Assembly: GCF_039522665.1 (NCBI RefSeq)
Contig: NZ_BAAADV010000001.1
Span: 434,001 to 498,000, forward strand
Direction: 5' to 3'
Source of the DNA: Natronoarchaeum mannanilyticum
GTDB taxonomy: Archaea > Halobacteriota > Halobacteria > Halobacteriales > Natronoarchaeaceae
Length of the DNA: 64,000 bases
Shown: piece after piece, positions 1-64,000 of the stretch
How positions within the stretch are numbered: the first letter of the stretch is position 1
Layout of the letters: the number at the start of each line of letters is the position of its first letter
Made by a program: the position numbers and the translations under genes
The notes under the pieces: generated by a model
The model's database searches: none
What the model saw: only the letters and a program-made list of their open reading frames with translations
What the model was told of the DNA's origin: nothing

Positions 1-6
1 CCGCAT

Positions 7-593
7 TCAGGACCGGAGTGCAGCGTCGAAGATACCCGCGGTCTGGCCGGTACCGACGAGTGCGAGGCCCGCGAGCATCCCTGGATCAGACGCGACCGCG
101 AAACCCACCCGTACAGCGCGACGCCGACGAGGCATCCGATGGTTCCGGCCGCGTAGACCTAGCTCCCGTCGGCGACTCTGCGGCCGGTCTCGACGAACCC
201 GACGGCCGGAAGCAGCATCCAGCCGACCAGCGCGATCGCCAGAAGTATCTCGCTGCGCGGATCGAGCAGGAAGCCGACGACGCCGCACAGCGTCACGAGC
301 GTCCCGACGGCGATGATGCGCCACCAGACGAGCAGCGTCCCGGATCGCATGTCGGCGCGGCCGGTCGCGGCGAAGCCCGCGAGCAGGACGCTCATCACGA
401 CGAGCGCGACGAAGATCGTCCGATCCGCGACGGCGTCGACCTGGGCAGCCGCGACGAACGTCCACGCCATCGGCACCAGCAGCGGCGGTCCGAGTTCGCG
501 AGCGCGACGGAACATGGCCGATCGTTCGGCCGCCGGACAAAATTCGGTGCCGGTTCGAACCAGTGTTTCGGGGTACGCGTCCGCGAACTGCAA
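7..593 (-). pseudogene. Disrupted polytopic membrane protein gene (in-frame stop plus frameshift)
   Basis: Reading leftward from 593, a 144-residue open frame encodes several hydrophobic segments (for example MAWTFVAAA, FVALVVMSVLLAGF and ILLAIALVGWMLLPAVGF) and ends at a TAG at about 159. Directly after that TAG the same frame continues with membrane-like sequence (VYAAGTIGCLVGVALYG). Near 100-110 the membrane-like sequence moves to another frame (VGFAVASDPGMLAGLALVG), which ends at the TGA at 7-9. Joined together, the pieces read as one membrane protein of roughly 195 residues. This suggests a recent pseudogene or sequence errors. No family was recognised. The gene is divergent from the aldo/keto reductase, with only about 38 nt between them. 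Confidence 0.6.
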
Positions 594-631
594 CGGTGCG
601 TTTTTCCGACCATTCTCCTACTCTACGGTAG

Positions 632-1603
632 ATGGAGTACACCACACTCGGGTCGACGGGGATGGAGGTCTCGAAGATCTGTCTCGGCTGCATGAGCTTC
701 GGCAGCCAGGACGACTGGATGCTGGACGCCGAGGAAGGGCGCGAACTCGTCGAGCGGGCGATCGAACTGGGGGTCAACTTCTTCGATACGGCCAACGCCT
801 ACTCGGCGGGCGAGAGCGAGGAGATCCTCGGCGACGTGCTCGCGGAGTACGACCGCGACGAGCAGGTCGTCGCGACCAAGGTCCGGTTCGCCGGCGCGAC
901 CGAGCACCGCAACGCGACGGGGCTCTCGCGCAAGACCATCGAGCAGGAACTCGAACACTCGCTCGATCGCCTCGGGATGGACACGGTGGACCTCTACCAG
1001 ATCCACCGGTGGGACTACGACACGCCGATCGAGACGACGCTCCGGGCGCTCGACGACGCCGTCCGTCGAGGAGACGTCCGGCACATCGGCGCCTCGTCGA
1101 TGTGGGCCCACCAGTTCCAGCGGGCGCTCGATATCTCGAAACGCGAGGGGCTGGCGCGGTTCGAGACGATGCAGAATCTGTACCACCTGACCTACCGCGA
1201 GGAAGAACGCGAGATGTACCCCATCTGCGACCGGGAGAACGTCGGCGTCATGCCGTGGTCGCCGCTGGGCGCGGGCTACCTGACGCGCCCGCACGACGAG
1301 TTCACCGAGACCGCCCGCGGCGAGCACGAACTCGACTACGGGACGCCGTACCACGAGGGGCCCGCCAGCGAGGAGATCAACGGCCGCGTCGAGGAGCTCG
1401 CCGACGAAAAGGGCGTCTCGATGGCCCAGATCGCGCTGGCGTGGCACTTCCAGAACGACAACGTCGACGCGCCGATCGTCGGGACCTCGAGCGTCGAACA
1501 TCTCGAAGCCGCCGTCGAGGCGCTCGGTATCGACCTCTCGGACTCGGACGTGGAGTATCTCGAAGAGCCGTATCATCCCGTACCAGTTTTCGGTCACGAG
1601 TAG
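632..1603 (+). CDS. Aldo/keto reductase
   Basis: This is a 323-residue NADPH-dependent oxidoreductase of the aldo/keto reductase superfamily, a cytosolic TIM barrel. The catalytic tetrad is visible: Asp and Tyr in FFDTANAYSAGESEE (about residues 50-64), Lys in VVATKVRF and His in LYQIHRWD. The C-terminal half has the cofactor-binding segment around PIVGTSSVEHLEAAV. Length and the N-terminal MEYTTLGSTGMEVSKICLG are normal for the AKR group found in haloarchaea. The substrate is unknown. It seems to be a single-gene unit; the neighbours do not suggest a pathway. Confidence 0.93.
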   Translation: MEYTTLGSTGMEVSKICLGCMSFGSQDDWMLDAEEGRELVERAIELGVNFFDTANAYSAGESEEILGDVLAEYDRDEQVVATKVRFAGATEHRNATGLSRKTIEQELEHSLDRLGMDTVDLYQIHRWDYDTPIETTLRALDDAVRRGDVRHIGASSMWAHQFQRALDISKREGLARFETMQNLYHLTYREEEREMYPICDRENVGVMPWSPLGAGYLTRPHDEFTETARGEHELDYGTPYHEGPASEEINGRVEELADEKGVSMAQIALAWHFQNDNVDAPIVGTSSVEHLEAAVEALGIDLSDSDVEYLEEPYHPVPVFGHE

Positions 1604-1681
1604 CGATCCCGGCACGATGGGGAGTTCTCAAACCGGTCCAAATCCAAACTATTCTAACGATCCGCGGAGGTAGACTGTCGC

Positions 1682-2632
1682 ATGTCCCTCCTGAGGATCC
1701 TGGCGACGGCGATTCTGCCGGTCGTCGCGATCGCGACGGCCGGGTTCGCGCTGGGCCGGTCGAAGGGCACCGATCCGGACGCGCTCAACACGATCACCGT
1801 CTACGTGCTCGCGCCCGCGCTGGTGGTCCACAGCCTCGCGACGTCGTCGCTGGCCGGGTCGACGATCGTGGACGTCGTGCTGGTGGTCGTCCTGTTCACC
1901 GCGGCGATGATCGCGCTCGCGGAGAGCGTCGCCCGCTCGACCGGCCACTCGGAGCCGCTGCTGGGCGCGTTCGTCCTCGCCACGGCCTTTCCGAACACCG
2001 GCAACTACGGGATTCCGCTAGCTGACTTCGCGTTCGGGGCGACGGGCCGGAGTACCGCCGTCCTCGTGACGGCGTTGCAGGGCGTGATGCTGTACACCGT
2101 CGGCATCTACATCGCCGCTCGCGGGGGCAAGGAGAGTCCGCTGGCGGACATGCGCCGAGTGTTCGGCGTCCCGCTGGTGTACGCGGTCGTCGTTGCGCTC
2201 GCCGCGCGATGGCTCGGCGTCGTCCCGCCGGCGGACTCGACGCTGATGCAGACGCTGGAACTGCTCGGCAACGCTTCGATCCCCGTGATGTTGCTGATCC
2301 TCGGGCTCCAGCTCTCGGACGTCGACGGCGACGGCGACGTCCGCCCGATCGGCACCGCGAGCGCGATGCGACTTCTGGTGGCCCCGCTGCTCGCGATCGC
2401 CGCCGTCCTCGCGGTCGGAGTCGGAGACGCGACGGTCTCGCGGGTCCTCGTGGTGCTGCTGGCGACGCCGACGGGCGTCACGACGATCATCCTCGTCGGC
2501 GCGTTCAGTCAGGACATCGAGGGGCTCTCTGCCGAGGAGTTCATCAGCGCGACGGTCTTTCTGACGACGGTCGCCAGCATAGCGACCGTCACGGCGCTCA
2601 TCGCGGTGTTACAGTCCGGACTCCTCATCTGA
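1682..2632 (+). CDS. AEC family (auxin efflux carrier-like) transporter
   Basis: This 316-residue inner-membrane protein has about ten hydrophobic segments. They are arranged as two halves split by a loop near ARGGKESPLADMRRVFGVPL (about residues 145-165). The motif FPNTGNYGIPL (about 108-118), a conserved Asn/Gly-rich break in a helix, is typical of the AEC (auxin efflux carrier, BART) family. The second half has GNASIPVMLLILGLQL, the matching feature of that family. Bacterial members move malonate, malate or other small carboxylates, but the substrate here cannot be read from sequence. It stands alone between the reductase and the pilus-like operon. Confidence 0.9.
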   Translation: MSLLRILATAILPVVAIATAGFALGRSKGTDPDALNTITVYVLAPALVVHSLATSSLAGSTIVDVVLVVVLFTAAMIALAESVARSTGHSEPLLGAFVLATAFPNTGNYGIPLADFAFGATGRSTAVLVTALQGVMLYTVGIYIAARGGKESPLADMRRVFGVPLVYAVVVALAARWLGVVPPADSTLMQTLELLGNASIPVMLLILGLQLSDVDGDGDVRPIGTASAMRLLVAPLLAIAAVLAVGVGDATVSRVLVVLLATPTGVTTIILVGAFSQDIEGLSAEEFISATVFLTTVASIATVTALIAVLQSGLLI

Positions 2633-2689
2633 GCAGCGTCCTCGCGAGTACGGCCATGGGGAGAATTATTTCTTACACTTCTGCGAAAA

Positions 2690-2697
2690 TTTAAATA
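2690..2697 (+). promoter_or_regulatory. TATA element of the pilus-like operon
   Basis: TTTAAATA lies about 27 nt before the ATG at 2721 in an A/T-rich patch (2667-2700) of otherwise GC-rich DNA. A purine-rich GAAAA lies just upstream, where a BRE would be. The spacing fits a leaderless haloarchaeal transcript that starts at or next to the ATG. Confidence 0.65.
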
Positions 2698-2720
2698 GGA
2701 TAGAGCGACGCGACGTACCC

Positions 2721-5108
2721 ATGACCGATGGCCCGTCGCTCGACGTTCCGACGGACCCCCGCGAGTCGATCGCGCACGACGCCGACGCGGTGCCGCCGCC
2801 GCTGCCGCCGGACGACCCGGAGGCGTGGTACGCGCCCGACGTCCGCGAGCAGTACGAGCTGTATCCGGGCGTCGTCGCGACGATCTACGATCGGGGCGAG
2901 ACGTTCGAGTACGAAGTGCGCGAGCCGCCGCTCTCGGACGCCGACGCCGAGGCGCTCGCCGCAGTGAAAGACCACTTCAGCGACGCCAACCTCGCCCGGC
3001 CGCTGACCCGCGAGGGCACCGTCGAGCGGATGGACGAGGGATTCGACCCGAAGTACGAGGAGGTCCTGAATCGGCTGCTGTCCTGTTCGGCGGCCGCGCG
3101 CCGACGCGTGACCTACCGGGCGTTCCGCGACCTGCGCTGTCTCGGCGAGCTGACGCCGCTGGCGCTCGACGACCGCATCGAGGTCGCCGACACCGCCGAG
3201 GACCGGCTGGTCGTCCACACCGAGAACTACGCGCCGGCCGAGACGGCGTTCCCCGCCGATCCCGAGTACATCGACCGGTTCGTCAGCGAGCGCCTCGGGA
3301 CTCACACCGTGCGGTTCCGCGGGTTCGAGGTGCCGGTGGTGATCTACCGGGAGCACCTGCTCGGGCGGGACGCCTTTACCACCAAGTACGCCGTCCAGGA
3401 GCCCGACCTGCTGCCGGGCGACGAGGAACTGATCGAGGAGTGCAAGGAACGGATCTGGGAAGCCAACGTCGACGGACTGGTCGACGATCGTGAGGCGTTC
3501 GTCCGCGATCGGGCGCGAACGTTCCTCTCGCGCCAGCTGACCGCCAGGCGAACCCGGGCGTGGGCCGACGCGACGCGGTTCCGCGTGAAAAACGCCCTCG
3601 CGCAGTACGACCTCGCGGTGCCCCCGGTCGACGGCCGGTACTCCGCCGATCGGCTCTCGGACCTGGTGTACTACGTGCTCCGGGACTACGTCGGCGAGGG
3701 GAAGCTCACGATCCCGATCCGCGACCGCCATCTCGAGGACATCGAGGCCAACCGCGTCGGCGAGCGCATCAAGGTCGTTCCCCGGGGTAGCGTCGGCCAC
3801 GACGCGCGGATGCCGACGAACCTCACGTTCGAGGACGAGACCAGCTTCGTCAACGTCGTCACCCAGCTCGCGGCCGCCGACGGAACCGAACTGAACGCCT
3901 CGAACCCCAGCGCGAAGGTGAATTTGGCGCCGGAGGGCGTCCCCGACGACGTGACGATCCGCTGTGCGGTCGCGCTGGGCGTGATCAGCGAGGACGGGCC
4001 CCACATCTCGATCCGGAAGCAGTCCTCCGAGGCGATGACGCCGGTCGATCTGCTAGAGCGTGGCAGCATCTCCGCGGAGCTGGTCGCGCTCCTGTGGATG
4101 CTGTACGAGCACCACGGCGTCGTGCTGTTCTCGGGCCCGACGGGCGTGGGCAAGACGACATTGATGAACGCCCACATGCCGTTCATCCCCTTCCGCGATC
4201 GCCCGATCAGCATCGACGAGGGGTCCCGCGAGGTGCGCCTGCCCCACGAAACCGGCGTCTCGCTGACCACCCGCGAACACGAGAGCGAGTACAAGCAGGT
4301 GACGATGGACGATCTGATGACCGAATGCAACTACCTCAACCCCGACGTGGAGGTGATCGCGGAGATCAACACCCCCGCGAGCTTCGAGACGTTCGCCGAG
4401 TCGCTCAACACCGGCCACGGCATCATCGGGACGACCCACGCCGAAGACGTCGAGAAGCTCGTCAATCGGGTCGTCGAACAGGGGATGGCGCCGTACCTGC
4501 TGCGCGAACTCGATCTGGTCGTGTTCCCCCGCCACGTCGACGGCGAACGATACGTGGGCGAGGTCGTCGAGTTCCTCGGCGCCGAGGAGTACGAGCACGT
4601 CGAGGAGAACTGCGGCGTCGTCAGCAAGCAGGGCACCGACGTCTACTGGAACCGGGTGGGCGGTACCGACGAGACGGGCCGGTTCACGTTCGGGTACGCC
4701 CACCCCGAACTGGAGACGACGCCCGACGATCCCGGGCGAGAGTGGCCGGGACGCGGCCGCGCTTCGCCCCTCGACGAAACGGCCACCGGCGGCGACGGCC
4801 CCTCCGACCAATCGGGAGGGGTCGCCCGTCGTGGATCGCGCGCCGCGCCCGACGCGTCCACCGACCCCGAAAGGGCTGACGGCGAGGACCGCGAGTGCGA
4901 CATGCGCGTGTTCCACCGGCTCGCCGAGCACACGGATCGGCCGGTCGAGGCCGTCGAAGCCGAGTTCCACCGCAAACACCGGTACGTCCGGTACCTCCGG
5001 CGCGATGGCGTCGACGACTTCCGGGCACTGTTCGAGTTTCTCGCCGATCTGCGAACCAACGAGGCGGCCACCGTCGAGCGTGCGAGCGCGGGAGGGGTGG
5101 ATGAGTAG
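2721..5108 (+). CDS. Type II/IV secretion system ATPase (PilB/TadA/GspE family)
   Basis: This 795-residue cytoplasmic motor ATPase would power assembly of a type IV pilus-like structure. Walker A is GPTGVGKTT at about residues 471-479. It is followed by the Asp box (ISIDEGSREVRL), a Walker B-like segment (PDVEVIAEINTPASFETF) and the His box (GTTHAED). The N-terminal ~450 residues match the long N-domain of haloarchaeal PilB proteins. Beyond residue ~650 there is a Gly/Asp/Arg-rich linker and then a short helical domain (about 725-795) rich in Arg/Glu. That tail is longer than in most GspE proteins. The stop codon overlaps the ATG of the next gene, so translation is probably coupled. Confidence 0.93.
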   Translation: MTDGPSLDVPTDPRESIAHDADAVPPPLPPDDPEAWYAPDVREQYELYPGVVATIYDRGETFEYEVREPPLSDADAEALAAVKDHFSDANLARPLTREGTVERMDEGFDPKYEEVLNRLLSCSAAARRRVTYRAFRDLRCLGELTPLALDDRIEVADTAEDRLVVHTENYAPAETAFPADPEYIDRFVSERLGTHTVRFRGFEVPVVIYREHLLGRDAFTTKYAVQEPDLLPGDEELIEECKERIWEANVDGLVDDREAFVRDRARTFLSRQLTARRTRAWADATRFRVKNALAQYDLAVPPVDGRYSADRLSDLVYYVLRDYVGEGKLTIPIRDRHLEDIEANRVGERIKVVPRGSVGHDARMPTNLTFEDETSFVNVVTQLAAADGTELNASNPSAKVNLAPEGVPDDVTIRCAVALGVISEDGPHISIRKQSSEAMTPVDLLERGSISAELVALLWMLYEHHGVVLFSGPTGVGKTTLMNAHMPFIPFRDRPISIDEGSREVRLPHETGVSLTTREHESEYKQVTMDDLMTECNYLNPDVEVIAEINTPASFETFAESLNTGHGIIGTTHAEDVEKLVNRVVEQGMAPYLLRELDLVVFPRHVDGERYVGEVVEFLGAEEYEHVEENCGVVSKQGTDVYWNRVGGTDETGRFTFGYAHPELETTPDDPGREWPGRGRASPLDETATGGDGPSDQSGGVARRGSRAAPDASTDPERADGEDRECDMRVFHRLAEHTDRPVEAVEAEFHRKHRYVRYLRRDGVDDFRALFEFLADLRTNEAATVERASAGGVDE

Positions 5109-7011
5109 CCCTACCGCCGTCGAAACCGGCGCCGAGCGTTCGTTTACGGGAAGTGGCCCCGGTGCGGTGCTCGATCGCGCGCTGTACGCACTGTTCGGAC
5201 GTCACGCCGACGCCGAGCGTCACGACGCCGACCGTCGGTTCTACCGGGGGACCGACGTCCGGGCGAGCTTCGGCGTCTATCTCTCGCGAGTGTACGCCCT
5301 CTCGTGGCTCGTGTTCGTCGGGACGCTCGCGGCGACGCTGGCGCTCGCCCTGGCGATCGCGCCCATCGCACCGGAGGGGACGGCGTCGCCTTCGGCCGAC
5401 GCCGTGAACGCCGATGGGAACGCCGGCGGGATCCCGTACGTTGCGATCGGCGCCGCGCTCGCGGCCGCGGTCGGCTCGAAGCGGGGAACGATCTGGTTCG
5501 GCGGGCGGTACCTCAGGTGGGTCGCCGACGCCCGACGGACGGAGATCGAACGAACGTTACCTGGTGCAGTGCGGTACCTGCGCGTGCTCTCGACCGGGAA
5601 CGACGACCGCAGGGCGATGCTCCGGAAAGTCGCGGCGAACGGCGACGCGTACGGGCAGACCGCGGTCGCGTTCCGGAAGGCGCTGAACAAGGCGACGCTG
5701 ACGGGCAGCCTCAACCGCGGGCTGCGGATCGTCGCGCGGGACACGCCGTCGCGAGACGCGCTCTCGCCGTTCCTGCTCAAGTTCCGCGAGCACGCCGAGC
5801 AGGGCGGCGACGAGCTGACGAGCTACCTCCGGATGGAGAGCCGGATGCTGTCACACCGACAGGCGCGGGCCCGCAACCGCGCCGAGTCGTTCCTCGAGCT
5901 GCTGGCCGAACTGTTCATCGTGTTGCTAGTGTTGCCGTCGCTGCTGGTGATCGTGGTGACGGTGTTGAGCGTGCTCTCGCCCGGCCTCTCCCGGCCGATC
6001 GGAACTCCCCTTGGGACGTTTACCGGCCGGGAATTCGTCGTGTACGGCAGCGTCGGCTTCGTGCTCTCGACGGGCCTGATCGCCGCCTGGCTCGTCGAGC
6101 GGCTCCGACCCCCGGACCACTCGGAGCCCGTCTACAGGCGACCGACGGGCGCGCTGGCGACGCTCGCCACCGCGGCCAGAAACCCCGCCAGCGCCGTCGT
6201 TGTCGCCGTGCCGTTCGCCGTCGCAGTCGGCCTCGCGCTCGCGTCGGCGGGGCCGAAGCCGATCGACGTCGTCCTGCTCTCCTACGCCGCGTTCGCGGTG
6301 CCGGTCGGCGCCGTCGCGGTTCGGCGCGCGCGGATCAACGACGCGAAGGACCGGGAGATCAAGGACTTCGTCCACGCCGTCTCGGGGCACGTCCGGCTCG
6401 GTCGCCCGTTCTCGGAGGCGGTCGAGCGCGTCGCCGGCGACGTCGATCTGGGCGCGCTGCAGGCCGACATCGAGGATCTGGCCTTCAACGTCAACCTCAC
6501 GACGACCGACGGCGACCTGCGCGCGTCGGCGCTGGAGCGGTTCGTCGACCGCGTCGGGACGCCGCTGGCCGGCCAGACGATCGGACTCGTGACCGGCGCA
6601 CTCGACGCGGGCGGCGACTCCGAGGACATCTTCGAGACGCTCCAGACCGAGGTCGGTCGGCTCCACCACGAGAAGAAAGCGCTGCGCAGCGCGATGCTCG
6701 TCTACGTCACGGTCGGATGGACGACCGCACTGTTGGTGATCGGCATCGTCGTCGCGGTCGACGCGTACGTGATCGACGGGTTCAGCCAGCTCTCGGCGGT
6801 GTCGGGGTCGACCGCCGGCGTCGCGCTCAACCCCACCGGCGTCGATCCGGCGCGCGAGCGCTACCGGTTCTACGTCGTGACCCAGGCGACGATGCTGTCC
6901 TGCGGGTGGTTCGCCGGCACCGCGAGCCGCGGGCGCTACGAGGCCCTGTTGCACTCCGGCGCGCTGGTGCTCGTCGCGTACGCCGTGTTTACGGTGGTGG
7001 GCGTGGCGTGA
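5101..7011 (+). CDS. Type II secretion/TadC-like (GspF/PilC) membrane platform protein
   Basis: This 636-residue inner-membrane platform protein pairs with the upstream ATPase. It has two T2SSF-type halves. Each has a cytoplasmic helical bundle (around residues 150-260 and 410-520) followed by membrane helices, for example ELFIVLLVLPSLLVIVVTVL and MLVYVTVGWTTALLVIGIVV. Motifs such as DALSPFLLKFREHAEQGGDE and ALDAGGDSEDIFETLQTE are the paired helix-loop signatures. The ATG at 5101 is chosen because it overlaps the preceding stop (ATGAGTAG) and has GGAGG at 5091-5095. The end overlaps the next start by four bases. Confidence 0.93.
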   Translation: MSSPTAVETGAERSFTGSGPGAVLDRALYALFGRHADAERHDADRRFYRGTDVRASFGVYLSRVYALSWLVFVGTLAATLALALAIAPIAPEGTASPSADAVNADGNAGGIPYVAIGAALAAAVGSKRGTIWFGGRYLRWVADARRTEIERTLPGAVRYLRVLSTGNDDRRAMLRKVAANGDAYGQTAVAFRKALNKATLTGSLNRGLRIVARDTPSRDALSPFLLKFREHAEQGGDELTSYLRMESRMLSHRQARARNRAESFLELLAELFIVLLVLPSLLVIVVTVLSVLSPGLSRPIGTPLGTFTGREFVVYGSVGFVLSTGLIAAWLVERLRPPDHSEPVYRRPTGALATLATAARNPASAVVVAVPFAVAVGLALASAGPKPIDVVLLSYAAFAVPVGAVAVRRARINDAKDREIKDFVHAVSGHVRLGRPFSEAVERVAGDVDLGALQADIEDLAFNVNLTTTDGDLRASALERFVDRVGTPLAGQTIGLVTGALDAGGDSEDIFETLQTEVGRLHHEKKALRSAMLVYVTVGWTTALLVIGIVVAVDAYVIDGFSQLSAVSGSTAGVALNPTGVDPARERYRFYVVTQATMLSCGWFAGTASRGRYEALLHSGALVLVAYAVFTVVGVA

Positions 7012-7763
7012 TCCGGCGCGATGCGGACGCCTCCGGCTCCGCCGACCGCGGGCAGTCGAACGTCGTCGGCGTCGCCCTGCTGCTCGCGATCGCGGTGATC
7101 GGAATCGGCGGGCTCACGGCCGGGATCGGGGCGGTCGTCGAGAGCAACGCGGCCGCCGCGGACGCGTCCAGCGTCGCCGACGGGTTCGACGCCGCGCTCC
7201 AGCCGACCGAGACCACCGGCTACCGCGAGGAGCGCGTCGCGTTCACCGGCGGACGGCTCACCACCGAGGAGCGGACGCTCCGCGTACTCAACGAGTCCGG
7301 CGTCGTGGCGACCGTCGCCGTCGACGCTCTAGTCTACGAGTCTGGCGACCGTCGGGTCGCCTACGAGGCCGGCGCCGTCGTCCGCGGACGGTCCGGAAAT
7401 TCGTGGCTGCACGACGACCCGCCGATCACAGCGTCGGAGGGCGAGGGCGGCGTCCTCGTCGTCGGCGCTTCGGCGCTGAACGCGAGCGACGGAACGACGA
7501 CCGGGGCGGTCGGCCAGTCGGTCGAACTATCGACGAACGTCAGCCACGACCGGCGGGCGCTGGGCAACGACTCCTATCGTGTGGCTATCGAGACGACGAC
7601 GCCCGGCGCATGGAAGCGCCACTTCGAGGACAGCGCCGGCGTCGCGTCGGCGAGCGGGCGCCAGTTCCCCGGCGACGACCACCAGAGCGTCGTCGCCACC
7701 TACCGCGGCGATCGGACGGCCTACCTCGTGGTCCACGACATGCGACTGGAGGTGGGGCCGTGA
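7008..7763 (+). CDS. Pilin-like protein of the secretion operon
   Basis: This is a 251-residue protein with a single N-terminal hydrophobic segment. The sequence DRGQSNVVGVALLLAIAVIG (about residues 14-33) looks like a haloarchaeal class III prepilin signal: a charged leader, a Gln-Ser pair and a ~20-residue helix. The rest is an extracellular beta-rich domain with several N-x-S/T sites (NESG, NASD, NVSH, NDSY). The start is the GTG at 7008, overlapping the TGA of the TadC-like gene (GTGA). It resembles haloarchaeal DUF families (DUF7289-like, from memory) found only in such operons. A major or minor pilin role is inferred from context. Confidence 0.8.
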   Translation: MIRRDADASGSADRGQSNVVGVALLLAIAVIGIGGLTAGIGAVVESNAAAADASSVADGFDAALQPTETTGYREERVAFTGGRLTTEERTLRVLNESGVVATVAVDALVYESGDRRVAYEAGAVVRGRSGNSWLHDDPPITASEGEGGVLVVGASALNASDGTTTGAVGQSVELSTNVSHDRRALGNDSYRVAIETTTPGAWKRHFEDSAGVASASGRQFPGDDHQSVVATYRGDRTAYLVVHDMRLEVGP

Positions 7764-8263
7764 CCGATAGTCGATCGGGGGCTGGCGAACGGTGTTCCGA
7801 AGGCCGGTTCCGCGGCGACGCGCGAGCTGGCTCCGCCGTCGTCGGGAAGGCCCTGGAGGCCGCGATCGTCGTCCTCTACGTCGGCCTCCTGACGTCGACG
7901 CTGTACGCCGGCGCGATCCCGGAGTACCGCACCGCTGCGAGCCAGGAGGTCGCCGATCGGACGCTGGCCGACACGAGTGCCGAGATCCGTGACGCGGTAC
8001 CGCCGAATGCCTCGTCGGTCAACGCGACCGCGCGGATCGAACTCCCCGCGACGATCAGGGGCGAGGCGTACGCGCTCCGCGTCGACGGCCGACAGCTGGT
8101 ACTCGATCATCCCGACGACGCCGTCGGCGGCCGGATGCCGCTGGCGCTGCCAGGGTGGGTCGACTCGATCGACGGGCAGTGGAAGAGCCGTGACGATGCC
8201 GTCGTGCGGATCCGCGGCGGCACCGACGGCGTCGACGTACGCCTCGGACGGGGGCGGTCCTGA
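7760..8263 (+). CDS. Small membrane-anchored protein of the pilus-like operon
   Basis: This 167-residue protein has one N-terminal transmembrane segment (about residues 28-46, AIVVLYVGLLTSTLYAGAI) preceded by a polar, Arg-rich stretch. The extracellular part is beta-rich and ends in a very acidic/basic tail. The start is the GTG at 7760, four bases inside the previous gene and 7 nt after GGAGG at 7748-7752. It is probably a haloarchaeal DUF family (DUF7266-like, from memory) and a minor pseudopilin or assembly factor. Enzymatic motifs are absent. Confidence 0.75.
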   Translation: MTDSRSGAGERCSEGRFRGDARAGSAVVGKALEAAIVVLYVGLLTSTLYAGAIPEYRTAASQEVADRTLADTSAEIRDAVPPNASSVNATARIELPATIRGEAYALRVDGRQLVLDHPDDAVGGRMPLALPGWVDSIDGQWKSRDDAVVRIRGGTDGVDVRLGRGRS

Positions 8264-8937
8264 TGCGCGGGCAGGCCAACCTGCTGGCGCTCGCCGTCGC
8301 GCTGATCGCGCTGACCGGCGCGATGGTCGTCGGCCTCGCGATCGCTGACGGTGCGTTCGCGACGGCCGAGAGCGACGCGACCGAACGCCAACTGGCGACC
8401 GGCATCGCGGAGCGGCTCACGAGCGCCGACGGCTCGCTCGCGGCGCGGGAGAACGTGCTGAACGCCACCGCGGTCGTGTCGTTCGACGCCGTCGCGCTCC
8501 GGAGCGCGCTGCCGGGACTGTCCGACCGTGACGTCGCCGTGACGCTCGACGACGAGCCGGTCGCCGCGACGGGCGACGACGTCGAGGGGTACTCGGTCGA
8601 GCGGATCGTGCTGGTCGAGCGGACCCGATCGGTCGCGCTCGACGCGGCGTTCGACGGGACGAACAGGTCCGTGACGCTGCCGCGGCGAACCGACCGGGTC
8701 GACGTGCGGATCGACCGTTCGACGAACGCGACGGTGACGAGCGTCCGGATCGGCGACCGGATCGTGCGCCGTAACGCGTCGGGGCTGACTGGTAACTTCT
8801 CGATCGCGATCAGCCGCTACCGGACGGCGACGGTGTCGATCGAGGCGGACGGCCGGCTCGCGCCCGACGAGGCGGATCTGACGTATTACCCCTCGCGAAC
8901 CGAAAAGGCGCTGCTGGAGGTGACCGTCGATGGCTGA
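8263..8937 (+). CDS. Pilin-like/DUF protein of the pilus-like operon
   Basis: This 224-residue protein starts MRGQANLLALAVALIALTGA, a very short charged leader followed directly by a hydrophobic helix, as in haloarchaeal pseudopilins. The remainder is rich in Thr, Val and Asp with several N-x-S/T sequons (NATA, NRSV, NATV, NASG, NFSI), consistent with an N-glycosylated surface protein. The ATG shares its A with the preceding TGA. It is a structural component by context; no catalytic motif is present. Confidence 0.78.
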   Translation: MRGQANLLALAVALIALTGAMVVGLAIADGAFATAESDATERQLATGIAERLTSADGSLAARENVLNATAVVSFDAVALRSALPGLSDRDVAVTLDDEPVAATGDDVEGYSVERIVLVERTRSVALDAAFDGTNRSVTLPRRTDRVDVRIDRSTNATVTSVRIGDRIVRRNASGLTGNFSIAISRYRTATVSIEADGRLAPDEADLTYYPSRTEKALLEVTVDG

Positions 8938-9337
8938 CCGAGCACAGCTATCGACGCCCGTCGCCGAGGCCGGCGTCGGCGTCCTTCTGATCGTCGGCGT
9001 CGCGTCTGTGTTCGTGCTCGGCGTCCCCGCGCCGGACGACGGCGCCGCCCAGCTCGACGCCTACGCCGAGGACGCCGGGACGGTGCTGGCCGGCGAGTCG
9101 CCGCGTCACCAAGGGGCCACGCGGCTCGCCGAGGTCGCTAAAAGCCGGGAGAGCTTCGAACGCGAGCGGTCGGCGCTCGATCGGCGCATGGATCGGCTGC
9201 TCCCGGACAACCTGCTGTACCGCGTCGAAACCGAGTACGGCGCGGTCGGCTACGAGCGGCCGGCCGGCGTCAGCTACGGCACCGCGACGGTGACGACCGA
9301 ACACGGCGACGTCCGTATCAGGGTGTGGTACGCGTGA
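8930..9337 (+). CDS. Small single-span protein of the pilus-like operon
   Basis: This 135-residue protein has one hydrophobic helix (about residues 13-33, GVGVLLIVGVASVFVLGV) close to the N-terminus. A charged helical region follows (SRESFERERSALDRRMDRLL), then a beta-hairpin-like end. The ATG at 8930 overlaps the previous gene by 8 nt and has GGAGGTGA at 8916-8923. No enzymatic residues are apparent. It is presumably a minor pilin or pilus-assembly accessory subunit; the family was not identified with confidence. Confidence 0.72.
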   Translation: MADRAQLSTPVAEAGVGVLLIVGVASVFVLGVPAPDDGAAQLDAYAEDAGTVLAGESPRHQGATRLAEVAKSRESFERERSALDRRMDRLLPDNLLYRVETEYGAVGYERPAGVSYGTATVTTEHGDVRIRVWYA

Positions 9338-9900
9338 CCCGTTCGGACGCAGATGGCGACGACGAGATTCCCGCGTCGACGCGCGCCCAGCTCGTGCTCG
9401 TCGCAGGTGCGGTGATCGCCGTCGGCCTCGCGCCGATCGCGCTCGCCTACGTACAGCTCGGCGCCACGACGGACGCCGGCGTCGGCACGGCTGACCGAAC
9501 CGGCGAGGACGTCACTCGGGCGCTGGATCGAGCCGTCTTCGAGGCGGCGTCCGGCGTCCCCGGCAACCACTCGTGGAGTGACCGCAGGGACGCCGTCGCC
9601 GCCGTAGAGAATCGGCTCGATCCGCGTCTGGACACGCTGCGAACGTCGGGGCTCCGCGAGGGCGTCGTCCACGGGATCGAGTACAACGAGTCGGCCGCGG
9701 GGGCGTGGGCCGCCGAGGGCTGTCCGGGCGGGCCGAACCGTCAGTTCGGCGACTGCGAGGCGATCGGCGGCGTCGTCGTGCAGGACCGCGGCGGCCGGAC
9801 GCACGTGCTGGGCGTCGCCGTGGATCTGCGCGTGACAGGAGAAGAATCAGCGTCCCGAATGACACACCGAGTCGATGCCGCGCCTCAGTCGGCAGGATAG
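9334..9900 (+). CDS. Last gene of the pilus-like operon, membrane-anchored DUF protein
   Basis: This 188-residue protein has one transmembrane helix (STRAQLVLVAGAVIAVGLAP, about residues 14-33) and an exported domain holding two cysteines (GCPGGPNRQFGDCE) that could form a disulfide outside the cell. The GTG at 9334 overlaps the preceding TGA. A GTG at 9325 is an in-frame alternative. The first part resembles haloarchaeal DUF7261/7262-like proteins (from memory). It ends 16 nt inside the 3' end of the convergent transporter gene. Confidence 0.72.
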   Translation: MTRSDADGDDEIPASTRAQLVLVAGAVIAVGLAPIALAYVQLGATTDAGVGTADRTGEDVTRALDRAVFEAASGVPGNHSWSDRRDAVAAVENRLDPRLDTLRTSGLREGVVHGIEYNESAAGAWAAEGCPGGPNRQFGDCEAIGGVVVQDRGGRTHVLGVAVDLRVTGEESASRMTHRVDAAPQSAG

Positions 9901-10898
9901 CCCGTCTCGGACCCGCTCTCGACCACGTAGGCGTTGCCCTCGACGACGACGTGCTCGCGCGAGTCGTCGTAGAACGCCGGCACCGCCGTCGAGCCGCGGT
10001 GGAGCACGCTCGACCGGATCGCGTCGGCTTTCACCAGCAGGAAGCCGCCGAGGATCAGGCCGAACCCGGCGACCGTCAGCGCGGTGATCTGCTCGCCCAG
10101 CAGCGCCCAGCCCGCGACGGCGGCGACGACCGGCGTCGCGTAGTTGACGAGGCTCGTCTCGCTGGGCCCGACGGCGTCCATCAGCCGGAAGTACACCAGG
10201 AAGCCGACGGCGCTCGCGAACACGCCGAGGTAGACGAGCGCGAGCAGGCCCGACTGAGTCCACTCGACGGCCGCGACGGTCTCGCCGGGATGCCGGAGGC
10301 TGATCGCGTGGAGCACGATCGCGCCGAACAGCATCATCCACGCCTGGATCGACACGATCGGGAGCGACGCCGTGTAGCGCTCGGCCCAGACCGCGCCGAT
10401 CGAGAAACTGGCGGCCGATCCGAGCAACAGGAGGACGCCGACGAGCTGGCCGCCGAGCGAGCTCGGCGAGGGATTCGCGATCACTAGCACGCCCAGAAAG
10501 CCGAGCACCAGTCCGGCGACGCCGTGGATGCGCATTCGCTCGGCTGGCAGCGCGACGACCGCAAAGAGCGCGGTGAGCATCGGCGTCAGCGACAGCAGGA
10601 TCGCGCCGAGAGCGCTCGGGACGTACTGCTGGCCGACGAACAGCAGCGAGAAGTGGCCCCCGACCATCAGCGCGCCGCCGATCGCGATCAGCTCCAGGTC
10701 CGATCGCGTCCGCGGGAGCCAGCGGCGGCTGCTCGCCGCGACGAACGCCAGCAGGAGGACGCTGGCGAGGTCGTGGCGGAAGGCGGCGAACAGGATCGGC
10801 GGGAACGAATCGAGGCCGGCCTTGATCGCCACGAACGAGGTCCCCCAGACCAGGGTCAACAGGCCGAACAGCGAGAGCGTAGTGCGCGTAGACGTCAT
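9885..10898 (-). CDS. DMT family (EamA-type) transporter
   Basis: This 337-residue membrane protein has ten predicted helices in two EamA repeats (about residues 1-140 and 155-290). Repeat signatures include LVWGTSFVAIKAGL, SALGAILLSLTPMLTALFAV and SETSLVNYATPVVAAVAGWALLGE. The family exports amino acids or other metabolites; the substrate is unknown here. The start at 10898 (MTSTRTTLSLFG) is preferred. An ATG five codons upstream (10913) is possible. A further upstream open stretch in this frame is GC-rich read-through and not part of the protein. A hydrophilic C-terminal tail of about 45 residues follows the last helix. Confidence 0.9.
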   Translation of the reverse strand: MTSTRTTLSLFGLLTLVWGTSFVAIKAGLDSFPPILFAAFRHDLASVLLLAFVAASSRRWLPRTRSDLELIAIGGALMVGGHFSLLFVGQQYVPSALGAILLSLTPMLTALFAVVALPAERMRIHGVAGLVLGFLGVLVIANPSPSSLGGQLVGVLLLLGSAASFSIGAVWAERYTASLPIVSIQAWMMLFGAIVLHAISLRHPGETVAAVEWTQSGLLALVYLGVFASAVGFLVYFRLMDAVGPSETSLVNYATPVVAAVAGWALLGEQITALTVAGFGLILGGFLLVKADAIRSSVLHRGSTAVPAFYDDSREHVVVEGNAYVVESGSETGYPAD

Positions 10899-11022
10899 CG
10901 TAGAGAGTAGCATTGGTAGGAGCCGCTGGTTCTTGAGGCTTCTCCGAATCGTGGGAACACGACCCGTTAGGGACCGAGATAGACTGAACTGTCGCGGCCC
11001 GGCACCGCCCGTCGCGGTCGGA

Positions 11023-12243
11023 TCAGGAGCCCGATCCGGCGTCGCCGACCGCCCCGTCCGGTAGCGACGTCCGAGATGCACGACGGCGCCGAAATCTCCT
11101 GAACAGCGCGTCCGGAACGAGTCCGACGGCGAGATTCCGGAGTCGCGCTCCGAGAGGCGACTGCACCGTCCCGAGCCGTCCGAGCCGGCGGGCTTCGGCG
11201 CGGATACCGTCCGCTCTCGCTTTTCGGTCGTCCTCGTACGCCTTGAACGCCGCGGCGGGATCGGCGTGCCGGGCGATCGCGTCAACCAGCGCGAGCGCGT
11301 CCTCGATCGACTGGGCCGCACCCTGCCCGGCGAACGGCAACATCCCGTGGGCGGCGTCGCCGGCGAGGACGACCGACCCGCGGGACCACCGGTCGAGCGC
11401 CGGTAGATCCGCGAGGCCGGTCGCAAAGACGTCGTCGAGGGCGAGCGCATCGACGACCAGGGGGATCGGTTCCGGGAACGCGCCGAAGCGCTCTCGGAAC
11501 GCGGCGACGACTTCGTGCGGTCCGTTCAGGTCCGCGGCGGTCGCCTCGGAGACAGTCGCGAACCAGTAGAACCGGCCGTCGCCGAGCGGAGCGCCGCCGG
11601 TGTAGCTTCCCTCGCCCCACACTTCGAGGCCGCGGTCGCGGTGCCGTTCGGGCAGGTCGACATCGACGATCGCGCGATAGCAGACGCCGTCGAGCGTCCG
11701 CGGTTCGATCTCGGGGGCGACGGCGTCGCGGACCGCGGACCGGATGCCGTCGGCGCCCACGAGGACGTCCGGACTGATCCGCGTGCCGTCCGCGAATCTG
11801 GCGATCGGTCGGTCGGCGTCGATCACCGCCTCGCACTCCATGCCGGTCCGGACGGTCGCGTCGAGGTCGTCGAGAAGGATCCGCTGGAGGTCGGCGCGGT
11901 GGATCGCGACGAAGCCGTAGCAGAACTCGTCGCGCTCGACTCGATCCAGATCGAAGCGCTTGAGCACCCGGTCGTCCGGGGACCGGATCGCGCTGTCGTC
12001 GAGCGGGACGCCGGTCTCTCTGACCCGCTCGGCGACGCCCAGACGGTCGAGCACGAGCAGGGCGTTCGTCTGCAGCAGGATGCCGGCGCCGACGGGTCGG
12101 TACTCGGTCGCCGCCTCATAGACCGTCGGTTCCCACCCTCGCCGTTCAAGCGCGATCGCCGCGGTTAGCCCGCAGATTCCCCCGCCGACGATCGCCACGT
12201 CGGTCGTCTCGTCGACCCGGCCGGTCGATCGGTCGCGACTCAT
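11023..12243 (-). CDS. FAD-dependent monooxygenase (UbiH / salicylate hydroxylase-like)
   Basis: This 406-residue flavoprotein of the aromatic hydroxylase group would use NAD(P)H and O2. It has the N-terminal Rossmann motif VAIVGGGICGLTAAIALERRG (about residues 17-37). The second FAD motif GSVVLAGDAAHGMLPFAGQG lies around 290-310, including the GD residues that bind the ribose, followed by GAAQSIEDALAL. The DG motif (VLVGADGIRSAVRDAV) lies near 160-175. Substrate is not predictable. It is divergent from the Bat-type regulator at 12328, whose product might control it; that link rests only on position. Confidence 0.9.
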   Translation of the reverse strand: MSRDRSTGRVDETTDVAIVGGGICGLTAAIALERRGWEPTVYEAATEYRPVGAGILLQTNALLVLDRLGVAERVRETGVPLDDSAIRSPDDRVLKRFDLDRVERDEFCYGFVAIHRADLQRILLDDLDATVRTGMECEAVIDADRPIARFADGTRISPDVLVGADGIRSAVRDAVAPEIEPRTLDGVCYRAIVDVDLPERHRDRGLEVWGEGSYTGGAPLGDGRFYWFATVSEATAADLNGPHEVVAAFRERFGAFPEPIPLVVDALALDDVFATGLADLPALDRWSRGSVVLAGDAAHGMLPFAGQGAAQSIEDALALVDAIARHADPAAAFKAYEDDRKARADGIRAEARRLGRLGTVQSPLGARLRNLAVGLVPDALFRRFRRRRASRTSLPDGAVGDAGSGS

Positions 12244-12297
12244 ACCTGTTCGTTAGTCGCCGATCGCGAAACGCCGACTGCAGCGCATCCACGCCTC

Positions 12298-12303
12298 TTT
12301 ATG
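12298..12303 (+). promoter_or_regulatory. TATA-like element for the regulator gene at 12328
   Basis: TTTATG lies 25-30 nt before the ATG at 12328. This spacing supports a leaderless start at 12328 rather than the in-frame ATG at 12301, which lies within the element. Confidence 0.5.
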
Positions 12304-12327
12304 AGGGCGGACGAATCACCGCTTCGT

Positions 12328-12981
12328 ATGCGATACCTCACCGCGCTCGTCGAACCCGCCGCGGACGCGTTTCACCCGCTCGGGCGGGAACTCTCCGCGG
12401 AGCCGTCGATCCGGCGGGAGGCGATCCACCACGTCGAGCTGCTCGACGACGAGACGGTGCTCCTGTTCGCCGAGGGGAGCGGCGACCGCGACCGGTACGA
12501 GGCGATCATGCGGGACTCCGAGTACGTCGTCGACTATCTGGTCTCCGGCGGGGAGCGCTGGACGGCCGTGAGCCAGTTCGAGCCGACGGAGCTCGCCCGC
12601 CGGACGCTGGAACTGCAGCGCGACGCCGAGCTGGTCGTCGAAACGCCGATCCGCTTCGACGCCGACGGCGCGCTCCGGGTGACGTACCTCGGCAGCGACG
12701 CCGCGTTCCGCGAACTTTACGAGGCGGTGGGCGAGGAGGCGGACGTCGCCTTCGAGGTGCTCGAAACGGGCCCGTACGAACCGGACGAGGCGCCGCTGAC
12801 GAGGGTGCTGACCGCCCGCCAGCGGGAGGTGCTGGAGACGGCGGTCGAGGCGGGCTATTACCGGACGCCCAGGGAGGCGACGCTCGAAGAGGTCGCCGAA
12901 TGCGTCGGCGTCGCTCCGACGACGGTCGGCGAGCACCTCCGAAAGATCGAGGAGCGAGTATTCGGCGCGCTCGTTCGGTGA
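12328..12981 (+). CDS. Bat-type helix-turn-helix transcriptional regulator
   Basis: This is a 217-residue haloarchaeal regulator. The N-terminal ~150 residues form the sensor-like domain that precedes the HTH_10 domain in Bat-related proteins (begins MRYLTALVEP). The C-terminal 55 residues carry LTARQREVLETAVEAGYY and a recognition-helix segment (TLEEVAECVGVAPTTVGEHL), the standard HTH_10 signature. There is no obvious PAS or GAF domain. The start at 12328 is chosen from the TATA-like element 28 nt upstream. It is divergent from the FAD monooxygenase, 84 nt away, so regulation of that gene is plausible. Confidence 0.85.
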   Translation: MRYLTALVEPAADAFHPLGRELSAEPSIRREAIHHVELLDDETVLLFAEGSGDRDRYEAIMRDSEYVVDYLVSGGERWTAVSQFEPTELARRTLELQRDAELVVETPIRFDADGALRVTYLGSDAAFRELYEAVGEEADVAFEVLETGPYEPDEAPLTRVLTARQREVLETAVEAGYYRTPREATLEEVAECVGVAPTTVGEHLRKIEERVFGALVR

Positions 12982-13043
12982 CGGCGCCGTTCGTCCGTGC
13001 GAGAGTGATAACTCTTAACACATGTCGGCGCACAGAACGTTCC

Positions 13044-13790
13044 ATGACCTCGATTCGCGCGACGATCCGCGGCATGGCCGAGCGGGCGAACCCGGCGTTC
13101 GCGGCCGGCGCAGTCGCGATCCCGGTCGCCGCGTTCGCGTACGTCCTGCAGTTCGGCACGCTGATCCAGCACACGTTCGTCCACGTGATGGCGGGGATCC
13201 TCTGGACCGGCATCGACCTGTTCATGGCGCTCGTGCTCGGCCCCGTACTGGGCGGGCTGGCCGTCGAGGAGCGCGCGAGCGTGTTCGAGCGCTTCACCCC
13301 GAAAATGACGTTTCTGATGCCGACGCTGGCGCTGGTGACGATCGGCGGCGGCGTGACGCTGGCGGTCCGGATCGCCTTTTACGAACATCTCCAGCCATGG
13401 ATTGCGATCCTCACCGCGGCGTCGCTGCTGCCGGCGCTCGCGCTGATCGGCTATCAGTTCGACGCCTTCGGCGACCGGCGCTGGCAGGCCGCCTTCGGGC
13501 TCGCGCTGCTGGGAAGCGGCGCGTACCTCGCGGCGACGCTGCCCGACTTCGCGATGACCGCGCCCGCGATCGTCGTCGCCATCGCGATCGTGATCGTGCT
13601 CAGCGTGCTGGGCTTCGGCGTCCTGCTGCCCGGCGAGGTGCGCATGTACCGCCAGATGGTCTCGGCGAATCCAGACCCGGACGTGATCAGCTCGATCGGG
13701 ATGCGAAACGCCCGGCTCAGCGGCGTCCAGGGCGTCTTTCAGCTCGCGATCATCGTGGTCATGGTGTACCTTCGCTACGGCGGGTTCTGA
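13044..13790 (+). CDS. Polytopic membrane protein (CopD/DUF2269-like topology)
   Basis: This 248-residue protein has about six to seven transmembrane helices. The first helices contain IQHTFVHVMAGILWTGID, whose His...His-x-x-x-G-x-x-W-x-G pattern is shared with heme- or copper-related membrane families such as DUF2269 and CopD. A conserved VLLPGEVRMYRQM loop precedes the last helix. The function is unknown; a redox or metal-linked role is inferred only from the histidines. The start at 13044 (MTSIRATIRGM) is preferred, with an A/T-rich element (CTCTTAAC) about 30 nt upstream. There is no operon partner; DpsA follows after 141 nt. Confidence 0.7.
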   Translation: MTSIRATIRGMAERANPAFAAGAVAIPVAAFAYVLQFGTLIQHTFVHVMAGILWTGIDLFMALVLGPVLGGLAVEERASVFERFTPKMTFLMPTLALVTIGGGVTLAVRIAFYEHLQPWIAILTAASLLPALALIGYQFDAFGDRRWQAAFGLALLGSGAYLAATLPDFAMTAPAIVVAIAIVIVLSVLGFGVLLPGEVRMYRQMVSANPDPDVISSIGMRNARLSGVQGVFQLAIIVVMVYLRYGGF

Positions 13791-13900
13791 GGTGCGATTC
13801 GGTTCGCCACGCCGGCGTCGACGTCGGTGCAGCGCGTCCGAGCGGCGCGGGTCGAACGACGGTTTTAGGTCGTGCGAAAAATTATTTGAGTATTGATAAG

Positions 13901-13906
13901 TTATAA
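13901..13906 (+). promoter_or_regulatory. TATA element of dpsA
   Basis: TTATAA lies about 28 nt before the ATG at 13932, within an unusually A/T-rich stretch (13877-13910). The stretch contains AAAAATTATTTGAGTATTGA and could hold additional regulator contacts. The position fits a very short or absent 5' leader. Confidence 0.6.
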
Positions 13907-13931
13907 GAGGGTAGGACGCCTCTGATGTAGT

Positions 13932-14480
13932 ATGATGAACACGCAGGCGACCGTCCGGCAGGAAGCAGATACGGTAGAGGAGAACCCCGTTCGACTGGAT
14001 CAGGAAAAGGCAGAGCAGATCGTCGAGGCCCTGAACCGGGACCTCGCCGACGCGTACGTCCTCTACCACCAGCTCCACAAGCACCACTGGAACGTCGAAG
14101 GCGCGGAGTTCCTCGACATCCACGTGTTCCTCCAGGAAGTGTACGAGGACGTCGAGGACGCCGCCGACGAACTGGCGGAGCGACTCCAGGCGCTCGGCGG
14201 CGTCCCGCACGCCAGCATGACGACGCTCGCCGAGCGGGCGACGGTCGAACCCGAAGACGAGGACGTCTACGACGTCCGGACGTCGCTCGAAAACGACCTC
14301 GAGATGATGGGCGACATCGTCGAGAGCTACCGCCAGCACATCGAACTCGCCGACGGCCTCGGCGACTACGCGACGGGGGAGATGCTGCGCGAACAGCTCG
14401 AAACCATCGAGGAGCACACCCACCACATCGAGCACTACCTCGAGGACGACTCGCTCGTCGTCGAATCGGCGACCAACTGA
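13932..14480 (+). CDS. dpsA: DNA protection during starvation protein DpsA (ferritin-like)
   Basis: This 182-residue member of the Dps family forms a cytosolic dodecamer that oxidises and stores iron and shields DNA from oxidative damage. The Dps ferroxidase signature is clear: HKHHWNVEGAEFLDIHVFLQ and EVYEDVEDAADELAER (about residues 53-90), supplying the inter-subunit His, Asp and Glu ligands. The C-terminal part has EEHTHHIEHYLEDD. Length and sequence style match haloarchaeal DpsA. A second ATG follows immediately (MM), so the start could be 13935. It is convergent with the DtxR-type regulator gene 31 nt away, fitting an iron-homeostasis locus. Confidence 0.95.
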   Translation: MMNTQATVRQEADTVEENPVRLDQEKAEQIVEALNRDLADAYVLYHQLHKHHWNVEGAEFLDIHVFLQEVYEDVEDAADELAERLQALGGVPHASMTTLAERATVEPEDEDVYDVRTSLENDLEMMGDIVESYRQHIELADGLGDYATGEMLREQLETIEEHTHHIEHYLEDDSLVVESATN

Positions 14481-14511
14481 GCGGATCGTTCGATCCCGCG
14501 CCGCGTCGAGC

Positions 14512-14934
14512 CTACAGCGGAGAGGGCACCGGACGGTCGTCGTCGGATGACGACGCCGTCTCGAGGGGCAGCGTCGACGCGAGGCGATCCGCTACGGCCG
14601 GACTGATAGCTCCCGCGACCCGCAGCGCTTCCGCCTCGAAGTCGTCGAGATCGAGCACGTCCCGAAAGAACACGGCGAGCGTGACGTACGTCTCGAACAG
14701 TTCTTCGACGGCTTCTCTCCCCTCGGTCGTGAGCCGCGCTCCGTCGTAGGGTTCGTAACTGACGAGATTTCGCTCTTCGAGACGCTGGAGCATCTCCGTC
14801 GTCGCGGACGGCGACCTGTCGACCGCGGCGGCGACGTCGCCGGGCGGAACCGGCCCCGACCGTCGTCGCTCGGCGATCCGCAGGACGAGCAGGTACTGCG
14901 ACGCGCCCGTCGTCGATCGATCTTCGTCGGTCAC
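14512..14934 (-). CDS. DtxR/SirR-type metal-dependent transcriptional regulator
   Basis: This 140-residue protein has an N-terminal winged-helix DNA-binding domain (about residues 10-70; VAAAVDRSPSATTEMLQRLE is the recognition helix, LVSYEPYDGARLTTEG the wing). A dimerisation/metal-binding domain follows (about 75-125; VFFRDVLDLDDFEAEALRVAG). It lacks the SH3-like C-terminal domain of long DtxR proteins and resembles the short SirR/MntR/Idr-type regulators of haloarchaea. Fe2+ or Mn2+ would be the corepressor. The start is a GTG at 14934, with TTATAG about 20-24 nt upstream. A DtxR-like palindrome sits 108 nt upstream, suggesting autoregulation. Confidence 0.85.
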   Translation of the reverse strand: MTDEDRSTTGASQYLLVLRIAERRRSGPVPPGDVAAAVDRSPSATTEMLQRLEERNLVSYEPYDGARLTTEGREAVEELFETYVTLAVFFRDVLDLDDFEAEALRVAGAISPAVADRLASTLPLETASSSDDDRPVPSPL

Positions 14935-14947
14935 GTGTGTCTGGTAG

Positions 14948-15037
14948 CTACGTTATAGTTCGACCGCGGCCCGAATCGCCCCGCTCCGGCGTCGATCGGC
15001 TACTCGGTACGCTCCGCGGCTGACCGCCGTTCCTCAT
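14948..15037 (-). CDS. Possible 29-residue leader ORF upstream of the DtxR-type gene
   Basis: An ATG at 15037 opens a 29-codon frame (begins MRNGGQPRSV) ending in TAG 14 nt before the regulator's GTG. The frame is different from the regulator's. A TATA-like TTTATATTTA lies about 20-29 nt before this ATG on the same strand. The 16-bp palindrome sits between the two, the layout expected for a repressible leaderless transcript. The peptide itself is Arg/Ser-rich and resembles nothing known. It could simply be transcribed leader; evidence for translation is only positional. Confidence 0.3.
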   Translation of the reverse strand: MRNGGQPRSVPSSRSTPERGDSGRGRTIT

Positions 15038-15041
15038 GTCT

Positions 15042-15057
15042 TTTAGGCTAGCCTAAA
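15042..15057. promoter_or_regulatory. DtxR-type iron-box palindrome
   Basis: TTTAGGCTAGCCTAAA is a perfect 16-bp palindrome. It matches the core of the bacterial DtxR/IdeR operator consensus (TTAGG...CCTAA). It lies directly beside an A/T-rich TATA-like stretch (15055-15066), upstream of the DtxR-type gene and opposite to the Bat-type gene. A binding site for the neighbouring regulator is the simplest reading. Confidence 0.65.
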
Positions 15058-15237
15058 TAAATATAAACGCACCGGTTCTCGGACACCCCGGAGGAGACAG
15101 ACGCTACGGATCTCAGCGAAAAGGACAGGCCCGCCTTCTGAAGCGTTGCTGACGGCTCGGGCGAAAACAACTCCCGACTGCCGCCTCGCGAACTGGGCAT
15201 GCGACGCCGAACGTCAGCGAGACGAGCCGTTCGTGCC

Positions 15238-15243
15238 TTTATG
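15238..15243 (+). promoter_or_regulatory. TATA-like element for the regulator gene at 15267
   Basis: TTTATG occurs 24-29 nt before the ATG at 15267, the usual distance for a leaderless haloarchaeal transcript. It gives this gene its own promoter, separate from the iron-box region. Confidence 0.5.
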
Positions 15244-15266
15244 GGCAGGTTCGTGGTACAGGACGC

Positions 15267-15938
15267 ATGAGCACGATCGCGGAGATCTGCATCCCCACCG
15301 ACGAGTTCGTCCTCCGCGAGACGCTGGATGCGGTCCCCGACGCCGAGTTCGAGGTGATGCGGGTCGCCGCCCACGGCACCGACGACGTGATCCCGTTCCT
15401 GACGGCCCACGCGCCCGATCAGGACGACCTGGAGCGCGCGCTGACCGACGACGGATCGGTCGAGAACGTCACGCGGCTGGCCGACAGCGACGACGAGTGG
15501 CTCTACCAGATGGAGTGGGTCGAGGACATCCGGTTTATCCTGCACGTGCTGACCGAGGAGGACGGCACCATCCTCTCGGCGTACGGCAACGGCGACGGCT
15601 GGCACCTCCGGATCCTCTTTACCGATCGGGAGTCGCTGTCCGCGACCTTCGACTTTTGCGACCAGCAGGGCCTCTCGCTGGATATCAAGCGCATCTACGA
15701 GCTCGAAGACGCCACCCGCCGCGGGCAGTACGGGCTGACGGCCGAACAGCTGGACACCCTGGAGACGGCCTACGAGCGGGGGTTCTACGACATCCCGCGC
15801 GAGGAGCCGATGAACGCGCTGGCCGACGAACTCGGAATCTCCCACCAGGCGCTCTCCGAGCGACTGCGGCGGGGCCACCGGAACCTGATCGAGAACACGC
15901 TCGTGATCGGCGCGGCCGACGGCCCGACCGAGCGGTGA
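15267..15938 (+). CDS. Bat-type helix-turn-helix transcriptional regulator
   Basis: This 223-residue regulator has a haloarchaeal N-terminal sensor-like domain (about residues 1-150) and a C-terminal HTH_10 domain (LTAEQLDTLETAYERGFYDI at about 156-175; recognition region ALADELGISHQALSERLRRG). It is a second Bat-like protein, not closely similar to the one at 12328 in its first domain. It stands as a single gene with its own TATA-like element. The 3' end nearly abuts the convergent gene at 15941. Its targets are unknown. Confidence 0.87.
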   Translation: MSTIAEICIPTDEFVLRETLDAVPDAEFEVMRVAAHGTDDVIPFLTAHAPDQDDLERALTDDGSVENVTRLADSDDEWLYQMEWVEDIRFILHVLTEEDGTILSAYGNGDGWHLRILFTDRESLSATFDFCDQQGLSLDIKRIYELEDATRRGQYGLTAEQLDTLETAYERGFYDIPREEPMNALADELGISHQALSERLRRGHRNLIENTLVIGAADGPTER

Positions 15939-15940
15939 GA

Positions 15941-16525
15941 TCAGTCGGCGCCGTCCGCCAGCTCCCCCGCCAGCCCCCACTCGCGGGCGCGCTGTTCGGC
16001 CTCCTCGCGGGCCTGCTCGCGGATGGCGTCGATCTTCTCACCGTTTTCCAGAAACGTCGCGACGGGGTCCTCCTGTTCCTGAGACGCGCCGGACGCGTCG
16101 GCGGCCGCACCCGCGGGGGCGTCCAGCCCGAGCGATCGGGCGCGCTCTCTGGTCCGGGCGGCCAGTTCCGGATCGCCGGCGACGCGCTCGGCGGGCATCC
16201 CCGGGGGAACCGTCAGGTCGGGCGTGTCGTGCAGATCATCCACGTCTGCGGCCGAGAGTTCGAACACGTCGACGCTGTAGGGCCCGGGTACCGCCAGGTC
16301 GGCGAGCGCCTCGACGCCGCCCCGATCCGTCCCGGTGTGATAGGCCAGCACCGGAACGCCGTCCTCGAACGTCAGCACGCCGCGCTCGTCGGCGTCGAGC
16401 AGCAGGGCCTCCTGGGGTTCGAGCAGCGCGTAGCCGGTGAGTTCGCGATCGAGCATCGTCGCCATCGACGTGCCCGGGTTCGACACGACCCGCGAGCGCA
16501 CCAGCTGCCCGCGGGGTAGCTTCAT
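15941..16525 (-). CDS. Conserved haloarchaeal protein cotranscribed with a MinD-like ATPase
   Basis: This 194-residue soluble, acidic protein has no recognised family. The first ~110 residues look like a compact alpha/beta domain (KLPRGQLVRSRVV, LTGYALLEPQEALLLD, GVLTFEDGVPVLAYHTGTDRGG). The remainder is a charged helical tail (ENGEKIDAIREQAREEAEQR) suited to coiled-coil contact. Its ATG overlaps the MinD-like gene's stop by four bases (ATGA), so the two proteins are probably made together. It may act as the ATPase's partner or cargo; that is inferred from coupling alone. Confidence 0.7.
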   Translation of the reverse strand: MKLPRGQLVRSRVVSNPGTSMATMLDRELTGYALLEPQEALLLDADERGVLTFEDGVPVLAYHTGTDRGGVEALADLAVPGPYSVDVFELSAADVDDLHDTPDLTVPPGMPAERVAGDPELAARTRERARSLGLDAPAGAAADASGASQEQEDPVATFLENGEKIDAIREQAREEAEQRAREWGLAGELADGAD

Positions 16526-17295
16526 GGGCGCTCAGGAACGACGGCGCTGCGAAAGCGATCGGCGACCGCGCCGGAGTCGCCGTCGTCGACCGTCAGTTCG
16601 TCGGCGGCCGCCCGAAACGCACGTCCGGCGGGCGAATCGGGAGCGTGCGCGAGCAGCGGTTCGCCCGCCGCGCGGGCCGCGCCGGCCGCGGGTGACTCCG
16701 GAACCCGGCCGAGGATTCCCCCGTCGAAATACTCCCGCGTCCGGTCGGCGATGACGTCGATCCGGGACTGCTCGCGCACGCGGTTGAACAGCACGCCCGC
16801 CGACCCGGTGCCGTAGGAGCGGGCGTACTCCTGAACTTTGAGCCCGTCGCTGAGCGCGGGGATCGTCGGCTGGAGCACCGTGATCGTCCGGTCGGCGAGC
16901 ACGATCGGCAGGACGGCGCTCTTCGAGTCCAGCGCAGCCGGCGAGTCCAGCAAGAGCACGTCTGCGTCGGCCGCCAGCGTCGCGACGACCTCGCGGAGCC
17001 TGTCGGGGTCGGCCGCCTCGAAGCCGGCGAGGCTCGTTCCGCAGGGGACGACCTTCATCCCGTGGCGCTCGTAGGTCGCCGCCGCGACGGCCGCGTCGGC
17101 GTCCTCGACGAGCAGATCGTGCAGCGTCGTCTCGACGTCGGCCAGGCCGGCGTGGAACAGGAGATTCGCCATCCCGGTGTCCGCGTCGACGACCGTCACG
17201 TCGTGCTCCTCGGCCAGCGCCATCCCGAGCGCGAGCGTGGCGGTGGTCTTGCCCGTGCCGCCCTTGCCGCTCGCGACTGCGAACGCCTCGACCAT
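16522..17295 (-). CDS. MinD/ParA-family P-loop ATPase
   Basis: This 257-residue ATPase of the MinD/ParA (SIMIBI) class begins MVEAFAVASGKGGTGKTT. The deviant Walker A with signature Lys is at residues 9-17 and intact. Switch I (DADTGMANLLFHAG) and switch II (LLLDSPAALDSKS) are both present. Such proteins form ATP-dependent dimers that position other proteins at the membrane or on DNA. The start at 17295 puts Walker A in its normal N-terminal place; an upstream in-frame extension is not needed. An A/T-rich TATA candidate (17322-17329, read leftward) lies about 30 nt upstream. The following gene overlaps by four bases. Confidence 0.9.
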   Translation of the reverse strand: MVEAFAVASGKGGTGKTTATLALGMALAEEHDVTVVDADTGMANLLFHAGLADVETTLHDLLVEDADAAVAAATYERHGMKVVPCGTSLAGFEAADPDRLREVVATLAADADVLLLDSPAALDSKSAVLPIVLADRTITVLQPTIPALSDGLKVQEYARSYGTGSAGVLFNRVREQSRIDVIADRTREYFDGGILGRVPESPAAGAARAAGEPLLAHAPDSPAGRAFRAAADELTVDDGDSGAVADRFRSAVVPERP

Positions 17296-17321
17296 TGGCG
17301 GATGTGTATCATCTCCGCACC

Positions 17322-17329
17322 ATAAATTT
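17322..17329 (-). promoter_or_regulatory. TATA-like element of the MinD-like operon
   Basis: On the minus strand AAATTTAT lies 27-34 nt before the ATG at 17295. The 115-nt divergent region between this operon and the late cobalamin block is visibly A/T-rich at this end. Confidence 0.5.
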
Positions 17330-17410
17330 TCGCATACTGTGGAGAATATAACGTCCGGGGAGGCGGCGACGACCGCGGTATTCAAGTAGAATTGCACTAA
17401 TCCGTCGGTA

Positions 17411-18100
17411 GTGGCAGTATCGTTCGACCTGTTCGGCACGCTGGTCGCCGCCGACCCCCCGGAGTCGCCGGCGCGCGCGGTGGCTCGCGAACTCGCCGAG
17501 CGCGGCGTGGCGGTGCCCGATGACTGGACGGCCGCCTACGCCGAACCGCACGTCGACGCGCCGGAGGGCGCCGAGCTCGCGCTGCCGGAACACGTCGGCG
17601 CCGCGCTGGCGAGTCGCGGCGTCGACGCCGCGGGCGCCGAGGCGGACGCCGTCCGCGAGGCGGTCGCGGCGGCGTTCGTTCGCCCGATCGAGACGCGCTC
17701 GGGCGCGGTCGCAGCGGTCGACGCGGCGGCCGAGCGCGTCCCGGTCGGCGTGCTCTCGAACTGCAGCGTTCCGGGGCTGGTCGAGCGCGCCCTCGACCGG
17801 TCCGCCCTCGACCCGACCGCACTCGACGCCGTCGTCGCCAGCGTCGACTGCGGGTGGCGCAAACCCGACCGGCGAGCGTTCGAGGCGATCGCGGACGAAC
17901 TGGGCGTCGGCGTCGAGGCGCTCACTCATATCGGCGACGACGCGCGAACGGACGGCGGCATCGAGCGGCACGGTGGCACGCCGATCCTGCTCGACGACGT
18001 CCCGCTCGCCGCGGTGCCGGAGCGGCTGGACGCCGAAAGCGAGCGCCCCACCGCCGAAGTCGAGCGGCTCGACGCCGAGGAGGGATCGCCGTGTCGCTGA
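17411..18100 (+). CDS. HAD-superfamily hydrolase heading the late cobalamin operon
   Basis: This 229-residue phosphatase-like protein has HAD motif I FDLFGTL (residues 5-11, catalytic Asp and DxxGT pattern), motif II VLSNCS (about 117-122), motif III Lys in CGWRKPD and motif IV HIGDD. The cap is C1-type. The start is a GTG at 17411. It overlaps cbiB by 10 nt and so belongs to the cobalamin operon. A phosphatase step (removal of phosphate from alpha-ribazole-5'-phosphate or from cobalamin-5'-phosphate) is needed downstream of CobT/CobS. No CobC or CobZ homologue was seen in the window. This HAD protein is a candidate for that step; that is inference. Confidence 0.88.
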   Translation: MAVSFDLFGTLVAADPPESPARAVARELAERGVAVPDDWTAAYAEPHVDAPEGAELALPEHVGAALASRGVDAAGAEADAVREAVAAAFVRPIETRSGAVAAVDAAAERVPVGVLSNCSVPGLVERALDRSALDPTALDAVVASVDCGWRKPDRRAFEAIADELGVGVEALTHIGDDARTDGGIERHGGTPILLDDVPLAAVPERLDAESERPTAEVERLDAEEGSPCR

Positions 18101-19002
18101 TCGCCGCGGGCGCGATCGCGCTCGCGGCCGCGCTGGACTGGCTCGTCCGCGAGCCGCCCGCGAGCTTGCACCCGGTCGCGTGGTTCGGCCGACTCGTCGA
18201 GCCGCTGGATCGCGGCTGGACGCTCCCGCGGTCGGTGAGCTTCTGGATCGCGCTGCTGTGCCCGCTCGCGGCGGGCCTGGCGGTCGGCGGCGTCGTGGCG
18301 CTCGGCTCGCTCGTCCACCCCGTCGCGGGCGGCGTCCTGGCGGGGCTGGCGCTGTTTGCGACGACGAGCCTGCGCCTCCTGCTCGACGAGGCCGCCGGCG
18401 TCGTCGCGGCGAGCGATACCGACGTCGCGGCCGCGCGCGAGCGGCTGCCAGCGCTGGCGGGACGGGACGCCGGCGACCTCTCGGCCGGCCACCTGCGGAG
18501 CGCCGCGGTGGAGAGCGCCGCCGAGAACCTCGCGGACGGGCTGGTCGCGCCGCTGGGCGCGTTCGCCCTGCTCGCGCCGGAGTCGCTCGCGCTCGCCGCG
18601 GGCGCGGCGGCGTGGGTCAAGGCCGTCAACACGCTCGACTCGATGCTGGGCTACCCCTCGAAACCCCACGGCTGGCTCTCGGCGCGGCTCGACGACGCCG
18701 TGATGTGGCTGCCCGCGCGGGCGAGCGCGCTGCTGCTGACGATCGTGGCCCGATCGCCGGACCCGATGCTGGCCGCGCGCCGGTGGGCCGACGCGCCGCC
18801 CTCGCCGAACTCCGGGTGGCCGATGGGCACCGTCGCCAGCGCGCTACAGATCAAGTTAGAGAAGCCCGGCAGCTACACGCTCAACGGCGTCGCGTCGCTG
18901 CCGACGGTCGACGACGCCGAGCGCGCGATCTCGCTGGTCGGGTCGGCGGGGCTGGCGGCCTACGGCGTCGCGATCCTCTGGGAGGTGCTCGTGTGGGCGT
19001 GA
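18091..19002 (+). CDS. cbiB: Adenosylcobinamide-phosphate synthase CbiB
   Basis: This 303-residue membrane protein joins (R)-1-amino-2-propanol phosphate to adenosylcobyric acid. It begins with the typical LDWLVREPPASLHPVAWFGRL (about residues 14-34) and has AAVESAAENLADGLVAPLG and KAVNTLDSMLGY in the middle, both diagnostic of CbiB. There are about four to five hydrophobic helices. The start is the GTG at 18091, which overlaps the HAD gene and follows GGAGG at 18079-18083. The end overlaps cobS. Confidence 0.95.
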   Translation: MSLIAAGAIALAAALDWLVREPPASLHPVAWFGRLVEPLDRGWTLPRSVSFWIALLCPLAAGLAVGGVVALGSLVHPVAGGVLAGLALFATTSLRLLLDEAAGVVAASDTDVAAARERLPALAGRDAGDLSAGHLRSAAVESAAENLADGLVAPLGAFALLAPESLALAAGAAAWVKAVNTLDSMLGYPSKPHGWLSARLDDAVMWLPARASALLLTIVARSPDPMLAARRWADAPPSPNSGWPMGTVASALQIKLEKPGSYTLNGVASLPTVDDAERAISLVGSAGLAAYGVAILWEVLVWA

Positions 19003-19775
19003 GCGCGCTCGCGGCGCTGTCGGGGGCGATCGGTTTCCTGACTCGGCTGCCGGCCGGTCGCGACGCCGACGCGTGGGACGCCTTCGCCGCGACGCCGGCG
19101 GCGTTTCTCCCCGTCGGCTACCTCGTCGGCGGCGTCGCCGCGGCCGCGCTGCTGGTTCCCGCTCCGGACCCCGCGCAGGCCTTCCTCTACCTCGCGACGA
19201 TCTACGGCGTGACGGGGATCAACCACGTCGACGGCGTCGCGGACCTGGGCGACGCCGCGGTCGTCCACGGCGACCCCGAGCGCCGCCGCGAGGTCCTGAA
19301 GGACACGACCGTCGGCGTCGGCGCCGTCCTCGCGGTCGCGCTGGTCGTCGCCGGCCTCGCGCTGGCGGCGCTGGCGCTCGCCGGCCTGCCCTGGCCGATC
19401 GCCGTCGGGATCGTCGTCGCCGCGGAAGTCGGCGCGAAGCTCGGGATGGCCGCGCTGGCCTGTCTCGGCGCGGCGCCCCACGACGGACTCGGATCGCAGT
19501 TCACGGCGACCAACGGCGCCGGCTCGCTCGTCGTTCCCGCACTGCTCGCCGCGCCCGCCGTCGCGCTGACGTGGCCGAACGCGGCCGCGACGGGAGCGCT
19601 CGCCGGGGCGCTCGTCGCGACCGCCGCCGTCCTGCACTGGTCGACCCGCGCGCTCGGGGGCGTCGGCGGCGACGCCTTCGGCGCGACGAACGAACTCGGG
19701 CGGCTGGGGGGGCTGTACGGCGGCCTGCTCGCGTGGTCGCTCCTCCCGGAGGTGATTCTGTGGACGCCCTCGTGA
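18993..19775 (+). CDS. cobS: Adenosylcobinamide-GDP ribazoletransferase CobS (cobalamin synthase)
   Basis: This 260-residue polytopic membrane enzyme joins adenosylcobinamide-GDP to alpha-ribazole (or its phosphate) in the final assembly step. Characteristic motifs are [12 protein letters not shown] near the N-terminus, [19 protein letters not shown] (about residues 70-88, the metal-binding Asp/His cluster) and [17 protein letters not shown] near the C-terminus. The GTG at 18993 is preferred because it lies 7 nt after GGAGG (18981-18985). The GTG at 18999 would give a four-base overlap and is the alternative. It overlaps cobY by 16 nt. Confidence 0.95.
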
Positions 19776-20419
19776 TGTGCGGCGGCGAGGGCCGTCGCCT
19801 CGCGGCGTCGGTCGATCGAGCGACGCCGGACGGCCGGATCGAGAAGCCGCTGTTCGAGGTCGCTGGAGCGCCGATGATCGATCGAGTGCTGGCCGCGCTC
19901 GACGACAGCGGGGTCGGGGCGGTTCACGCCGCCGTCTCGCCCGCGACGCCGGCGACGCGCGAGCACCTCGCCGGGCGAGTCAACGTGATCGAGACGCCCG
20001 GCGAGGGGTACGTCGCGGACCTCGCGAGCGCGCTCGATACGGTCGGCGCACCGGCGCTCACCGTCGCCGCCGACCTACCGCTGCTCGGCGCCGACCTCGT
20101 CGACGCCGCGCTGGCGGCCCACGACCGCGGCGCGCTGACGGTCTGCGTCCCGGCGGAACTCAAGCGCCGGCTCGGCGTCGGCGTCGACGCGACGTTCGAC
20201 CCGGCCGAGCTGGACGCCGAAATAGCGGGCGTGCGGCCCGCCGGCGCGCCCGACGACGTCGAAGACCGGCGCCCCGCCGAGTTCGCCCCGACGGGCCTCA
20301 ACGTCGCGACCGACGACGAGACGACCTGTACCGACATCATGTACCTGAGCTACGACGCGCGGCTGGCGGTGAACGTGAACCGGAAGCGAGACGCCGAGAT
20401 CGCGGAGGCGCTGCTGTGA
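19760..20419 (+). CDS. cobY: Adenosylcobinamide-phosphate guanylyltransferase CobY
   Basis: This 219-residue archaeal-type enzyme transfers GMP from GTP to adenosylcobinamide phosphate. It is unrelated to bacterial CobU. The nucleotidyltransferase signature is [11 protein letters not shown] (residues 4-14), followed by [17 protein letters not shown] and the metal-binding [11 protein letters not shown]. The C-terminal [18 protein letters not shown] is typical of CobY. The GTG at 19760 is well supported by a near-perfect Shine-Dalgarno, GGAGGTGAT at 19748-19756. It overlaps cobS and cobT. Confidence 0.94.
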
Positions 20420-21444
20420 GGCTCGTCCTCGCCGCGGGGTCGACCCGCACGGCCGGGATCGAGGGGATCAGCGCGGCGGGCGCGACGCGAGAGCTGATGG
20501 CTCACACGCCCGCGATCGACGCCGAGATCGTCGAGTACGGGCGGCCGATCACCGCCGATCTCGTGCCCGTGAGCCCGACCGGCTGCCCGACGCCGGCCGT
20601 GATCACCAGAGCGGTCCGCGAGGCGGTCGGCTTCGAGTTCACCGTGATCGACGCCGGACTCGCCGCCGAGACCGGCGCGCCGACCGTCGACGTCGACGCC
20701 CGACCCGGTCGGGACGTCCGCGACCCCGTCGCGGTGCCCGACGCGGGCGAGACCGTCGACGCGGCCCGCGAGTTCGGGGGCGCGCTCCCCGACGACGAGC
20801 TGCTGGTCGGCGAGACGATCCCCGGCGGCACGACGACCGCGCTGGCGACGCTACGGGCGCTCGGCGAGGACGTCGGCGTCTCGTCGTCGCTGCCCGAGAA
20901 CCCGACCGATCTCAAGCGCCGGGTCGTCGACGACGCGCTGGCCGAGAGCGGCGTCGAGCCGGGCGACCTCGCTGGCGATCCGGTGGAGGCGATCCGGCGC
21001 GTCGGCGACCCGATGCTGGCGACCGTCGCGGGACTGGCGATCGGCGCCGCGGCGTCGGGCACCGCGGTCACGCTGGCCGGCGGCACCCAGCTCGTCGCCG
21101 CCGCCGCGCTGGTGCGCCACGCCGGGGTCGAGGTGCCGCTCTCGCTCGCGACGACGTCGTTCGTCGCCGACGACCCGAACGTCGATCTGGACGCCGCGGC
21201 CCGGGAGTTCGACCTCGACCTGACGATCACCGATCCCGGCTTCGACCGGTCGGACCACGTCGCGATGGCCCGGTACGTCGCCGGCGAGGCGAAGGAGGGC
21301 GTCGGAACGGGCGGCGCGCTCGCGCTGGCGGATCGGTCCGACGCGTCGATGGCGGCGGTGCGCGACCGGATCGAGGCGGTGTACGACCGGCTGGACGTAG
21401 ATGATATCTCCTCGCCGACCGGAGGCGCGAGCGATGGAGCCTGA
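20416..21444 (+). CDS. cobT: Nicotinate mononucleotide-dependent phosphoribosyltransferase CobT (archaeal type)
   Basis: This 342-residue protein belongs to the archaeal CobT-like (UPF0284) branch of the NaMN:base phosphoribosyltransferase family. It activates the lower ligand of cobamides. Motifs include [20 protein letters not shown] at the start, [20 protein letters not shown] in the centre (about residues 131-150), and [18 protein letters not shown] with GTGGALALA near the end. The start is the GTG at 20416, overlapping the TGA of cobY (GTGA). Which base it uses in this organism is not determined. Confidence 0.92.
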
Positions 21445-22444
21445 CGCCGTCCGACGCGGCGAGCGCGTCCACCACGGCGGCGAGCCGGACCCGGACGTGC
21501 TCGATTTCAGCGCGAACGTCAACACCCGGATGCCCGACGGCGTCGATGCGGTCTACCGCGACGCCCTGGAGCGCTCGCGCCGGTACCCCGACGACGAGTA
21601 CCCCGACTTTCGCGCCGCCGCAGCCGAGTACGCCGGTTGCGACCCCGAACAGATCGTCCCGACGCCCGGCGGGCTGGCGGCGATCCGGCTCGCGATCGAG
21701 GTGTCGCTGGAAGCGGGCGACCAGGCGCTCGTCCCGGCGCCGAGTTTCGCCGAGTACGCTCGCGAAGTACGCCTGCAGGGCGCCGAGCCGGAGTTCGTCG
21801 CCCACGACCGGCTGCTCGGCGCCGACCCCGCGGAGTACGATCTCGCGATCGCCTGCACCCCCAACAACCCGACGGGCGACGCGTACGATCCCGACGCCCT
21901 CCGCGCGTTCGCCGACGACTGCGCGGCCGCCGGGACGCCGCTGCTGGTCGACGAGGCGTTTCTGGGGTTCACCGACCGGCCCTCGCTGGCCGGCCGCGAG
22001 GGCGCGATCGTCGCCCGGTCGCTGACCAAGCTGTTCGGCCTGCCCGGACTCCGCGCGGGGTTCGCGGTGGCGACCGGCGAGCGCCGCGACGACCTCGCGA
22101 CGGCGCGCCGGGCCTGGAACCTAGGGACGCCCGCCGCCGCGGTCGGCGCGCACTGCCTGCGCGACGGGGGGTTCGTCGCCGAGACGCGCGAGCGCGTCGC
22201 CGCCGAACGCGAGCGGCTGCGCGAGGAGCTGGCGGGCGAGTTCGACCTCCACGCCTCCGACGCGCCGTTCCTGCTGCTGGACTGCGGAGACCGGAACGTG
22301 GACGCCGTACTCGATCGCGCTCGCGAGGAGGGCGTCGCGCTCAGGGACGCCCGGACGTTCCGCGGGCTGGATTCTCACGTTCGAGTGGCCGTCAAAGACC
22401 GGGACGCCAACGATCGGCTGCTGGAGGTGCTCGCGGATGGCTGA
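21434..22444 (+). CDS. cobD: Threonine-phosphate decarboxylase CobD
   Basis: This 336-residue PLP enzyme of the fold-type I aminotransferase class decarboxylates L-threonine phosphate to (R)-1-amino-2-propanol phosphate, the substrate of CbiB. It starts with the CobD-like [18 protein letters not shown]. The PLP Lys lies in [17 protein letters not shown] (about residues 200). [14 protein letters not shown] and VDEAFLGF supply cofactor contacts. It could be confused with histidinol-phosphate aminotransferase, but the operon context settles it. ATG 21434 follows GGAGG (21421-21425) and lies 11 nt inside cobT. A threonine kinase (PduX/BluE) was not found in the window. Confidence 0.93.
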
Positions 22445-23315
22445 GGACGGGTCGACCTCCGATCGGGATGCTGCGCCGACACCGGAGATCGACGTGCGCG
22501 ACGGCGTCCTCCGGCTTCGGGCGCCCGGCGCGACGTGGCTCTCGACGGGCTGGCGCGGCGGCCGACGGGACGCCGACGCCGCGTACAACGTCTCGGTGCC
22601 CGAGGGCTGGACGCGGACCGACCTCGACGCCTACGTCGCCGAGCGGCTGTCCGCGTCCGGTTTCGACGCCGACGGCCCCGCGCTACTCACCGGCGTCGCG
22701 ATGGAGCACGCCCGGGCGGCGCGCCTCGACGCCGACTCCGAAGCCGAGGACTCGTCGGCCGTGACCGCGGTCGCCACCGCCGGGATCTCGAATCCGGCCG
22801 CGCTGTTTCCGGACGAGCGGGAAGATGCCGACGCGGCGTCGAGCCGAGCGAGCGACCGCTCTCCGGACGAGTACGAGCCGGGGACGGTCAACGTCCTGGT
22901 GTACGCCGACCGGACGCTGACCGAGGGCGCGCTCGCGAACCTCGTCGCCGTGGTCGCCGAGGCGAAAGCCGCCGCGCTGGTGCGCACGACCGGGTTCCCG
23001 GGGACGACGACCGACGCCGTGATCGTCGGCTGTCCGGCAGTTGCGGAGCCCGACGGTGACCTGGACGGCGAGGACGGCGTCGCCCGCTTCTCGGGCAGTG
23101 GGACGCCGATCGGCGCCGCGGCGCGGGCCTGCGTTCGCGACGCCGTACTCGCGAGCCTGCGCTCGCGTTACGCCGATCGCGAGCTCCCGGCGAGCGTCGC
23201 CGACGCCGAGTACGGCGTCGCGACGACCCGTTCGGCCGAGGTGTTCGAGCCGGCGGCAGCGGCGTCGAGCGAGCCGAGCGCGACGACCGACCGAACTTTC
23301 GATACCCATGAGTGA
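22437..23315 (+). CDS. cbiZ: Adenosylcobinamide amidohydrolase CbiZ
   Basis: This 292-residue enzyme cleaves the aminopropanol arm from adenosylcobinamide to give adenosylcobyric acid, allowing salvage of foreign cobinamides and corrinoids. Visible family features are WLSTGWRGGRRDADAAYNVS (about residues 35-54), TAVATAGISNPAALF and TEGALANLVAVVAEAKAAAL, plus GFPGTTTDAVIVGCP. A low-complexity Asp/Glu/Ser-rich insert lies at about 97-145. ATG 22437 follows GGAGG at 22423-22427 and overlaps cobD by 8 nt. It works with CbiP and CobY in the archaeal salvage route. Confidence 0.93.
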   Translation: MAEDGSTSDRDAAPTPEIDVRDGVLRLRAPGATWLSTGWRGGRRDADAAYNVSVPEGWTRTDLDAYVAERLSASGFDADGPALLTGVAMEHARAARLDADSEAEDSSAVTAVATAGISNPAALFPDEREDADAASSRASDRSPDEYEPGTVNVLVYADRTLTEGALANLVAVVAEAKAAALVRTTGFPGTTTDAVIVGCPAVAEPDGDLDGEDGVARFSGSGTPIGAAARACVRDAVLASLRSRYADRELPASVADAEYGVATTRSAEVFEPAAAASSEPSATTDRTFDTHE

Positions 23316-24030
23316 CGATCAGACCACCGACGACGAGCGCAGAGACGAACAGACGGACGATCGAGACGCCGCGAACAGATCCGACGGCCCCCAGGGTCGA
23401 TCCCTGTCGGCCGAACCCATCGAACCCGGCGAGCCCGAGGAGTTCGGGCTGGTGCAGGCCTGGTGGGGCGACGGCAAAGGAAAGACGACCGCCGCGATGG
23501 GCATGGGAATGCGGGCGGCCGGCCACGGCTACCGCGTCCACATGCTCCAGTTCATGAAGGGCGGGACGAACACCGTCGAGGACGTCCGCGGCGAGTACAA
23601 CGCCATCGAGCACGTCCCCGGGTTCACCTACGAGAACGCCGGTCACTACGGCTGGCACGGCTTCGGCGCCGCGAGCGACGACGAGGACCACGAAGCCGAG
23701 GCCGAAGCGGGGTTGGAGCGCGCCCGCGAGCTGATCGCCGGGGAGGGGCTCGACGCCGGCGACGGAGAGGGTGCTACTGGCGACGACTACGATCGCCTCC
23801 ACATGCTGATCCTCGACGAGGTGCTGTACGCCGCCGACCGCGGGCTGGTCGCCCCCGACGACGTGCTCGAACTGATCGAGGACAAGCCCGACGACCTCGA
23901 ACTCGTGCTGACCGGGAGCCACGAGGAGCCGTCGTACCTGCTCGATGCGGCGGATCTCGTGACCGAAGTGCGCAAGCACAAGCATCCGATCGACGCGGGC
24001 CAATCAGCCAGAAAGGGGACCGAGTTCTGA
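23308..24030 (+). CDS. cobA: Corrinoid adenosyltransferase CobA (CobO/BtuR type)
   Basis: This 240-residue enzyme transfers the adenosyl group from ATP to Co(I) corrinoids. The P-loop [17 protein letters not shown] is at about residues 55-71. [18 protein letters not shown] provides the Walker B-like Asp-Glu, and [19 protein letters not shown] follows. The first 50 residues are a highly acidic, low-complexity tail typical of halophiles. An extra acidic loop ([14 protein letters not shown]) lies at about 125-138. The ATG at 23308 overlaps cbiZ by 8 nt. CbiP begins one base after its stop. Confidence 0.94.
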
Positions 24031-24031
24031 C

Positions 24032-25633
24032 ATGGCGCCGGCGTCGAACTCCGAATCGTCCCCGGACGCGCCCACGCTGCTGGTCGGCGGCACCGCGAGC
24101 CACGTCGGCAAGAGCACCGTCGCGGCCGGGCTTTGCCGATACTTCGCGAACCAGGGTCTCGACGTCGCGCCGTTCAAGGGCCAGAACATGAGCAACAACG
24201 CCCGCGCCGTGCCGAAGGCCGAGGGGGCGGCCAACGACAGCGCGCAGTCGGGTGCCTTCGGCGAGATCGGCGTCTCCCAGTACGTCCAATCCCGCGCGGC
24301 CCGCCGACCGGCCTCGACCGACTGCAACCCCGTCCTGCTGAAACCCCGCGGCGAGGGCGAGAGCCAGCTCGTCGTCGACGGCGAGGCGGTCGGCCACTTC
24401 GAAGCCGGACGCTACTACGACGAGCACTGGTCGGACGCCCGGGCGGCCGCCAAAGCCGCCCACCGCCGGCTGGCCGCGGACGCCGACCTCGTGATCGCGG
24501 AGGGCGCCGGCGGGATGGGCGAGATAAATCTCCACGACCGGGATCTGGCGAACGTCGAGACGGCCCGGTTCGCCGACGCGGCCGTCCTGCTGGTCGCGGA
24601 CATCGACCGCGGGGGCGCGTTCGCCAGCCTCGTCGGCACCCTCGAACTGCTGCCCGAGGACCTGCGCGAGCGCGTCGTCGGCGCCGTCATCACGAAGTTC
24701 CGCGGCGACCGCTCGATCGTCGAGCCGGGCGTCGCGGCGTTCGAGGAGCGGACCGGCGTGCCGGTGTTCGGCGTTCTGCCCCACGACGATCCCGGCCTGC
24801 CCGAGGAGGACAGCGTCTCGCTGCCCGACGAGAACGAGCGAGCGGTGCGAGGCGGGGTGAACGACGACGTGAACGACGCCGAAGCGGTGACGGTCGCCGT
24901 CCCGCGGCTCCCCCGCGTCTCGAACTTTACGGACCTTGCGCCGCTCGAACGCGTTCCGGGCGTCCGCGTGTCGTACCGGCCGATCGACGCCGATCTGGGG
25001 GACGCCGACGCGGTGGTCGTTCCCGGCACCAAGAACACCGTCGACGACCTACTCGCGCTCCGCGACGCCGGGCTGGACGCCGAACTTCGGGCGTTCGACG
25101 GACCGATCGTCGGGCTCTGTGGCGGCTACCAGCTGCTCGGCGAACGGATCGTCGGCGCCGATCTGGAGGGGGTCGGCGACCGATCGGTCGTCGACGGCGT
25201 CGGGCTGCTGCCCGTCGAAACCGAGTTCTCGACCGAGAAACGCGTCGAACCGGTCGAGCGGGAGCTGCACGGCATCGGCCCGCTTGCGGGCGCGACCGGG
25301 CCGGTGGCTGGCTACGAGATCCACGCCGGGGAGACGACGCCGGTCGGCGCCGTCGACCGGCCGTTCGAGGGCCGCGGCGCCGCGGACGGCGACGCGCTCG
25401 GCACGTACCTCCACGGCCTCTTCGAGAACCGGATCGCTCGTGAGGCGTTCGTCGAGTCGGCGTTCGCGGCGGCCGGACGGTCCCCGCGACCGAACGAGGA
25501 CTGTTTCGAGGCGGACGCGTCAGATCCGTACGCGAGCGCCGCTGCGCTGATCGACGAGCACGTCGACGTGTCGGCGCTCGTTGGTTCGATCGACGGAGTG
25601 GATGCAACTGACGCCGAAGGCCGGAAGTTTTAG
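24032..25633 (+). CDS. cbiP: Cobyric acid synthase CbiP (CobQ)
   Basis: This 533-residue glutamine-dependent amidotransferase amidates adenosylcobyrinic acid a,c-diamide at four side chains. The N-terminal dethiobiotin-synthetase-like domain has the P-loop [20 protein letters not shown] (about residues 14-33) and [14 protein letters not shown]. The C-terminal class I glutaminase-like domain has the catalytic Cys in [13 protein letters not shown] (about 362-374) and His in [10 protein letters not shown]. An insert around DDVNDAEAV (about 275) is poorly conserved. It is the last gene of the late cobalamin block; no partner CbiA is present here. Confidence 0.95.
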
Positions 25634-25898
25634 GAGGACCCGCACGCATCCAAGCGTGTGGTCGTGCGACGCGGCTGCGACCGCCGACGGCCACGCTCCG
25701 TGGTTCGCCAGTTTCCCCATCTGATCGGCGAGTGCCCTCCCCGCTCGCCGTGACTTTCCGACGCTCCGAACGCGACAGCGATCGCTCTCGGCTTCAGTCG
25801 CGGTGCGCCGACGGCAGAACTCTGCAGGCGAGGCGACGTCCGCCTAAAGATTTTGGAACAGATGTGATGGCTGCTTCGGGCTACTCTACGAACAGCAG
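25634..25898. other. Non-coding spacer after the late cobalamin block
   Basis: This 265-nt GC-rich spacer holds no convincing frame or RNA. A weak short inverted repeat (CACGC...GCGTG at 25643-25658) follows cbiP closely and could aid termination. An A/T-rich ATTTTGGAAC patch about 40 nt before 25899 may be the promoter of the next gene. Confidence 0.4.
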
Positions 25899-26288
25899 AT
25901 GACCGACATACGCTCCACCGGCGGCGTCCCCGAATCGGCCGACGAATCCGCGACCGACAGCGAGCAACAGCGCGACCTGCTGGCTCGCCTGCAGGACGCC
26001 GAGCCGACCGACGCGGGGATCGACGAGCTGTTCGGCGCGCTGGCGTCGCCGCGGCGGCGTCACGTCGCGGCGTACGTCGACGAACGCGGCGACGCGACGC
26101 TGGACGACCTCGCGGAGCACGTCGCGGAGTGCGAGTCTCCGGACCGCCCGAGCTCCAACAGCGTCAAGCTGGCGCTGCATCACGCCGATATCCCGCGGCT
26201 GGTCGACGCCGACCTGCTCGCGTACGGCGACGACAACCATCGCGTCGAGCGCGGCGATCGACTGGCGGCGGTCGCGTCGCCGGAGTGA
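25899..26288 (+). CDS. Small winged-helix protein (DUF7344-like)
   Basis: This 129-residue acidic protein has an N-terminal disordered stretch followed by a winged-helix domain. IDELFGALASPRRRHVAAYV (about residues 40-59) is the first helix pair, TLDDLAEHVAEC the second helix and SVKLALHHADIPRLVDADLL the recognition helix. LAYGDDNHRVERGDRLAAV follows as the wing. This is the arrangement of the haloarchaeal DUF7344 family (from memory), usually regarded as DNA-binding. No ligand domain is present and the target is unknown. It stands alone and is convergent with the aIF2 beta gene. Confidence 0.78.
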   Translation: MTDIRSTGGVPESADESATDSEQQRDLLARLQDAEPTDAGIDELFGALASPRRRHVAAYVDERGDATLDDLAEHVAECESPDRPSSNSVKLALHHADIPRLVDADLLAYGDDNHRVERGDRLAAVASPE

Positions 26289-26333
26289 GATCGGCGTCGA
26301 ACCGAAAAGAGCGGTCGAACCGGGGCGCCGCGC

Positions 26334-26945
26334 TCAGTTGGCGATGCGGGCGAACGCCAGCGTGCCGCTGATGTTCTCGATGTAGATCTGGACCACGTCG
26401 CCCTCGTTGGCGCCGGGGACGAAGATCGTGTACTTGCCCTTCTCGGCGACGCCGTCGCCCTTGCGGCCGGTGCCGGTGATCTTGACCTCGTAGGTCTTGC
26501 CCTCCTCGACGGCCTCGGCGCTCTGCTGTTGGGTCGCCTGGCTGCGCTTCTGAACGGGACGGAACGCGCCGCAGGCGTCACAGCGCAGCATCTGGGTCCG
26601 GTTCTCGGTGACGATCCGCGTGTCCGGCAGTCCGCACTCCGTACAGAGGACGTACTCGTCGACGTACTTCGAGATCGCGGCGTCCAGTTCGCCGTTCGTG
26701 AAGTCGCCGTTGTACCGACCGCGGCCCTCCTCGAACGTGCCGCTCGTCCCGAGTTCCCGCTGGACGAACCGGTGGATGTGCTCGGGGTCCCGCGAGAGCT
26801 GGTCGGCGATCTCCGAGAGGTTCGTAAATCGGGTGAACGCGCCGTCCTTCTGGGCGGCGGCGTCCGGCAGCGAGAGGCGCTCGTCGCTCCCCTCGATCTC
26901 CGGCATATCGTCGATCGCTCTCTGTAGGTTAGCTTCGTAGTCCAT
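26334..26945 (-). CDS. Translation initiation factor aIF2 subunit beta with TRAM domain
   Basis: This 203-residue protein has the complete aIF2 beta module: an N-terminal helical part, the alpha/beta core (EHIHRFVQRELGTSGTFEEG at about residues 57-76) and the C4 zinc ribbon (CTECG...CDACG, about 98-120). A C-terminal TRAM domain is fused (about 140-203; GRKGDGVAEKGKYTIFVPGA). Archaeal aIF2 beta usually ends after the zinc ribbon. The TRAM extension is a known haloarchaeal variant that may add RNA binding. It works with aIF2 alpha and gamma, which are not in the window. Confidence 0.93.
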   Translation of the reverse strand: MDYEANLQRAIDDMPEIEGSDERLSLPDAAAQKDGAFTRFTNLSEIADQLSRDPEHIHRFVQRELGTSGTFEEGRGRYNGDFTNGELDAAISKYVDEYVLCTECGLPDTRIVTENRTQMLRCDACGAFRPVQKRSQATQQQSAEAVEEGKTYEVKITGTGRKGDGVAEKGKYTIFVPGANEGDVVQIYIENISGTLAFARIAN

Positions 26946-27082
26946 GGGCTAATTCAAGCGGCCCGCACCTAAAGCGCGTTCGGAACGGTCGGTACCACGC
27001 CACAGGATACCACGATGGCGGAATCGCCGCCCTCGCGAAACGATATCTCAAACTTTTACTACGTGCTGAAAGAAGGGGGTGT

Positions 27083-28321
27083 ATGGGTGTCAACTACGCG
27101 GATCTCCACGATCCGAACGCGGAGTACACGATGCGGGAGCTTTCCTCGGAAACGATGGGCGTCACCAACGAGCGCGGCGGCGGCCGCGACGTCGAGATCA
27201 CCGACGTCCAGACGACGATGGTCGACGGGAACTTCCCGTGGACGCTCGTCCGGATCTACACCGACGCGGGCGTCGTCGGCACCGGCGAGGCCTACTGGGG
27301 CGCCGGCGTCCCCGAGCTGATCGAGCGGATGAAGCCGTTCGTCATCGGCGAGAACCCGCTGGACATCGATCGCCTCTACGAGCACCTCGTCCAGAAGATG
27401 TCCGGCGAGGGATCGGTCGAGGGCGTCACGATCTCCGCCATCGCGGGGATCGAGGTCGCGCTGCACGATCTGGCCGGCAAGATCCTCGAGGTGCCGGCCT
27501 ACCAGCTGCTGGGCGGCAAGTACCGCGACGAGATGCGCGTCTACTGCGACTGCCACACCGAGGAGGAGGCCGACCCCGAGGCCTGCGCCGAGGAAGCGCG
27601 TCGCGTCGTCGACGAACTGGGCTACGACGCCCTGAAGTTCGACCTCGACGTCCCCTCCGGCCTGGAGAAGGACCGCGCGAACCGCCACCTCCGTCCCGGC
27701 GAGATCCGCCACAAGGAAGAGATCGTCAAGCAGGTCACCGAGGAGGTCAAGGACGAGGCCGACGTCGCCTTCGACTGCCACTGGACGTTCTCGGGCGGCT
27801 CGGCCAAGCGCATGGCCGACGCGTTCGAGGAATACGACGTCTGGTGGCTCGAGGACCCCGTCCCGCCGGAGAACCTCGAGGTTCAGGAGGAGGTCACCAA
27901 GTCCACGACGACGCCGATCTGCGTCGGCGAGAACCGCTACCGCGTCACCGAGGAGCGACGCCTGATCGAGAACCAGGCCGTCGACATCGTCGCACCGGAC
28001 ATGCCCAAGGTCGGCGGCATGCGCGAGACGCGCAAGATCGCCGACGTCGCCAACCAGTACTACGTGCCCGTCGCGATGCACAACGTCTCCTCGCCGATCG
28101 CGACGATGGCCAGCGCCCACGTCGGCGCCTCGATCCCGAACTCGCTGGCCGTCGAGTACCACTCCTACGAGCTCGGCTGGTGGGAGGACCTGGTCGAAGA
28201 GGACGTCATCGAGGACGGCTACATCGAGATCCCCGAGGAGCCCGGCCTCGGCCTGACGCTCGACATGGACGCCGTCGAGGAGCACATGGTCGAGGGCGAG
28301 ACGCTGTTTGACGAGGCCTGA
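27083..28321 (+). CDS. Enolase-superfamily sugar-acid dehydratase (gluconate/xylonate dehydratase type)
   Basis: This 412-residue member of the mandelate racemase/muconate lactonizing subgroup dehydrates an aldonic acid to its 2-keto-3-deoxy form. The catalytic Lys region is YDALKFDLDVPSG (about residues 180). Metal ligands lie in AFDCHWTF, WWLEDPVPPEN and CVGENRY, and the catalytic His is in VAMHNVSSP. The N-terminus (DLHDPNAEYTMRELS) resembles haloarchaeal D-gluconate dehydratase (Gad) and xylonate dehydratase (XacD), which are close paralogues. A lone gene, not in a xylose cluster, slightly favours gluconate. Substrate assignment is inference. Confidence 0.9.
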   Translation: MGVNYADLHDPNAEYTMRELSSETMGVTNERGGGRDVEITDVQTTMVDGNFPWTLVRIYTDAGVVGTGEAYWGAGVPELIERMKPFVIGENPLDIDRLYEHLVQKMSGEGSVEGVTISAIAGIEVALHDLAGKILEVPAYQLLGGKYRDEMRVYCDCHTEEEADPEACAEEARRVVDELGYDALKFDLDVPSGLEKDRANRHLRPGEIRHKEEIVKQVTEEVKDEADVAFDCHWTFSGGSAKRMADAFEEYDVWWLEDPVPPENLEVQEEVTKSTTTPICVGENRYRVTEERRLIENQAVDIVAPDMPKVGGMRETRKIADVANQYYVPVAMHNVSSPIATMASAHVGASIPNSLAVEYHSYELGWWEDLVEEDVIEDGYIEIPEEPGLGLTLDMDAVEEHMVEGETLFDEA

Positions 28322-28369
28322 GCCTCGTCGATCCCGATAGACCAGCGTAGTGAGTCTGTCGGTGTTCCG

Positions 28370-28441
28370 TCCGGCGTACGCCGGATCGAGTTGGCGAATC
28401 TTCGATTCGTTCGACGCGACGTTTCGCGTCAGAAATTTTTT
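28370..28441 (+). terminator. Three successive hairpins ending in a T-run
   Basis: After the dehydratase gene there are three perfect inverted repeats in a row. They are TCCGGCGTACGCCGGA (28370-28385), CGAATC-TTC-GATTCG (28395-28409) and GACGCGA-CGTT-TCGCGTC (28413-28430). The last is followed by a T-run at 28436-28441. The final hairpin plus T-run looks like an intrinsic terminator. The same T-run may also serve as the TATA region of the next gene (start 28467). Confidence 0.5.
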
Positions 28442-28466
28442 GTCGTCTGACTGAACAGCCACAGGT

Positions 28467-28712
28467 ATGTCGCTCCTGTTCGACCTCCTGACGAGCGTCT
28501 TCGTCGACCCATTCGTCGAGTACTTCTACCACGACCTGACGCTCGGACGGATCCTCGCGCGATTGCTCGCAAGCGTCGCGCTTCTGGGCGGGATGTACCT
28601 CGCGCTCTTCCAGTCCGCCCCGCTGTCGTACGTCGGGTGGGCGCTGGCGGTTCCGGCGGGCGTCTACACGCTCTACGACGCGCTGACGGTCAATCGCCAC
28701 ACGCGCAGCTAG
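28467..28712 (+). CDS. Small two-helix membrane protein
   Basis: This 81-residue protein has an amphipathic N-terminus (LFDLLTSVFVDPFVEYF) and two hydrophobic helices (about residues 31-48 and 54-70; ILARLLASVALLGGMYLALF and YVGWALAVPAGVYTLYDAL). It ends in a basic tail. No family was recognised. A T/A-rich element (AAATTTTTTG) about 30 nt upstream supports a leaderless start. The function is unknown. Confidence 0.65.
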   Translation: MSLLFDLLTSVFVDPFVEYFYHDLTLGRILARLLASVALLGGMYLALFQSAPLSYVGWALAVPAGVYTLYDALTVNRHTRS

Positions 28713-29089
28713 ACCCGTCTACGTCCGCACTCGACGCCGAAAGCGCGGCGCCGCAACCAAACGTATCGAACCCGCAGATAGGACTATTAGGTCGGGGCGA
28801 CCGGCTACGACCGGACGACGCGCGCAGCGTCGATCCCGCGGGCATGTTCAGGACGCCGACGCGACCGGCCTCCTCCACGGCGCCAGCAGCGCCGCGCCGG
28901 TTCGCGTCCGCCGTTCGCCCGCGAACCCTCTCTCCGCAGTCCCTGCGGCCCTCGCGTTCTCTCATGACGGCGCCGGCCGCCCCCGCGGTCGGCGTCGCAT
29001 CTTCTCGCGGCAGCCGTCGCCCGGTCGCTACTCCCTCGCTGGCGACCGGGCGAGCGCTTTCCGCTCGCAGGTTCGATCCGCTCTCGACG
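28713..29089. other. GC-rich spacer without a supported gene
   Basis: This 377-nt stretch has long open frames in several directions, as expected for GC-rich DNA. None has a promoter, plausible start or protein-like composition. CTCCGCAGTCCCTGCGGCCC near 28930 contains a GCAG-TCC-CTGC hairpin. I see no tRNA, repeat array or mobile element. Confidence 0.4.
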
Positions 29090-29317
29090 CTACTCCTCGC
29101 TCGCCTCCTCCATCGCTTCCTTGACGTCTTCCGGCGGCTCCTCTTCGCCTTTCTCCCACTCCTCCTCTTGTTGCTCGTTGGGCATCTCCTGTTGCTCCTC
29201 GGGTGCCGCGCCCTCTGACTCGCTTTCGTCCTCGTCGATCCGCTCGAGTTCCTGTTCGGCTTCTTTGTCGTACTCGGCCTTCTGTTCTCGCGCTCTGTCT
29301 TGGTCGTCTTCGGCCAT
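29090..29317 (-). CDS. Small highly acidic protein
   Basis: This 75-residue protein (MAEDDQDRAREQKAEYDKEA...) is almost entirely Glu, Asp, Gln, Lys and Ala and is probably helical or disordered. It has no Cys or aromatic core. The ATG at 29317 is preferred over a GTG 12 codons upstream because the added residues look unrelated. Glu/Gln-rich small proteins of this type are common in haloarchaea and have no known function. Confidence 0.6.
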   Translation of the reverse strand: MAEDDQDRAREQKAEYDKEAEQELERIDEDESESEGAAPEEQQEMPNEQQEEEWEKGEEEPPEDVKEAMEEASEE

Positions 29318-29384
29318 AGTGTGTCCCCCACTAGCACTCGTCGGCGCGCGCACTTGGGGCGTGGCCCCAATCCTTTAGCCCCGA

Positions 29385-29876
29385 TCAGGGGGCGAAGGTG
29401 CCCGTCAGTTGCGCCTGCGCGAGCACCGAGTCCTCCATCGCCGCGCCGAGTTCGCCTTTCGTGGCGCCCCGGGTCACCCCGAGCTCCTCGTCGAGCGCGT
29501 ACAGCTTGAACCGGTAGGTGTGCTCGCGGTCCGGCGGCGACGGGCCGCCGTAGCCGACCTCGCCGAAATCGTTGGTCCCCTCGTCGGCCCCTTCGGCGTC
29601 CCAGCCCTCGGGGATCTCCTCGCGAGCCGGATCGATGTTCCAGACGAGCCAGTGGACCCACACCTTGCCCGCGGGATCTCTGGCGTCCGGATCGTCGACG
29701 ACCAGCGCGAGCGAGGCGGCGTCCGCGGGGACGCCCGCGATCGACAGCGGCGGATTGACGTCCCCGCCGTCGCGTCCGTACTGCTCCGGGATGCGCTCGC
29801 CGTCGTCGAACGCCGGGCTGGTCAGCGTCAGCTCGCCCGTCGGTTCGGCGTCGCCGTGTGCCGGCGTGTCAGACAT
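29385..29876 (-). CDS. YbhB/YbcL family (PEBP, Raf kinase inhibitor-like) protein
   Basis: This 163-residue phosphatidylethanolamine-binding-protein fold has the family motifs in order: LTLTSPAFDDGERIPEQYGR near the start, NPPLSIAGVPADAASLALVV and DDPDARDPAGKVWVHWLVWN (the ligand-pocket Asp-Pro-Asp and His). GYGGPSPPDREHTYRFKLYAL and the ending VLAQAQLTGTF complete it. It is likely cytosolic with unknown ligand. The start at 29876 gives the standard family N-terminus. Longer readings that fuse it to the upstream gene are frame artefacts. Confidence 0.93.
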   Translation of the reverse strand: MSDTPAHGDAEPTGELTLTSPAFDDGERIPEQYGRDGGDVNPPLSIAGVPADAASLALVVDDPDARDPAGKVWVHWLVWNIDPAREEIPEGWDAEGADEGTNDFGEVGYGGPSPPDREHTYRFKLYALDEELGVTRGATKGELGAAMEDSVLAQAQLTGTFAP

Positions 29877-29962
29877 AGTCTCTCTCGATTCGAACGTCGC
29901 GTTCGTCCGATGAAAAGCCCCGCCCCGACATCCCCGCGCACGGCGGGCGCCCGTCGGCCGCC

Positions 29963-30595
29963 TCAGCACAGCGACTTCGGCTCGACGCCGAGCTCGCCCA
30001 GCGCGTCGACGTAGTCGTCGTAGGCCACCTGAATCACGTAGCCGGCGACCATCTCGGCGCGCTCCCAGTCCTCGGCGTCGTCGCACAGCTCGTCGAGCAG
30101 TTCCAGTCCGGCGTCGAGCGTCCCCCGCGTGTCGGATTTTAACTCGCGGAACAGGTCGGCGCGAGCCTCGTCGGCCTCGTTGACGAAGAAGCTGATCACC
30201 TGCGTGTGCGCGCGAACGCTGACGAGCGACCGTCCGACCATCCCCGCGGCGACGCGCTCGATCGTCGCCTCGCGCCCGCGGAGATAGGAGTGCATCGGCC
30301 CGCCGTCGGCCGGCTCGTACTCGCCGTCGATCTCGGCGGCGACGAGATCGAGGTGGCGCCGCTCCTGGTCGGCGGCGTCGGCGAACGCCTCGCGAGCGGC
30401 GTCGTTCGACTCGTCGTCGGCCCACCCGGAGAACGTCCCGCGGGCGGCGTGCTCGCTGTCGGCGGCCGATTCGAGCACCGACCGCTCGTCGAGGTCCCCG
30501 TCGGTCAGCGCGATCAGAAGTTTCGAGGAGCCGAGCCGGTCGAGCTGGCTGGCCTTCTCGGTCTCGACTGACTCGCGGAACTCGGCTGCGTCCAT
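29963..30595 (-). CDS. Rubrerythrin/ferritin-like four-helix protein
   Basis: This 210-residue, mostly helical acidic protein has an E-x-x-H pair in ADQERRHLDLVAAE (about residues 74-87) and acidic helices typical of the ferritin-like superfamily. The cysteines are few (one near LCDD and the C-terminal Cys), so there is no rubredoxin domain. A di-iron role (peroxide or iron handling) is possible, but the second E-x-x-H is not obvious and the metal site may be incomplete. It lies divergent from the rhodanese/MBL gene across a 207-nt spacer holding a tandem repeat. Confidence 0.65.
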   Translation of the reverse strand: MDAAEFRESVETEKASQLDRLGSSKLLIALTDGDLDERSVLESAADSEHAARGTFSGWADDESNDAAREAFADAADQERRHLDLVAAEIDGEYEPADGGPMHSYLRGREATIERVAAGMVGRSLVSVRAHTQVISFFVNEADEARADLFRELKSDTRGTLDAGLELLDELCDDAEDWERAEMVAGYVIQVAYDDYVDALGELGVEPKSLC

Positions 30596-30673
30596 GGCGG
30601 TACTGTCGGGCGCGTGGGAGTTGAAGGTTGGTGCGCGCGGGGCGACGACGAGGCACCGTGCAGAGGCGTCGGG

Positions 30674-30722
30674 ACGCGCGAGACGGCGGGGCGTCCGAAC
30701 GCGCGAGACGGCGGGGCGTCCG
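30674..30722. repeat. Two-copy tandem repeat, 25-nt period
   Basis: The 24-base unit beginning ACGCGCGAGACGGCGGGG occurs at 30674-30697 and again at 30699-30722 with no mismatch between copies. It sits in the non-coding spacer between two divergent genes. No third complete copy is present. Confidence 0.85.
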
Positions 30723-30802
30723 GACGCGGCGGGACGATCGGCGCCGACGCCGAACGCGGCCCCGGCGGGAGTGTCTTACCGCGACCGCCCGTACACACAG
30801 CC

Positions 30803-32008
30803 ATGAGCCCAGACGACACCTCGATCTCGCCCGAGCGGCTCCACGAGCGCATCGACCGCGGCGAGTCGATCAGCGTGCTGGACGTCCGAGACCGCGACGA
30901 GTTCGAGGCCTGGCGGATCGACGGCCCGGGCGTCGACGCCGCCCAGATTCCGGAGATGCGGTTCGTCCAGGCCGACATCCAGGGCACCACGGCGGAGCTC
31001 GTCGCGGACCTCGACGAGCCGATCGTCGCCGTCTGCGCTCGCGGGAAGGCCAGCGACGAGATCGCGGGCCAGCTGCGCGACGCCGGCGTCGACGCCGTCA
31101 ACCTCGCCGAGGGGATGAACGGCTGGGCGCGCGTGTACGTCCGCCGGGAGCTCGACGCCGACGCGGCGGGCGCCGACGTCTACCAGTACCGCCGACCCGC
31201 CAGCGGCTGTTTGAGCTACCTGATCGCGAGCGACGGCGAGGCCGCGGTGATCGACCCGCTCCGGGCGTTCGCCGACCGGTACGTCGAGGACGCTCAGGAG
31301 CAGGGCGCCGAGCTCGTCGCGGCCGTCGACACGCACGTTCACGCCGACCACGTCAGCGGCGTCCGTGCGCTGGCCGACGCCGAGGACGCCGAGTTGCGGC
31401 TTCCGGCCGGCGCGGAGGAGCGGGGACTCGCGTTCGACGCCGACCTCTACGACGACGGCGATCGAATCGGCGTCGGCGACGTCGAGCTCGAAGCGATGCA
31501 CGCGCCGGGTCACACCAGCGAGCTGTGCGTCCTGCGGCTCGGCGACGTCCTGTTTTCCGCGGACACGCTGTTTCTGGGCGGCGTCGGCCGACCGGATCTG
31601 GAACGCGCGGCGCCACGCGCCGCGGAAAGCCGAGCGGCGCCGCCGCGAGGCAAGGCGGGCGACGACGGCGCGCGCGATCTCGCGGGCGATCTCTACGAGA
31701 CGCTTCACGAGCGGCTGCTCGAACTTCCCGACGACACCGTCGTCGCGCCCGGCCATTACGGCGATGCCGACGAAGCGGGCGGCGACGGCACGTTCGCGGC
31801 GTCGCTCGGCGACCTCGCCGAGGGGCTCGACGCGCTGTCGATGGACCGCGAGGCGTTCGTCGAGTTCACAGTGGGAAATCTGCCGCCCCGGCCGGCCAAC
31901 TACGAGCGCATCGTCGCGACGAACCTCGGGCGCGACGAGCTCTCTGACGACGAGGCGTTCGAGGTCGAGCTCGGCCCGAACAACTGCGCCGTCTCCGACG
32001 CGGACTGA
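30803..32008 (+). CDS. Rhodanese-metallo-beta-lactamase fusion (persulfide dioxygenase-like)
   Basis: This 401-residue two-domain cytosolic protein has an N-terminal rhodanese domain (about residues 8-105) with the active-site Cys in VAVCARGKASDE. It is followed by a metallo-beta-lactamase domain (about 125-340) with the metal-binding THVHADHVSG, the GHTSELCV His and the later APGHYGD. The arrangement resembles ETHE1/SdoA-type persulfide dioxygenases fused to sulfurtransferase, although the rhodanese is N-terminal here. It probably oxidises or transfers sulfane sulfur. An Ala/Arg-rich insert lies near residues 272-295. ATG 30803 gives a compact N-terminus. Confidence 0.88.
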   Translation: MSPDDTSISPERLHERIDRGESISVLDVRDRDEFEAWRIDGPGVDAAQIPEMRFVQADIQGTTAELVADLDEPIVAVCARGKASDEIAGQLRDAGVDAVNLAEGMNGWARVYVRRELDADAAGADVYQYRRPASGCLSYLIASDGEAAVIDPLRAFADRYVEDAQEQGAELVAAVDTHVHADHVSGVRALADAEDAELRLPAGAEERGLAFDADLYDDGDRIGVGDVELEAMHAPGHTSELCVLRLGDVLFSADTLFLGGVGRPDLERAAPRAAESRAAPPRGKAGDDGARDLAGDLYETLHERLLELPDDTVVAPGHYGDADEAGGDGTFAASLGDLAEGLDALSMDREAFVEFTVGNLPPRPANYERIVATNLGRDELSDDEAFEVELGPNNCAVSDAD

Positions 32009-32079
32009 CGGCGCTGTCGGTGAGAAGGGAAAGAAGACGAGAGAGCGTCGGCGTCGGTCGGCGCGGCGGACGCGTCGAC

Positions 32080-32418
32080 TCAGTCGTCCGCGGCGGCGGG
32101 CGCGTCGCCGTCGGCGGACGCGTCGACGTCGCCCTCGATGCTCGGCGGGTACTTCCCGCGGTCGAGCTTGAGATCGGACTGCGGGCGGGCCATGCAGGTC
32201 AGCGCGTAGTTTTCGGCTTCCTCCTCGGTGAGGCCGCGCGCGGCGGGCTGGGTGACCTCGCCCTCCTCGATCTTCGCGGAGCAGGCGAGACACATCCCGA
32301 CGCGGCAGGAGTACTCCTGGGCGATCCCCGCCTCGATGCAGCGGCTCAGGATGGTCTCCTTGTCGGACACCGTGATCTCCTCGCCGGTGCCGACGAACTC
32401 GACGGTGTAGTCGGTCAT
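32080..32418 (-). CDS. [2Fe-2S] ferredoxin (plant/halophilic type)
   Basis: This 112-residue electron carrier has cysteines in CRVGMCLAC (about residues 38-46) and ALTCMARP (about 75), the C-x4-C-x2-C...C pattern of plant-type ferredoxins. The C-terminal 20 residues are an acidic tail. It lacks the large acidic N-terminal insertion of the main haloarchaeal ferredoxin and is therefore a secondary type. It is convergent with the rhodanese/MBL gene; whether it supplies electrons to a sulfur enzyme is unknown. Confidence 0.93.
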   Translation of the reverse strand: MTDYTVEFVGTGEEITVSDKETILSRCIEAGIAQEYSCRVGMCLACSAKIEEGEVTQPAARGLTEEEAENYALTCMARPQSDLKLDRGKYPPSIEGDVDASADGDAPAAADD

Positions 32419-32507
32419 ACTCGGTTGCTACGAAAGACCACCCTAAAACTCTTTATCACCAATCTGTCCTGTCGAAATCAACGGAATTCGGCGGGTGTCG
32501 ACGACGC

Positions 32508-32909
32508 TCACTCCGCGGCGTCGATGCGGTGAGCTTCCAGCGCGTCGCGCCAGTCCCCGGGGAGCGGCGTCGGCCGCCCGTCCTCGTCGACGATCACCTG
32601 CGTCGTCCGGCCCGAGGCCGCGGGTTCGCCGTCCGCGCGGATATCGTAGGCCAACGTCAGGCTCGTCTCGCCGACCTCGGCGACGCCGACGCCGACCTCC
32701 ACGGTGTCGGGCAGCCGGATCGGGCGCTCGTAGTCGACTTCGAGGTTGGCGATCACCGTGTCGATCCGCAGCTGGCCGACGACGTCGCGGAAAAAGCGCA
32801 TCCGGGCTTCCTCCATGTAGGTCACGTGGACCGCGTGGTTGACGTGCTCGTAGGTGTCGATGTCGCGGTAGCGCGGCTCGATCGTCGCGCTGAAGCCGTA
32901 CTCGGTCAC
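32508..32909 (-). CDS. Acyl-CoA thioesterase (4HBT, hot-dog fold)
   Basis: This 133-residue hot-dog protein of the YbgC/FadM group has the signature YRDIDTYEHVNHAVHVTYME (about residues 14-33) with the catalytic Asp, and EEARMRFFRD in the long helix. It hydrolyses acyl-CoA thioesters; chain length is not predictable. It is divergent from the GG reductase gene, a lipid enzyme, which may be coincidental. Confidence 0.9.
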   Translation of the reverse strand: MTEYGFSATIEPRYRDIDTYEHVNHAVHVTYMEEARMRFFRDVVGQLRIDTVIANLEVDYERPIRLPDTVEVGVGVAEVGETSLTLAYDIRADGEPAASGRTTQVIVDEDGRPTPLPGDWRDALEAHRIDAAE

Positions 32910-33043
32910 GTCCGTTCCGAGGCCGCTGTCGGATTTATAAGTTCGGCTCGTCGCAAGCTAAGATGCTCGCGACGAGCGTCGAATTCCGGCATCAGCGCGA
33001 CGACAGAAAAAAGGTTTTCACGGTGGGGAGCCGACGGGACTGC

Positions 33044-34414
33044 ATGACCACAACGGAGTACGACTTCGTCGTCGTCGGCGCCGGGACCGCGGGCTGCTAC
33101 GCCGCGGCGACGGCCGCCCGCGCCGGCCACGACGTCGTCGTCGTCGAGCGCAAGGACGCCGACGAGGCGGGCCACATCGCCTGCGGCGACGCGCTCAAGG
33201 GCGCCTCGGCGTTCCCCGACGCCATCCCGAAATCCAAGATCGAGCCGGCGTTCACCAACACGGGCGTCGACCACGGTCGCTTCGAGATCCCCCAGGAGGA
33301 CACCGTCCTGGAGATCCCCGTGCCGGGCGAGCTGGCCGTCATCAACCGCTGGGAGTACGGGCGGCTGATCATCGAGGGCGCCGACGAGGCCGGCGCGGAG
33401 TTCCACTACGACACGGTCGTCCAGGACGTCAACCAGGACGACGAAGGGCGCGTGACGGGGGTCGACGCGATCCGCAAGGGCGATCCGCTGACCTACGAGG
33501 CCGAGGTCGTCGTCGACGCCGCGGGCGCGCTGTCGATCCTGCAGGACAAGGCCGATCTGGAGGGCGCGACGTTCGACACCAACGTCGACTACTCGCAGTT
33601 CTGTTCTGCCTACCGCGAGATCGTCCACGTCGACGAGCCGGTCGAGTGGGACGACGCGCTGGTGTTCAAGCCCACCGAGCGCGCCGCGGGCTACCTCTGG
33701 TACTTCCCGCGCACCGACACCGAGATCAACGCCGGGCTGGGCTTCCAGATGACCGAGGAGCCGATGCAGCTCGTCGACGACCTCAAGGGCGACCTGCGCG
33801 AGCGCGAGGAGTTCGAGGACGCCGAGGTCGAGGACAAGCTCGGCGCCGCGCTGCCGACCCGGCGTCCCTACGACTCCGCGGTGGCGCCCGGCTTCGTCGC
33901 CGTCGGGGACGCCGCGGGCCACGTCAACCCGACCACCGGCGGCGGGATCGCCGGCGCGGCCTACGCCGGCCAGTACGCAGCCGAGACCGCGATCGACGCC
34001 CTCGCGAACGGCGGCCCGACCGAGGACGCGCTGTGGGAGTACAACGAGCGCGTGATGGACCACTTCGGCGCGCGCTACGCCGCGCTGGACGTGTACAACA
34101 TCCTCTCGACCGCCGTCGACACCGACGAGATGATGGGACTGCTGGCGGCGCTGCCCGGCGAGAAGATCGCCGAGTCGCTGTACGCCGGATCGACGTCTGT
34201 CCCCCTCTCGCTGAAGGTCAAGACCGCGATCAAGAGCTACGGCTACTGGGGCGACATCTACAACCTCTACAAGACGAAACAGCGCGCCGACGCGATCCTC
34301 GACCACTACGAGTCGTACCCCTCCAGCCCCGAGGGATTCCCGGCCTGGCAGTCCCGCCGCGACGATCTGATGGAGCGGGTTTACGAGACGACCGGCGCCG
34401 ATCCGAAGTACTGA
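33044..34414 (+). CDS. Geranylgeranyl reductase family protein
   Basis: This 456-residue FAD enzyme reduces double bonds of isoprenoid chains, most likely archaeal membrane lipids. It has the Rossmann motif DFVVVGAGTAGCYAAATAAR (about residues 7-26), the CGDALKG motif near 50, and the substrate/FAD motif YLWYFPR (about 224) with AVGDAAGHVNPTTGGGI (about 285-301). Those are the hallmarks of digeranylgeranylglycerophospholipid reductases. The start at 33044 is chosen because the sequence before it is unrelated and an A/T-rich patch (AAAAAAGG) lies about 33 nt upstream. Membrane association is likely. Confidence 0.92.
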   Translation: MTTTEYDFVVVGAGTAGCYAAATAARAGHDVVVVERKDADEAGHIACGDALKGASAFPDAIPKSKIEPAFTNTGVDHGRFEIPQEDTVLEIPVPGELAVINRWEYGRLIIEGADEAGAEFHYDTVVQDVNQDDEGRVTGVDAIRKGDPLTYEAEVVVDAAGALSILQDKADLEGATFDTNVDYSQFCSAYREIVHVDEPVEWDDALVFKPTERAAGYLWYFPRTDTEINAGLGFQMTEEPMQLVDDLKGDLREREEFEDAEVEDKLGAALPTRRPYDSAVAPGFVAVGDAAGHVNPTTGGGIAGAAYAGQYAAETAIDALANGGPTEDALWEYNERVMDHFGARYAALDVYNILSTAVDTDEMMGLLAALPGEKIAESLYAGSTSVPLSLKVKTAIKSYGYWGDIYNLYKTKQRADAILDHYESYPSSPEGFPAWQSRRDDLMERVYETTGADPKY

Positions 34415-34485
34415 GTCGGCGTCCGGACGCCGACAATCCGTCCAGCGGCTTCCTTTTTGTGACGGGCGCGCTAACCGGCGTGCAG

Positions 34486-35064
34486 ATGCAACGTAGCAAC
34501 TCTCGTCGCCGACTGCTCTCGGTGACGGGATCGATCGTCTTGGCCACTCTCGCCGGTTGTTCGGGCGTTCTCGGCGGCGACCCCGAGAACGACGACGCCG
34601 ACGGCGAGCCCGCAAACGAATCCGACGGCGACGCGGACGGCAACGCGTCCGACGGCGGCGAGACTGACGGCGACAGCGCGGACGGCGACGGCAGCAGCCC
34701 CACCGAAGACGGCGACGACGCCGCGGACGACGAGACGCCGCCGATGCCCGAGCCCGTCGACTGGACCGACGAGGAGCGCGGTACGATCTCGGTCGGGCCG
34801 GGCGGCGAGTTCGTCTTCGATCCCGACGCGGTCCGGGTCGAGCCCGGAACGCTCGTGCGGTGGCTCTGGGAGTCCGATTTCCACAACGTCGTTCCGGTCG
34901 ACCGGCCCGACGGCGCCGACTGGGACGGCGAGACCGAGACCTACGACCAGGGCCACAGCTACGAGTTCACGTTCGAGACGCCGGGCACGTACGAGTACGT
35001 TTGCGAGCCCCACGAAGGAGCGGGGATGCGAGGGTACGTGGTCGTGAGCGATGACCAGCAGTAA
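34486..35064 (+). CDS. Halocyanin-like blue copper lipoprotein
   Basis: This 192-residue exported lipoprotein has a Tat-like signal with RRRLLSV, a hydrophobic stretch and the lipobox LAGC (Cys about 25). It is followed by an Asp/Gly/Glu-rich linker (about 30-88). The type 1 copper domain has ligands His (DFHNVV), Cys and His (YVCEPHEG) and Met (GAGM). It carries electrons at the outer membrane face in respiration. The start ATG at 34486 is preferred; a GTG two codons upstream is an option. It lies 71 nt after the GG reductase gene. Confidence 0.93.
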   Translation: MQRSNSRRRLLSVTGSIVLATLAGCSGVLGGDPENDDADGEPANESDGDADGNASDGGETDGDSADGDGSSPTEDGDDAADDETPPMPEPVDWTDEERGTISVGPGGEFVFDPDAVRVEPGTLVRWLWESDFHNVVPVDRPDGADWDGETETYDQGHSYEFTFETPGTYEYVCEPHEGAGMRGYVVVSDDQQ

Positions 35065-35289
35065 ATAGCACACGTATTTTCCTAAAGATGGCGTACAACT
35101 ACCGGTGAGTATAGACGAACGAGATATCTGTAGTTATTGTTAGTAGTACACAAGCTATCAGGAGTCTTGAAAGATACAGATAGTGTAGTCAGTGCACCGT
35201 CAGGCACTGACTTCGCAAAAGGGAGCGACCGAGTTCAGAATGCGGTGCTAGTTCTCAAAATTTATTCCTCAGGCAACGAAAAGTCTCCT
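35065..35289. other. A/T-rich spacer before a Tat lipoprotein gene
   Basis: This 225-nt stretch is visibly richer in A/T than the rest of the window, for example GTAGTTATTGTTAGTAGTAC near 35131. It contains no supported gene. CAAAATTTATT about 25-33 nt before 35290 is a good TATA candidate for the lipoprotein. Confidence 0.5.
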
Positions 35290-35910
35290 ATGCGCCGCCG
35301 CGCGTTCCTCGCATCCGCCCTGACTGCCGGCACCAGCATCACTGCGGGGTGTGGTTTTATCGAATCGCGAACCGAGCACACAGATCCGACGGTCGAGCTC
35401 GACGACAACCCCCAGAATAACACGAAGTATCTCGTATTCCGCAAAGACGGCGCTGACCTCGCCACCGTGGGTGTCTCCCCTCCGGGATCCTCGGAGCCGA
35501 GCGAATTCGGCGCGTCGGTTTCGCATGGTGTGGACACCGAACTACAGTCGCTCACACAGCGGTTTTCGACACCGGACAGTGACGAGACCCCGCCCAAGAT
35601 CGCCCTCCAAGGTCCGTTTATGGATGACTACGGACCCCCACCGTCCGTGTCAGTGTTCCGGGACAACACGGCTGCGGTCGTCAAAGTTCACCGATTCGGC
35701 GGACTCGCCGACGAAACCGTGTACATCAATCTCCTAGTTACCCGATGGCCGGCATCCGCCCACCGACTCGTCGTCGAGAGCTCCGTCGAACTCGTCGAGC
35801 CGGGGCTAACCGACCAAACACACGTCCTCGACGGACAACTCGAATTCAAGGTTACCACCGAAACCGAAGCCGACGAACCAACCGATGACACGCCCAACTC
35901 GTCGGAGTAA
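35290..35910 (+). CDS. Tat-exported lipoprotein of unknown function
   Basis: This 206-residue protein begins MRRRAFLASALTAGTSITAGC: twin arginines, a hydrophobic core and a lipobox Cys at 21. The mature part has no recognised domain; it is beta-rich, with several Thr-rich strands and an acidic end. The TATA element 25-33 nt upstream supports a leaderless start at 35290. Base composition and codon use are less GC-biased than in its neighbours, and it sits in an A/T-rich island (35065-36200), which suggests recent acquisition. Confidence 0.7.
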   Translation: MRRRAFLASALTAGTSITAGCGFIESRTEHTDPTVELDDNPQNNTKYLVFRKDGADLATVGVSPPGSSEPSEFGASVSHGVDTELQSLTQRFSTPDSDETPPKIALQGPFMDDYGPPPSVSVFRDNTAAVVKVHRFGGLADETVYINLLVTRWPASAHRLVVESSVELVEPGLTDQTHVLDGQLEFKVTTETEADEPTDDTPNSSE

Positions 35911-36200
35911 GGACCTCGATCATGGGTGTCGTCGGGATGTTGTCACTATCTACGATATGATCGCAGCGGCGCGGGCGTACTCCTACCGAGTCAAAACGTC
36001 GCGGACGAACGATCGGCATTCAATTGATTCGGAGCACGACCGCATAGCATCGTCGTGCAAGACTCGCACGCAGTCTTGTACGGCGCCCTGAACATCATCT
36101 GAGACTGGCAGAATTCCGGGCAGTCAGTTCGCATCCGTAGTTGCCGCCTCAGACATCCCGGTTGTATACCTCGTTCCGACTGACGGCGTCGTGGTCTCGG
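35911..36200. other. A/T-richer spacer, no supported gene
   Basis: This 290-nt stretch holds only short frames without promoter or domain support. Composition remains more A/T-rich than the flanks. GTCGTGCAAGACTCGCACG near 36050 offers a small imperfect hairpin. No terminal inverted repeats or transposase remnant were seen. Confidence 0.4.
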
Positions 36201-37502
36201 CTACTTCGCGGGTTCCAGTTCCGCGATCCGCTCGACGGCGTCGGCCAGCACGTCGACGCCGATCCCCAGACTCGCCTCGTCGACGTCGAACGTCGCGGTG
36301 TGGTGGCCGCCGGGGTGGTCCGTGCCGACGCCGACGTACGCCGCCAGCCCGCCGTTTTCCTGGACTTCGCGCATGAGGAACGTGGCGTCCTCGCTGCCGC
36401 CCAGCGGCGCCCGTTCGACGACGTGCTCAACGCCCGCGGCGTCCGGCGCGACCGCGGCGACGGCGTCGACGAGCGCCTGGTCGCTCTTGGCGCTGGGCGC
36501 GCTCGGCCCGATTTCGACGTCGGACTCGCAGTCGTGCATCGCCGCGGCGTGCTCGATCACGTCCTCGGCTTCGTCGAGCATGTAATCCCGCAGCTCGGAG
36601 GTCTCGCCGCGCACCTCGCCCTGGATCGAGGCTTGCTCCGCGACGATGTTCGAGGCGCTGCCGCCCTCGATCCGGCCGGCGTTCACTCTGGTCCCGCCGT
36701 CGGCGTGGCGCGGGATGGCGTAGAGATTCTGAACGGCCGTCGCCAGCGCCTGGTTGGCGTTCCGACCCTCGTTGGGCGCCGCTCCGGCGTGGGCCGACTC
36801 GCCGCGGAACTCTGCGTTCAGGTGCGAAACCGCCAGGAAGTCGTCGATCCCGGCGACGATCTCGCCGGTGGGGTGATCGAGGCCGACGTGCATCGCGAGC
36901 AGGTAGTCGACGTCGTCGAGGTGGCCGCTCTCGGCCATCGCCCGGCCGCCGCCGATCACCTCCTCGGCGGGCTGGAAGAACAGTTTGAACGTGCCCTCGA
37001 AGTCGCTCTCGGCGATCCGTTCGAGGACGCCGACGCCGATCGTCGCGTGGGCGTCGTGACCGCAGGCGTGCATCGCGTCGTGGATCGACCGGAACCCCTC
37101 CGCCGCGGGATGGTGGTCCTCGTCGTCGGCTTCCTCGCGGGGCAGCGCGTCGATGTCGACGCGCAGGCCGATCGTCGGCCCCTCGCCCCGCTCCAGGACG
37201 GCGACGGCGCCGGTCGTCCCGCCGCGAAGCCGTTCGAGCACGGCGGGGTCGCTCCCTTCGCGCTCCGCGAGGGAATCCTCGGCCTGCGCGTACCAGCGAT
37301 CGAGCTCTTTCTTGTCGGGCACGGCGCTGCGGCGCTCGGGCGCGATGGCGTCGGCCCCGACGTGCAGTTCGTCGACGCCGATCCGCTTGATCTCCTCGAC
37401 GATGCGGGCCGTCGTGTAGAACTCGCGCCACGCCGGCTCGGGCCGGCGGTGCAGGTCGCGTCGGAGCGCCACGAGCGGGTCGCGCTCGGCGGTCTGGCTC
37501 AT
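36201..37502 (-). CDS. M20-family amidohydrolase (AbgA/hippurate-type)
   Basis: This 433-residue metal-dependent amidohydrolase has the M20 metal-ligand motif DAMHACGHDAHATIG (about residues 142-156) and the catalytic Glu pair in LFFQPAEEVIGGGRAM. LLAMHVGLDHP and the later FLMREV with HPGGHHTATFDVD supply further ligands. The lid domain lies at about 215-335. Relatives cleave p-aminobenzoyl-glutamate, N-acyl amino acids or indole conjugates; the substrate here is unknown. It is a single gene with no transporter nearby. Confidence 0.92.
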   Translation of the reverse strand: MSQTAERDPLVALRRDLHRRPEPAWREFYTTARIVEEIKRIGVDELHVGADAIAPERRSAVPDKKELDRWYAQAEDSLAEREGSDPAVLERLRGGTTGAVAVLERGEGPTIGLRVDIDALPREEADDEDHHPAAEGFRSIHDAMHACGHDAHATIGVGVLERIAESDFEGTFKLFFQPAEEVIGGGRAMAESGHLDDVDYLLAMHVGLDHPTGEIVAGIDDFLAVSHLNAEFRGESAHAGAAPNEGRNANQALATAVQNLYAIPRHADGGTRVNAGRIEGGSASNIVAEQASIQGEVRGETSELRDYMLDEAEDVIEHAAAMHDCESDVEIGPSAPSAKSDQALVDAVAAVAPDAAGVEHVVERAPLGGSEDATFLMREVQENGGLAAYVGVGTDHPGGHHTATFDVDEASLGIGVDVLADAVERIAELEPAK

Positions 37503-37592
37503 ACCGATGCCGTGGGCGGGCGGGCACTTAACAGCACCCCGCGGCGGAAAAGAGAGACGGAGGGGAGACGAACGAAGCGCCGAATCCGGCCG

Positions 37593-37922
37593 TCAGGCGC
37601 CGGAGCCGACGGGGTTGATCTGCTCGACCTCGACCTCGACGTGGATCGGCTCGGGGAACTCGCGGGCGGCGATCCGGCGCGCGAGGTCGTCGTGGCCGAC
37701 GATCTCGACCTCGCGACTGTAGACCGTGTAGTCCCACGAACCTAGCCGACCGCCGCCGGTCGTATCCTTCGAGAGAGGCACCTGCATGCGCTGCGTCGTC
37801 TTCGAGTGGGGGCCTTTGAGCTCGGCGCCCTTTCGCTCGGCCGTCGATTTGATGTCGTCGACCACGCTGTCGAGCACCGCGCGGTCCCCGCTCTGGAGTC
37901 GGAGCTTCGTGACGAAGGTCAT
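37593..37922 (-). CDS. uS10-family ribosomal protein paralogue
   Basis: This 109-residue protein has the S10 fold: RLQSGDRAVLDSVVDDIKST (helix 1), the loop KGPHSKTTQRMQVPLSKDTT and a C-terminal strand EPIHVEVEVEQINP. The core loop matches ribosomal S10 (GPIPLPTK-like), but the protein is diverged, and the organism should have a standard S10 elsewhere. An Arg/His-rich region (SREVEIVGHDDLARRI) is kept. It could be a specialised ribosomal or RNA-binding factor. A TATA-like run of T's lies about 30 nt before its ATG on this strand. Confidence 0.8.
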   Translation of the reverse strand: MTFVTKLRLQSGDRAVLDSVVDDIKSTAERKGAELKGPHSKTTQRMQVPLSKDTTGGGRLGSWDYTVYSREVEIVGHDDLARRIAAREFPEPIHVEVEVEQINPVGSGA

Positions 37923-38252
37923 GGTAGAGTACTGTTCGACGCTCCGGCACTAAAAATCCGCCTATCGCCCGCGAGACGCCTGCGAGCGGTTCGCACGCCC
38001 GCCGATCGCACGACGGGAGCGCGGATCGGCGGCGATCGCGAGCCGACGGCGTCCGGCCGCGGTAGTGCGTCGACCGCCGCGGCGAGCCGGCGTCCTATCA
38101 GAGATCTGTTTTTTGGGCCGCGCTGTCACGGGCGCCCGGTGTCACCGGCGTCGACCGCCCGTGGGCCGCGGTGGCGCGGACCGCGCCGAACGGCCGGTCG
38201 ACCGGTCCGGCGTCCGATATTCACTTAACTGATGGCCGATTACGTACGGGCA
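37923..38252. other. Divergent spacer, no supported gene
   Basis: This 330-nt region separates the uS10-like gene and the Nudix gene and carries a promoter at each end. TAAAAATC (37950-37957) serves the left gene. CTTAAC about 28 nt before 38253 serves the right gene. The middle is GC-rich apart from GATCTGTTTTTT near 38104. I see no RNA gene. Confidence 0.4.
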
Positions 38253-38690
38253 ATGACGGTTGAAGCGACGAGCGCGGGCGCGATCCTCTTTCGGGATACG
38301 CGCGGCCGCCGGGAGTACCTCCTCCTCAAGAGTCGCCCCGGGGACTGGGAGTTCCCCAAGGGCGGCGTCGAGGGCGAGGAAGAACTCCAGCAGACGGCCA
38401 TCCGAGAGGTCAAAGAGGAAGCCGGAATCTCCGATTTCCGGCTGCTCGACGGTTTCCGCCAGGATTACGACTACGTGTTCGAGGCGAACGGCGAGACGAT
38501 TCACAAGACGGTCCACCTGTTCGTGGCCCGGTCGTTCGAGGCCAGCGCCGAGCTGTCCCACGAACACCGGGACCTCCAGTGGCGAGACTACGACCAGGCG
38601 ATCAACACGATCACGCAGGACGGGCCCCGCGAGATCCTCGAGGACGCCCACGAGTTCCTCGACGAACGCGAAGAGGACGACGAGGAGTAA
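38253..38690 (+). CDS. Nudix hydrolase, bis(5'-nucleosyl)-tetraphosphatase type
   Basis: This 145-residue protein has the Nudix box GGVEGEEELQQTAIREVKEEAGI (about residues 40-62; Gly, Glu, Arg-Glu and Glu-Glu positions intact). It follows the KSRPGDWEFPKG substrate region typical of archaeal Ap4A hydrolases, and ends in an acidic tail. It would split diadenosine tetraphosphate and similar alarmones. The start at 38253 (MTVEATSAGA) is preferred because CTTAAC lies 28 nt upstream. An ATG seven codons earlier (38232) is the alternative. Confidence 0.9.
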   Translation: MTVEATSAGAILFRDTRGRREYLLLKSRPGDWEFPKGGVEGEEELQQTAIREVKEEAGISDFRLLDGFRQDYDYVFEANGETIHKTVHLFVARSFEASAELSHEHRDLQWRDYDQAINTITQDGPREILEDAHEFLDEREEDDEE

Positions 38691-38756
38691 CCCCGCGCTC
38701 GCAGTCAGGCCAGCCTCGACACGGCGTCTACCGGACGCGACCGGCTTCGGACGCCG

Positions 38757-39176
38757 TCAGCTATCGCTCTCTTCGGAGTCGAACTCCAGCGCCGCCGAGT
38801 TGATGCAGTAGCGCTTCCCGGTCGGCTCGGGGCCGTCCGCGAACACGTGGCCGAGGTGGCCGCCGCAGCGCGAGCAGATCACTTCGGTCCGGTCCATCCC
38901 GTGGCTGTCGTCGTGGCGCGTCTCGACGCTGTCCTCGTCGGCGACGTCGTAGAAGCTCGGCCAGCCGCTGTTCGAGTTGAACTTGGTGTCCGAGTCGAAC
39001 AGCACCTGTCCGCAGCCGGCGCACTCGAAGCTGCCGTCGTCTTTGACCTCCAGCAGGTCGCCGCTGAACTTCGGCTCCGTGCCGGCCTCGCGCAGGATGC
39101 GGTACTCCTCGTCGTCGAGTCGTTCGCGCCACTCCTCGTCGCTCTCGGGCAGGTCGTCGGCTGTCTCCTGGGACAT
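38757..39176 (-). CDS. msrB: Peptide-methionine (R)-S-oxide reductase MsrB
   Basis: This 139-residue enzyme repairs methionine-R-sulfoxide. It has the family start EEWRERLDDEEYRILREAGT, two zinc-binding CxxC pairs (CAGCG and CSRCG), SGWPSFYD, GGHLGHVFADGP and the catalytic Cys in KRYCINSAAL. The resolving residue is not clear. The start at 39176 (MSQETADDLP) is preferred over an upstream GTG. It is divergent from the FNT-like gene. Confidence 0.95.
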   Translation of the reverse strand: MSQETADDLPESDEEWRERLDDEEYRILREAGTEPKFSGDLLEVKDDGSFECAGCGQVLFDSDTKFNSNSGWPSFYDVADEDSVETRHDDSHGMDRTEVICSRCGGHLGHVFADGPEPTGKRYCINSAALEFDSEESDS

Positions 39177-39296
39177 GATACTGCCCGGATTTTGGGTACG
39201 CGCGAGGAAAGTGTTGTCGCCGGTCGGCGCGGCGCGCTCGACCACGTAACGTGTTTACCCCCGATCACTTTTGGTCCCGCCGTCGTCAGTCCACCC

Positions 39297-40079
39297 GTGT
39301 CCGGCGCACCGGATCCGGCCGAGATTTTCGACAGGGCGGCGGAGGAAGGGCGGCGCCGCCTCGACCAGTCGATGCTGGAGCTCGTCTCGACCAGCGTCAT
39401 CGCCGGGTTCACGATCGTCTTCGGCTTCGCCGCGCTCGGCATCGTCGAGGCGATCGTCAAGCCGCAGTTCGGACGCCTCGCGACGATCGCGGGCGGGCTC
39501 GCCTTCGCCGTCGGCTTCACGTTCCTGATCGTCGGGCGCGCGGAACTGTTCAACGAGAACTTCTTCGATCCGGTCGCGGCGGCGGTCGAGAACGACGATT
39601 CGTGGATGGTCGGGCCGCTCCTTCGCCTGTGGAGCGTCACCTTCGTACTCAACCTCGTCGGCGGCGTCCCGTTCGTGTGGCTCCTGTCGGTCGAGGGCGC
39701 GCTGCCCCACGGAGCGCCGGAGGCGCTGACGGTCGTCGCCGAGGAGATCGTCCACCGCTCCGCGGCCGCCGAGTTCGTGAAGGCGTTCACCGGCGGCGCG
39801 CTCGTCACGCTGCTGTCGTTCATGCTCGCGGCCGTCGACAGCGTCGGGAGCCGCATCGTGATGGCGTACTTCGTCGGCTTTCTGCTGACGCTCGGCCCGT
39901 TCAGCCACGCCATCGTCACGATGCTGCACGTCGTGTTCGGCGTCGCCTTCGGCGCCCCGATCGGCCTCGCCGAGTTCGCCAGGACGACCGTCGTCGTCAC
40001 CGCCGGGAACCTCGTCGGCGGGCTCGGCCTCGTGACGGTCACTCATATCACGCAGGCCATGGGCGCCCGCGAGGACTGA
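39297..40079 (+). CDS. Formate/nitrite transporter (FNT) family membrane protein
   Basis: This 260-residue protein has about six helices. Helix 3 region carries VGRAELFNENFFDPVAAAVE, the signature of the YfdC-like branch of the FNT family. AFTGGALVTLLSFMLAAVDSVGSRI and FGVAFGAPIGLAEFARTT mark the second half-repeat. The channel may pass small anions or neutral acids, but the YfdC branch has no settled substrate. The GTG at 39297 is chosen for the family-like N-terminus, with a T-rich CACTTTTGG about 29 nt upstream. Confidence 0.85.
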   Translation: MSGAPDPAEIFDRAAEEGRRRLDQSMLELVSTSVIAGFTIVFGFAALGIVEAIVKPQFGRLATIAGGLAFAVGFTFLIVGRAELFNENFFDPVAAAVENDDSWMVGPLLRLWSVTFVLNLVGGVPFVWLLSVEGALPHGAPEALTVVAEEIVHRSAAAEFVKAFTGGALVTLLSFMLAAVDSVGSRIVMAYFVGFLLTLGPFSHAIVTMLHVVFGVAFGAPIGLAEFARTTVVVTAGNLVGGLGLVTVTHITQAMGARED

Positions 40080-40126
40080 CGACCGGGACCGAACCCGTTT
40101 TTGCCGCCCGTCGGGTAGATGCGGGC

Positions 40127-40771
40127 ATGGACAGGAGCGAGGCGCTCGACCGCGCCGCGGAGATCGTCGACGCCGTCGAGGAAGAGCGGATGCCGGTGCC
40201 CGTGAGAGAGGTGTGGGTGTACGGCGACGTCGCGCTCGGACTGGACCCGATCGACCGACTCGACGTCTATCTCACCAAGGACGTCCTCTTCGGCGGCGAC
40301 GCCGACCGCGAAGACGAGTTCGTCGACTCCCACGGGATCGAGGGCGTCGGCAAGAGCGTGCGCGCCGACTGGGCCGACGAGCACCCCGAGTACCTCCGGG
40401 CGAACGCGAACGGCCACGCCGCGCCCGAGAAGTGCCTCGCGGCGCACCTGCTTGAGGACGACGAGACGATCCACCTGGAGGTGTGCAACGCCAGTTTCGA
40501 TGACAACGTCACCCGCCGACTCGAAGGCGCGAAGGCCCGCAGCGACTGGGAGCAGCTGCTCGATCCCCGCGCGGCCTGCCTCTGGGCCGAGGGCACCCGG
40601 AGCGACGAGGCGATGCGAAAGCTCCGCGAGAGCGAGCTGCCGTTCCCGACCCTGTCGGAATCGCTGGAGATGCTCGGCCTCGACGAAGGCGAGGCCGAAG
40701 ACGCCGCGGCGGCGCTCCACGAGTGGCGCTCCGAGCAGGAGGGCGCGACGGTCCGCGGCGACGTGGTCTGA
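40127..40771 (+). CDS. Conserved haloarchaeal protein (DUF7095-like)
   Basis: This 214-residue acidic soluble protein begins MDRSEALDRAAEIVDAVEEE. The segment VREVWVYGDVALGLDPIDRLDVYLT (about residues 22-46) looks like a nucleotidyltransferase-type strand-loop (G...D.D pattern). A complete catalytic site is not obvious. A helical C-terminus (LSESLEMLGLDEGEAEDAAAAL) follows. It matches a haloarchaeal family annotated as DUF7095 (from memory). Function is unknown. It ends 9 nt from the convergent ParA-like gene. Confidence 0.7.
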   Translation: MDRSEALDRAAEIVDAVEEERMPVPVREVWVYGDVALGLDPIDRLDVYLTKDVLFGGDADREDEFVDSHGIEGVGKSVRADWADEHPEYLRANANGHAAPEKCLAAHLLEDDETIHLEVCNASFDDNVTRRLEGAKARSDWEQLLDPRAACLWAEGTRSDEAMRKLRESELPFPTLSESLEMLGLDEGEAEDAAAALHEWRSEQEGATVRGDVV

Positions 40772-40780
40772 GACCGGGAC

Positions 40781-42301
40781 TCAGCTGCCGATGCCGAACA
40801 TACCGCCGCTCTCCTCCTCGTCGTCTTCGTCGTCATCGTCGTCCGCATCGCCATTTTGCTCGCGCACTTTGTCCATCGTCGCCTTGAACGCGGCGTCGAT
40901 ATCGTCCTCGCCGTCGTTCCCGTCGTCCTTCTCGTCGGCCCGCGACCCGTCGGTTGCCTCGCGATCCGCCCCGTCGCCCGCCCCCGTTCCGGGCTCGTCG
41001 CGTTCCCCGCCGAGGACGGACTCGTCGTCGAGCGGCGGCTCGTCGCCGCTGTCCGTTTCGCTGCCGTCCGGCTCGTCGCCGTCGATCGGATCATCGTCCC
41101 ACGAGAACTCGTTTTTCGACGTCTCGCCACCATTTTCGCCGTCCGGCTCCGGCTCTGTCGCGGTCGCCACGTCGTCGGGGGCTGGCGACCCTCGCTCGGA
41201 CGCCGATCCGTCCGCTGAAGCGTCGGCGCCGTCCTGCGAGTCGTCCCGACGAGACGGAGCCGCCCCGGAGCTCCGGGAGGGCTGCTCCGTGGCGTCTTCG
41301 TGAGCGGAAGCTGCGGTGGAGTCCTGTTCGTCGGCGGCATCAGGTGCCGGTGGTGCGATCGGCTCGGCGTCGTCCGCGGGGGCGTCGTCCGCTCCGCCGG
41401 GCTCGGTGGCAGCGGCGTCGACTGCGTTCGGTGCCCCTTGCTCGCCCGCTTGCGAGTCGGGGGCTGGAGATTCCTGCTCCGGCGCGTCGTCGTGGGCGTC
41501 AGCGCTCTCCTGACCCTGCGGTTCCGAGGCAGTCGATTCATCGGCGGCCGCCTCGCCGGTCGGCGGCTCGTGGACGACGGGCTCGTCGCCGAGGTCGTCG
41601 CCGGCGAGGCGGGTCGCGAGCTCCCAGTACACCATCGCGGCGGGACTGTCGGGGTCGTGACGGAGCAGCGACGCGCCCGCGGCGGCGCTCTCGGCGACGG
41701 CGTCGTCCTCGGGAACCATCGCGATCACGTCGGTGCCGATGGCCTCGGCGGCGGACTCGTGGTCGATCTCGGTCCCCGCGGGGATCTTCGTGAACGCCGT
41801 CCCGAGCACGTCCGCGCCGTGAAAGCGTGCGACCGTGGCGGCGTCGCCGACCGCCGCGATGGCGTCGTCTTCGGGCGTCGCTGTCAGGATCGCGCCGTCG
41901 GCGCGCTCGAGAGCGACGGCGGCGGGAGTGCCGCCCGCGGCGCCCAGATCGAGGAGTACGACGTCGAAGCGCTCGCGGACGCGGTCGGCGGCGCGGACCA
42001 GCGCGTGCGAGCGCACGTCGGTCGGTGCGGGCGCGGCGTCGCCGCTCGGGAGTACCTGTAGTCCGTGGGACGCCTCGACCAGCGCCTCGTCGAGGTCGGC
42101 GTCGCCGCGCAGGACGTCTCGAAGCCCCCGCTCGGGATCCCCTAGATCGAGCACCGCGCCGACGCCCTCGTCGTCGAAGTTCGCGTCGATCACGGCGACG
42201 CGGTGGGCCGTTTCCGCCAGGGACGCCCCCAGCGCGGCGGCCGTCGTCGTCGCCCCGACGTCGCCCCGGCCCCCGAGAATCGCGTAGACGTTTCCGGTCA
42301 T
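40781..42301 (-). CDS. Degenerate MinD/ParA-like protein with long acidic tail
   Basis: This 506-residue protein has an N-terminal ParA/MinD-like domain (about residues 1-235). The deviant Walker A is altered: GGRGDVGATTT at 10-20 has Arg in place of the signature Lys and Ala in place of the P-loop Lys. Switch I (DANFDDEGVGAVLDLG) and switch II (LLDLGAAGG) are kept. The second half (about 240-490) is an extremely Asp/Glu/Ser/Ala-rich, probably disordered tail. It ends with a short helix (AFKATMDKVREQ) and GMFGIGS. ATP hydrolysis is doubtful; it may bind nucleotide weakly or act as a scaffold. TAATAAATT at 42327-42335 supports a leaderless start at 42301. Confidence 0.8.
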   Translation of the reverse strand: MTGNVYAILGGRGDVGATTTAAALGASLAETAHRVAVIDANFDDEGVGAVLDLGDPERGLRDVLRGDADLDEALVEASHGLQVLPSGDAAPAPTDVRSHALVRAADRVRERFDVVLLDLGAAGGTPAAVALERADGAILTATPEDDAIAAVGDAATVARFHGADVLGTAFTKIPAGTEIDHESAAEAIGTDVIAMVPEDDAVAESAAAGASLLRHDPDSPAAMVYWELATRLAGDDLGDEPVVHEPPTGEAAADESTASEPQGQESADAHDDAPEQESPAPDSQAGEQGAPNAVDAAATEPGGADDAPADDAEPIAPPAPDAADEQDSTAASAHEDATEQPSRSSGAAPSRRDDSQDGADASADGSASERGSPAPDDVATATEPEPDGENGGETSKNEFSWDDDPIDGDEPDGSETDSGDEPPLDDESVLGGERDEPGTGAGDGADREATDGSRADEKDDGNDGEDDIDAAFKATMDKVREQNGDADDDDDEDDEEESGGMFGIGS

Positions 42302-42407
42302 CGCTGTTGGCATCTCGGCCGCCCGTAATAAATTGTGGTGCGCGGCGGAGCGTTCCGTTCGACGGCCCGCGCGAGGATTTATCCCGGATCGAGACGCAGT
42401 CGTATCC

Positions 42408-43463
42408 ATGCCGTCGACGCCGACCCTTCCGCCGGCGGTCGAGCGCGGCGACGAGGTCGCGATCCTCTCGCCCTCGGCGGGACTCGCCGCCGAGTTCCCC
42501 CGCGTGTACGAGCTCGGGCTCGACCGCCTGCGCGACGTGTTCGACCTCGAACCGCTGGAGTTCCCGACCGCCCGGAAGTCCACGGAATACCTGCAGGACC
42601 ACCCCGAAGAGCGCGCGGAGGACGTGATGGAGGCGTTCCGCGACCCCGAAATCTCGGCCGTGATCGCCACGATCGGCGGGTTCGACCAGGTCCGGATCCT
42701 CGACCACCTCGATCCCGCCGTGCTACGCGAGCACCCGACGCGGTTCTTCGGGTCCAGCGACAACGCGAACCTCGCGAACTACCTCTGGCGCGAGGGCGTG
42801 GCCGCGTGCTACGGCGGCGACCTCATGACGACGTTCGCGATGCAGGGCTCGATGCGCGAGTACGCCGTCGAGTACCTCGAACGCGCGCTGTTCGAGGACG
42901 AGCTGGGCGAGCTGCGACCGGCCGACGAGTTCACCGATCAGGACCTCGAGTGGGGGGACCCGGAGAACCTCGACCGCCACCGGGAGCACGAGCCGAACCC
43001 CGGCCGGGAGTGGCACGGCCCGGAGCGGCGGGTCACGGGCGTCACCTGGGGCGGCTCGTTCGAGGTCGTGGATCTGCAGCTCTCGGTCGATCGGTTCCTG
43101 CCCGACCCCGGACGACTGGACGGCGGCGTCCTGCTGCTGGAGACCTCCGAGGAACTGCCCGAGCCGTGGTACGTCCGGCAGGCGCTGCTGGGGATGGGCG
43201 AGCGCGGGCTGCTCGAACGGTTCGACGCCGTGCTCGTCGGACGGATCAAGGCGCGCTCGCCGACGGTCGAGCGCGACGCCGACGAGCGGGCGGCCTACCG
43301 CCGGCGCGTCCGCGACGCGATGCTGGGCGAGATCCGGCGGTACGCCCCGGACGCGCCGGTGGCGTTCGGCGTCGACTTCGGCCACACCGCGCCGACGGCG
43401 CCCGTCCCGATCGGCGGGGAGGCCATCGTCGACGCCGAGCGCGAGCGCATCGCGTTCCGATGA
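42408..43463 (+). CDS. S66-family LD-carboxypeptidase-like protein
   Basis: This 351-residue serine peptidase-like protein has the nucleophile motif FFGSSDNANL (about residues 105-114), ETSEELPEPWYVRQ supplying the Glu region and FGVDFGHTAP with the His (about 325). These are the triad elements of S66 peptidases (LD-carboxypeptidase, MccF). Haloarchaea lack murein, so the substrate is likely a peptide-nucleotide toxin or another amide, as in MccF. The start at 42408 is supported by ATTTAT 27-33 nt upstream. It is divergent from the ParA-like gene. Confidence 0.9.
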   Translation: MPSTPTLPPAVERGDEVAILSPSAGLAAEFPRVYELGLDRLRDVFDLEPLEFPTARKSTEYLQDHPEERAEDVMEAFRDPEISAVIATIGGFDQVRILDHLDPAVLREHPTRFFGSSDNANLANYLWREGVAACYGGDLMTTFAMQGSMREYAVEYLERALFEDELGELRPADEFTDQDLEWGDPENLDRHREHEPNPGREWHGPERRVTGVTWGGSFEVVDLQLSVDRFLPDPGRLDGGVLLLETSEELPEPWYVRQALLGMGERGLLERFDAVLVGRIKARSPTVERDADERAAYRRRVRDAMLGEIRRYAPDAPVAFGVDFGHTAPTAPVPIGGEAIVDAERERIAFR

Positions 43464-43478
43464 CTCTCGGCCCGGCGC

Positions 43479-44279
43479 TCACTCGACCGACCCGACGGTT
43501 ACGAAAAAGGGGACCGTCTCGCGCCGGCGGTAGTCGCCGTCGGCCATCTGGCCGACGACCTCGCGGCCCATCTCGCGCCACCGACCCCGGAGGTCGTCGT
43601 ACTCGGCCTCCGTGAGATCGCCCGCCAGCATCGTCGGGAGGTCGTCGGCGAGGCCGTCGCCCGTCGCCTTGCGCTTGGCGTCGTCGACGTCGCGCTCGGA
43701 GTAGGGCGGTTCGACGACGCGGACGTGGTCGTACCGTCGCGTCGTCGGGTCGTCGATTCCCGCTTCCTCGAACGCCTCGCGCGTCCCGGCCGCCCCGAGC
43801 GTCACGTCGGTGTCGACGCCGTCGAGATACGCGCGACGCGCTCGGCCCGCGAGTTCGGACTCGGCGTCGACGCTGGATTCGACGGTGACGGCGCCGTTGT
43901 CCGGCTCGATCGCCGCGACGCGGTGGCGCGCGACGCGAGCGAACTCGCGGACCGCCGCGGCGGGGTCGGGCAGGTTGATCAGCAGCGCCTGGCAGACCAC
44001 CAGGTCGAAGGAATCGTCGGCGAAGGGAAGCCGCGTCGCGTCGCCCGCGACCGTCGGGACGCGCTCGCGGGCGAGGCCCAGCAGCGACGGATCGGCGTCG
44101 ACGCCGACGACCTCGCCGTCGGTCTCCTCGGCCAGCACGGCCGAGAGCTCGCCGGTGCCACACCCCACGTCGAGCACCGAGTCCCAGCGATCGAGTTCGA
44201 TCGGGTCCAGCGCCTCGCGGGAGTCGTCCCACATCCCCTCGCGGGTGTCGCTGAGGTAGTCCGCCGAGAACTCTCGCAC
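43479..44279 (-). CDS. Class I SAM-dependent methyltransferase
   Basis: This 266-residue methyltransferase has motif I VLDVGCGTGELSAVLAEE (about residues 35-52), motif II GVDADPSLLG, AGDATRLPFADDSFDLVVC (about 77-95) and a C-terminal helical part. It belongs to the Methyltransf_11 type that modifies small molecules or lipids. The substrate cannot be read from sequence. It is a single gene on the minus strand, next to a Tat-exported protein. Confidence 0.9.
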   Translation of the reverse strand: MREFSADYLSDTREGMWDDSREALDPIELDRWDSVLDVGCGTGELSAVLAEETDGEVVGVDADPSLLGLARERVPTVAGDATRLPFADDSFDLVVCQALLINLPDPAAAVREFARVARHRVAAIEPDNGAVTVESSVDAESELAGRARRAYLDGVDTDVTLGAAGTREAFEEAGIDDPTTRRYDHVRVVEPPYSERDVDDAKRKATGDGLADDLPTMLAGDLTEAEYDDLRGRWREMGREVVGQMADGDYRRRETVPFFVTVGSVE

Positions 44280-44355
44280 GCCCGGCAGTGGCGTCGGCGA
44301 GTAGTTAAGCGGGACGGTTTGGGGCGGGAAACGGTAGCAGGTTCTTCGGAGCGAC

Positions 44356-45288
44356 TCAGCGCTCGCGCAACTCTCGCTCGACGTACAGCGAGGCGGCCTC
44401 CAGCGTGCCCGCGCTGAGTTCGGTCGTGTGGCGCCAGCGGTCGACGCCGTCGAGCCCGTCGTGCCGGTAGAACGCCTCCAGATCCCGACAGCCGCTGCCC
44501 GGCCAGGTCGTCTCGCCGATCGGACTCGACCGGCCGGCGTAGGACGTCGCCAGCGGCGTCACCTCGGCGACGCCGTCGCCGACGCGCCGCACCGTCCCGA
44601 GGTTGTGCGAGCACTCGTCCCCGATCACGGCCTCGGTGGCGGCGTCGTCGATAAACGGGTGTAAGGCCTCGTGGATCGCCATGTTCTTCGTGACGCCGCG
44701 GCCGTCCCAGCGCTCGGTGGCGCCGACGTTGACGACCGCGTGGGCGGCGTCCTCGTCGCCGGCGTAGCCCAATGCAAGCCCGTAGCCGACCTCGTAGTTG
44801 AGCGGCTCGGACCACAGCAGGAGATGGCAGACGTCGCCCTCGCCGCGACCGCGCTCGCGGACGGTCTCGCGGAACTGCTCGGCCAGCGTCCAGGCGTCGG
44901 TACCGCCCTGCAGGGCGACGCCGGCGCCCGCCTCGAGTTGCCAGTCGACGCGGTCGAGCCCGTCGCGTTCGGCCTCGGCGTAGGTCGCGACGGCGTCGAG
45001 CGCGTCGCCGACCGCGCCGTGAGCCGACAGCGTCGGTATCGACCAGCCGCTCCAGCGGTCCGCGGAGTGTTCCAATCGGGGGTAGGTCCGGACCCGGAGC
45101 ACGGCGTCGGGCGGGGTGGTCGGGTCGGCCTCAGTGGTCTCGTCGGATGTCTCGGGGGCGGTCGAGGCGCTCCGCCTCGGGCCGTCCGACAGTTCACCAA
45201 CGTCGCCCAGCGCCGGCCCGAGCGCGGCGGCGCCCAGCGCCGCCAGCACCTCCCGCCGTCCGACGAACCGACCGTCGCTGTCCGACAC
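44356..45288 (-). CDS. Tat-exported putative zinc metalloprotease
   Basis: This 310-residue protein has a twin-arginine signal (GRREVLAALGAAALGPAL, about residues 9-26). The mature domain includes an H-E-x-x-H motif in MAIHEALHPF (about 204-213), the classic zinc-binding helix, with CSHNLGTVRR nearby as a possible third ligand. Hydrophobic strands around GDVCHLLLWSEPLNYEVGY precede it. No named peptidase family was recognised, so protease activity is inferred from the motif only. Two of the four cysteines (GDECSHN and PGSGCRD) could form a disulfide outside the cell. Confidence 0.6.
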   Translation of the reverse strand: MSDSDGRFVGRREVLAALGAAALGPALGDVGELSDGPRRSASTAPETSDETTEADPTTPPDAVLRVRTYPRLEHSADRWSGWSIPTLSAHGAVGDALDAVATYAEAERDGLDRVDWQLEAGAGVALQGGTDAWTLAEQFRETVRERGRGEGDVCHLLLWSEPLNYEVGYGLALGYAGDEDAAHAVVNVGATERWDGRGVTKNMAIHEALHPFIDDAATEAVIGDECSHNLGTVRRVGDGVAEVTPLATSYAGRSSPIGETTWPGSGCRDLEAFYRHDGLDGVDRWRHTTELSAGTLEAASLYVERELRER

Positions 45289-45446
45289 ACCGACCGGCTT
45301 CGACGCCCGGTCGCATGAATATGTGGGCCCGAACGCGCGGTACGGCCGCGCTGCGCGGACCGACGGCTCGCTACGCTTGCCGTTCGACCGAGAAAGCGAT
45401 CCGTTCGGTTACGTGTCGGTTCCGCGTCGGCTTCGCGTCGCTGCGT

Positions 45447-46283
45447 TTACTCTCGCAGCTCGTGAACGCGCTCGACGTTCCACTCGAAGCCCTTCCCGTT
45501 CTCGGTGGGCGTCTCCAGCACCAGCGGCACGTCTGCGAGGTCCTCGTGGTTGATGATGCGGGTCATCCCCTCCTCGCCGATCAGGCCCTCGCCGATGTGG
45601 GCGTGCTCGTCCTTGTTCGTGCCGCACTCGTGCTTGGAGTCGTTGAGGTGGATGCACTGCAGGTGATCGAGCCCGACCACTTCGTCGAACTCCGCGACGG
45701 CGTCGTCGACGCCCTCGGCCGTCGAGAGGTCGTAGCCCGCCGCGAACGCGTGGGCCGTGTCGACGCAGACGTCGATGTCGAGGTCGGCGCGGTCGATCAC
45801 GTCCGCGAGGTGCTCGAAGTCGCCGCCGAGCTTGGTGCCGCTGCCGGCGTCGCTCTCGACGAGCACGGTGACGCCGTCGGGCACGTCGAGTTCGTCGAGC
45901 GCGCTGGCGGCGTTTTCGAGGCCCTGGTCGACGCCGGCGCCGGTGTGGGCGCCGAGGTGGACGTTGACGTACTCGATGCCCAGGGTGTCGGCGGCGTCGA
46001 CCTCGGCCTGCATGCTGGCGATCGACTTCTCGCGGAGGTCGTCTTTCGGCGTACAGAGGTTCACGAGGTACGAGGAGTGGATCACCCACGGCCCGTCGAG
46101 CTGTTCGAGGGTGCCGTCGCGGAACCGCTCGGCCTCGTCGTCTTCGATGTCGGGGTCCTGCCAGACCTGCGGCGAGGTCGTGAAGATCTGCCCGCAGTTG
46201 CCGCCGACGTCCAGCTGCCGTTCGACGGCGTTGTCCACGCCGCCCGCGATCGATACGTGCGCGCCGACTCGGAGGTCGCTCAT
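45447..46283 (-). CDS. nfo: Endonuclease IV (AP endonuclease)
   Basis: This 278-residue TIM-barrel nuclease cleaves DNA at abasic sites. It has [15 protein letters not shown] at the start, [24 protein letters not shown] (zinc His), [15 protein letters not shown] (zinc Glu), [13 protein letters not shown] and [20 protein letters not shown], with ETPTENGKG as the last ligand group. All the metal-ligand positions of the AP2 family are present. The start at 46283 gives the usual short N-terminus. It is divergent from the peroxiredoxin-like gene by 95 nt. Confidence 0.95.
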
Positions 46284-46378
46284 GTCGCTCCCCAGGAATC
46301 CGACCGGCAAAGTTACTTCGATGCGTCCGGGCTTTCCTCGGGGAAAGAACACTTGGCGTCGTAGCCCCCAGAGAGGGT

Positions 46379-46906
46379 ATGTCAGATTCGACTCCGCTGG
46401 CGGTCGGCGATCGGGTGCCCGACGTCGGGGCGCCGCTGGTTCGCTCCGACGGGAGCGCCGAGGAGACACCGCTGTCGGAACTGCTCGAAGAACGCCCGGT
46501 GTTGCTCTGCTTCTACACCAACGACTTCGCGCCCGACTGCGTCAACGAGTGGTGCTCGTTCCGGGACTACGAGTGGTTCTCGGCCAACCCGTCGGTGACG
46601 CTCGTCGGCGCCAGCACGTCCCGACCGGTGACCCACCGGAAGTTCATGGACCTGCTCGATCTCTCCTTTCCGATGTACGCCGACACGGACCTCGAAATTG
46701 CGGAGGCGTTCGGCGTCGACTATCGGGCGTTCCGCCTGCTCGCTCGCTCCCGGCGCTCGTGCTTCCTGATCGACCAGGATAGGACGATACGCCACCGCTG
46801 GCTGGCGGATCACGCGATCGATCCGACGATGGACACGCCGGACGTCGGGGCGCTCCACGACGCCGTCGTCGAGACGTTCGGCGACGGCTTCGAGGCGGAG
46901 AGCTGA
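46379..46906 (+). CDS. Peroxiredoxin-like (AhpC/TSA, redoxin) protein
   Basis: This 175-residue thioredoxin-fold protein has [20 protein letters not shown] (about residues 42-61). The first Cys is at the peroxidatic position and the second is five residues later, as in the BCP/PrxQ class. The strand [19 protein letters not shown] and the C-terminal [14 protein letters not shown] are typical. It likely reduces peroxides using thioredoxin. The sequence is diverged in the P-x-x-x-T/S-x-x-C motif (PDC without the Thr), so activity could be altered. Confidence 0.8.
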
Positions 46907-46942
46907 CGCCGACGGCGTCGATTCTCCGCTGGGGAGCGCGAG

Positions 46943-47758
46943 TTACGACTCACCGGGCGCCGCCCGCCGACGCGTCCACTCGTCGGTCGCGTACTTCTCC
47001 TGTGCAAGCTCCCGAGCGCGCTCCAATTCGTCCTCGCGCCACTGGCTTTCGTCGGCGTCCGCCCAGTCAGCCAGCGCGCCCTCCAGCGCGCTCACCGCTT
47101 CCTCGCGCGAGATGTCGGCGTGCTCGCGGATCGACGTCACGCGTTCGCGGAACTCCGCGACCGCGGTGTCGGGGTCGGCGAAGACGCCGAGGTGATGTTC
47201 GGGAGCGAGATCGAACGACAGCGAGCCGTGCTGGATCACGGCGTCGCGCTGACGGTACTGGGCGTTCCCGCTGATCTTCTTCCCGCCGGCGAGGATGTCG
47301 TGGGCCGGATGGATCGCTCGCAGGTAACAGCAGGGCTGGTGGATTGCTGTCAGCTCCTCGTCGGCGAACGACGCCGGGACGCCCATGCGCTCGAAGGCGT
47401 CGAGGATCGGCTCGCAGAGCAAATTGTAGCTCTCCATCAGATCGCCCGGGAGCTCGTCGGCCGGCGCGACGACGCTGTAGGAGATGTCCGCGCGCCGGTC
47501 GTGGTAGATGCCGCCGCCGCCGGTCTGGCGCCGCGTGACGCCGATCCCCTCGCGCTCGCAGTGCTCCCAGTCGACCGTGTCGGGGTCCTGTCGGTAGCCC
47601 AGCGAGAGCGTCGATGGCTCCCACGAGTACACCCGCACAGTTCGAACGCCCTCCTCGACGGCCGTCTCGGCGGCGATCTCTTCGAGGGCCATCGTCGTCG
47701 GACCGTCGTCGGTGCGTTCGGGGAGCAGGCGCCACTCGCGGTCGGAAAGCGAAGTCAT
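46943..47758 (-). CDS. Lipoate-protein ligase / BPL-LplA-family protein
   Basis: This 271-residue protein of the LplA/LipB catalytic-domain family has RQTGGGGIYHDRRADISYSV (about residues 75-94; the RRxxGGG-type lipoate-binding motif) and the catalytic Lys in LAGGKKISGNAQYRQRDAVIQHG (about 156-178). It would attach lipoate or octanoate to the lipoyl domains of oxoacid dehydrogenase or GcvH. A C-terminal helical tail (about 210-271) may replace the LplA accessory domain. No LipA is nearby. Confidence 0.9.
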   Translation of the reverse strand: MTSLSDREWRLLPERTDDGPTTMALEEIAAETAVEEGVRTVRVYSWEPSTLSLGYRQDPDTVDWEHCEREGIGVTRRQTGGGGIYHDRRADISYSVVAPADELPGDLMESYNLLCEPILDAFERMGVPASFADEELTAIHQPCCYLRAIHPAHDILAGGKKISGNAQYRQRDAVIQHGSLSFDLAPEHHLGVFADPDTAVAEFRERVTSIREHADISREEAVSALEGALADWADADESQWREDELERARELAQEKYATDEWTRRRAAPGES

Positions 47759-47881
47759 GGCGTCGGCTACGCCGGCGATCGCAAAGTCGGTTCCGACGCC
47801 GAGTCGTGGCTGTCACCACCGGCGCGTCGGTGCCGGTTCCGCGGACTTATGGGACGGTAGCACCTCGGTCGCGTCAGGAAG

Positions 47882-48325
47882 ATGAGAATCGGACGCCTGC
47901 GATACCCCCAGTTCCGGCTGGCCGACGTCGCCCAGCAGATCGTCGGCGGGTTCCTGCTGGCCGGCCCGTTCGTCGTCACCGAGGAGGTCTGGGTGCTCGC
48001 GAGCAACATGAGCCACCTCCAGGCGTTCCTGGTCGTCTGCGTCACCGCCGGGATTGGCTACGCCGCGCTGTACGAAGCCGACACCGGCCGCGACCCCGAC
48101 GCCGAGCAGGAGGTCGCCGGCGTCCCGCTGCGCTTTCTCTCGCTGATGCTCGTCTCGTTCGGCTCGGTGACGCTGCTGGCGCTGATCCTCGACGCGCCCG
48201 ACACGTTCATCGACGCGTACCCGAACGGGAGCATGGCCGAGACCGTCGAGGTGACGATCAAGGCCGTCAGCGTCGGCTCGGTGTTCTCGGTCGTCGGCGC
48301 CGCGACGGCGGACAGCCTGCTCTGA
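47882..48325 (+). CDS. DUF2391 family membrane protein
   Basis: This 147-residue protein has four hydrophobic helices. The segment QQIVGGFLLAGPFVVTEEVW (about residues 19-38) and the C-terminal KAVSVGSVFSVVGAATADSL are typical of DUF2391 (a TIGR02587-type integral membrane family). The function is unknown. It is a single gene with its 3' end next to the convergent putative Mn transporter. Confidence 0.8.
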   Translation: MRIGRLRYPQFRLADVAQQIVGGFLLAGPFVVTEEVWVLASNMSHLQAFLVVCVTAGIGYAALYEADTGRDPDAEQEVAGVPLRFLSLMLVSFGSVTLLALILDAPDTFIDAYPNGSMAETVEVTIKAVSVGSVFSVVGAATADSLL

Positions 48326-48338
48326 GAAGATCGGCCCG

Positions 48339-49685
48339 TCAGCCGACGACGCCGAAGCCGAACTGCGCGTACGGCCAGAAGAGGTGGACGCCGATCCCGA
48401 CGACCAGCGCGGGGATCGTCGTGTAGATCGTCGCGACGACGGCGGCCTTCATGTCGATCGCCATGAGCGGGAACAGCGCGTCGCCGTCCTGGCTGACGGC
48501 GTTGGCCGACAGCGCCGAGAACGGGACCTCGCCGTTGGCGTACAGCGACGCGAACACGATCTGTGGCGCGCAGCCGGGGATCAGCCCGAGCGCGGCGCCG
48601 GCGATCGGCGCGAGCATCCCCGCCGCGGCGGCGAGCGCGCCGATATCGAGCGCGAAGATCGCCACCGAGTACTCGTAGAGCAGGTACGCGACGATCACCC
48701 AGATCGTCACCATGCTGGTCTCCATCGCGGCGTGCTGGAACGTCTCGTAGGTGCTGCCAAAGGTGTCGCGCGCTCGACCCGACGCCCCGTCGCCGATCAC
48801 TCCGCGGCCGACGAAGTACAGGTACGCCGAGAGCGTCGTCCCGACCAGTCCGGCGACCGTGAACAGCCCGAAGAACGTCGGGGCGATCTCCATCGCGACC
48901 TCCGGAGCGCCCCGGCGGAGGTACTCGACGCCCGCGACGAGGCCGGCCGCCGCGACCACCCACCACGCGACGTGGACCGCGTGGCTGAGCGTGACGAGCC
49001 ACTCGCGGTCGGTGTCGGTGGTACTATCGACGCTGCACCCGGCGTCGGCCTCGCCCGGAACGCTCGGGGCGCCGTTCGCGACGTTCGTCGTCGCGAAGCC
49101 GCCGTCGGTCATCGGGCGGCCGATCCGGCCGACAGCGCGGTCGACGCGGCCGACGCCGAGGCCCCAGCCGTCGACCGCGTAGCCGAAGCCGACGCCGGCG
49201 ACCAGCGCCAGCCCGTAGGCGTAGATCGCGGCCTCGGGCGCCAGCGCCAGAATGACAAACGCCGAGTCGCCCGCGGTCGCCGCCAGCGCCGCGACGACGG
49301 TGCCGAAGCTGACGCTGCCCCGGACGTACAGCGGCATCGCGACGATCGCGCCGCCACAGCCCGGCGTCAGGCCGAGCAGCCCGCCCGCCAGCGGCTGGAG
49401 CCGCTCGTGGTCTTCGAGGTAGCGGACGAGTCTGCCGTCCGTCCGATACTGGACGTAGCTGAACAGCACGACCGTGATCGCGACGAACGCGCTGACCTGC
49501 ACGAACCCGTCGCGGACGGAGTAGACGAAAATGTCCGCCGCCTCCTCGACGCCGATCACGAGGACCACCGCCGACCCGCCGGACCGGGTGAAGTTCTCCC
49601 ACCTAATCCAATCTTTAGACGCATCTAATTCTAGCTTCGCACCTGACGGCTTAGTACTTTCGTCCGGCGAGCGTTCGGCGATCAC
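48339..49685 (-). CDS. Putative manganese transporter (internally duplicated membrane protein)
   Basis: This 448-residue protein has about ten helices and two homologous halves. One half has GLTPGCGGAIVAMPLYVRGS and GTVVAALAATAGDSAFVI. The other has GLIPGCAPQIVFASLYANGE and FSALSANAVSQDGDALFPL. The repeated G-L-x-P-G-C...LY..G...A....GD pattern matches a family annotated as putative manganese transporters. The halves are joined by a soluble, Cys-containing loop (about residues 190-235). The GTG at 49685 is supported by a TATA-centred palindrome 29 nt upstream. An in-frame GTG at 49568 would remove 39 residues. Substrate is inferred from the family name only. Confidence 0.8.
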   Translation of the reverse strand: MIAERSPDESTKPSGAKLELDASKDWIRWENFTRSGGSAVVLVIGVEEAADIFVYSVRDGFVQVSAFVAITVVLFSYVQYRTDGRLVRYLEDHERLQPLAGGLLGLTPGCGGAIVAMPLYVRGSVSFGTVVAALAATAGDSAFVILALAPEAAIYAYGLALVAGVGFGYAVDGWGLGVGRVDRAVGRIGRPMTDGGFATTNVANGAPSVPGEADAGCSVDSTTDTDREWLVTLSHAVHVAWWVVAAAGLVAGVEYLRRGAPEVAMEIAPTFFGLFTVAGLVGTTLSAYLYFVGRGVIGDGASGRARDTFGSTYETFQHAAMETSMVTIWVIVAYLLYEYSVAIFALDIGALAAAAGMLAPIAGAALGLIPGCAPQIVFASLYANGEVPFSALSANAVSQDGDALFPLMAIDMKAAVVATIYTTIPALVVGIGVHLFWPYAQFGFGVVG

Positions 49686-49707
49686 CCGACGAACACGCCG
49701 CAGCGTC

Positions 49708-49721
49708 GCAACTATAGTTGC
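49708..49721. promoter_or_regulatory. TATA-centred palindrome before the putative Mn transporter
   Basis: GCAACTATAGTTGC is a perfect 14-bp palindrome with TATA at its centre, 29-30 nt before the GTG at 49685. It is therefore probably the TATA box of a leaderless transcript with a built-in repressor site. Confidence 0.55.
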
Positions 49722-49821
49722 AGAACGCGGCGGTTCGGAGTACCGAGAGCGGACGAGAAACGGCGCAGCGTCGACGTCAATATCGACGCCGATCGGCGGA
49801 GAGAGAGCGCGGAACGAGGGG

Positions 49822-50637
49822 TCAGGCCCGCTTCGCGTCGACGACCTCGTAGCCGATGTTCTGGTCGCGGAGCTTGTCGGTGTGGGACGACAGGACGTTC
49901 GTGGCGGCCAGCAAGAGCACGTCCAGGCCCTTCGTCGCGGCCTCCTGAACGGCGGGTGCGGTGCCGAAGCGGACGTCCGGGTCGATATCGGCGGCGTCGG
50001 CCGCGGCGAGGGCTTCGGTCCCCGCGGCGGCGATCAGGTCGTGGTCCGCCGCGAGGTCGGCCACCGTCTCGGCGTCGACGGCGGCGCTGCCGCCCTCTCG
50101 TACTCGGGGAACGGCGACGGCCGTCACCGTCCCGAGATCGTAGTCGACGACGCCCTCGAAGTTCGTCACGCCGACGTCCCGCCCGGGCTCGGCGTCGGTC
50201 ACCGCGACCGCGGTCGCGCTCCCGGCCGACCCGGCCATCGCCCGCAGGACGCCGTCCTGCATCGTCAGCGAGACGGTCTCGCCCTCCGAAATCTCGGTGG
50301 TGGCGATGGCAGTCTCGATCTCGACTTCGCCGATCACGTCCTCGGAGACGTGCTGGACGAACGATCGGAGTTCGTCGGTCTGGGAGATGAGCCAGTCGAC
50401 GCCCTCCTTGGTGACCTCGTAGCGCCCGCGGCCCTGCTTGTCGACCTGGCCCTGCTCGATCAGGTCCTGCAGGTAGTCGCTGACGGCCTGGGACGTGACG
50501 CCGATGGCGTCGGCGATCTCCTGCTGGCTCACCGCCGGCTGGCGCTCCGCGATCTCGACCAGGATCTGGTATCTGGTCGCGTTTCGCTTGCTCTCGAGGA
50601 CGCCCGACGCGTCGGCGTCCCCCGCATCCCGTGACAT
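49822..50637 (-). CDS. Winged-helix transcriptional regulator (DUF7839-like)
   Basis: This 271-residue protein has an N-terminal winged helix (about residues 14-80; AVSQQEIADAIGVTSQAVSDYL is the recognition part, GQVDKQGRGRYEVTKEG the wing). A long C-terminal alpha/beta domain follows with no known ligand motif (about 90-271). It resembles the haloarchaeal family often labelled DUF7839 (from memory). It is divergent from cbiT, 147 nt apart, which makes it a candidate regulator of the early cobalamin block. The start at 50637 is preferred over an upstream in-frame ATG at 50664. Confidence 0.78.
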   Translation of the reverse strand: MSRDAGDADASGVLESKRNATRYQILVEIAERQPAVSQQEIADAIGVTSQAVSDYLQDLIEQGQVDKQGRGRYEVTKEGVDWLISQTDELRSFVQHVSEDVIGEVEIETAIATTEISEGETVSLTMQDGVLRAMAGSAGSATAVAVTDAEPGRDVGVTNFEGVVDYDLGTVTAVAVPRVREGGSAAVDAETVADLAADHDLIAAAGTEALAAADAADIDPDVRFGTAPAVQEAATKGLDVLLLAATNVLSSHTDKLRDQNIGYEVVDAKRA

Positions 50638-50741
50638 GGTGGGCACTGCGGGTCGGTAGCACAAGTATGTTTGGAGTATTCCCGAAGAAATTGCGTTATC
50701 GGGATCTCTACTGCCGTTTTAGAAAATAAGATTGTGTTAGT

Positions 50742-50762
50742 ACAACCAAAATTGTTTTACGC
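50742..50762 (+). promoter_or_regulatory. Shared cbi promoter element, copy 1 (before cbiT)
   Basis: A 21-base sequence beginning ACAACCAAAATTG and ending TTTTACGC is identical to the copy at 55604-55624. TTTTAC at the right end is the probable TATA box, about 27 nt before the ATG at 50785. ACAA and TTGT flank a 6-nt spacer. TTGTAC follows about 10 nt later in both copies. A binding site for a cobalamin-pathway regulator is likely. Confidence 0.6.
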
Positions 50763-50784
50763 TCTACCGTCATTGTACTGCGTG

Positions 50785-51363
50785 ATGTCGCGCGTATCGC
50801 TGCCCCACGACGCGAAGGCCGGGCCGACCAAGCCGGAGGTCCGGGCCGTCCTGCTCGCCAAGCTCGATCTGGCGCCGTCCGACCACTTCGTCGAGGTGGG
50901 CTCCTGCACGGGAGCCGTCACCGTCGAAGCGTCGCGGCGCGCCGGTCGCGTCACCGCGCTCGAACGCAAGCCCGAGCGGCTGGCGACCACACGCAAGAAC
51001 CTCGCCGCCAACGACGCCGGCGACGGCGTCGAGCTCCGCGAGGCCGACGCCCCCGAGGGGCTGCCCGACGACGCCGATGCCCTCTTTCTCGGCGGCAGCC
51101 GCAACTACGAGGCCGTGCTGGACCACGCCGCCGAGACCGGCGTCGACCGGGTGGTGATGAACGTCTCCCGGCTGGAGGTTGCCGGCGCGGCGACCGAGGC
51201 GTTCCGCGAGCGGAACCTGCTCGAGGACGTCGTCCAGTTCCAGGTGAGCCGCGGCTACGAGCTCGCCGGCGCGACGAGCTTCGACTCGGACAACCCGGTG
51301 TACATGCTGGTCGGCGGCGTCGACGGCGAGGAGGAGGTAGCGGCAGACGGAGGGCGGCGATGA
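50785..51363 (+). CDS. cbiT: Cobalt-precorrin C15 methyltransferase/decarboxylase CbiT
   Basis: This 192-residue class I methyltransferase has PTKPEVRAVLLAKLDLAPSD and motif I FVEVGSCTGAVTVEASRRAG (about residues 36-55). It methylates C15 and decarboxylates the C12 acetate late in anaerobic corrin synthesis. CbiE, which makes the C5 methylation, is not visible in the window; CbiT is separate from it here. The start at 50785 fits the promoter element 23-43 nt upstream. It overlaps cbiL by four bases (ATGA). Confidence 0.93.
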   Translation: MSRVSLPHDAKAGPTKPEVRAVLLAKLDLAPSDHFVEVGSCTGAVTVEASRRAGRVTALERKPERLATTRKNLAANDAGDGVELREADAPEGLPDDADALFLGGSRNYEAVLDHAAETGVDRVVMNVSRLEVAGAATEAFRERNLLEDVVQFQVSRGYELAGATSFDSDNPVYMLVGGVDGEEEVAADGGRR

Positions 51364-52148
51364 CGCTGTACGGCGTCGGACTCGGTCCGGGCGACGCCGA
51401 CTTGGTCACCGTGCGCGGGCGGCGCGTCCTCGAGGACGCCGACGTGGTGTACTCGCCCGGCCGGCTCTCGCGGTCGGTCGCGACCGAGCACGTCCCCGAG
51501 GAGCGCATCGGCGATCTGGACTTTCCGATGACTCGCGACGAGGACGAGCTTCGCCGGGCGTGGAAGGACGCCGCGGCCGAGATCGCGCCGCGAGCGCGCG
51601 AGGGCACCGCGGCGTTCGTCACGCTGGGCGACCCGAACGTCTACTCGACGTTCGGCCACCTCCGGCGGACGCTGGCGGCGTTTCACCCCGAGGTCGACCT
51701 GGCGGTCGTCCCCGGCGTCAGCGCGGTCACCGCGTTCGCGACGGCGCTGGGCGTCGAGATCACGGCCGGGTCGCGCCTCGCGCTCCGGGAAGCCGACGGC
51801 GGTGTCGCGCCGACCGGACCCGACCGGATGCTCCTGTTCAAGGTGACCGACGCGCCCGCGACCCACGAGGGACTCGCGGAGGCCGGCTACGAGGTCACCT
51901 ACGGCCGCCGGCTGTTCATGGAGCAGGGCGAGACCGTCGTCACCGACGACCCGACCGAACTCGACGAGCGGGACTACTACACGCTGGCCTACGCCGAGAA
52001 GCCCGAGTCTCGCGTCGAGCAGGCCACCGACGCCTTCCTCGAACTGACCGACGACGCGGGCGTCGTCACCGACGGCGGCGGCCGAAATCTCGCCCGGCAG
52101 GAGCGCTCCGAGAGCGAACTCTGCGGCGACGAGGTGCGCCGTGACTGA
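51360..52148 (+). CDS. cbiL: Cobalt-factor II C20-methyltransferase CbiL
   Basis: This 262-residue SAM-dependent tetrapyrrole methylase has LYGVGLGPGDADLVTVRG at the N-terminus, FVTLGDPNVYSTFGHL (about residues 83-98) and VVPGVSAVTAFATALG (about 115-130). YSPGRLSR and the GDPNVYST form are typical of CbiL rather than CbiF or CbiH. It acts on cobalt-factor II, before ring contraction. The ATG follows GGAGG (51349-51353) and the gene overlaps both neighbours. Confidence 0.93.
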   Translation: MTLYGVGLGPGDADLVTVRGRRVLEDADVVYSPGRLSRSVATEHVPEERIGDLDFPMTRDEDELRRAWKDAAAEIAPRAREGTAAFVTLGDPNVYSTFGHLRRTLAAFHPEVDLAVVPGVSAVTAFATALGVEITAGSRLALREADGGVAPTGPDRMLLFKVTDAPATHEGLAEAGYEVTYGRRLFMEQGETVVTDDPTELDERDYYTLAYAEKPESRVEQATDAFLELTDDAGVVTDGGGRNLARQERSESELCGDEVRRD

Positions 52149-53052
52149 CGATCGGACCGACGGCGAGACCGACCCGCAGGACGCCATCGACGCCGCGGCG
52201 GCCGAGCGCGCGACCGAACGGGACCCCCGGGTCGCCGAGCGAACGGCCGGGGAGGTTCAGGAGGGGATCCCCTTCATCGGCGCCGGCCCGGGCGATCCGG
52301 GGCTGCTGACCGTGACCGGCAAGGAGCTGGTCGAGTCGGCGGATTTGGTCGTCCACGCGGGCTCGCTAGTCAACAGCGAGCTGCTCGAGGAGTACTGCGC
52401 AGACGCCGAGCAAGTCTCGAGCATCGGCAAGGATCTCGAGGAGCTGATCCCGCTGATGCGGGACGCCTACGAGGACGGTCGCGATGTCGTGCGACTGCAC
52501 AGCGGCGACCCGGCGGTGTACGGCGCCGCGGTCGAGCAGATGGACGCGCTCGAACACGAGGGCGTCCCGACGTACGTCGTGCCGGGCGTCACGTCGGCGT
52601 TCGCCGCCAGCGCGACGCTGCGGACTCAGCTCACGCTCAACGGCGTCGCCAACCACGTCGCGTTCACGCGGCCCCAGGGCAAGACGCTCGATCCCGAGGA
52701 CGACCACATCGGCGAGTTCGTCGCGATGGGCGACGTGACGACCTGCGTCTACCTGGGCACCCACGCGGTTCCGGAGACGATGGATCGGCTGCTTGACGAG
52801 GGACACGACCCCGAGACGCCCGTCGCGGTGGTGTACCACGCCTCCTGGCCCGACGAGGATATCGTGGAGGGGACGATCGCGACGATCGGCGAGAAGGTCG
52901 AGGAGGCGGGGTATCGCGCCTCGGCGATGGTCCTGATCGGCGACGCCGCGCGGAAGGCCGGCTACGAGCGATCGTACCTGTACGACGGCTGGGCGAACCG
53001 GGGCGAGGATGGAGCAGATACAGAGGCGGAAGAGGGATGTTCGGACGATTGA
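52141..53052 (+). CDS. cbiF: Cobalt-precorrin-4 C11-methyltransferase CbiF
   Basis: This 303-residue tetrapyrrole methylase starts with a ~40-residue acidic extension, then IPFIGAGPGDPGLLTVTGKE (about residues 42-61). DLVVHAGSLVNSELLEEY, VRLHSGDPAVYGAAVEQM and VPGVTSAFAASATLRTQLT follow, and CVYLGTHAVPETMDRLL closes the core. These are the CbiF/CobM signatures. The start is a GTG at 52141, 8 nt inside cbiL. It is followed by a 297-nt spacer, after which cbiG begins. Confidence 0.94.
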   Translation: MTDDRTDGETDPQDAIDAAAAERATERDPRVAERTAGEVQEGIPFIGAGPGDPGLLTVTGKELVESADLVVHAGSLVNSELLEEYCADAEQVSSIGKDLEELIPLMRDAYEDGRDVVRLHSGDPAVYGAAVEQMDALEHEGVPTYVVPGVTSAFAASATLRTQLTLNGVANHVAFTRPQGKTLDPEDDHIGEFVAMGDVTTCVYLGTHAVPETMDRLLDEGHDPETPVAVVYHASWPDEDIVEGTIATIGEKVEEAGYRASAMVLIGDAARKAGYERSYLYDGWANRGEDGADTEAEEGCSDD

Positions 53053-53349
53053 GACGGACCGGCGACTTCGAGGGAAACGCCTCGGAAGCCCTCGCGTCCT
53101 CGACTCGGGGGCCTCGCTGCGCGCTTCGCCTGACGGCTGCAGTGCTTGCTTCGTCCGCCGTCGTCGAGGACGCGACCCCTTCCAGTCCCACCCAGACGGC
53201 ACCTCATCCTCCCCAACCGGTTCGGTCCACGGTCGCGAGGCTCCCTGCGGTCCTCACCCCTCGCACGGCGTCGGCGGGCGCACGAGGCGCCCGCCAGCGC
53301 GCGCCGCTCGGGAACTGCATCGGACGCAAAATAGCGGAATGACTGATTC
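53053..53349. other. GC-rich spacer between cbiF and cbiG
   Basis: This 297-nt stretch interrupts an otherwise dense operon. It holds no convincing gene, although open frames exist. CTTCCAGTCCCACCCAGACG (around 53178) and GAGGCTCCCTGCGGTCCTC (around 53240) resemble spacer motifs that I associate with other haloarchaea (from memory). An A/T patch (AAAATAGCGG) about 22 nt before 53350 may promote cbiG. Confidence 0.4.
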
Positions 53350-54324
53350 ATGAGCACTGACACAGACGACGACACGACCGACTCCGGCAGTTGCAAAGCG
53401 CCCGACTCGGACGGCGAGGTGGCCGAGGAGATCGCCATCGTCGCCTTCGAGCGGAAGATGGACACCGCGGAGGAGATCGTCGAGGGGATCGGCGACCGCT
53501 ACGAGTCGATCGAGATCCTCGAGTACCGCGGCGACGTCTTCGAGGAGCACTGGGGCGAGTACGACTGCTTCGTCGGCCTGATGGCCTCCGGCATCGCGAT
53601 GCGCAAGACGGCCCACCTGCTCGACGACAAGTGGGACGACCCCGCGATCTGCGTCGTCGACGAGGAGCTCACGTGGGCGATCCCGATCACCGGCGGCCAC
53701 CACGGCGCCAACCAGGTCGCCGACGACCTGGCGTCGATGGGTGCGGTGCCGGCGATGACCACCGCCAGCGAGGCCGCCGACAAGCAGGGCGTCGAGAAGC
53801 AGGCCAAGGCGCTGGACGCCCACGTCGTCAACGGCGACTCGACGGTGGCGACCAACCTCGCCGTCCTCGACGACGAACTGGGGCCGATCGAGCGACTCGA
53901 CGGCCCGAAAGCGGTGCTCGTCGGCGACGACGTCACGGTCCTCGAGCGCAACAAAGACCAGGGGGTCGTGCTGGGCACAGGCAGCGTCTCCGGGGCGAAG
54001 AAATCGCAGTTCCTGGAGGCCTGGGGCCGGGCGCTCGACGAAGCGGACAGAGAGTGGGACGACGTGGAGTTCGTCGCCACCGGAACCCGGAAGGAAGACG
54101 AGGAGGGGCTGCTGGAAGCCGCCGCAGAGAAAGACCTTGGCCTCGTCTCGCTCGCGAAGGAGGATCTCGAACGGTTCGAGGGACCGACGCCCTCGCGCTC
54201 GAAGGAGCTGATCGGCTGGCCCGGCATCGCCGAGGCCAGCGCCATCGCCGCCGGCTCGGAGCACGAACTCGTCCTCGAAAAGATCAGCCACGACGACGCG
54301 GTGACGGTCGCCGTCGGCGGGTGA
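53350..54324 (+). CDS. cbiG: Cobalt-precorrin 5A hydrolase CbiG
   Basis: This 324-residue enzyme opens the delta-lactone of cobalt-precorrin 5A. It has an acidic N-terminus with one Cys (GSCKAPD), then CFVGLMASGIAMRKTAHLL (about residues 74-92), VDEELTWAIPITGGHHGANQ (about 104-123; the canonical CbiG motif) and a C-terminal CobE-like domain (about 230-324; ELIGWPGIAEASAIAAGSE). The domain order matches the CbiG N-mid-C arrangement. It is separated from cbiF by a spacer and likely has its own promoter. Confidence 0.93.
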   Translation: MSTDTDDDTTDSGSCKAPDSDGEVAEEIAIVAFERKMDTAEEIVEGIGDRYESIEILEYRGDVFEEHWGEYDCFVGLMASGIAMRKTAHLLDDKWDDPAICVVDEELTWAIPITGGHHGANQVADDLASMGAVPAMTTASEAADKQGVEKQAKALDAHVVNGDSTVATNLAVLDDELGPIERLDGPKAVLVGDDVTVLERNKDQGVVLGTGSVSGAKKSQFLEAWGRALDEADREWDDVEFVATGTRKEDEEGLLEAAAEKDLGLVSLAKEDLERFEGPTPSRSKELIGWPGIAEASAIAAGSEHELVLEKISHDDAVTVAVGG

Positions 54325-54417
54325 GCGTCGCCGAAGCGTCCCGCACCAGCAACACAGCCGAAGGCCGCTGCCGGGAGCACACCACCTATTATCCCGTGCG
54401 TGCAATCGCTGATACCG

Positions 54418-54501
54418 ATGAACGGCGCTGACATATTCGTGAGCCGACTCGTCGAACCGGACGTCCGACCGCCGATCCGGGCGGGGAGGCCGAACCGATG
54501 A
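54418..54501 (+). CDS. Possible 27-residue leader ORF upstream of the sugar kinase
   Basis: An ATG at 54418 opens a 27-codon frame (MNGADIFVSRLVEP...) whose TGA overlaps the kinase ATG at 54498 (ATGA). CTATTATC lies about 25-32 nt before it, the distance expected for a leaderless start. The peptide resembles no known protein. The layout suggests translational coupling or a regulatory leader. Evidence is positional only. Confidence 0.4.
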   Translation: MNGADIFVSRLVEPDVRPPIRAGRPNR

Positions 54502-55460
54502 GCGACCGCTCCGTCCTCATCGTCGGCGAGACGCTCGTCGACATGCTGCCCGAGACCCCGGGGGCGCTTCGCGACGTCGAGTCGTTCCAGCGGCGGGCGG
54601 GCGGCGCGCCCGCGAACGTCGCCGCGCGCCTCGCGGCGCTGGGCTCCGAACCGCTGTTCTGGACCCGCGTCGGCGACGACGCGTTCGGCGACTTTCTGCT
54701 CGACACGCTGGCCGACCGCGGCGTCCCGACGCGGTTCGTCGAGCAGGATCCGGACGCCAAGACGACGCTGGCGTTCGTCGCCCACGACGACAGCCGAGAT
54801 CGCTCCTTCACGTTCTACCGCGACGGCACCGCCGACACGAGACTCGAAACCGGCACCGTCCCGACCGACGCGCTCGAGGGGATCGAGTGGGTGTACGTCG
54901 GCGGCGTCGTCCTCGCGAGCGAGCCCTCCCGGTCGGCCGTGCTGGACCTGATCGACCGCGCGACCGACGCCGGCTGTTCGATCTACTTCGACCCGAACTG
55001 GCGCCCGGAGCTGTGGGACGGCGAGGACGCGAGCGTCCTCCGGGACGCCGCCCGATCCGCGGACGTGCTCAAGGCGACGACCGACGAACTCCGGGAGCTG
55101 GGCTACCGCGGCGAGACGCCCGAGCAGCTCTGCGAGGCGGCCTGCAGCGAGGGGCCCCACACCGTCTTCCTCACGCGGGGCGCCGAGGGGTCGACCGGAT
55201 TTGCCACGAGCGCGGCGCCGTGGGGCGAGGCCGCGGTCGAACGCGACGGGTTCGAGGTCGACGTGAAGGACACGACCGGCGCCGGCGACGCGTTCGTCTC
55301 CGCGACGCTCGGCGCGCTCGCCCGCGGCGAGCGCGACCTCGGCGAAATCCTGCGGTCGGCCAACGCCGCGGCCGCGATCTCGGCGACGACGGTCGGCGCC
55401 ATGGAGCAGCCGCCCGACTGGGAGCGAGTGGAGTCGTTCGCGGCGGAGCGAGAGCAGTAA
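54498..55460 (+). CDS. PfkB-family carbohydrate kinase
   Basis: This 320-residue ribokinase-fold sugar kinase has the N-terminal FQRRAGGAPANVAARLAALG (about residues 30-49) and the C-terminal DTTGAGDAFVSATLGALA (about 256-273), with the catalytic Asp in GAGD. Residues VGETLVDMLPE and YFDPNWRPELW are typical of fructokinase or 2-keto-3-deoxygluconate kinase-like members. The substrate is not determined. It sits inside the cobalamin cluster without an obvious role there; salvage of a sugar or nucleoside such as alpha-ribazole would be a guess. Confidence 0.88.
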   Translation: MSDRSVLIVGETLVDMLPETPGALRDVESFQRRAGGAPANVAARLAALGSEPLFWTRVGDDAFGDFLLDTLADRGVPTRFVEQDPDAKTTLAFVAHDDSRDRSFTFYRDGTADTRLETGTVPTDALEGIEWVYVGGVVLASEPSRSAVLDLIDRATDAGCSIYFDPNWRPELWDGEDASVLRDAARSADVLKATTDELRELGYRGETPEQLCEAACSEGPHTVFLTRGAEGSTGFATSAAPWGEAAVERDGFEVDVKDTTGAGDAFVSATLGALARGERDLGEILRSANAAAAISATTVGAMEQPPDWERVESFAAEREQ

Positions 55461-55599
55461 GTCGGTAGTCCGCGTCGTAGTCGTCGCTCGCCGCGCGGAC
55501 GATTGAAGACCTTCTTCGTCGGCCTCGAACCGCTCGAAGCCGACGCTCTGCATAGCGATCTCGTACAGGAGGCGATTCCTATAGAAACCCCACTTTCTC

Positions 55600-55624
55600 T
55601 AAAACAACCAAAATTGTTTTACGC
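55600..55624 (+). promoter_or_regulatory. Shared cbi promoter element, copy 2
   Basis: Positions 55604-55624 are identical over 21 nt to 50742-50762 before cbiT. Here the flanks extend it to a perfect 8-bp inverted repeat, TAAAACAA (55600-55607) and TTGTTTTA (55614-55621). TTTTAC serves as a TATA box about 27 nt before the ATG at 55646, and TTGTAC follows at the same relative spot as in copy 1. Confidence 0.6.
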
Positions 55625-55645
55625 GAAACTCGCGTTGTACTCTCC

Positions 55646-55711
55646 ATGCGACAGACGGACGACGGCCGCCGTCGACGACTGCCCGCAGCGGGCGGGGTGA
55701 GCGCCGCGTGA
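55646..55711 (+). CDS. Possible 21-residue leader ORF before the CbiH paralogue
   Basis: An ATG at 55646, about 27 nt after the TATA of the shared cbi element, opens a 21-codon Arg-rich frame (MRQTDDGRRRR...). Its TGA overlaps the GTG start of the next gene (GTGA). In copy 1 the same element is directly followed by the cbiT start. Here the first ATG leads to this leader instead. It may be a coupled leader peptide or a non-functional remnant. Confidence 0.4.
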   Translation: MRQTDDGRRRRLPAAGGVSAA

Positions 55712-56634
55712 CTGGCCACGGCGCCGACGACGAGCGCCCGGAACGAGACAATCTGGGAACCCTCTACGTCGTCGGGATCGGGCCGGGGCTCCCTCACGCG
55801 ATGACCCAGCGCGCGAAGGACGTCGTCGAGACGGCCGACTGCGTCATCGCGTCGAACCTCTACCAGGAGTTCCTCCGGCGCGACGGGACCCTGCCCTCGG
55901 AGGATGCCGAAGTCGAGACGGCTACCGACGGCGGCGCGGGAGCGACTCCCGACGCCGCGACCGAGGAAGGCACCGTTCTCGAACGTCCGAACGGCACCCG
56001 CCAGACGCTAGTCCGGTCTTCGATGGGCCGCCAGATCGAACTCGCGCGCGAGGCGTTCGAGCGCGTCCGCGACGGGCAGGACGTCGCCCATGTCTCAGGC
56101 GGCGATCCGAACGTGTACGGCAAGAGCGACCTGCTGTACCTGATGGCCGAGGAGGAGGGCGCCGACGATATCCCGATCGAGATCGTCCCCGGCGTCACCG
56201 CGGCGCTGGGCGGCGCGGCCAACCTCGGCGCGCCGCTGTCGAACGACTTCTGCACGATCTCGCTGTCGGACAAGTGGCGCGGCTGGGACGAGATCGAGGA
56301 GAAACTGCGCGCGGCGGCGATCTCCGGATTCGTCGTCGTGCTCTACAACTGCTGGCGCGACTACGAGCGCGCGATCGGCGTCCTGCGCGAGGAGCGATCG
56401 GACGACGTGCCGGTCGCGATCTTCAACGACGCCGGCCGCGGTGCGGCCGGGCGCAACCTGGAGGACGAGACCCACACCATCACGACGCTGGGCGCGGCGA
56501 CCGAGCACGACGAGAAGGTCGGCGGGATGGGCACCTCCATCCTCGTCGGCACGGCCGAGACCCACGTCTGGGAGAACGACCACGGAAAACACCTCGTCAC
56601 CCCGCGCGGCGGGCGTGACGTCGACGACTTCTAA
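55708..56634 (+). CDS. cbiH: CbiH-like precorrin-3B C17-methyltransferase paralogue
   Basis: This 308-residue tetrapyrrole methylase has LYVVGIGPGLPHAMTQRA (about residues 19-36), HVSGGDPNVYGKSDLLYLM (about 131-149) and IVPGVTAALGGAANLGAPLS. LYNCWRDYERA stands at the place of the YNPRS-type segment of CbiH. An Asp/Glu/Thr-rich insert (about 65-100) separates the first strand-helix units. It differs from the second CbiH, which follows, in the active-site region (VIASNLYQEFL instead of VGYTTYTELL). The paralogue's step is unresolved; a different methylation or ring-contraction role is possible. It starts at GTG 55708. Confidence 0.82.
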   Translation: MTGHGADDERPERDNLGTLYVVGIGPGLPHAMTQRAKDVVETADCVIASNLYQEFLRRDGTLPSEDAEVETATDGGAGATPDAATEEGTVLERPNGTRQTLVRSSMGRQIELAREAFERVRDGQDVAHVSGGDPNVYGKSDLLYLMAEEEGADDIPIEIVPGVTAALGGAANLGAPLSNDFCTISLSDKWRGWDEIEEKLRAAAISGFVVVLYNCWRDYERAIGVLREERSDDVPVAIFNDAGRGAAGRNLEDETHTITTLGAATEHDEKVGGMGTSILVGTAETHVWENDHGKHLVTPRGGRDVDDF

Positions 56635-56637
56635 CCT

Positions 56638-57630
56638 ATGAGCACGGACGACACCACCGACGAGAGCACAGCGAACGAGAACGCAGAAGGCGAGAGTAAG
56701 TGCGGCGCCGCGGACGCCGAGGCGACCGCTGGGACCGAGAGCAAGTGCGGCGGGGCGTCTTCGGCGTCGACCGACGAGTCCAGTTCGTCCTGTGGCGCCA
56801 CCACGGACGATTCGACCGACGAGAAGGTCGGTTCGACGGTCGAGGACTTCGACGCGGATCCCGGCAGCCTCACCGCCGTCGGACTCGGTCCCGGCCAGCC
56901 CGAGGGGATGACCGCCCGCGCCCGCGAGGCGCTGCTCGACGCCGAGCACGTCGTCGGCTACACGACCTACACCGAGCTGCTGCCCGACGAGATCACCGAG
57001 TCGGCCGACGAGGTGTACGACACGCCGATGTGCGGCGAAGTCTCGCGCACCGAGGAAGCCATCGACCGCGCGCTGGCGGGCAACGACGTCGCGATCATCG
57101 GCAGCGGCGACCCGAACGTCTACGCGCTGGCGGGGCTCGCCCTCGAGATCGCCGAGTCGAAGGGGGCGACGGCATCGATGCTCGACTTCGACGTCGTTCC
57201 GGGCGTCCCAGCCGCCCAGTCGTGCGCCGCGCGACTCGGCGCGCCACTCGTGAACGACACCGTCTCGATCTCGCTGTCGGACCACCTCACCGACATGCCG
57301 ACGATCGAGTCGCGGCTCCACGCCGCCGCCAAGGAGGGCTTCACGATCGCGATCTACAACCCCTGGTCGCGCAAGCGCCGCGACAACTACGAGAAGTGCT
57401 GCGAGATCCTCCTCGAACATCGGGCGCCGGAGACGCCGGTCGGCGTCGTCCGCGGCGCCGGCCGCGAGGACGAGCGCGTCGAGATCGTCGAGCTCCGGGA
57501 GCTGCCCGAGCTCGGCGAGACCGAGCTGGTCGACATGACGACGACGCTGCTCGTCGGCAACGAGGACACGTACGTCTGGGACGACCGGATGGTGACGCCG
57601 CGGGGCTACGAGTCCAAGTATGACTACTGA
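56638..57630 (+). CDS. cbiH: Cobalt-factor III C17-methyltransferase CbiH
   Basis: This 330-residue protein has a ~75-residue disordered N-terminus containing three Cys-Gly sites (SKCGAA, SKCGGA, SSCGAT). The methylase domain follows: LTAVGLGPGQPEGMTARA, VGYTTYTELLPDEI, CGEVSRTEEAIDRALAGNDV, GSGDPNVYALAGLAL and YNPWSRKRRDNYEKC. The VGYxxY motif and YNPxSxxR are diagnostic of CbiH. It methylates C17 and drives ring contraction. It starts 3 nt after the preceding gene. The extra Cys motifs are unusual for CbiH and may bind a metal or Fe-S cluster. Confidence 0.92.
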   Translation: MSTDDTTDESTANENAEGESKCGAADAEATAGTESKCGGASSASTDESSSSCGATTDDSTDEKVGSTVEDFDADPGSLTAVGLGPGQPEGMTARAREALLDAEHVVGYTTYTELLPDEITESADEVYDTPMCGEVSRTEEAIDRALAGNDVAIIGSGDPNVYALAGLALEIAESKGATASMLDFDVVPGVPAAQSCAARLGAPLVNDTVSISLSDHLTDMPTIESRLHAAAKEGFTIAIYNPWSRKRRDNYEKCCEILLEHRAPETPVGVVRGAGREDERVEIVELRELPELGETELVDMTTTLLVGNEDTYVWDDRMVTPRGYESKYDY

Positions 57631-57877
57631 GTACCGCGTCAGCCTCGACCGGGACGCCTGCGAGGGAATCTTCGCCTGTCTCGTCCGCGACGCGCGGTTC
57701 GTCGAAGCCGCGGACGGGCTGGCGTCGATCGAGGGCGGCGACGCGGAGGCCGGAGGGGACGCCGCTGACGCCGCCGACCAGCCCCTCGTCGCATCCTTCG
57801 ACGACGATCGAATCGACGACGCGCGCCGGGCGGCGGCCGCCTGTCCGGTCGACGCCATCGAGGTGACCGAGCTGTGA
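57620..57877 (+). CDS. Three-cysteine ferredoxin-like protein
   Basis: This 85-residue acidic ferredoxin begins YRVSLDRDACEGIFACLVRD (Cys 14 and Cys 20) and ends AAACPVDAIEVTEL (Cys ~75). The usual C-x2-C-x2-C pattern lacks its middle Cys (C-E-G-I-F-A-C), so only three ligands are seen. A [3Fe-4S] cluster or a fourth non-Cys ligand is possible. It overlaps the end of cbiH by 11 nt and the next gene by four bases. It is thus a dedicated electron carrier of the cobalamin operon, perhaps for a reductive corrin step. Confidence 0.85.
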   Translation: MTTEYRVSLDRDACEGIFACLVRDARFVEAADGLASIEGGDAEAGGDAADAADQPLVASFDDDRIDDARRAAAACPVDAIEVTEL

Positions 57878-58602
57878 GCGACGCGGACGAGAACGCGGCG
57901 GCTCGCGAGGACGCCGACCCGACGCCGGACGCACCGGCGGATCTGCTCGACGCGACGCGCGAGACGGCGTACTTCTGGGGGCGCGTCGCCGGCGACGGCG
58001 ATCTGGAGAGCGACTGCGTGACGGTCCGGGTCGGCGACGAGACCGCCGCCGACGCCCTGGCGGCGATCGCCGGCGTCGACGAGCGCGACCGCAACGTCGA
58101 AGCCCGCGAGTCGGCCCACGACGCGTCGATCGTCCGCTTCGAGGAGGAGTACGAGCTGCAGGTGTTCGGCGCGCCGGCCGATCGGGCCGGCGCCGCACTC
58201 GGACTACCCCTGGACGGCCAGCCCGGCGGCTACCGCTTCGACGCGCTGGCCGGTCACCGAGCCGACCTCCTCCGGGGACTGCTGGAGGCCTGCGGAACGA
58301 TCTGCTTCCGGGAGTCCTCGAACTCGGTGGGGATCTCGTTCGTCCACGACGACGAGCGCCTGCTGGAGACGATCCGCTCCCTGCTCGCCGACGCCGACCC
58401 CGACGTTCGAGGCGACGAACTCTCGGAGACCTCCTCGGGCGGCTACTGGTTCGGTCTGTCCGACGACTCCGACGCCGAGGCGTTCGCCCGGTGGCTCTAC
58501 GCCGGGACGGACGAGACCGGGCTGTATTCGGCCGAGCGACGGACGAAGCTCCGCCGCAGCGTCGAGCGAGCGACCGGCGGTGACGTGGGGGAGCTGTCGT
58601 GA
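57874..58602 (+). CDS. Cobalamin-operon protein with LAGLIDADG-like fold
   Basis: This 242-residue protein is found next to cbi genes in haloarchaea and is usually labelled only cobalamin biosynthesis protein. Two segments read as LAGLIDADG helices: FWGRVAGDGDL (residues 34-44) and LRGLLEACGTI (133-143). Each is followed by strand-helix units (CVTVRVGDETAADALAAIAG; VGISFVHDDERLLETIRSLL). The end LYAGTDETGLYSAERRTKLRR resembles the final helix of homing endonucleases and inteins. The catalytic acid is present in motif 1 (Asp 41) but replaced by Cys 140 in motif 2. A non-cleaving, DNA-binding or corrin-binding role is inferred. It starts at GTG 57874. Confidence 0.8.
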   Translation: MSDADENAAAREDADPTPDAPADLLDATRETAYFWGRVAGDGDLESDCVTVRVGDETAADALAAIAGVDERDRNVEARESAHDASIVRFEEEYELQVFGAPADRAGAALGLPLDGQPGGYRFDALAGHRADLLRGLLEACGTICFRESSNSVGISFVHDDERLLETIRSLLADADPDVRGDELSETSSGGYWFGLSDDSDAEAFARWLYAGTDETGLYSAERRTKLRRSVERATGGDVGELS

Positions 58603-58634
58603 CGATGGTGGAGCGAGCCGGCCCGACGCGGAGC

Positions 58635-58642
58635 GGAGGTGA
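58635..58642 (+). promoter_or_regulatory. Shine-Dalgarno of the CbiX fusion gene
   Basis: GGAGGTGA lies 6 nt before the GTG at 58649. It fixes the start codon where no overlap with the previous gene exists (46 nt gap). Confidence 0.6.
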
Positions 58643-58648
58643 CCCGTC

Positions 58649-59875
58649 GTGACGGCCGACGCCGCGAGCGCGCCGGCCGCGCTCGACGACGAGGCGGTGC
58701 TGCTGGTCGGGCACGGCTCCCGGCGCGAGAAGTCCAACGAGCAGGTCCGCGACCTGGCGGCCGACCTCGAAAACCGGCTCGGCGTCCCGGTCGACGCCGG
58801 TTTCCTCGAACTGGCCGAGCCCTCGATCGCCGACGCTGTCGACGCGCTCGCGCCGACGGTCGGTCGGATCACGGTCGTCCAGCTGTCGCTGTTCGCCGCG
58901 AGTCACGTGAAGAACGACGTGCCGCTCGCCGTCCAGCAAGCCCGGTCGACTCACGAGGACGTCACGATCCACAGCGGCGCCCACCTCGGCGTCCATCCCG
59001 CGATCGTCGATCTTCTGGACGACCGCGCCGCGGCGGTCGAGGCCGAAATGGGCGTCGACCGCGAGGTCGACGACGTCGCAGTCGTGCTCTGCGCACGCGG
59101 CTCAAGCGACCCAGACGCCAACGCCGACGCGCACAAGCTCGCCCGGCTGCTGTACGAGGGCCGCGCGTTCTCGGGGGTCGACACCGCGTTCATCGGCGTC
59201 ACGGAGCCCCGCCTCTCGGACGCGCTCCACGGCGTCGCGAAGCGCCGCCCCGACGCCGTCGTCGTCCTGCCCTACATGCTCGGCGACGGCGTCCTCACCC
59301 AGCGCGTCCGGGATCGAACCGCCGAGTTCGACGACGAGTACCCCTACGTCGACGCGCTGGCGGGCGACCCGCTGGGCACCGACCCGCGCCTGCTCGACGT
59401 GCTCGGCGACCGCTGGCAGGCGGCCCGCACCGACAGCGTCGAGATGTCCTGCGACACCTGCAAGTACAAGGTCGAACTCGACGGGTACGAGGAGGATGTC
59501 GGCGGCGCGCGGGCGATGCTGCGCGCGCTGAACCACCAGGCCGCCCACGAGGACCGCGAAGACGTCGACGACGACCCACACGTCCACGACGCGCCCGAGA
59601 AGCGCGTCTCGGTCTGCACGAACCAGACCTGCGCGGCAGACGGCGCGCCGGCCGTCCTCGAACGCCTGCGCCAGGCGGCCCGCGACTCCGACCAGTGCGA
59701 CGTGCGCATCACGCGCTCGTCGTGTCTCGGGCGCTGCGGCGAAGGGCCGATGGTGACGGTGTCGCCCGACGGCGTCTGGTACGGCGACGTCGACGCCGAC
59801 GACGCCGAGCGCATCGTCTCGGACCACCTGGACCGGGATCGGATCGTCTCCGAACTGGTCGATCAGACGCTCTGA
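58649..59875 (+). CDS. cbiX: Sirohydrochlorin cobaltochelatase CbiX fused to a [2Fe-2S] thioredoxin-like domain
   Basis: This 408-residue protein has two CbiX-type halves and a ferredoxin-like end. The first half (about residues 15-125) keeps the metal-handling His in VLLVGHGSRREKS and in SLFAASHVKND. The second half (about 135-260) has VVLCARGSSDPDANAD and VLPYMLGDGVL, where both His are lost. It ends with CDTCKYKV, then a thioredoxin-like [2Fe-2S] module (about 312-395) with CTNQTC and SSCLGRCGEGPMV. It inserts cobalt into sirohydrochlorin at the start of the anaerobic pathway. The Fe-S module may sense redox state or protect the chelatase. Confidence 0.9.
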   Translation: MTADAASAPAALDDEAVLLVGHGSRREKSNEQVRDLAADLENRLGVPVDAGFLELAEPSIADAVDALAPTVGRITVVQLSLFAASHVKNDVPLAVQQARSTHEDVTIHSGAHLGVHPAIVDLLDDRAAAVEAEMGVDREVDDVAVVLCARGSSDPDANADAHKLARLLYEGRAFSGVDTAFIGVTEPRLSDALHGVAKRRPDAVVVLPYMLGDGVLTQRVRDRTAEFDDEYPYVDALAGDPLGTDPRLLDVLGDRWQAARTDSVEMSCDTCKYKVELDGYEEDVGGARAMLRALNHQAAHEDREDVDDDPHVHDAPEKRVSVCTNQTCAADGAPAVLERLRQAARDSDQCDVRITRSSCLGRCGEGPMVTVSPDGVWYGDVDADDAERIVSDHLDRDRIVSELVDQTL

Positions 59876-59914
59876 ATCGCAACCTCAAACACGCTCGAAA
59901 TCCCTACTGATACC

Positions 59915-60286
59915 ATGACCTGTCACGAACTCGAAGCGCTGCGACTCGGACTGATGAACGTCCTCGGCACCGAGGACCGAAGCGCCCGCGACCACGCGGA
60001 GCAAGAACTGGAGGGCGAGCTCTCGGGCCCGATCGAGGGACTGGCGAACGCAGAGACGCTCTCAGCCGTCCAGAGCCATCTCGACGCCGCGCTCGTCGAC
60101 CTCGAAGAGGAGGTCGCGAACGCGGACGAGGACTCGGCGGAGTACGACTACCTGCGCGGCCGCCTCGTCGCGGTGCGGGACGCCGAGCGCGCGGTCCGCA
60201 GACTGACCGAGCAGGGCGAGGACGTCCTCGCGGGGCTGGGCGAGGCCCACGACGTCCTCCACGAGACGTTCCCCGCAGATGAGTAG
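59915..60286 (+). CDS. DUF3209 family protein
   Basis: This 123-residue helical protein begins MTCHELEALRLGLMNVLG, the hallmark of DUF3209, a family seen only near haloarchaeal and some bacterial cobalamin genes. It has a single Cys and a His at the start (Cys 3, His 4) that could hold a metal. The remainder is acidic helix (LDAALVDLEEEVANADEDS). It may have an accessory role in cobalt or chelatase handling, inferred from context. The stop overlaps the next gene by 8 nt. Confidence 0.85.
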   Translation: MTCHELEALRLGLMNVLGTEDRSARDHAEQELEGELSGPIEGLANAETLSAVQSHLDAALVDLEEEVANADEDSAEYDYLRGRLVAVRDAERAVRRLTEQGEDVLAGLGEAHDVLHETFPADE

Positions 60287-61562
60287 CGACGGCCGAGTCG
60301 GCGGAAGACGGGACGGTGGCGAGGAACTGACCGTCCAGCTGGGCGATATCTCCCCGGCGGGAACCCGCCACATGTGGCAGCGCTCCGCCGTCGCGCTCGC
60401 GGACGAGCTGGCGGTCGTCGGCGCGGCCGGACGCCTGCGCGGAGTCGACGTAAACAGCGGCGCCGAGCGCTGGTCGACCGACCTCGACACCGAGTACGTC
60501 GTCTCGCTGGCGACCGATCCTGCCGGTGAAGCGATCTTCGCGGGCTGTCGCGGAGAGAACGGCGCCGTCGCCGCGGTCGACGCGGCGTCGGGCGACGTGC
60601 TATGGACCTACCGCACCGCCGCCGACCTCGGATCGCCTCAGAAGGAGAGCCTGTTTTTCCTGCCGTACGTCGTCGACGTCGCGGGGGACGGCGAGCGGTT
60701 CTACGCGGCCGCACGGCGGTACGAGCGCGGCGGGGCGGACGCCGCGGCGTCCGGCGACGACGGCGTTCGCACGTTCCGCAGCGCGGTGTACGCGTTCGAT
60801 CCCGACGGCTCGGTCGCGTGGACGTACCGCGCGGACGCCTCCACGATCGCGCTCGACCTGCGCGAAGGCCGGGTCGCCGCGGCGTACAACCGCTGTCCGG
60901 GCGATCACCAGTGCGGGATGGTCGTGCTCGACGCGGCGACGGGCGACGCGCGGCTCACCTGGGACCCCGGAACCGAGGGCCAGCGCCGGGTCGGCGACGC
61001 CGCGCTGCTCGACGACGGCGGCGTCGCGGTCGCCAGCCACGGCGACTACCGGGGCTACCGCCTCGACGAGCGCGGCGGCATCGAGTGGTCGGTCGACCTC
61101 GCGAGACCGACCCGTATCGGCGGGGAGACGCTGTACGCGTATCCGAACCACGTCCGCGCGACCGACGATACGATCGCGTTCGTCACCGGAAATACGTACC
61201 CCGAAGAAGGTCGCGAGGCCGAGGGGCGCCACCCGGACGAGCACTCGATCGCGGTGTTCGACGCCGACGGCATCCCGCGCTGGCGCGCGTCGGTCGGCGG
61301 CTGGGTGTCGGAGCTCGCCGCGGCGGGCGATCGGATCGCGACGCCGTGCGCCCAGCACTTCCGCGACCGCGATCCCGGCGCGCACGGGCTCCAGCTGTTC
61401 GGCCTGCGCGAGGGATCGGTCGACGAGGTCGGCCTCGACGGCGTCGGAACGGCCTGCGCGCTCGACGAGGAGCGCGTCGCGGTGATCGAAGAGCCGGTCG
61501 AGTACCACGACGGCGACGCCGTGCGCGGCTCACACCGGGTGCGCGTTCTGCCGCGGCAGTAA
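60279..61562 (+). CDS. PQQ-like beta-propeller protein of the cobalamin cluster
   Basis: This 427-residue protein consists of repeated PQQ-type blades: GVDVNSGAERWSTDLDTEYV, AVDAASGDVLWTYRTAADL, AFDPDGSVAWTYRADAS, VLDAATGDARLTWDP and AVFDADGIPRWRASVGG. There is no signal peptide, so it is cytosolic. One segment has NRCPGDHQCGMV, a Cys/His set that could bind metal. Pyrroloquinoline quinone dependence is not implied; such propellers often act as scaffolds or sensors. It is coupled to DUF3209 and is the last gene on this strand before the convergent ferredoxin gene. Confidence 0.8.
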   Translation: MSSDGRVGGRRDGGEELTVQLGDISPAGTRHMWQRSAVALADELAVVGAAGRLRGVDVNSGAERWSTDLDTEYVVSLATDPAGEAIFAGCRGENGAVAAVDAASGDVLWTYRTAADLGSPQKESLFFLPYVVDVAGDGERFYAAARRYERGGADAAASGDDGVRTFRSAVYAFDPDGSVAWTYRADASTIALDLREGRVAAAYNRCPGDHQCGMVVLDAATGDARLTWDPGTEGQRRVGDAALLDDGGVAVASHGDYRGYRLDERGGIEWSVDLARPTRIGGETLYAYPNHVRATDDTIAFVTGNTYPEEGREAEGRHPDEHSIAVFDADGIPRWRASVGGWVSELAAAGDRIATPCAQHFRDRDPGAHGLQLFGLREGSVDEVGLDGVGTACALDEERVAVIEEPVEYHDGDAVRGSHRVRVLPRQ

Positions 61563-61595
61563 GCGGTCGGAAGGAAATCGTCGACGGGAATTCGG

Positions 61596-61910
61596 TCAGT
61601 CGGCGTCGGACGCCAGTTCTTCTGCGAGCAGAGTCGGAACGTCGGCCGGGCGCACGTTCTCGTACCACTCGTCGCGCGGCTGGAACCCCACGGCGGCGCC
61701 GTCTTCGCTACAGAGCCCGAGGCAGGACGTCTCGACGACCGCCGCCTCGGTCCAGAACAGCCCCTCGTCGCGAAGCCAGTCTGTCGCCGCCTCGACGACC
61801 GCCTCGCCGCCGACCTCGGCGCAGGAGGCGTACTCGCCGTCGCGGGCGTTCGTGCAGACCAGGATCCACGTCAGCTCCCGGTCGCGCTGGGCGTCCGTAC
61901 AGCGCCGCAC
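61596..61910 (-). CDS. Thioredoxin-like [2Fe-2S] ferredoxin
   Basis: This 104-residue protein has ligand sites VCTNARDGEYASC (about residues 18-30) and TSCLGLCSEDG (about 61-71), the C-x(n)-C...C-x3-C pattern of thioredoxin-like [2Fe-2S] proteins. It is related to the C-terminal module of the CbiX fusion. The start is a GTG at 61910. It lies 3 nt after cbtA in a cbtB-cbtA-ferredoxin unit. A chelatase or cobalt-uptake redox partner is a reasonable inference. Confidence 0.87.
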   Translation of the reverse strand: MRRCTDAQRDRELTWILVCTNARDGEYASCAEVGGEAVVEAATDWLRDEGLFWTEAAVVETSCLGLCSEDGAAVGFQPRDEWYENVRPADVPTLLAEELASDAD

Positions 61911-61913
61911 CGC

Positions 61914-62645
61914 TCAGGCCCCCGCGGTCGATCGATTGTCCTCGAACTCGTCGAGCGTCGCGCCCGCATCCGGATCGGCACGACGCCGGAGAGCGGTGAA
62001 CGTTCCCGCGAGCAGCGCCCAGAGGCCGACCTGTCCGAACACAACCAGCCAGCGGAACGCCGTCGCGAGCGCCGCGGGCGGGCCGGCGGTGCCGGTGGGG
62101 ACCGCGAGCGACGCCAGCGCGATCGGCGCGAACGGCGCGGCGGCGGCGGTTGCGGCGACGATCCTGCTCCGATCCGCCCGGGCGCGTCGGTACGCGAGAA
62201 GCGAGAGTGCGCACGCGGTGGCGCCGATCGCCATCGCACCCGCGTAGACGGCCAGCCGCGTTCCGGCGTCGAGCGCGTGCTCCGCGCCCGGCGCGACCGG
62301 CGGGAGCGCGAGCCACGGGATCCCGGAAATCGTCAGGAACCCCGCCGCGGCGAGCACGGACGCCGTCGCGGCGTCTCCGCCGGGGAGCGCCGGCTCCAGC
62401 AGGTAGTAGGCGACGCCGAACCCGGCGCCCAGCAGCAGCCCCCAGAGGACGCCGCCGCCGACGCTCGCGACTGCTGTCGTCGCGGCCGAGACGGCCGGTT
62501 CTGCGGCGTGAGCGTGACCGTGGTCGTGTCCGGCGTGCTCAGCGTGGCGCACGAGCGGATTGAGCGCGAGCGCGAGCAGCGCGCCGTAGGCGACTCCGGC
62601 GACCGCGCCCGCGCCGACGCCGCGGCGCAGCGAGTCCAGCAGCAT
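61914..62645 (-). CDS. cbtA: CbtA family cobalt transporter subunit
   Basis: This 243-residue membrane protein has five to six helices (MLLDSLRRGVGAGAVAGVAYG first) and a His-rich loop VRHAEHAGHDHGHAHAAEP (about residues 32-50) facing outside. GGGVLWGLLLGAGFGVAYYLL and GIPWLALPPVAPGAEHALD (about 120) are the CbtA features. CbtA with CbtB forms a predicted cobalt uptake system next to cobalamin genes. The ATG overlaps the cbtB stop (ATGA), so the two are coupled. Confidence 0.92.
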   Translation of the reverse strand: MLLDSLRRGVGAGAVAGVAYGALLALALNPLVRHAEHAGHDHGHAHAAEPAVSAATTAVASVGGGVLWGLLLGAGFGVAYYLLEPALPGGDAATASVLAAAGFLTISGIPWLALPPVAPGAEHALDAGTRLAVYAGAMAIGATACALSLLAYRRARADRSRIVAATAAAAPFAPIALASLAVPTGTAGPPAALATAFRWLVVFGQVGLWALLAGTFTALRRRADPDAGATLDEFEDNRSTAGA

Positions 62646-62830
62646 CAGTGGCAGGTGATGCCCGCGGCGTGGCGGAAGTTGTGCAGCGAGTCGTGCGCGA
62701 GCGGTTCCTGCAGGAACAGGAGGGTGAACCCGAGCGCGAGCGTCAGTCCGAGCGCCAGCGCGGCGGCCGTCGGCGTCACGTCGGTCCGGGCGCGTGCGAT
62801 CCGGGAGCGAACGGTGTCGGTCTGCGTCAT
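62645..62830 (-). CDS. cbtB: CbtB family small membrane subunit
   Basis: This 61-residue protein has one transmembrane helix (AAALALGLTLALGFTLLFLQ, about residues 20-39) and a C-terminal HDSLHNFRHAAGITCH. The His residues and the final Cys-His are the putative metal-binding tail characteristic of CbtB. The ATG at 62830 starts the usual short family length. TTACTTTTTG (62851-62860 on this strand) lies about 21-30 nt upstream as TATA. Confidence 0.93.
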   Translation of the reverse strand: MTQTDTVRSRIARARTDVTPTAAALALGLTLALGFTLLFLQEPLAHDSLHNFRHAAGITCH

Positions 62831-62928
62831 TGAAACTCTGTTTGCAATAACAAAAAGTAAGATTGTAAAGCTTGCGTCGTCGAGCCGCGGGCGGTCGCGG
62901 CACCGCCGCGCGTCCGCCGCCCCGACGC

Positions 62929-64000
62929 TCAATCCCGGTCGTGCGCCCGCGCGACGGCATCCTCGACGCGCTCGGGCGTCAGGTCGTCCAGCGGGACGCG
63001 GTCGCCGCCGCAGATCCGGGCGACGTCGGCGGTCAGCGCCGACCGATCGGTGGAATCTCCGGCGTCGACGACGACGGCGCTGTCGCCGCGGTCGGCAAGG
63101 CGTCGCGCGGCCTCGCGGGTCGCCGCGGTCGGGCTCTCGCCGCCGGCGTTCGCGCGTCCGTCCGTGACCAGCACGACGACACCGACCGCGGGGTCGGCCC
63201 GGTCCAGTACCTCCGCGGCGGCGGCGAGCCCGGCCGGCAGCGGCGTCCGATCGGCGGTCGGCAGCTCCTTGAGGTGCCGGGCGGCCGCGCTCACGCTGTC
63301 GGTCGGCGGCAGCAACACGTCGGCGTCCTCGCCGGCGAACGCCACGACTGCGACCTCGTCGCGCTGCTCGTAGGCGTCCCGCAGCAATTCCATCACGACG
63401 CCCTTGGCCGCCCGCATCGGCCCGCGCATCGACGCGCTGGCGTCCAGCGCGAACACGACCAGCGCCGACTCGTTCGCGCTTCGCACCGATCGGCGCAGGT
63501 CCCGCGAGTCGACGGCGTCCGCGCCGCGGGCCGCCGCCGCGCGCACCGACGCCGCGGCGTCGACGGCGTCCTCGACCGCCGCGCGTTCGGTTCTGATCCG
63601 GGCGCCCTCGCCGTTCGTCGACGGGACGCCGCGGCGCGATCCGGCGCCAGCGCTTGCGCCCGATCGTTCGTCTGCAACCTCGCTTTCGGCGTCGACCGAC
63701 GGCGCTCGCGCGTCGCCGATCCCGGCGCGGTCCTGTCCGGGAAGTAGCGGGGTGGCGGTCTCGTCGGCGTCGTCAGCGTCGTCGTCAGGCTCGTCGCCGT
63801 CGCTCTCGCCCGAACCGCCGTCATTGCGGTCACCGCCGCCGCTCGATTCGTTTCGGTCGCTGTCACCGCCACTGCTCGACGAAGCGCCGGTCTCGCTGCC
63901 GCCGCGATCGCGGTTATCGGAACCTGCGCCGTCCGGGCCGGACTCGACGTCACCGTTTCCGCCGGAATCCGTCGAATCGACGCCCCCGTCCGGCGATCCG
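62929..64000 (-). CDS. VWA-domain chelatase subunit (ChlD/CobT-like), partial
   Basis: The frame runs from the stop at 62929 to the window edge, so the N-terminus lies outside. The visible 357 residues hold a Gly/Asp/Ser/Asn-rich linker (about 63660-64000) and a von Willebrand A domain (below 63550). Its MIDAS residues are LDASASM (Asp-x-Ser-x-Ser), TADRTPL (Thr) and LVTDGRANAGG (Asp). This is the arrangement of ChlD/BchD and of the haloarchaeal partner of CobN. With an AAA+ domain presumably off-window, it would drive metal insertion. The GTG at 63546 is not a real start. Whether the metal is cobalt or magnesium is inferred from neighbours. Confidence 0.85.
   Translation of the reverse strand, partial: GSPDGGVDSTDSGGNGDVESGPDGAGSDNRDRGGSETGASSSSGGDSDRNESSGGGDRNDGGSGESDGDEPDDDADDADETATPLLPGQDRAGIGDARAPSVDAESEVADERSGASAGAGSRRGVPSTNGEGARIRTERAAVEDAVDAAASVRAAAARGADAVDSRDLRRSVRSANESALVVFALDASASMRGPMRAAKGVVMELLRDAYEQRDEVAVVAFAGEDADVLLPPTDSVSAAARHLKELPTADRTPLPAGLAAAAEVLDRADPAVGVVVLVTDGRANAGGESPTAATREAARRLADRGDSAVVVDAGDSTDRSALTADVARICGGDRVPLDDLTPERVEDAVARAHDRD

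Follow-up and report, generated by a model that had tools for sequence, protein, structure and literature searches.

Gene organisation of the cobalamin cluster

The DNA analysed here (the window) is a stretch of 64,000 nucleotides from Natronoarchaeum mannanilyticum. It carries a haloarchaeal cobalt-early cobalamin cluster consisting of cbiT, cbiL, cbiF, cbiG, cbiH1, cbiH2, a ferredoxin gene (fdx), the gene for a protein that we call LAG, cbiX, a DUF3209 gene and a gene for a PQQ-type propeller protein. The names of cbiT, cbiL and cbiF in the window were assigned by sequence together with gene order. The open reading frame of LAG was confirmed at the location described earlier, and it lies among the following genes.

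56638-57630, forward strand: CbiH2 (CobJ/CbiH methyltransferase), upstream of the ferredoxin gene; family match
57620-57877, forward strand: ferredoxin (Fer4_15), with a stop overlapping the LAG start; family match
57874-58602, forward strand: LAG, a LAGLIDADG protein of 242 amino acids, almost certainly cleavage-dead; open reading frame with GTG start
58649-59875, forward strand: CbiX cobaltochelatase with an MSCDTC motif and a C-terminal thioredoxin-like [2Fe-2S] domain; constant neighbour downstream of LAG
59915-60286, forward strand: DUF3209 protein; family match

Two further genes were observed in the same region. A sugar-kinase-like gene, recognised by reading only, is located between cbiG and cbiH1 (54498-55460, forward strand), and a promoter motif described below recurs after it. 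A small cysteine-containing protein, for which no Pfam match was obtained, is encoded at 61596-61910 on the reverse strand; it is conserved and convergent to many cbi cluster ends.

LAG was detected in 75 of the 145 Halobacteria genomes sampled. In total 80 named LAG loci were retrieved, and the family alignment comprised 79 sequences. A search of 393 genomes of the phylum gave matches in Halobacteria only, and no relatives were found among the viral contigs searched. Substitutions between close relatives occur mainly at third codon positions (0.025, 0.019 and 0.245 differences per codon at positions 1, 2 and 3, respectively, in six Haloarcula), indicating that LAG is a real protein under purifying selection.

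The order cbiH2-fdx-LAG-cbiX is preserved in nearly all of the 80 named loci. In 74 of them the stop codon of LAG either runs into the cbiX start or directly adjoins it (ATGA, GTGA or TGATG); the window species has 46 bases between the two genes. Upstream, the stop codon of fdx likewise shares bases with the start of LAG in 70 of 76 loci. In one genome (G014) the ferredoxin gene has been relocated and LAG is still found in front of cbiX. In Halospeciosus flavus (L083, 8709-9989) cbiH2 and the ferredoxin gene are fused and encode a protein of 426 amino acids. Based on this fusion, together with the arrangement in G014, the ferredoxin probably goes with CbiH2 and LAG with CbiX. The LAG protein of G014 (L167:8748-9566) was also seen to have a repeated ATSN insert that separates its two domains.

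CbiG was present in 79 of the 145 genomes, among them all 75 with LAG. DUF3209 was present in 76, namely the 75 LAG-positive genomes and one more (G052). In G021, LAG, DUF3209 and a CbiX with a 2Fe-2S tail co-occur although their genes are unlinked. The LAG of this genome is divergent and has 198 amino acids; it is without Asp41 and retains C140, C144, K146, G153, S155 and the motif SSGxYWF. Its gene is flanked by two CDF cation-efflux genes and a rhodanese gene, and the position between cation-efflux genes gives a weak hint of a link to metal. LAG is fixed and vertically kept in the cobalamin cluster, and it would be a member of the cobalt-insertion module in haloarchaeal B12 synthesis.

Fold and conserved residues of LAG

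When the LAG protein of the window was used as a single query, no significant sequence match was obtained in Pfam, NCBIfam or the PDB, and the relation to LAGLIDADG proteins is therefore visible only via the family. Pfam LAGLIDADG_3 matched 40 of the 79 members, mostly weakly (best E 3.6e-5), with one member (L060) exceeding the gathering score at 23.6 bits. The LAG profile also picked up the RpoA'' intein in G021 (E 0.0014). With hhalign, LAG was aligned to the haloarchaeal RpoA'' (archaeal RNA polymerase) intein over 161 columns, including both motifs, with a probability of 90%, compared to 0.1% for two control proteins. The kinship to LAGLIDADG families that the original prediction had proposed was thus recovered by profile-profile comparison.

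An AlphaFold2 model based on the 79-sequence alignment reached a pLDDT of 89.9 and a pTM of 0.87. Domain 1 of the model is formed by helix 29-41, strands, helix 56-66, two long strands and helix 101-109, and domain 2 has the same order of elements once more, from helix 122-140 to helix 220-234. The ends of the motif helices, D41 and C140, are 99 residues apart. Two LAGLIDADG-like helices at a distance of about 100 residues, each with a pattern of strands and a helix behind it and with a closing helix at the end, had been read from the sequence, and all of these elements are present in the model. In a Foldseek comparison against the PDB, ranks 1-28 were all LAGLIDADG proteins, with I-Tsp061I as the best match (E 2.8e-6), and the TliVMA intein, the bI3 maturase, I-DmoI, WhiA (E 6.3e-5) and I-SceI among the further matches. 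VIA-align gave Z scores of 14.2 for PI-PfuI, 14.0 for I-Tsp061I, 13.7 for I-DmoI and 12.3 for WhiA, and the LAGLIDADG scaffold is accordingly supported by structure comparison as well. The main elements of the protein are located as follows.

57958-57996, forward strand: LAGLIDADG helix 1, residues 29-41, RETAYFWGRVAGD, catalytic position D41; model and alignment
58237-58293, forward strand: LAGLIDADG helix 2, residues 122-140, ending LLRGLLEAC, catalytic position C140; model and alignment
58291-58347, forward strand: most conserved LAG surface, hairpin of domain 2, residues 140-158, CGTICFRESSNSVGISFVH; alignment

The two catalytic positions were compared across the 79 sequences. Position 140 is cysteine in 78 of them, and the replacement of the motif-2 acid pointed out in the original prediction is therefore a conserved, new residue. 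The aspartate assigned to motif 1 is not strictly conserved, however, as position 41 is Asp in 61 sequences, Ser in 7, Asn in 5, Gly in 5 and Glu in 1. Double-strand cleavage by a LAGLIDADG enzyme requires both catalytic acids. Since this pair has been lost, LAG with hardly any doubt is a domesticated, cleavage-dead LAGLIDADG protein, and a double-strand-cleaving LAG is refuted. With the nuclease site lost and the position in the cluster fixed, the claim of a domesticated LAGLIDADG protein inside the cobalamin operon holds.

Residues that LAG has inherited from its LAGLIDADG ancestry and still contains are R134, G135, R222 and K225. Other invariant or near-invariant residues look new, namely H82, R78, R88, R121, C140, C144, K/R146, G153, S155, H158 (73 of 79), S187, S188 and W192. 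C144 and E138 are each found in 79 of 79 sequences. Within the hairpin 140-158, C144, G153, S155 and V157 are invariant and position 146 is basic, whereas its counterpart in domain 1, likewise a beta hairpin, is short and acidic and varies between members. The conserved surface is therefore asymmetric, which would not be expected if both halves of the protein were engaged on DNA in the same way.

In comparison to known systems, LAG shares the two-domain alpha-beta-beta-alpha-beta-beta-alpha fold with archaeal LAGLIDADG endonucleases (I-DmoI, I-Tsp061I, PI-PfuI and haloarchaeal inteins), along with the RG of helix 2 and the RxxK of the closing helix, at VIA Z scores of about 14. It differs from them in having Cys for the second acid, a variable first acid and short beta1-beta2 hairpins, and in being a fixed single-copy operon gene with no intein or intron context. 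Like LAG, WhiA (DUF199) is a catalytically dead, domesticated LAGLIDADG protein that is vertically kept in cellular genomes. WhiA is, however, a transcription factor of Gram-positive bacteria with a C-terminal HTH, whereas LAG has no HTH match, belongs to a biosynthetic operon of Halobacteria and contains the invariant C140 and C144.

Other LAGLIDADG sequences were also encountered. The window's own genome encodes a free-standing LAGLIDADG protein of 297 amino acids (L112:1282-2175; C3, around 279367), which unlike LAG has acids in both motifs (FLFGDGSL and LADADGYF). In G021 a ribonucleotide-reductase-like open reading frame of 2214 codons (L166:10354-16998) contains three intein-like LAGLIDADG segments, as read by eye.

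Genomes without LAG and the cobaltochelatase CbiX

Four CbiG-positive genomes were LAG-negative even by profile search: G001 and G007, which belong to one genus, G129 and G052. In G001, G007 and G129 the ferredoxin, DUF3209 and propeller genes are absent near the cluster. These three genomes are also without heme-copper oxidase subunit I (COX1), and they are therefore probably anaerobes. G052 retains ferredoxin, DUF3209 and an ordinary CbiX. All four LAG-negative genomes contain a CbiX whose C-terminal tail is rich in His (11-12 per 30 residues).

L120:6918-8039, L121:11796-13007 and L123:11458-12390: His-tailed CbiX in LAG-negative genomes
L122:11703-12644: His-tailed CbiX in G052

In G052 the His-tailed protein is encoded by a second cbiX, which occupies the slot of LAG between fdx and the ordinary cbiX. 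In the LAG-positive loci (about 100 examined) CbiX has the [2Fe-2S] domain and is without a His tail, with one exception. This exception, L084, carries LAG and a His-tailed CbiX together, with DUF3209 absent, and strict mutual exclusion of the two is thereby ruled out. A Fisher test of the His tail in 4/4 LAG-negative genomes versus 1/108 gave 8e-7, a value that is overstated as the genomes are related and represent at most three independent negative lineages. The contrast is further limited in that three of the four LAG-negative genomes also differ in other respects (ferredoxin, DUF3209 and COX1).

CbiXL of B. megaterium contains an Fe-S site of the form MXCXXC. A role in the storage and delivery of metal has been proposed for its His-rich region, and chelation does not require the His-rich tail (PMC7689651). 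The CbiX of LAG-less haloarchaea resembles this protein in its His-rich tail after the MSCxxC motif. The His-rich region of the bacterial protein may be a functional, non-homologous analogue of LAG, but it is a tail of the chelatase and not a separate folded protein.

The leading explanation, to which we give a probability of about 40%, is that LAG is a partner of the cobaltochelatase CbiX in the delivery or gating of cobalt. According to this proposal, a LAGLIDADG homing-endonuclease fold would have lost its nuclease site and become fixed in the cobalt-insertion module. LAG would work with CbiX in Co2+ delivery or gating, or in presentation of the tetrapyrrole, and its acting face may be the conserved surface of the second domain around C140, C144 and K/R146. 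In doing so it would replace the His-rich tail for metal storage that CbiX bears in the LAG-less genomes. The simplest reading is that LAG, along with the 2Fe-2S CbiX and DUF3209, is part of the cobalt-insertion module and has taken over a task done elsewhere by the His tail. The support for this role consists throughout of genomic association. To our knowledge, LAGLIDADG proteins of known function all act on nucleic acids, which they cut, bind or help to splice, and this counts against the chelatase-partner reading. More tentative still is the broader proposal that a LAGLIDADG fold has gone from nucleic acids to cobalt handling as a chelatase partner in aerobic haloarchaea, with a cysteine at the former nuclease site and the His tail of CbiX displaced. 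In the open-licence literature we found no previous mention of LAGLIDADG proteins in connection with cobalamin synthesis.

Alternative explanations and the cbi promoter motif

The original prediction also suggested that LAG could be a DNA-binding regulator. Such a WhiA-like regulator of the cobalamin genes might respond to cobalt, to corrinoids or to the redox state via C140 and C144. WhiA is indeed related to LAG by fold, as described above, and provides the precedent of a LAGLIDADG transcription factor (PMC3781837). In addition, the conserved basic residues R78, R88 and K/R146 are on strands equivalent to the DNA-facing sheet and may themselves face DNA. LAG is without the HTH of WhiA, however, as no match was obtained with Pfam and the protein ends just past helix 220-234, and the acidic domain-1 hairpin does not favour binding of DNA either. 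The gene is situated mid-operon and is translationally coupled to cbiX, and an enzyme partner therefore suits better than a regulator. An argument from net charge was dropped, as LAG (-7.1 per 100 residues) is within the range of the haloarchaeal intein endonucleases (-3.3 to -9.5) and the two are not separated by this measure.

The cbi clusters contain a strongly conserved promoter motif that bears on the same question, and its copies in the window, together with a neighbouring HTH gene, are given here.

50743-50758, forward strand: promoter motif CAANCANAATTGTTTT, upstream of cbiT
55605-55620, forward strand: second copy of promoter motif CAANCANAATTGTTTT, upstream of cbiH1
49822-50664, reverse strand: HTH protein (MarR_2 + DUF7839), divergent from cbiT in many loci; family match

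The motif was found upstream of cbiT in 72 loci. It has the form CAA-N6-TTG with similar flanking repeats about 20-21 bases apart, a pattern that suggests a dimeric regulator. Most sampled genomes have one to three copies, chiefly at cbi clusters. The motif is retained in L120-L123, which are cbi-positive and all without LAG, and it is therefore independent of LAG; the idea of LAG as its binder is weakened accordingly. The MarR_2 + DUF7839 protein, encoded divergently upstream of cbiT, was present in all 145 genomes, and a motif-like site is found just before its gene in G008 and G015. Because the motif occurs in LAG-less loci and this divergent HTH protein is ubiquitous, the cbi promoter motif is probably the site of a different regulator and not of LAG, and the MarR_2 + DUF7839 protein is a candidate for it. 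LAG may still bind DNA at other sites. A WhiA-like role for LAG is somewhat less likely than a partnership with CbiX, and this part of the original prediction is not supported. The putative metal or corrin binding through Cys140, which had been proposed alongside it, fits the genomic pattern better.

A role as RNA binder in the manner of a maturase, or as a structural adaptor, for example a scaffold for CbiX, DUF3209 and ferredoxin, would involve neither metal nor operator DNA. The structural matches of LAG include maturases of the LAGLIDADG type (for example bI3), the hairpins conserved on one face could form a surface for protein contacts, and the joint occurrence of LAG, DUF3209 and the 2Fe-2S-tailed CbiX in G021, even unlinked, would agree with an adaptor. 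No intron is associated with LAG, though, and two invariant cysteines together with the invariant H82 would be unusual for a simple scaffold, so that we consider this possibility improbable.

The LAG ortholog of Haloferax volcanii, assigned by gene order (L100), is HVO_B0055, located between HVO_B0056 and cbiX1 (HVO_B0054). In the accessible part of PMC8305020 (2021) HVO_B0055 is listed as 'function unassigned', with neither fold nor family given there. It is one of four unassigned genes of the cluster, which the paper calls obvious candidates for the steps of CbiD and CbiJ. LAG might therefore fill one of these open steps of the pathway (EC 2.1.1.195 or EC 1.3.1.106). None of the 145 Halobacteria searched has CbiD or CbiJ, and LAG follows the de novo pathway closely, with all 75 carriers having CbiG. 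But G001, G007 and G129 have no CbiD, CbiJ or LAG and yet retain cbiT, L, F, G, H1, H2 and X, which weakens LAG as the gap enzyme and argues against it as a general gap filler, even if these genomes could have another solution. Moreover, no methyltransferase or reductase relative of the LAG fold is known and a site for SAM or NAD(P)H was not recognised either, and we regard a role in either step as very doubtful. Least probable by far is that LAG still is, or until recently was, a functioning homing endonuclease, as it has the fold of one but has lost the pair of catalytic acids, keeps a constant position across the clade under purifying selection, matches no intein domain, is not shown to lie in an intron and has no viral relatives.

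If LAG does have a place in cobalt insertion, this fixed, cleavage-dead protein would mean that the fold of a selfish element has been recruited to cofactor metabolism. Of the four genes without an assignment in the cobalamin cluster of haloarchaea, one has now been given a fold. In the genetically tractable Haloferax it also becomes testable by which means the cobalt-early route, which is sensitive to oxygen, operates in aerobic haloarchaea.
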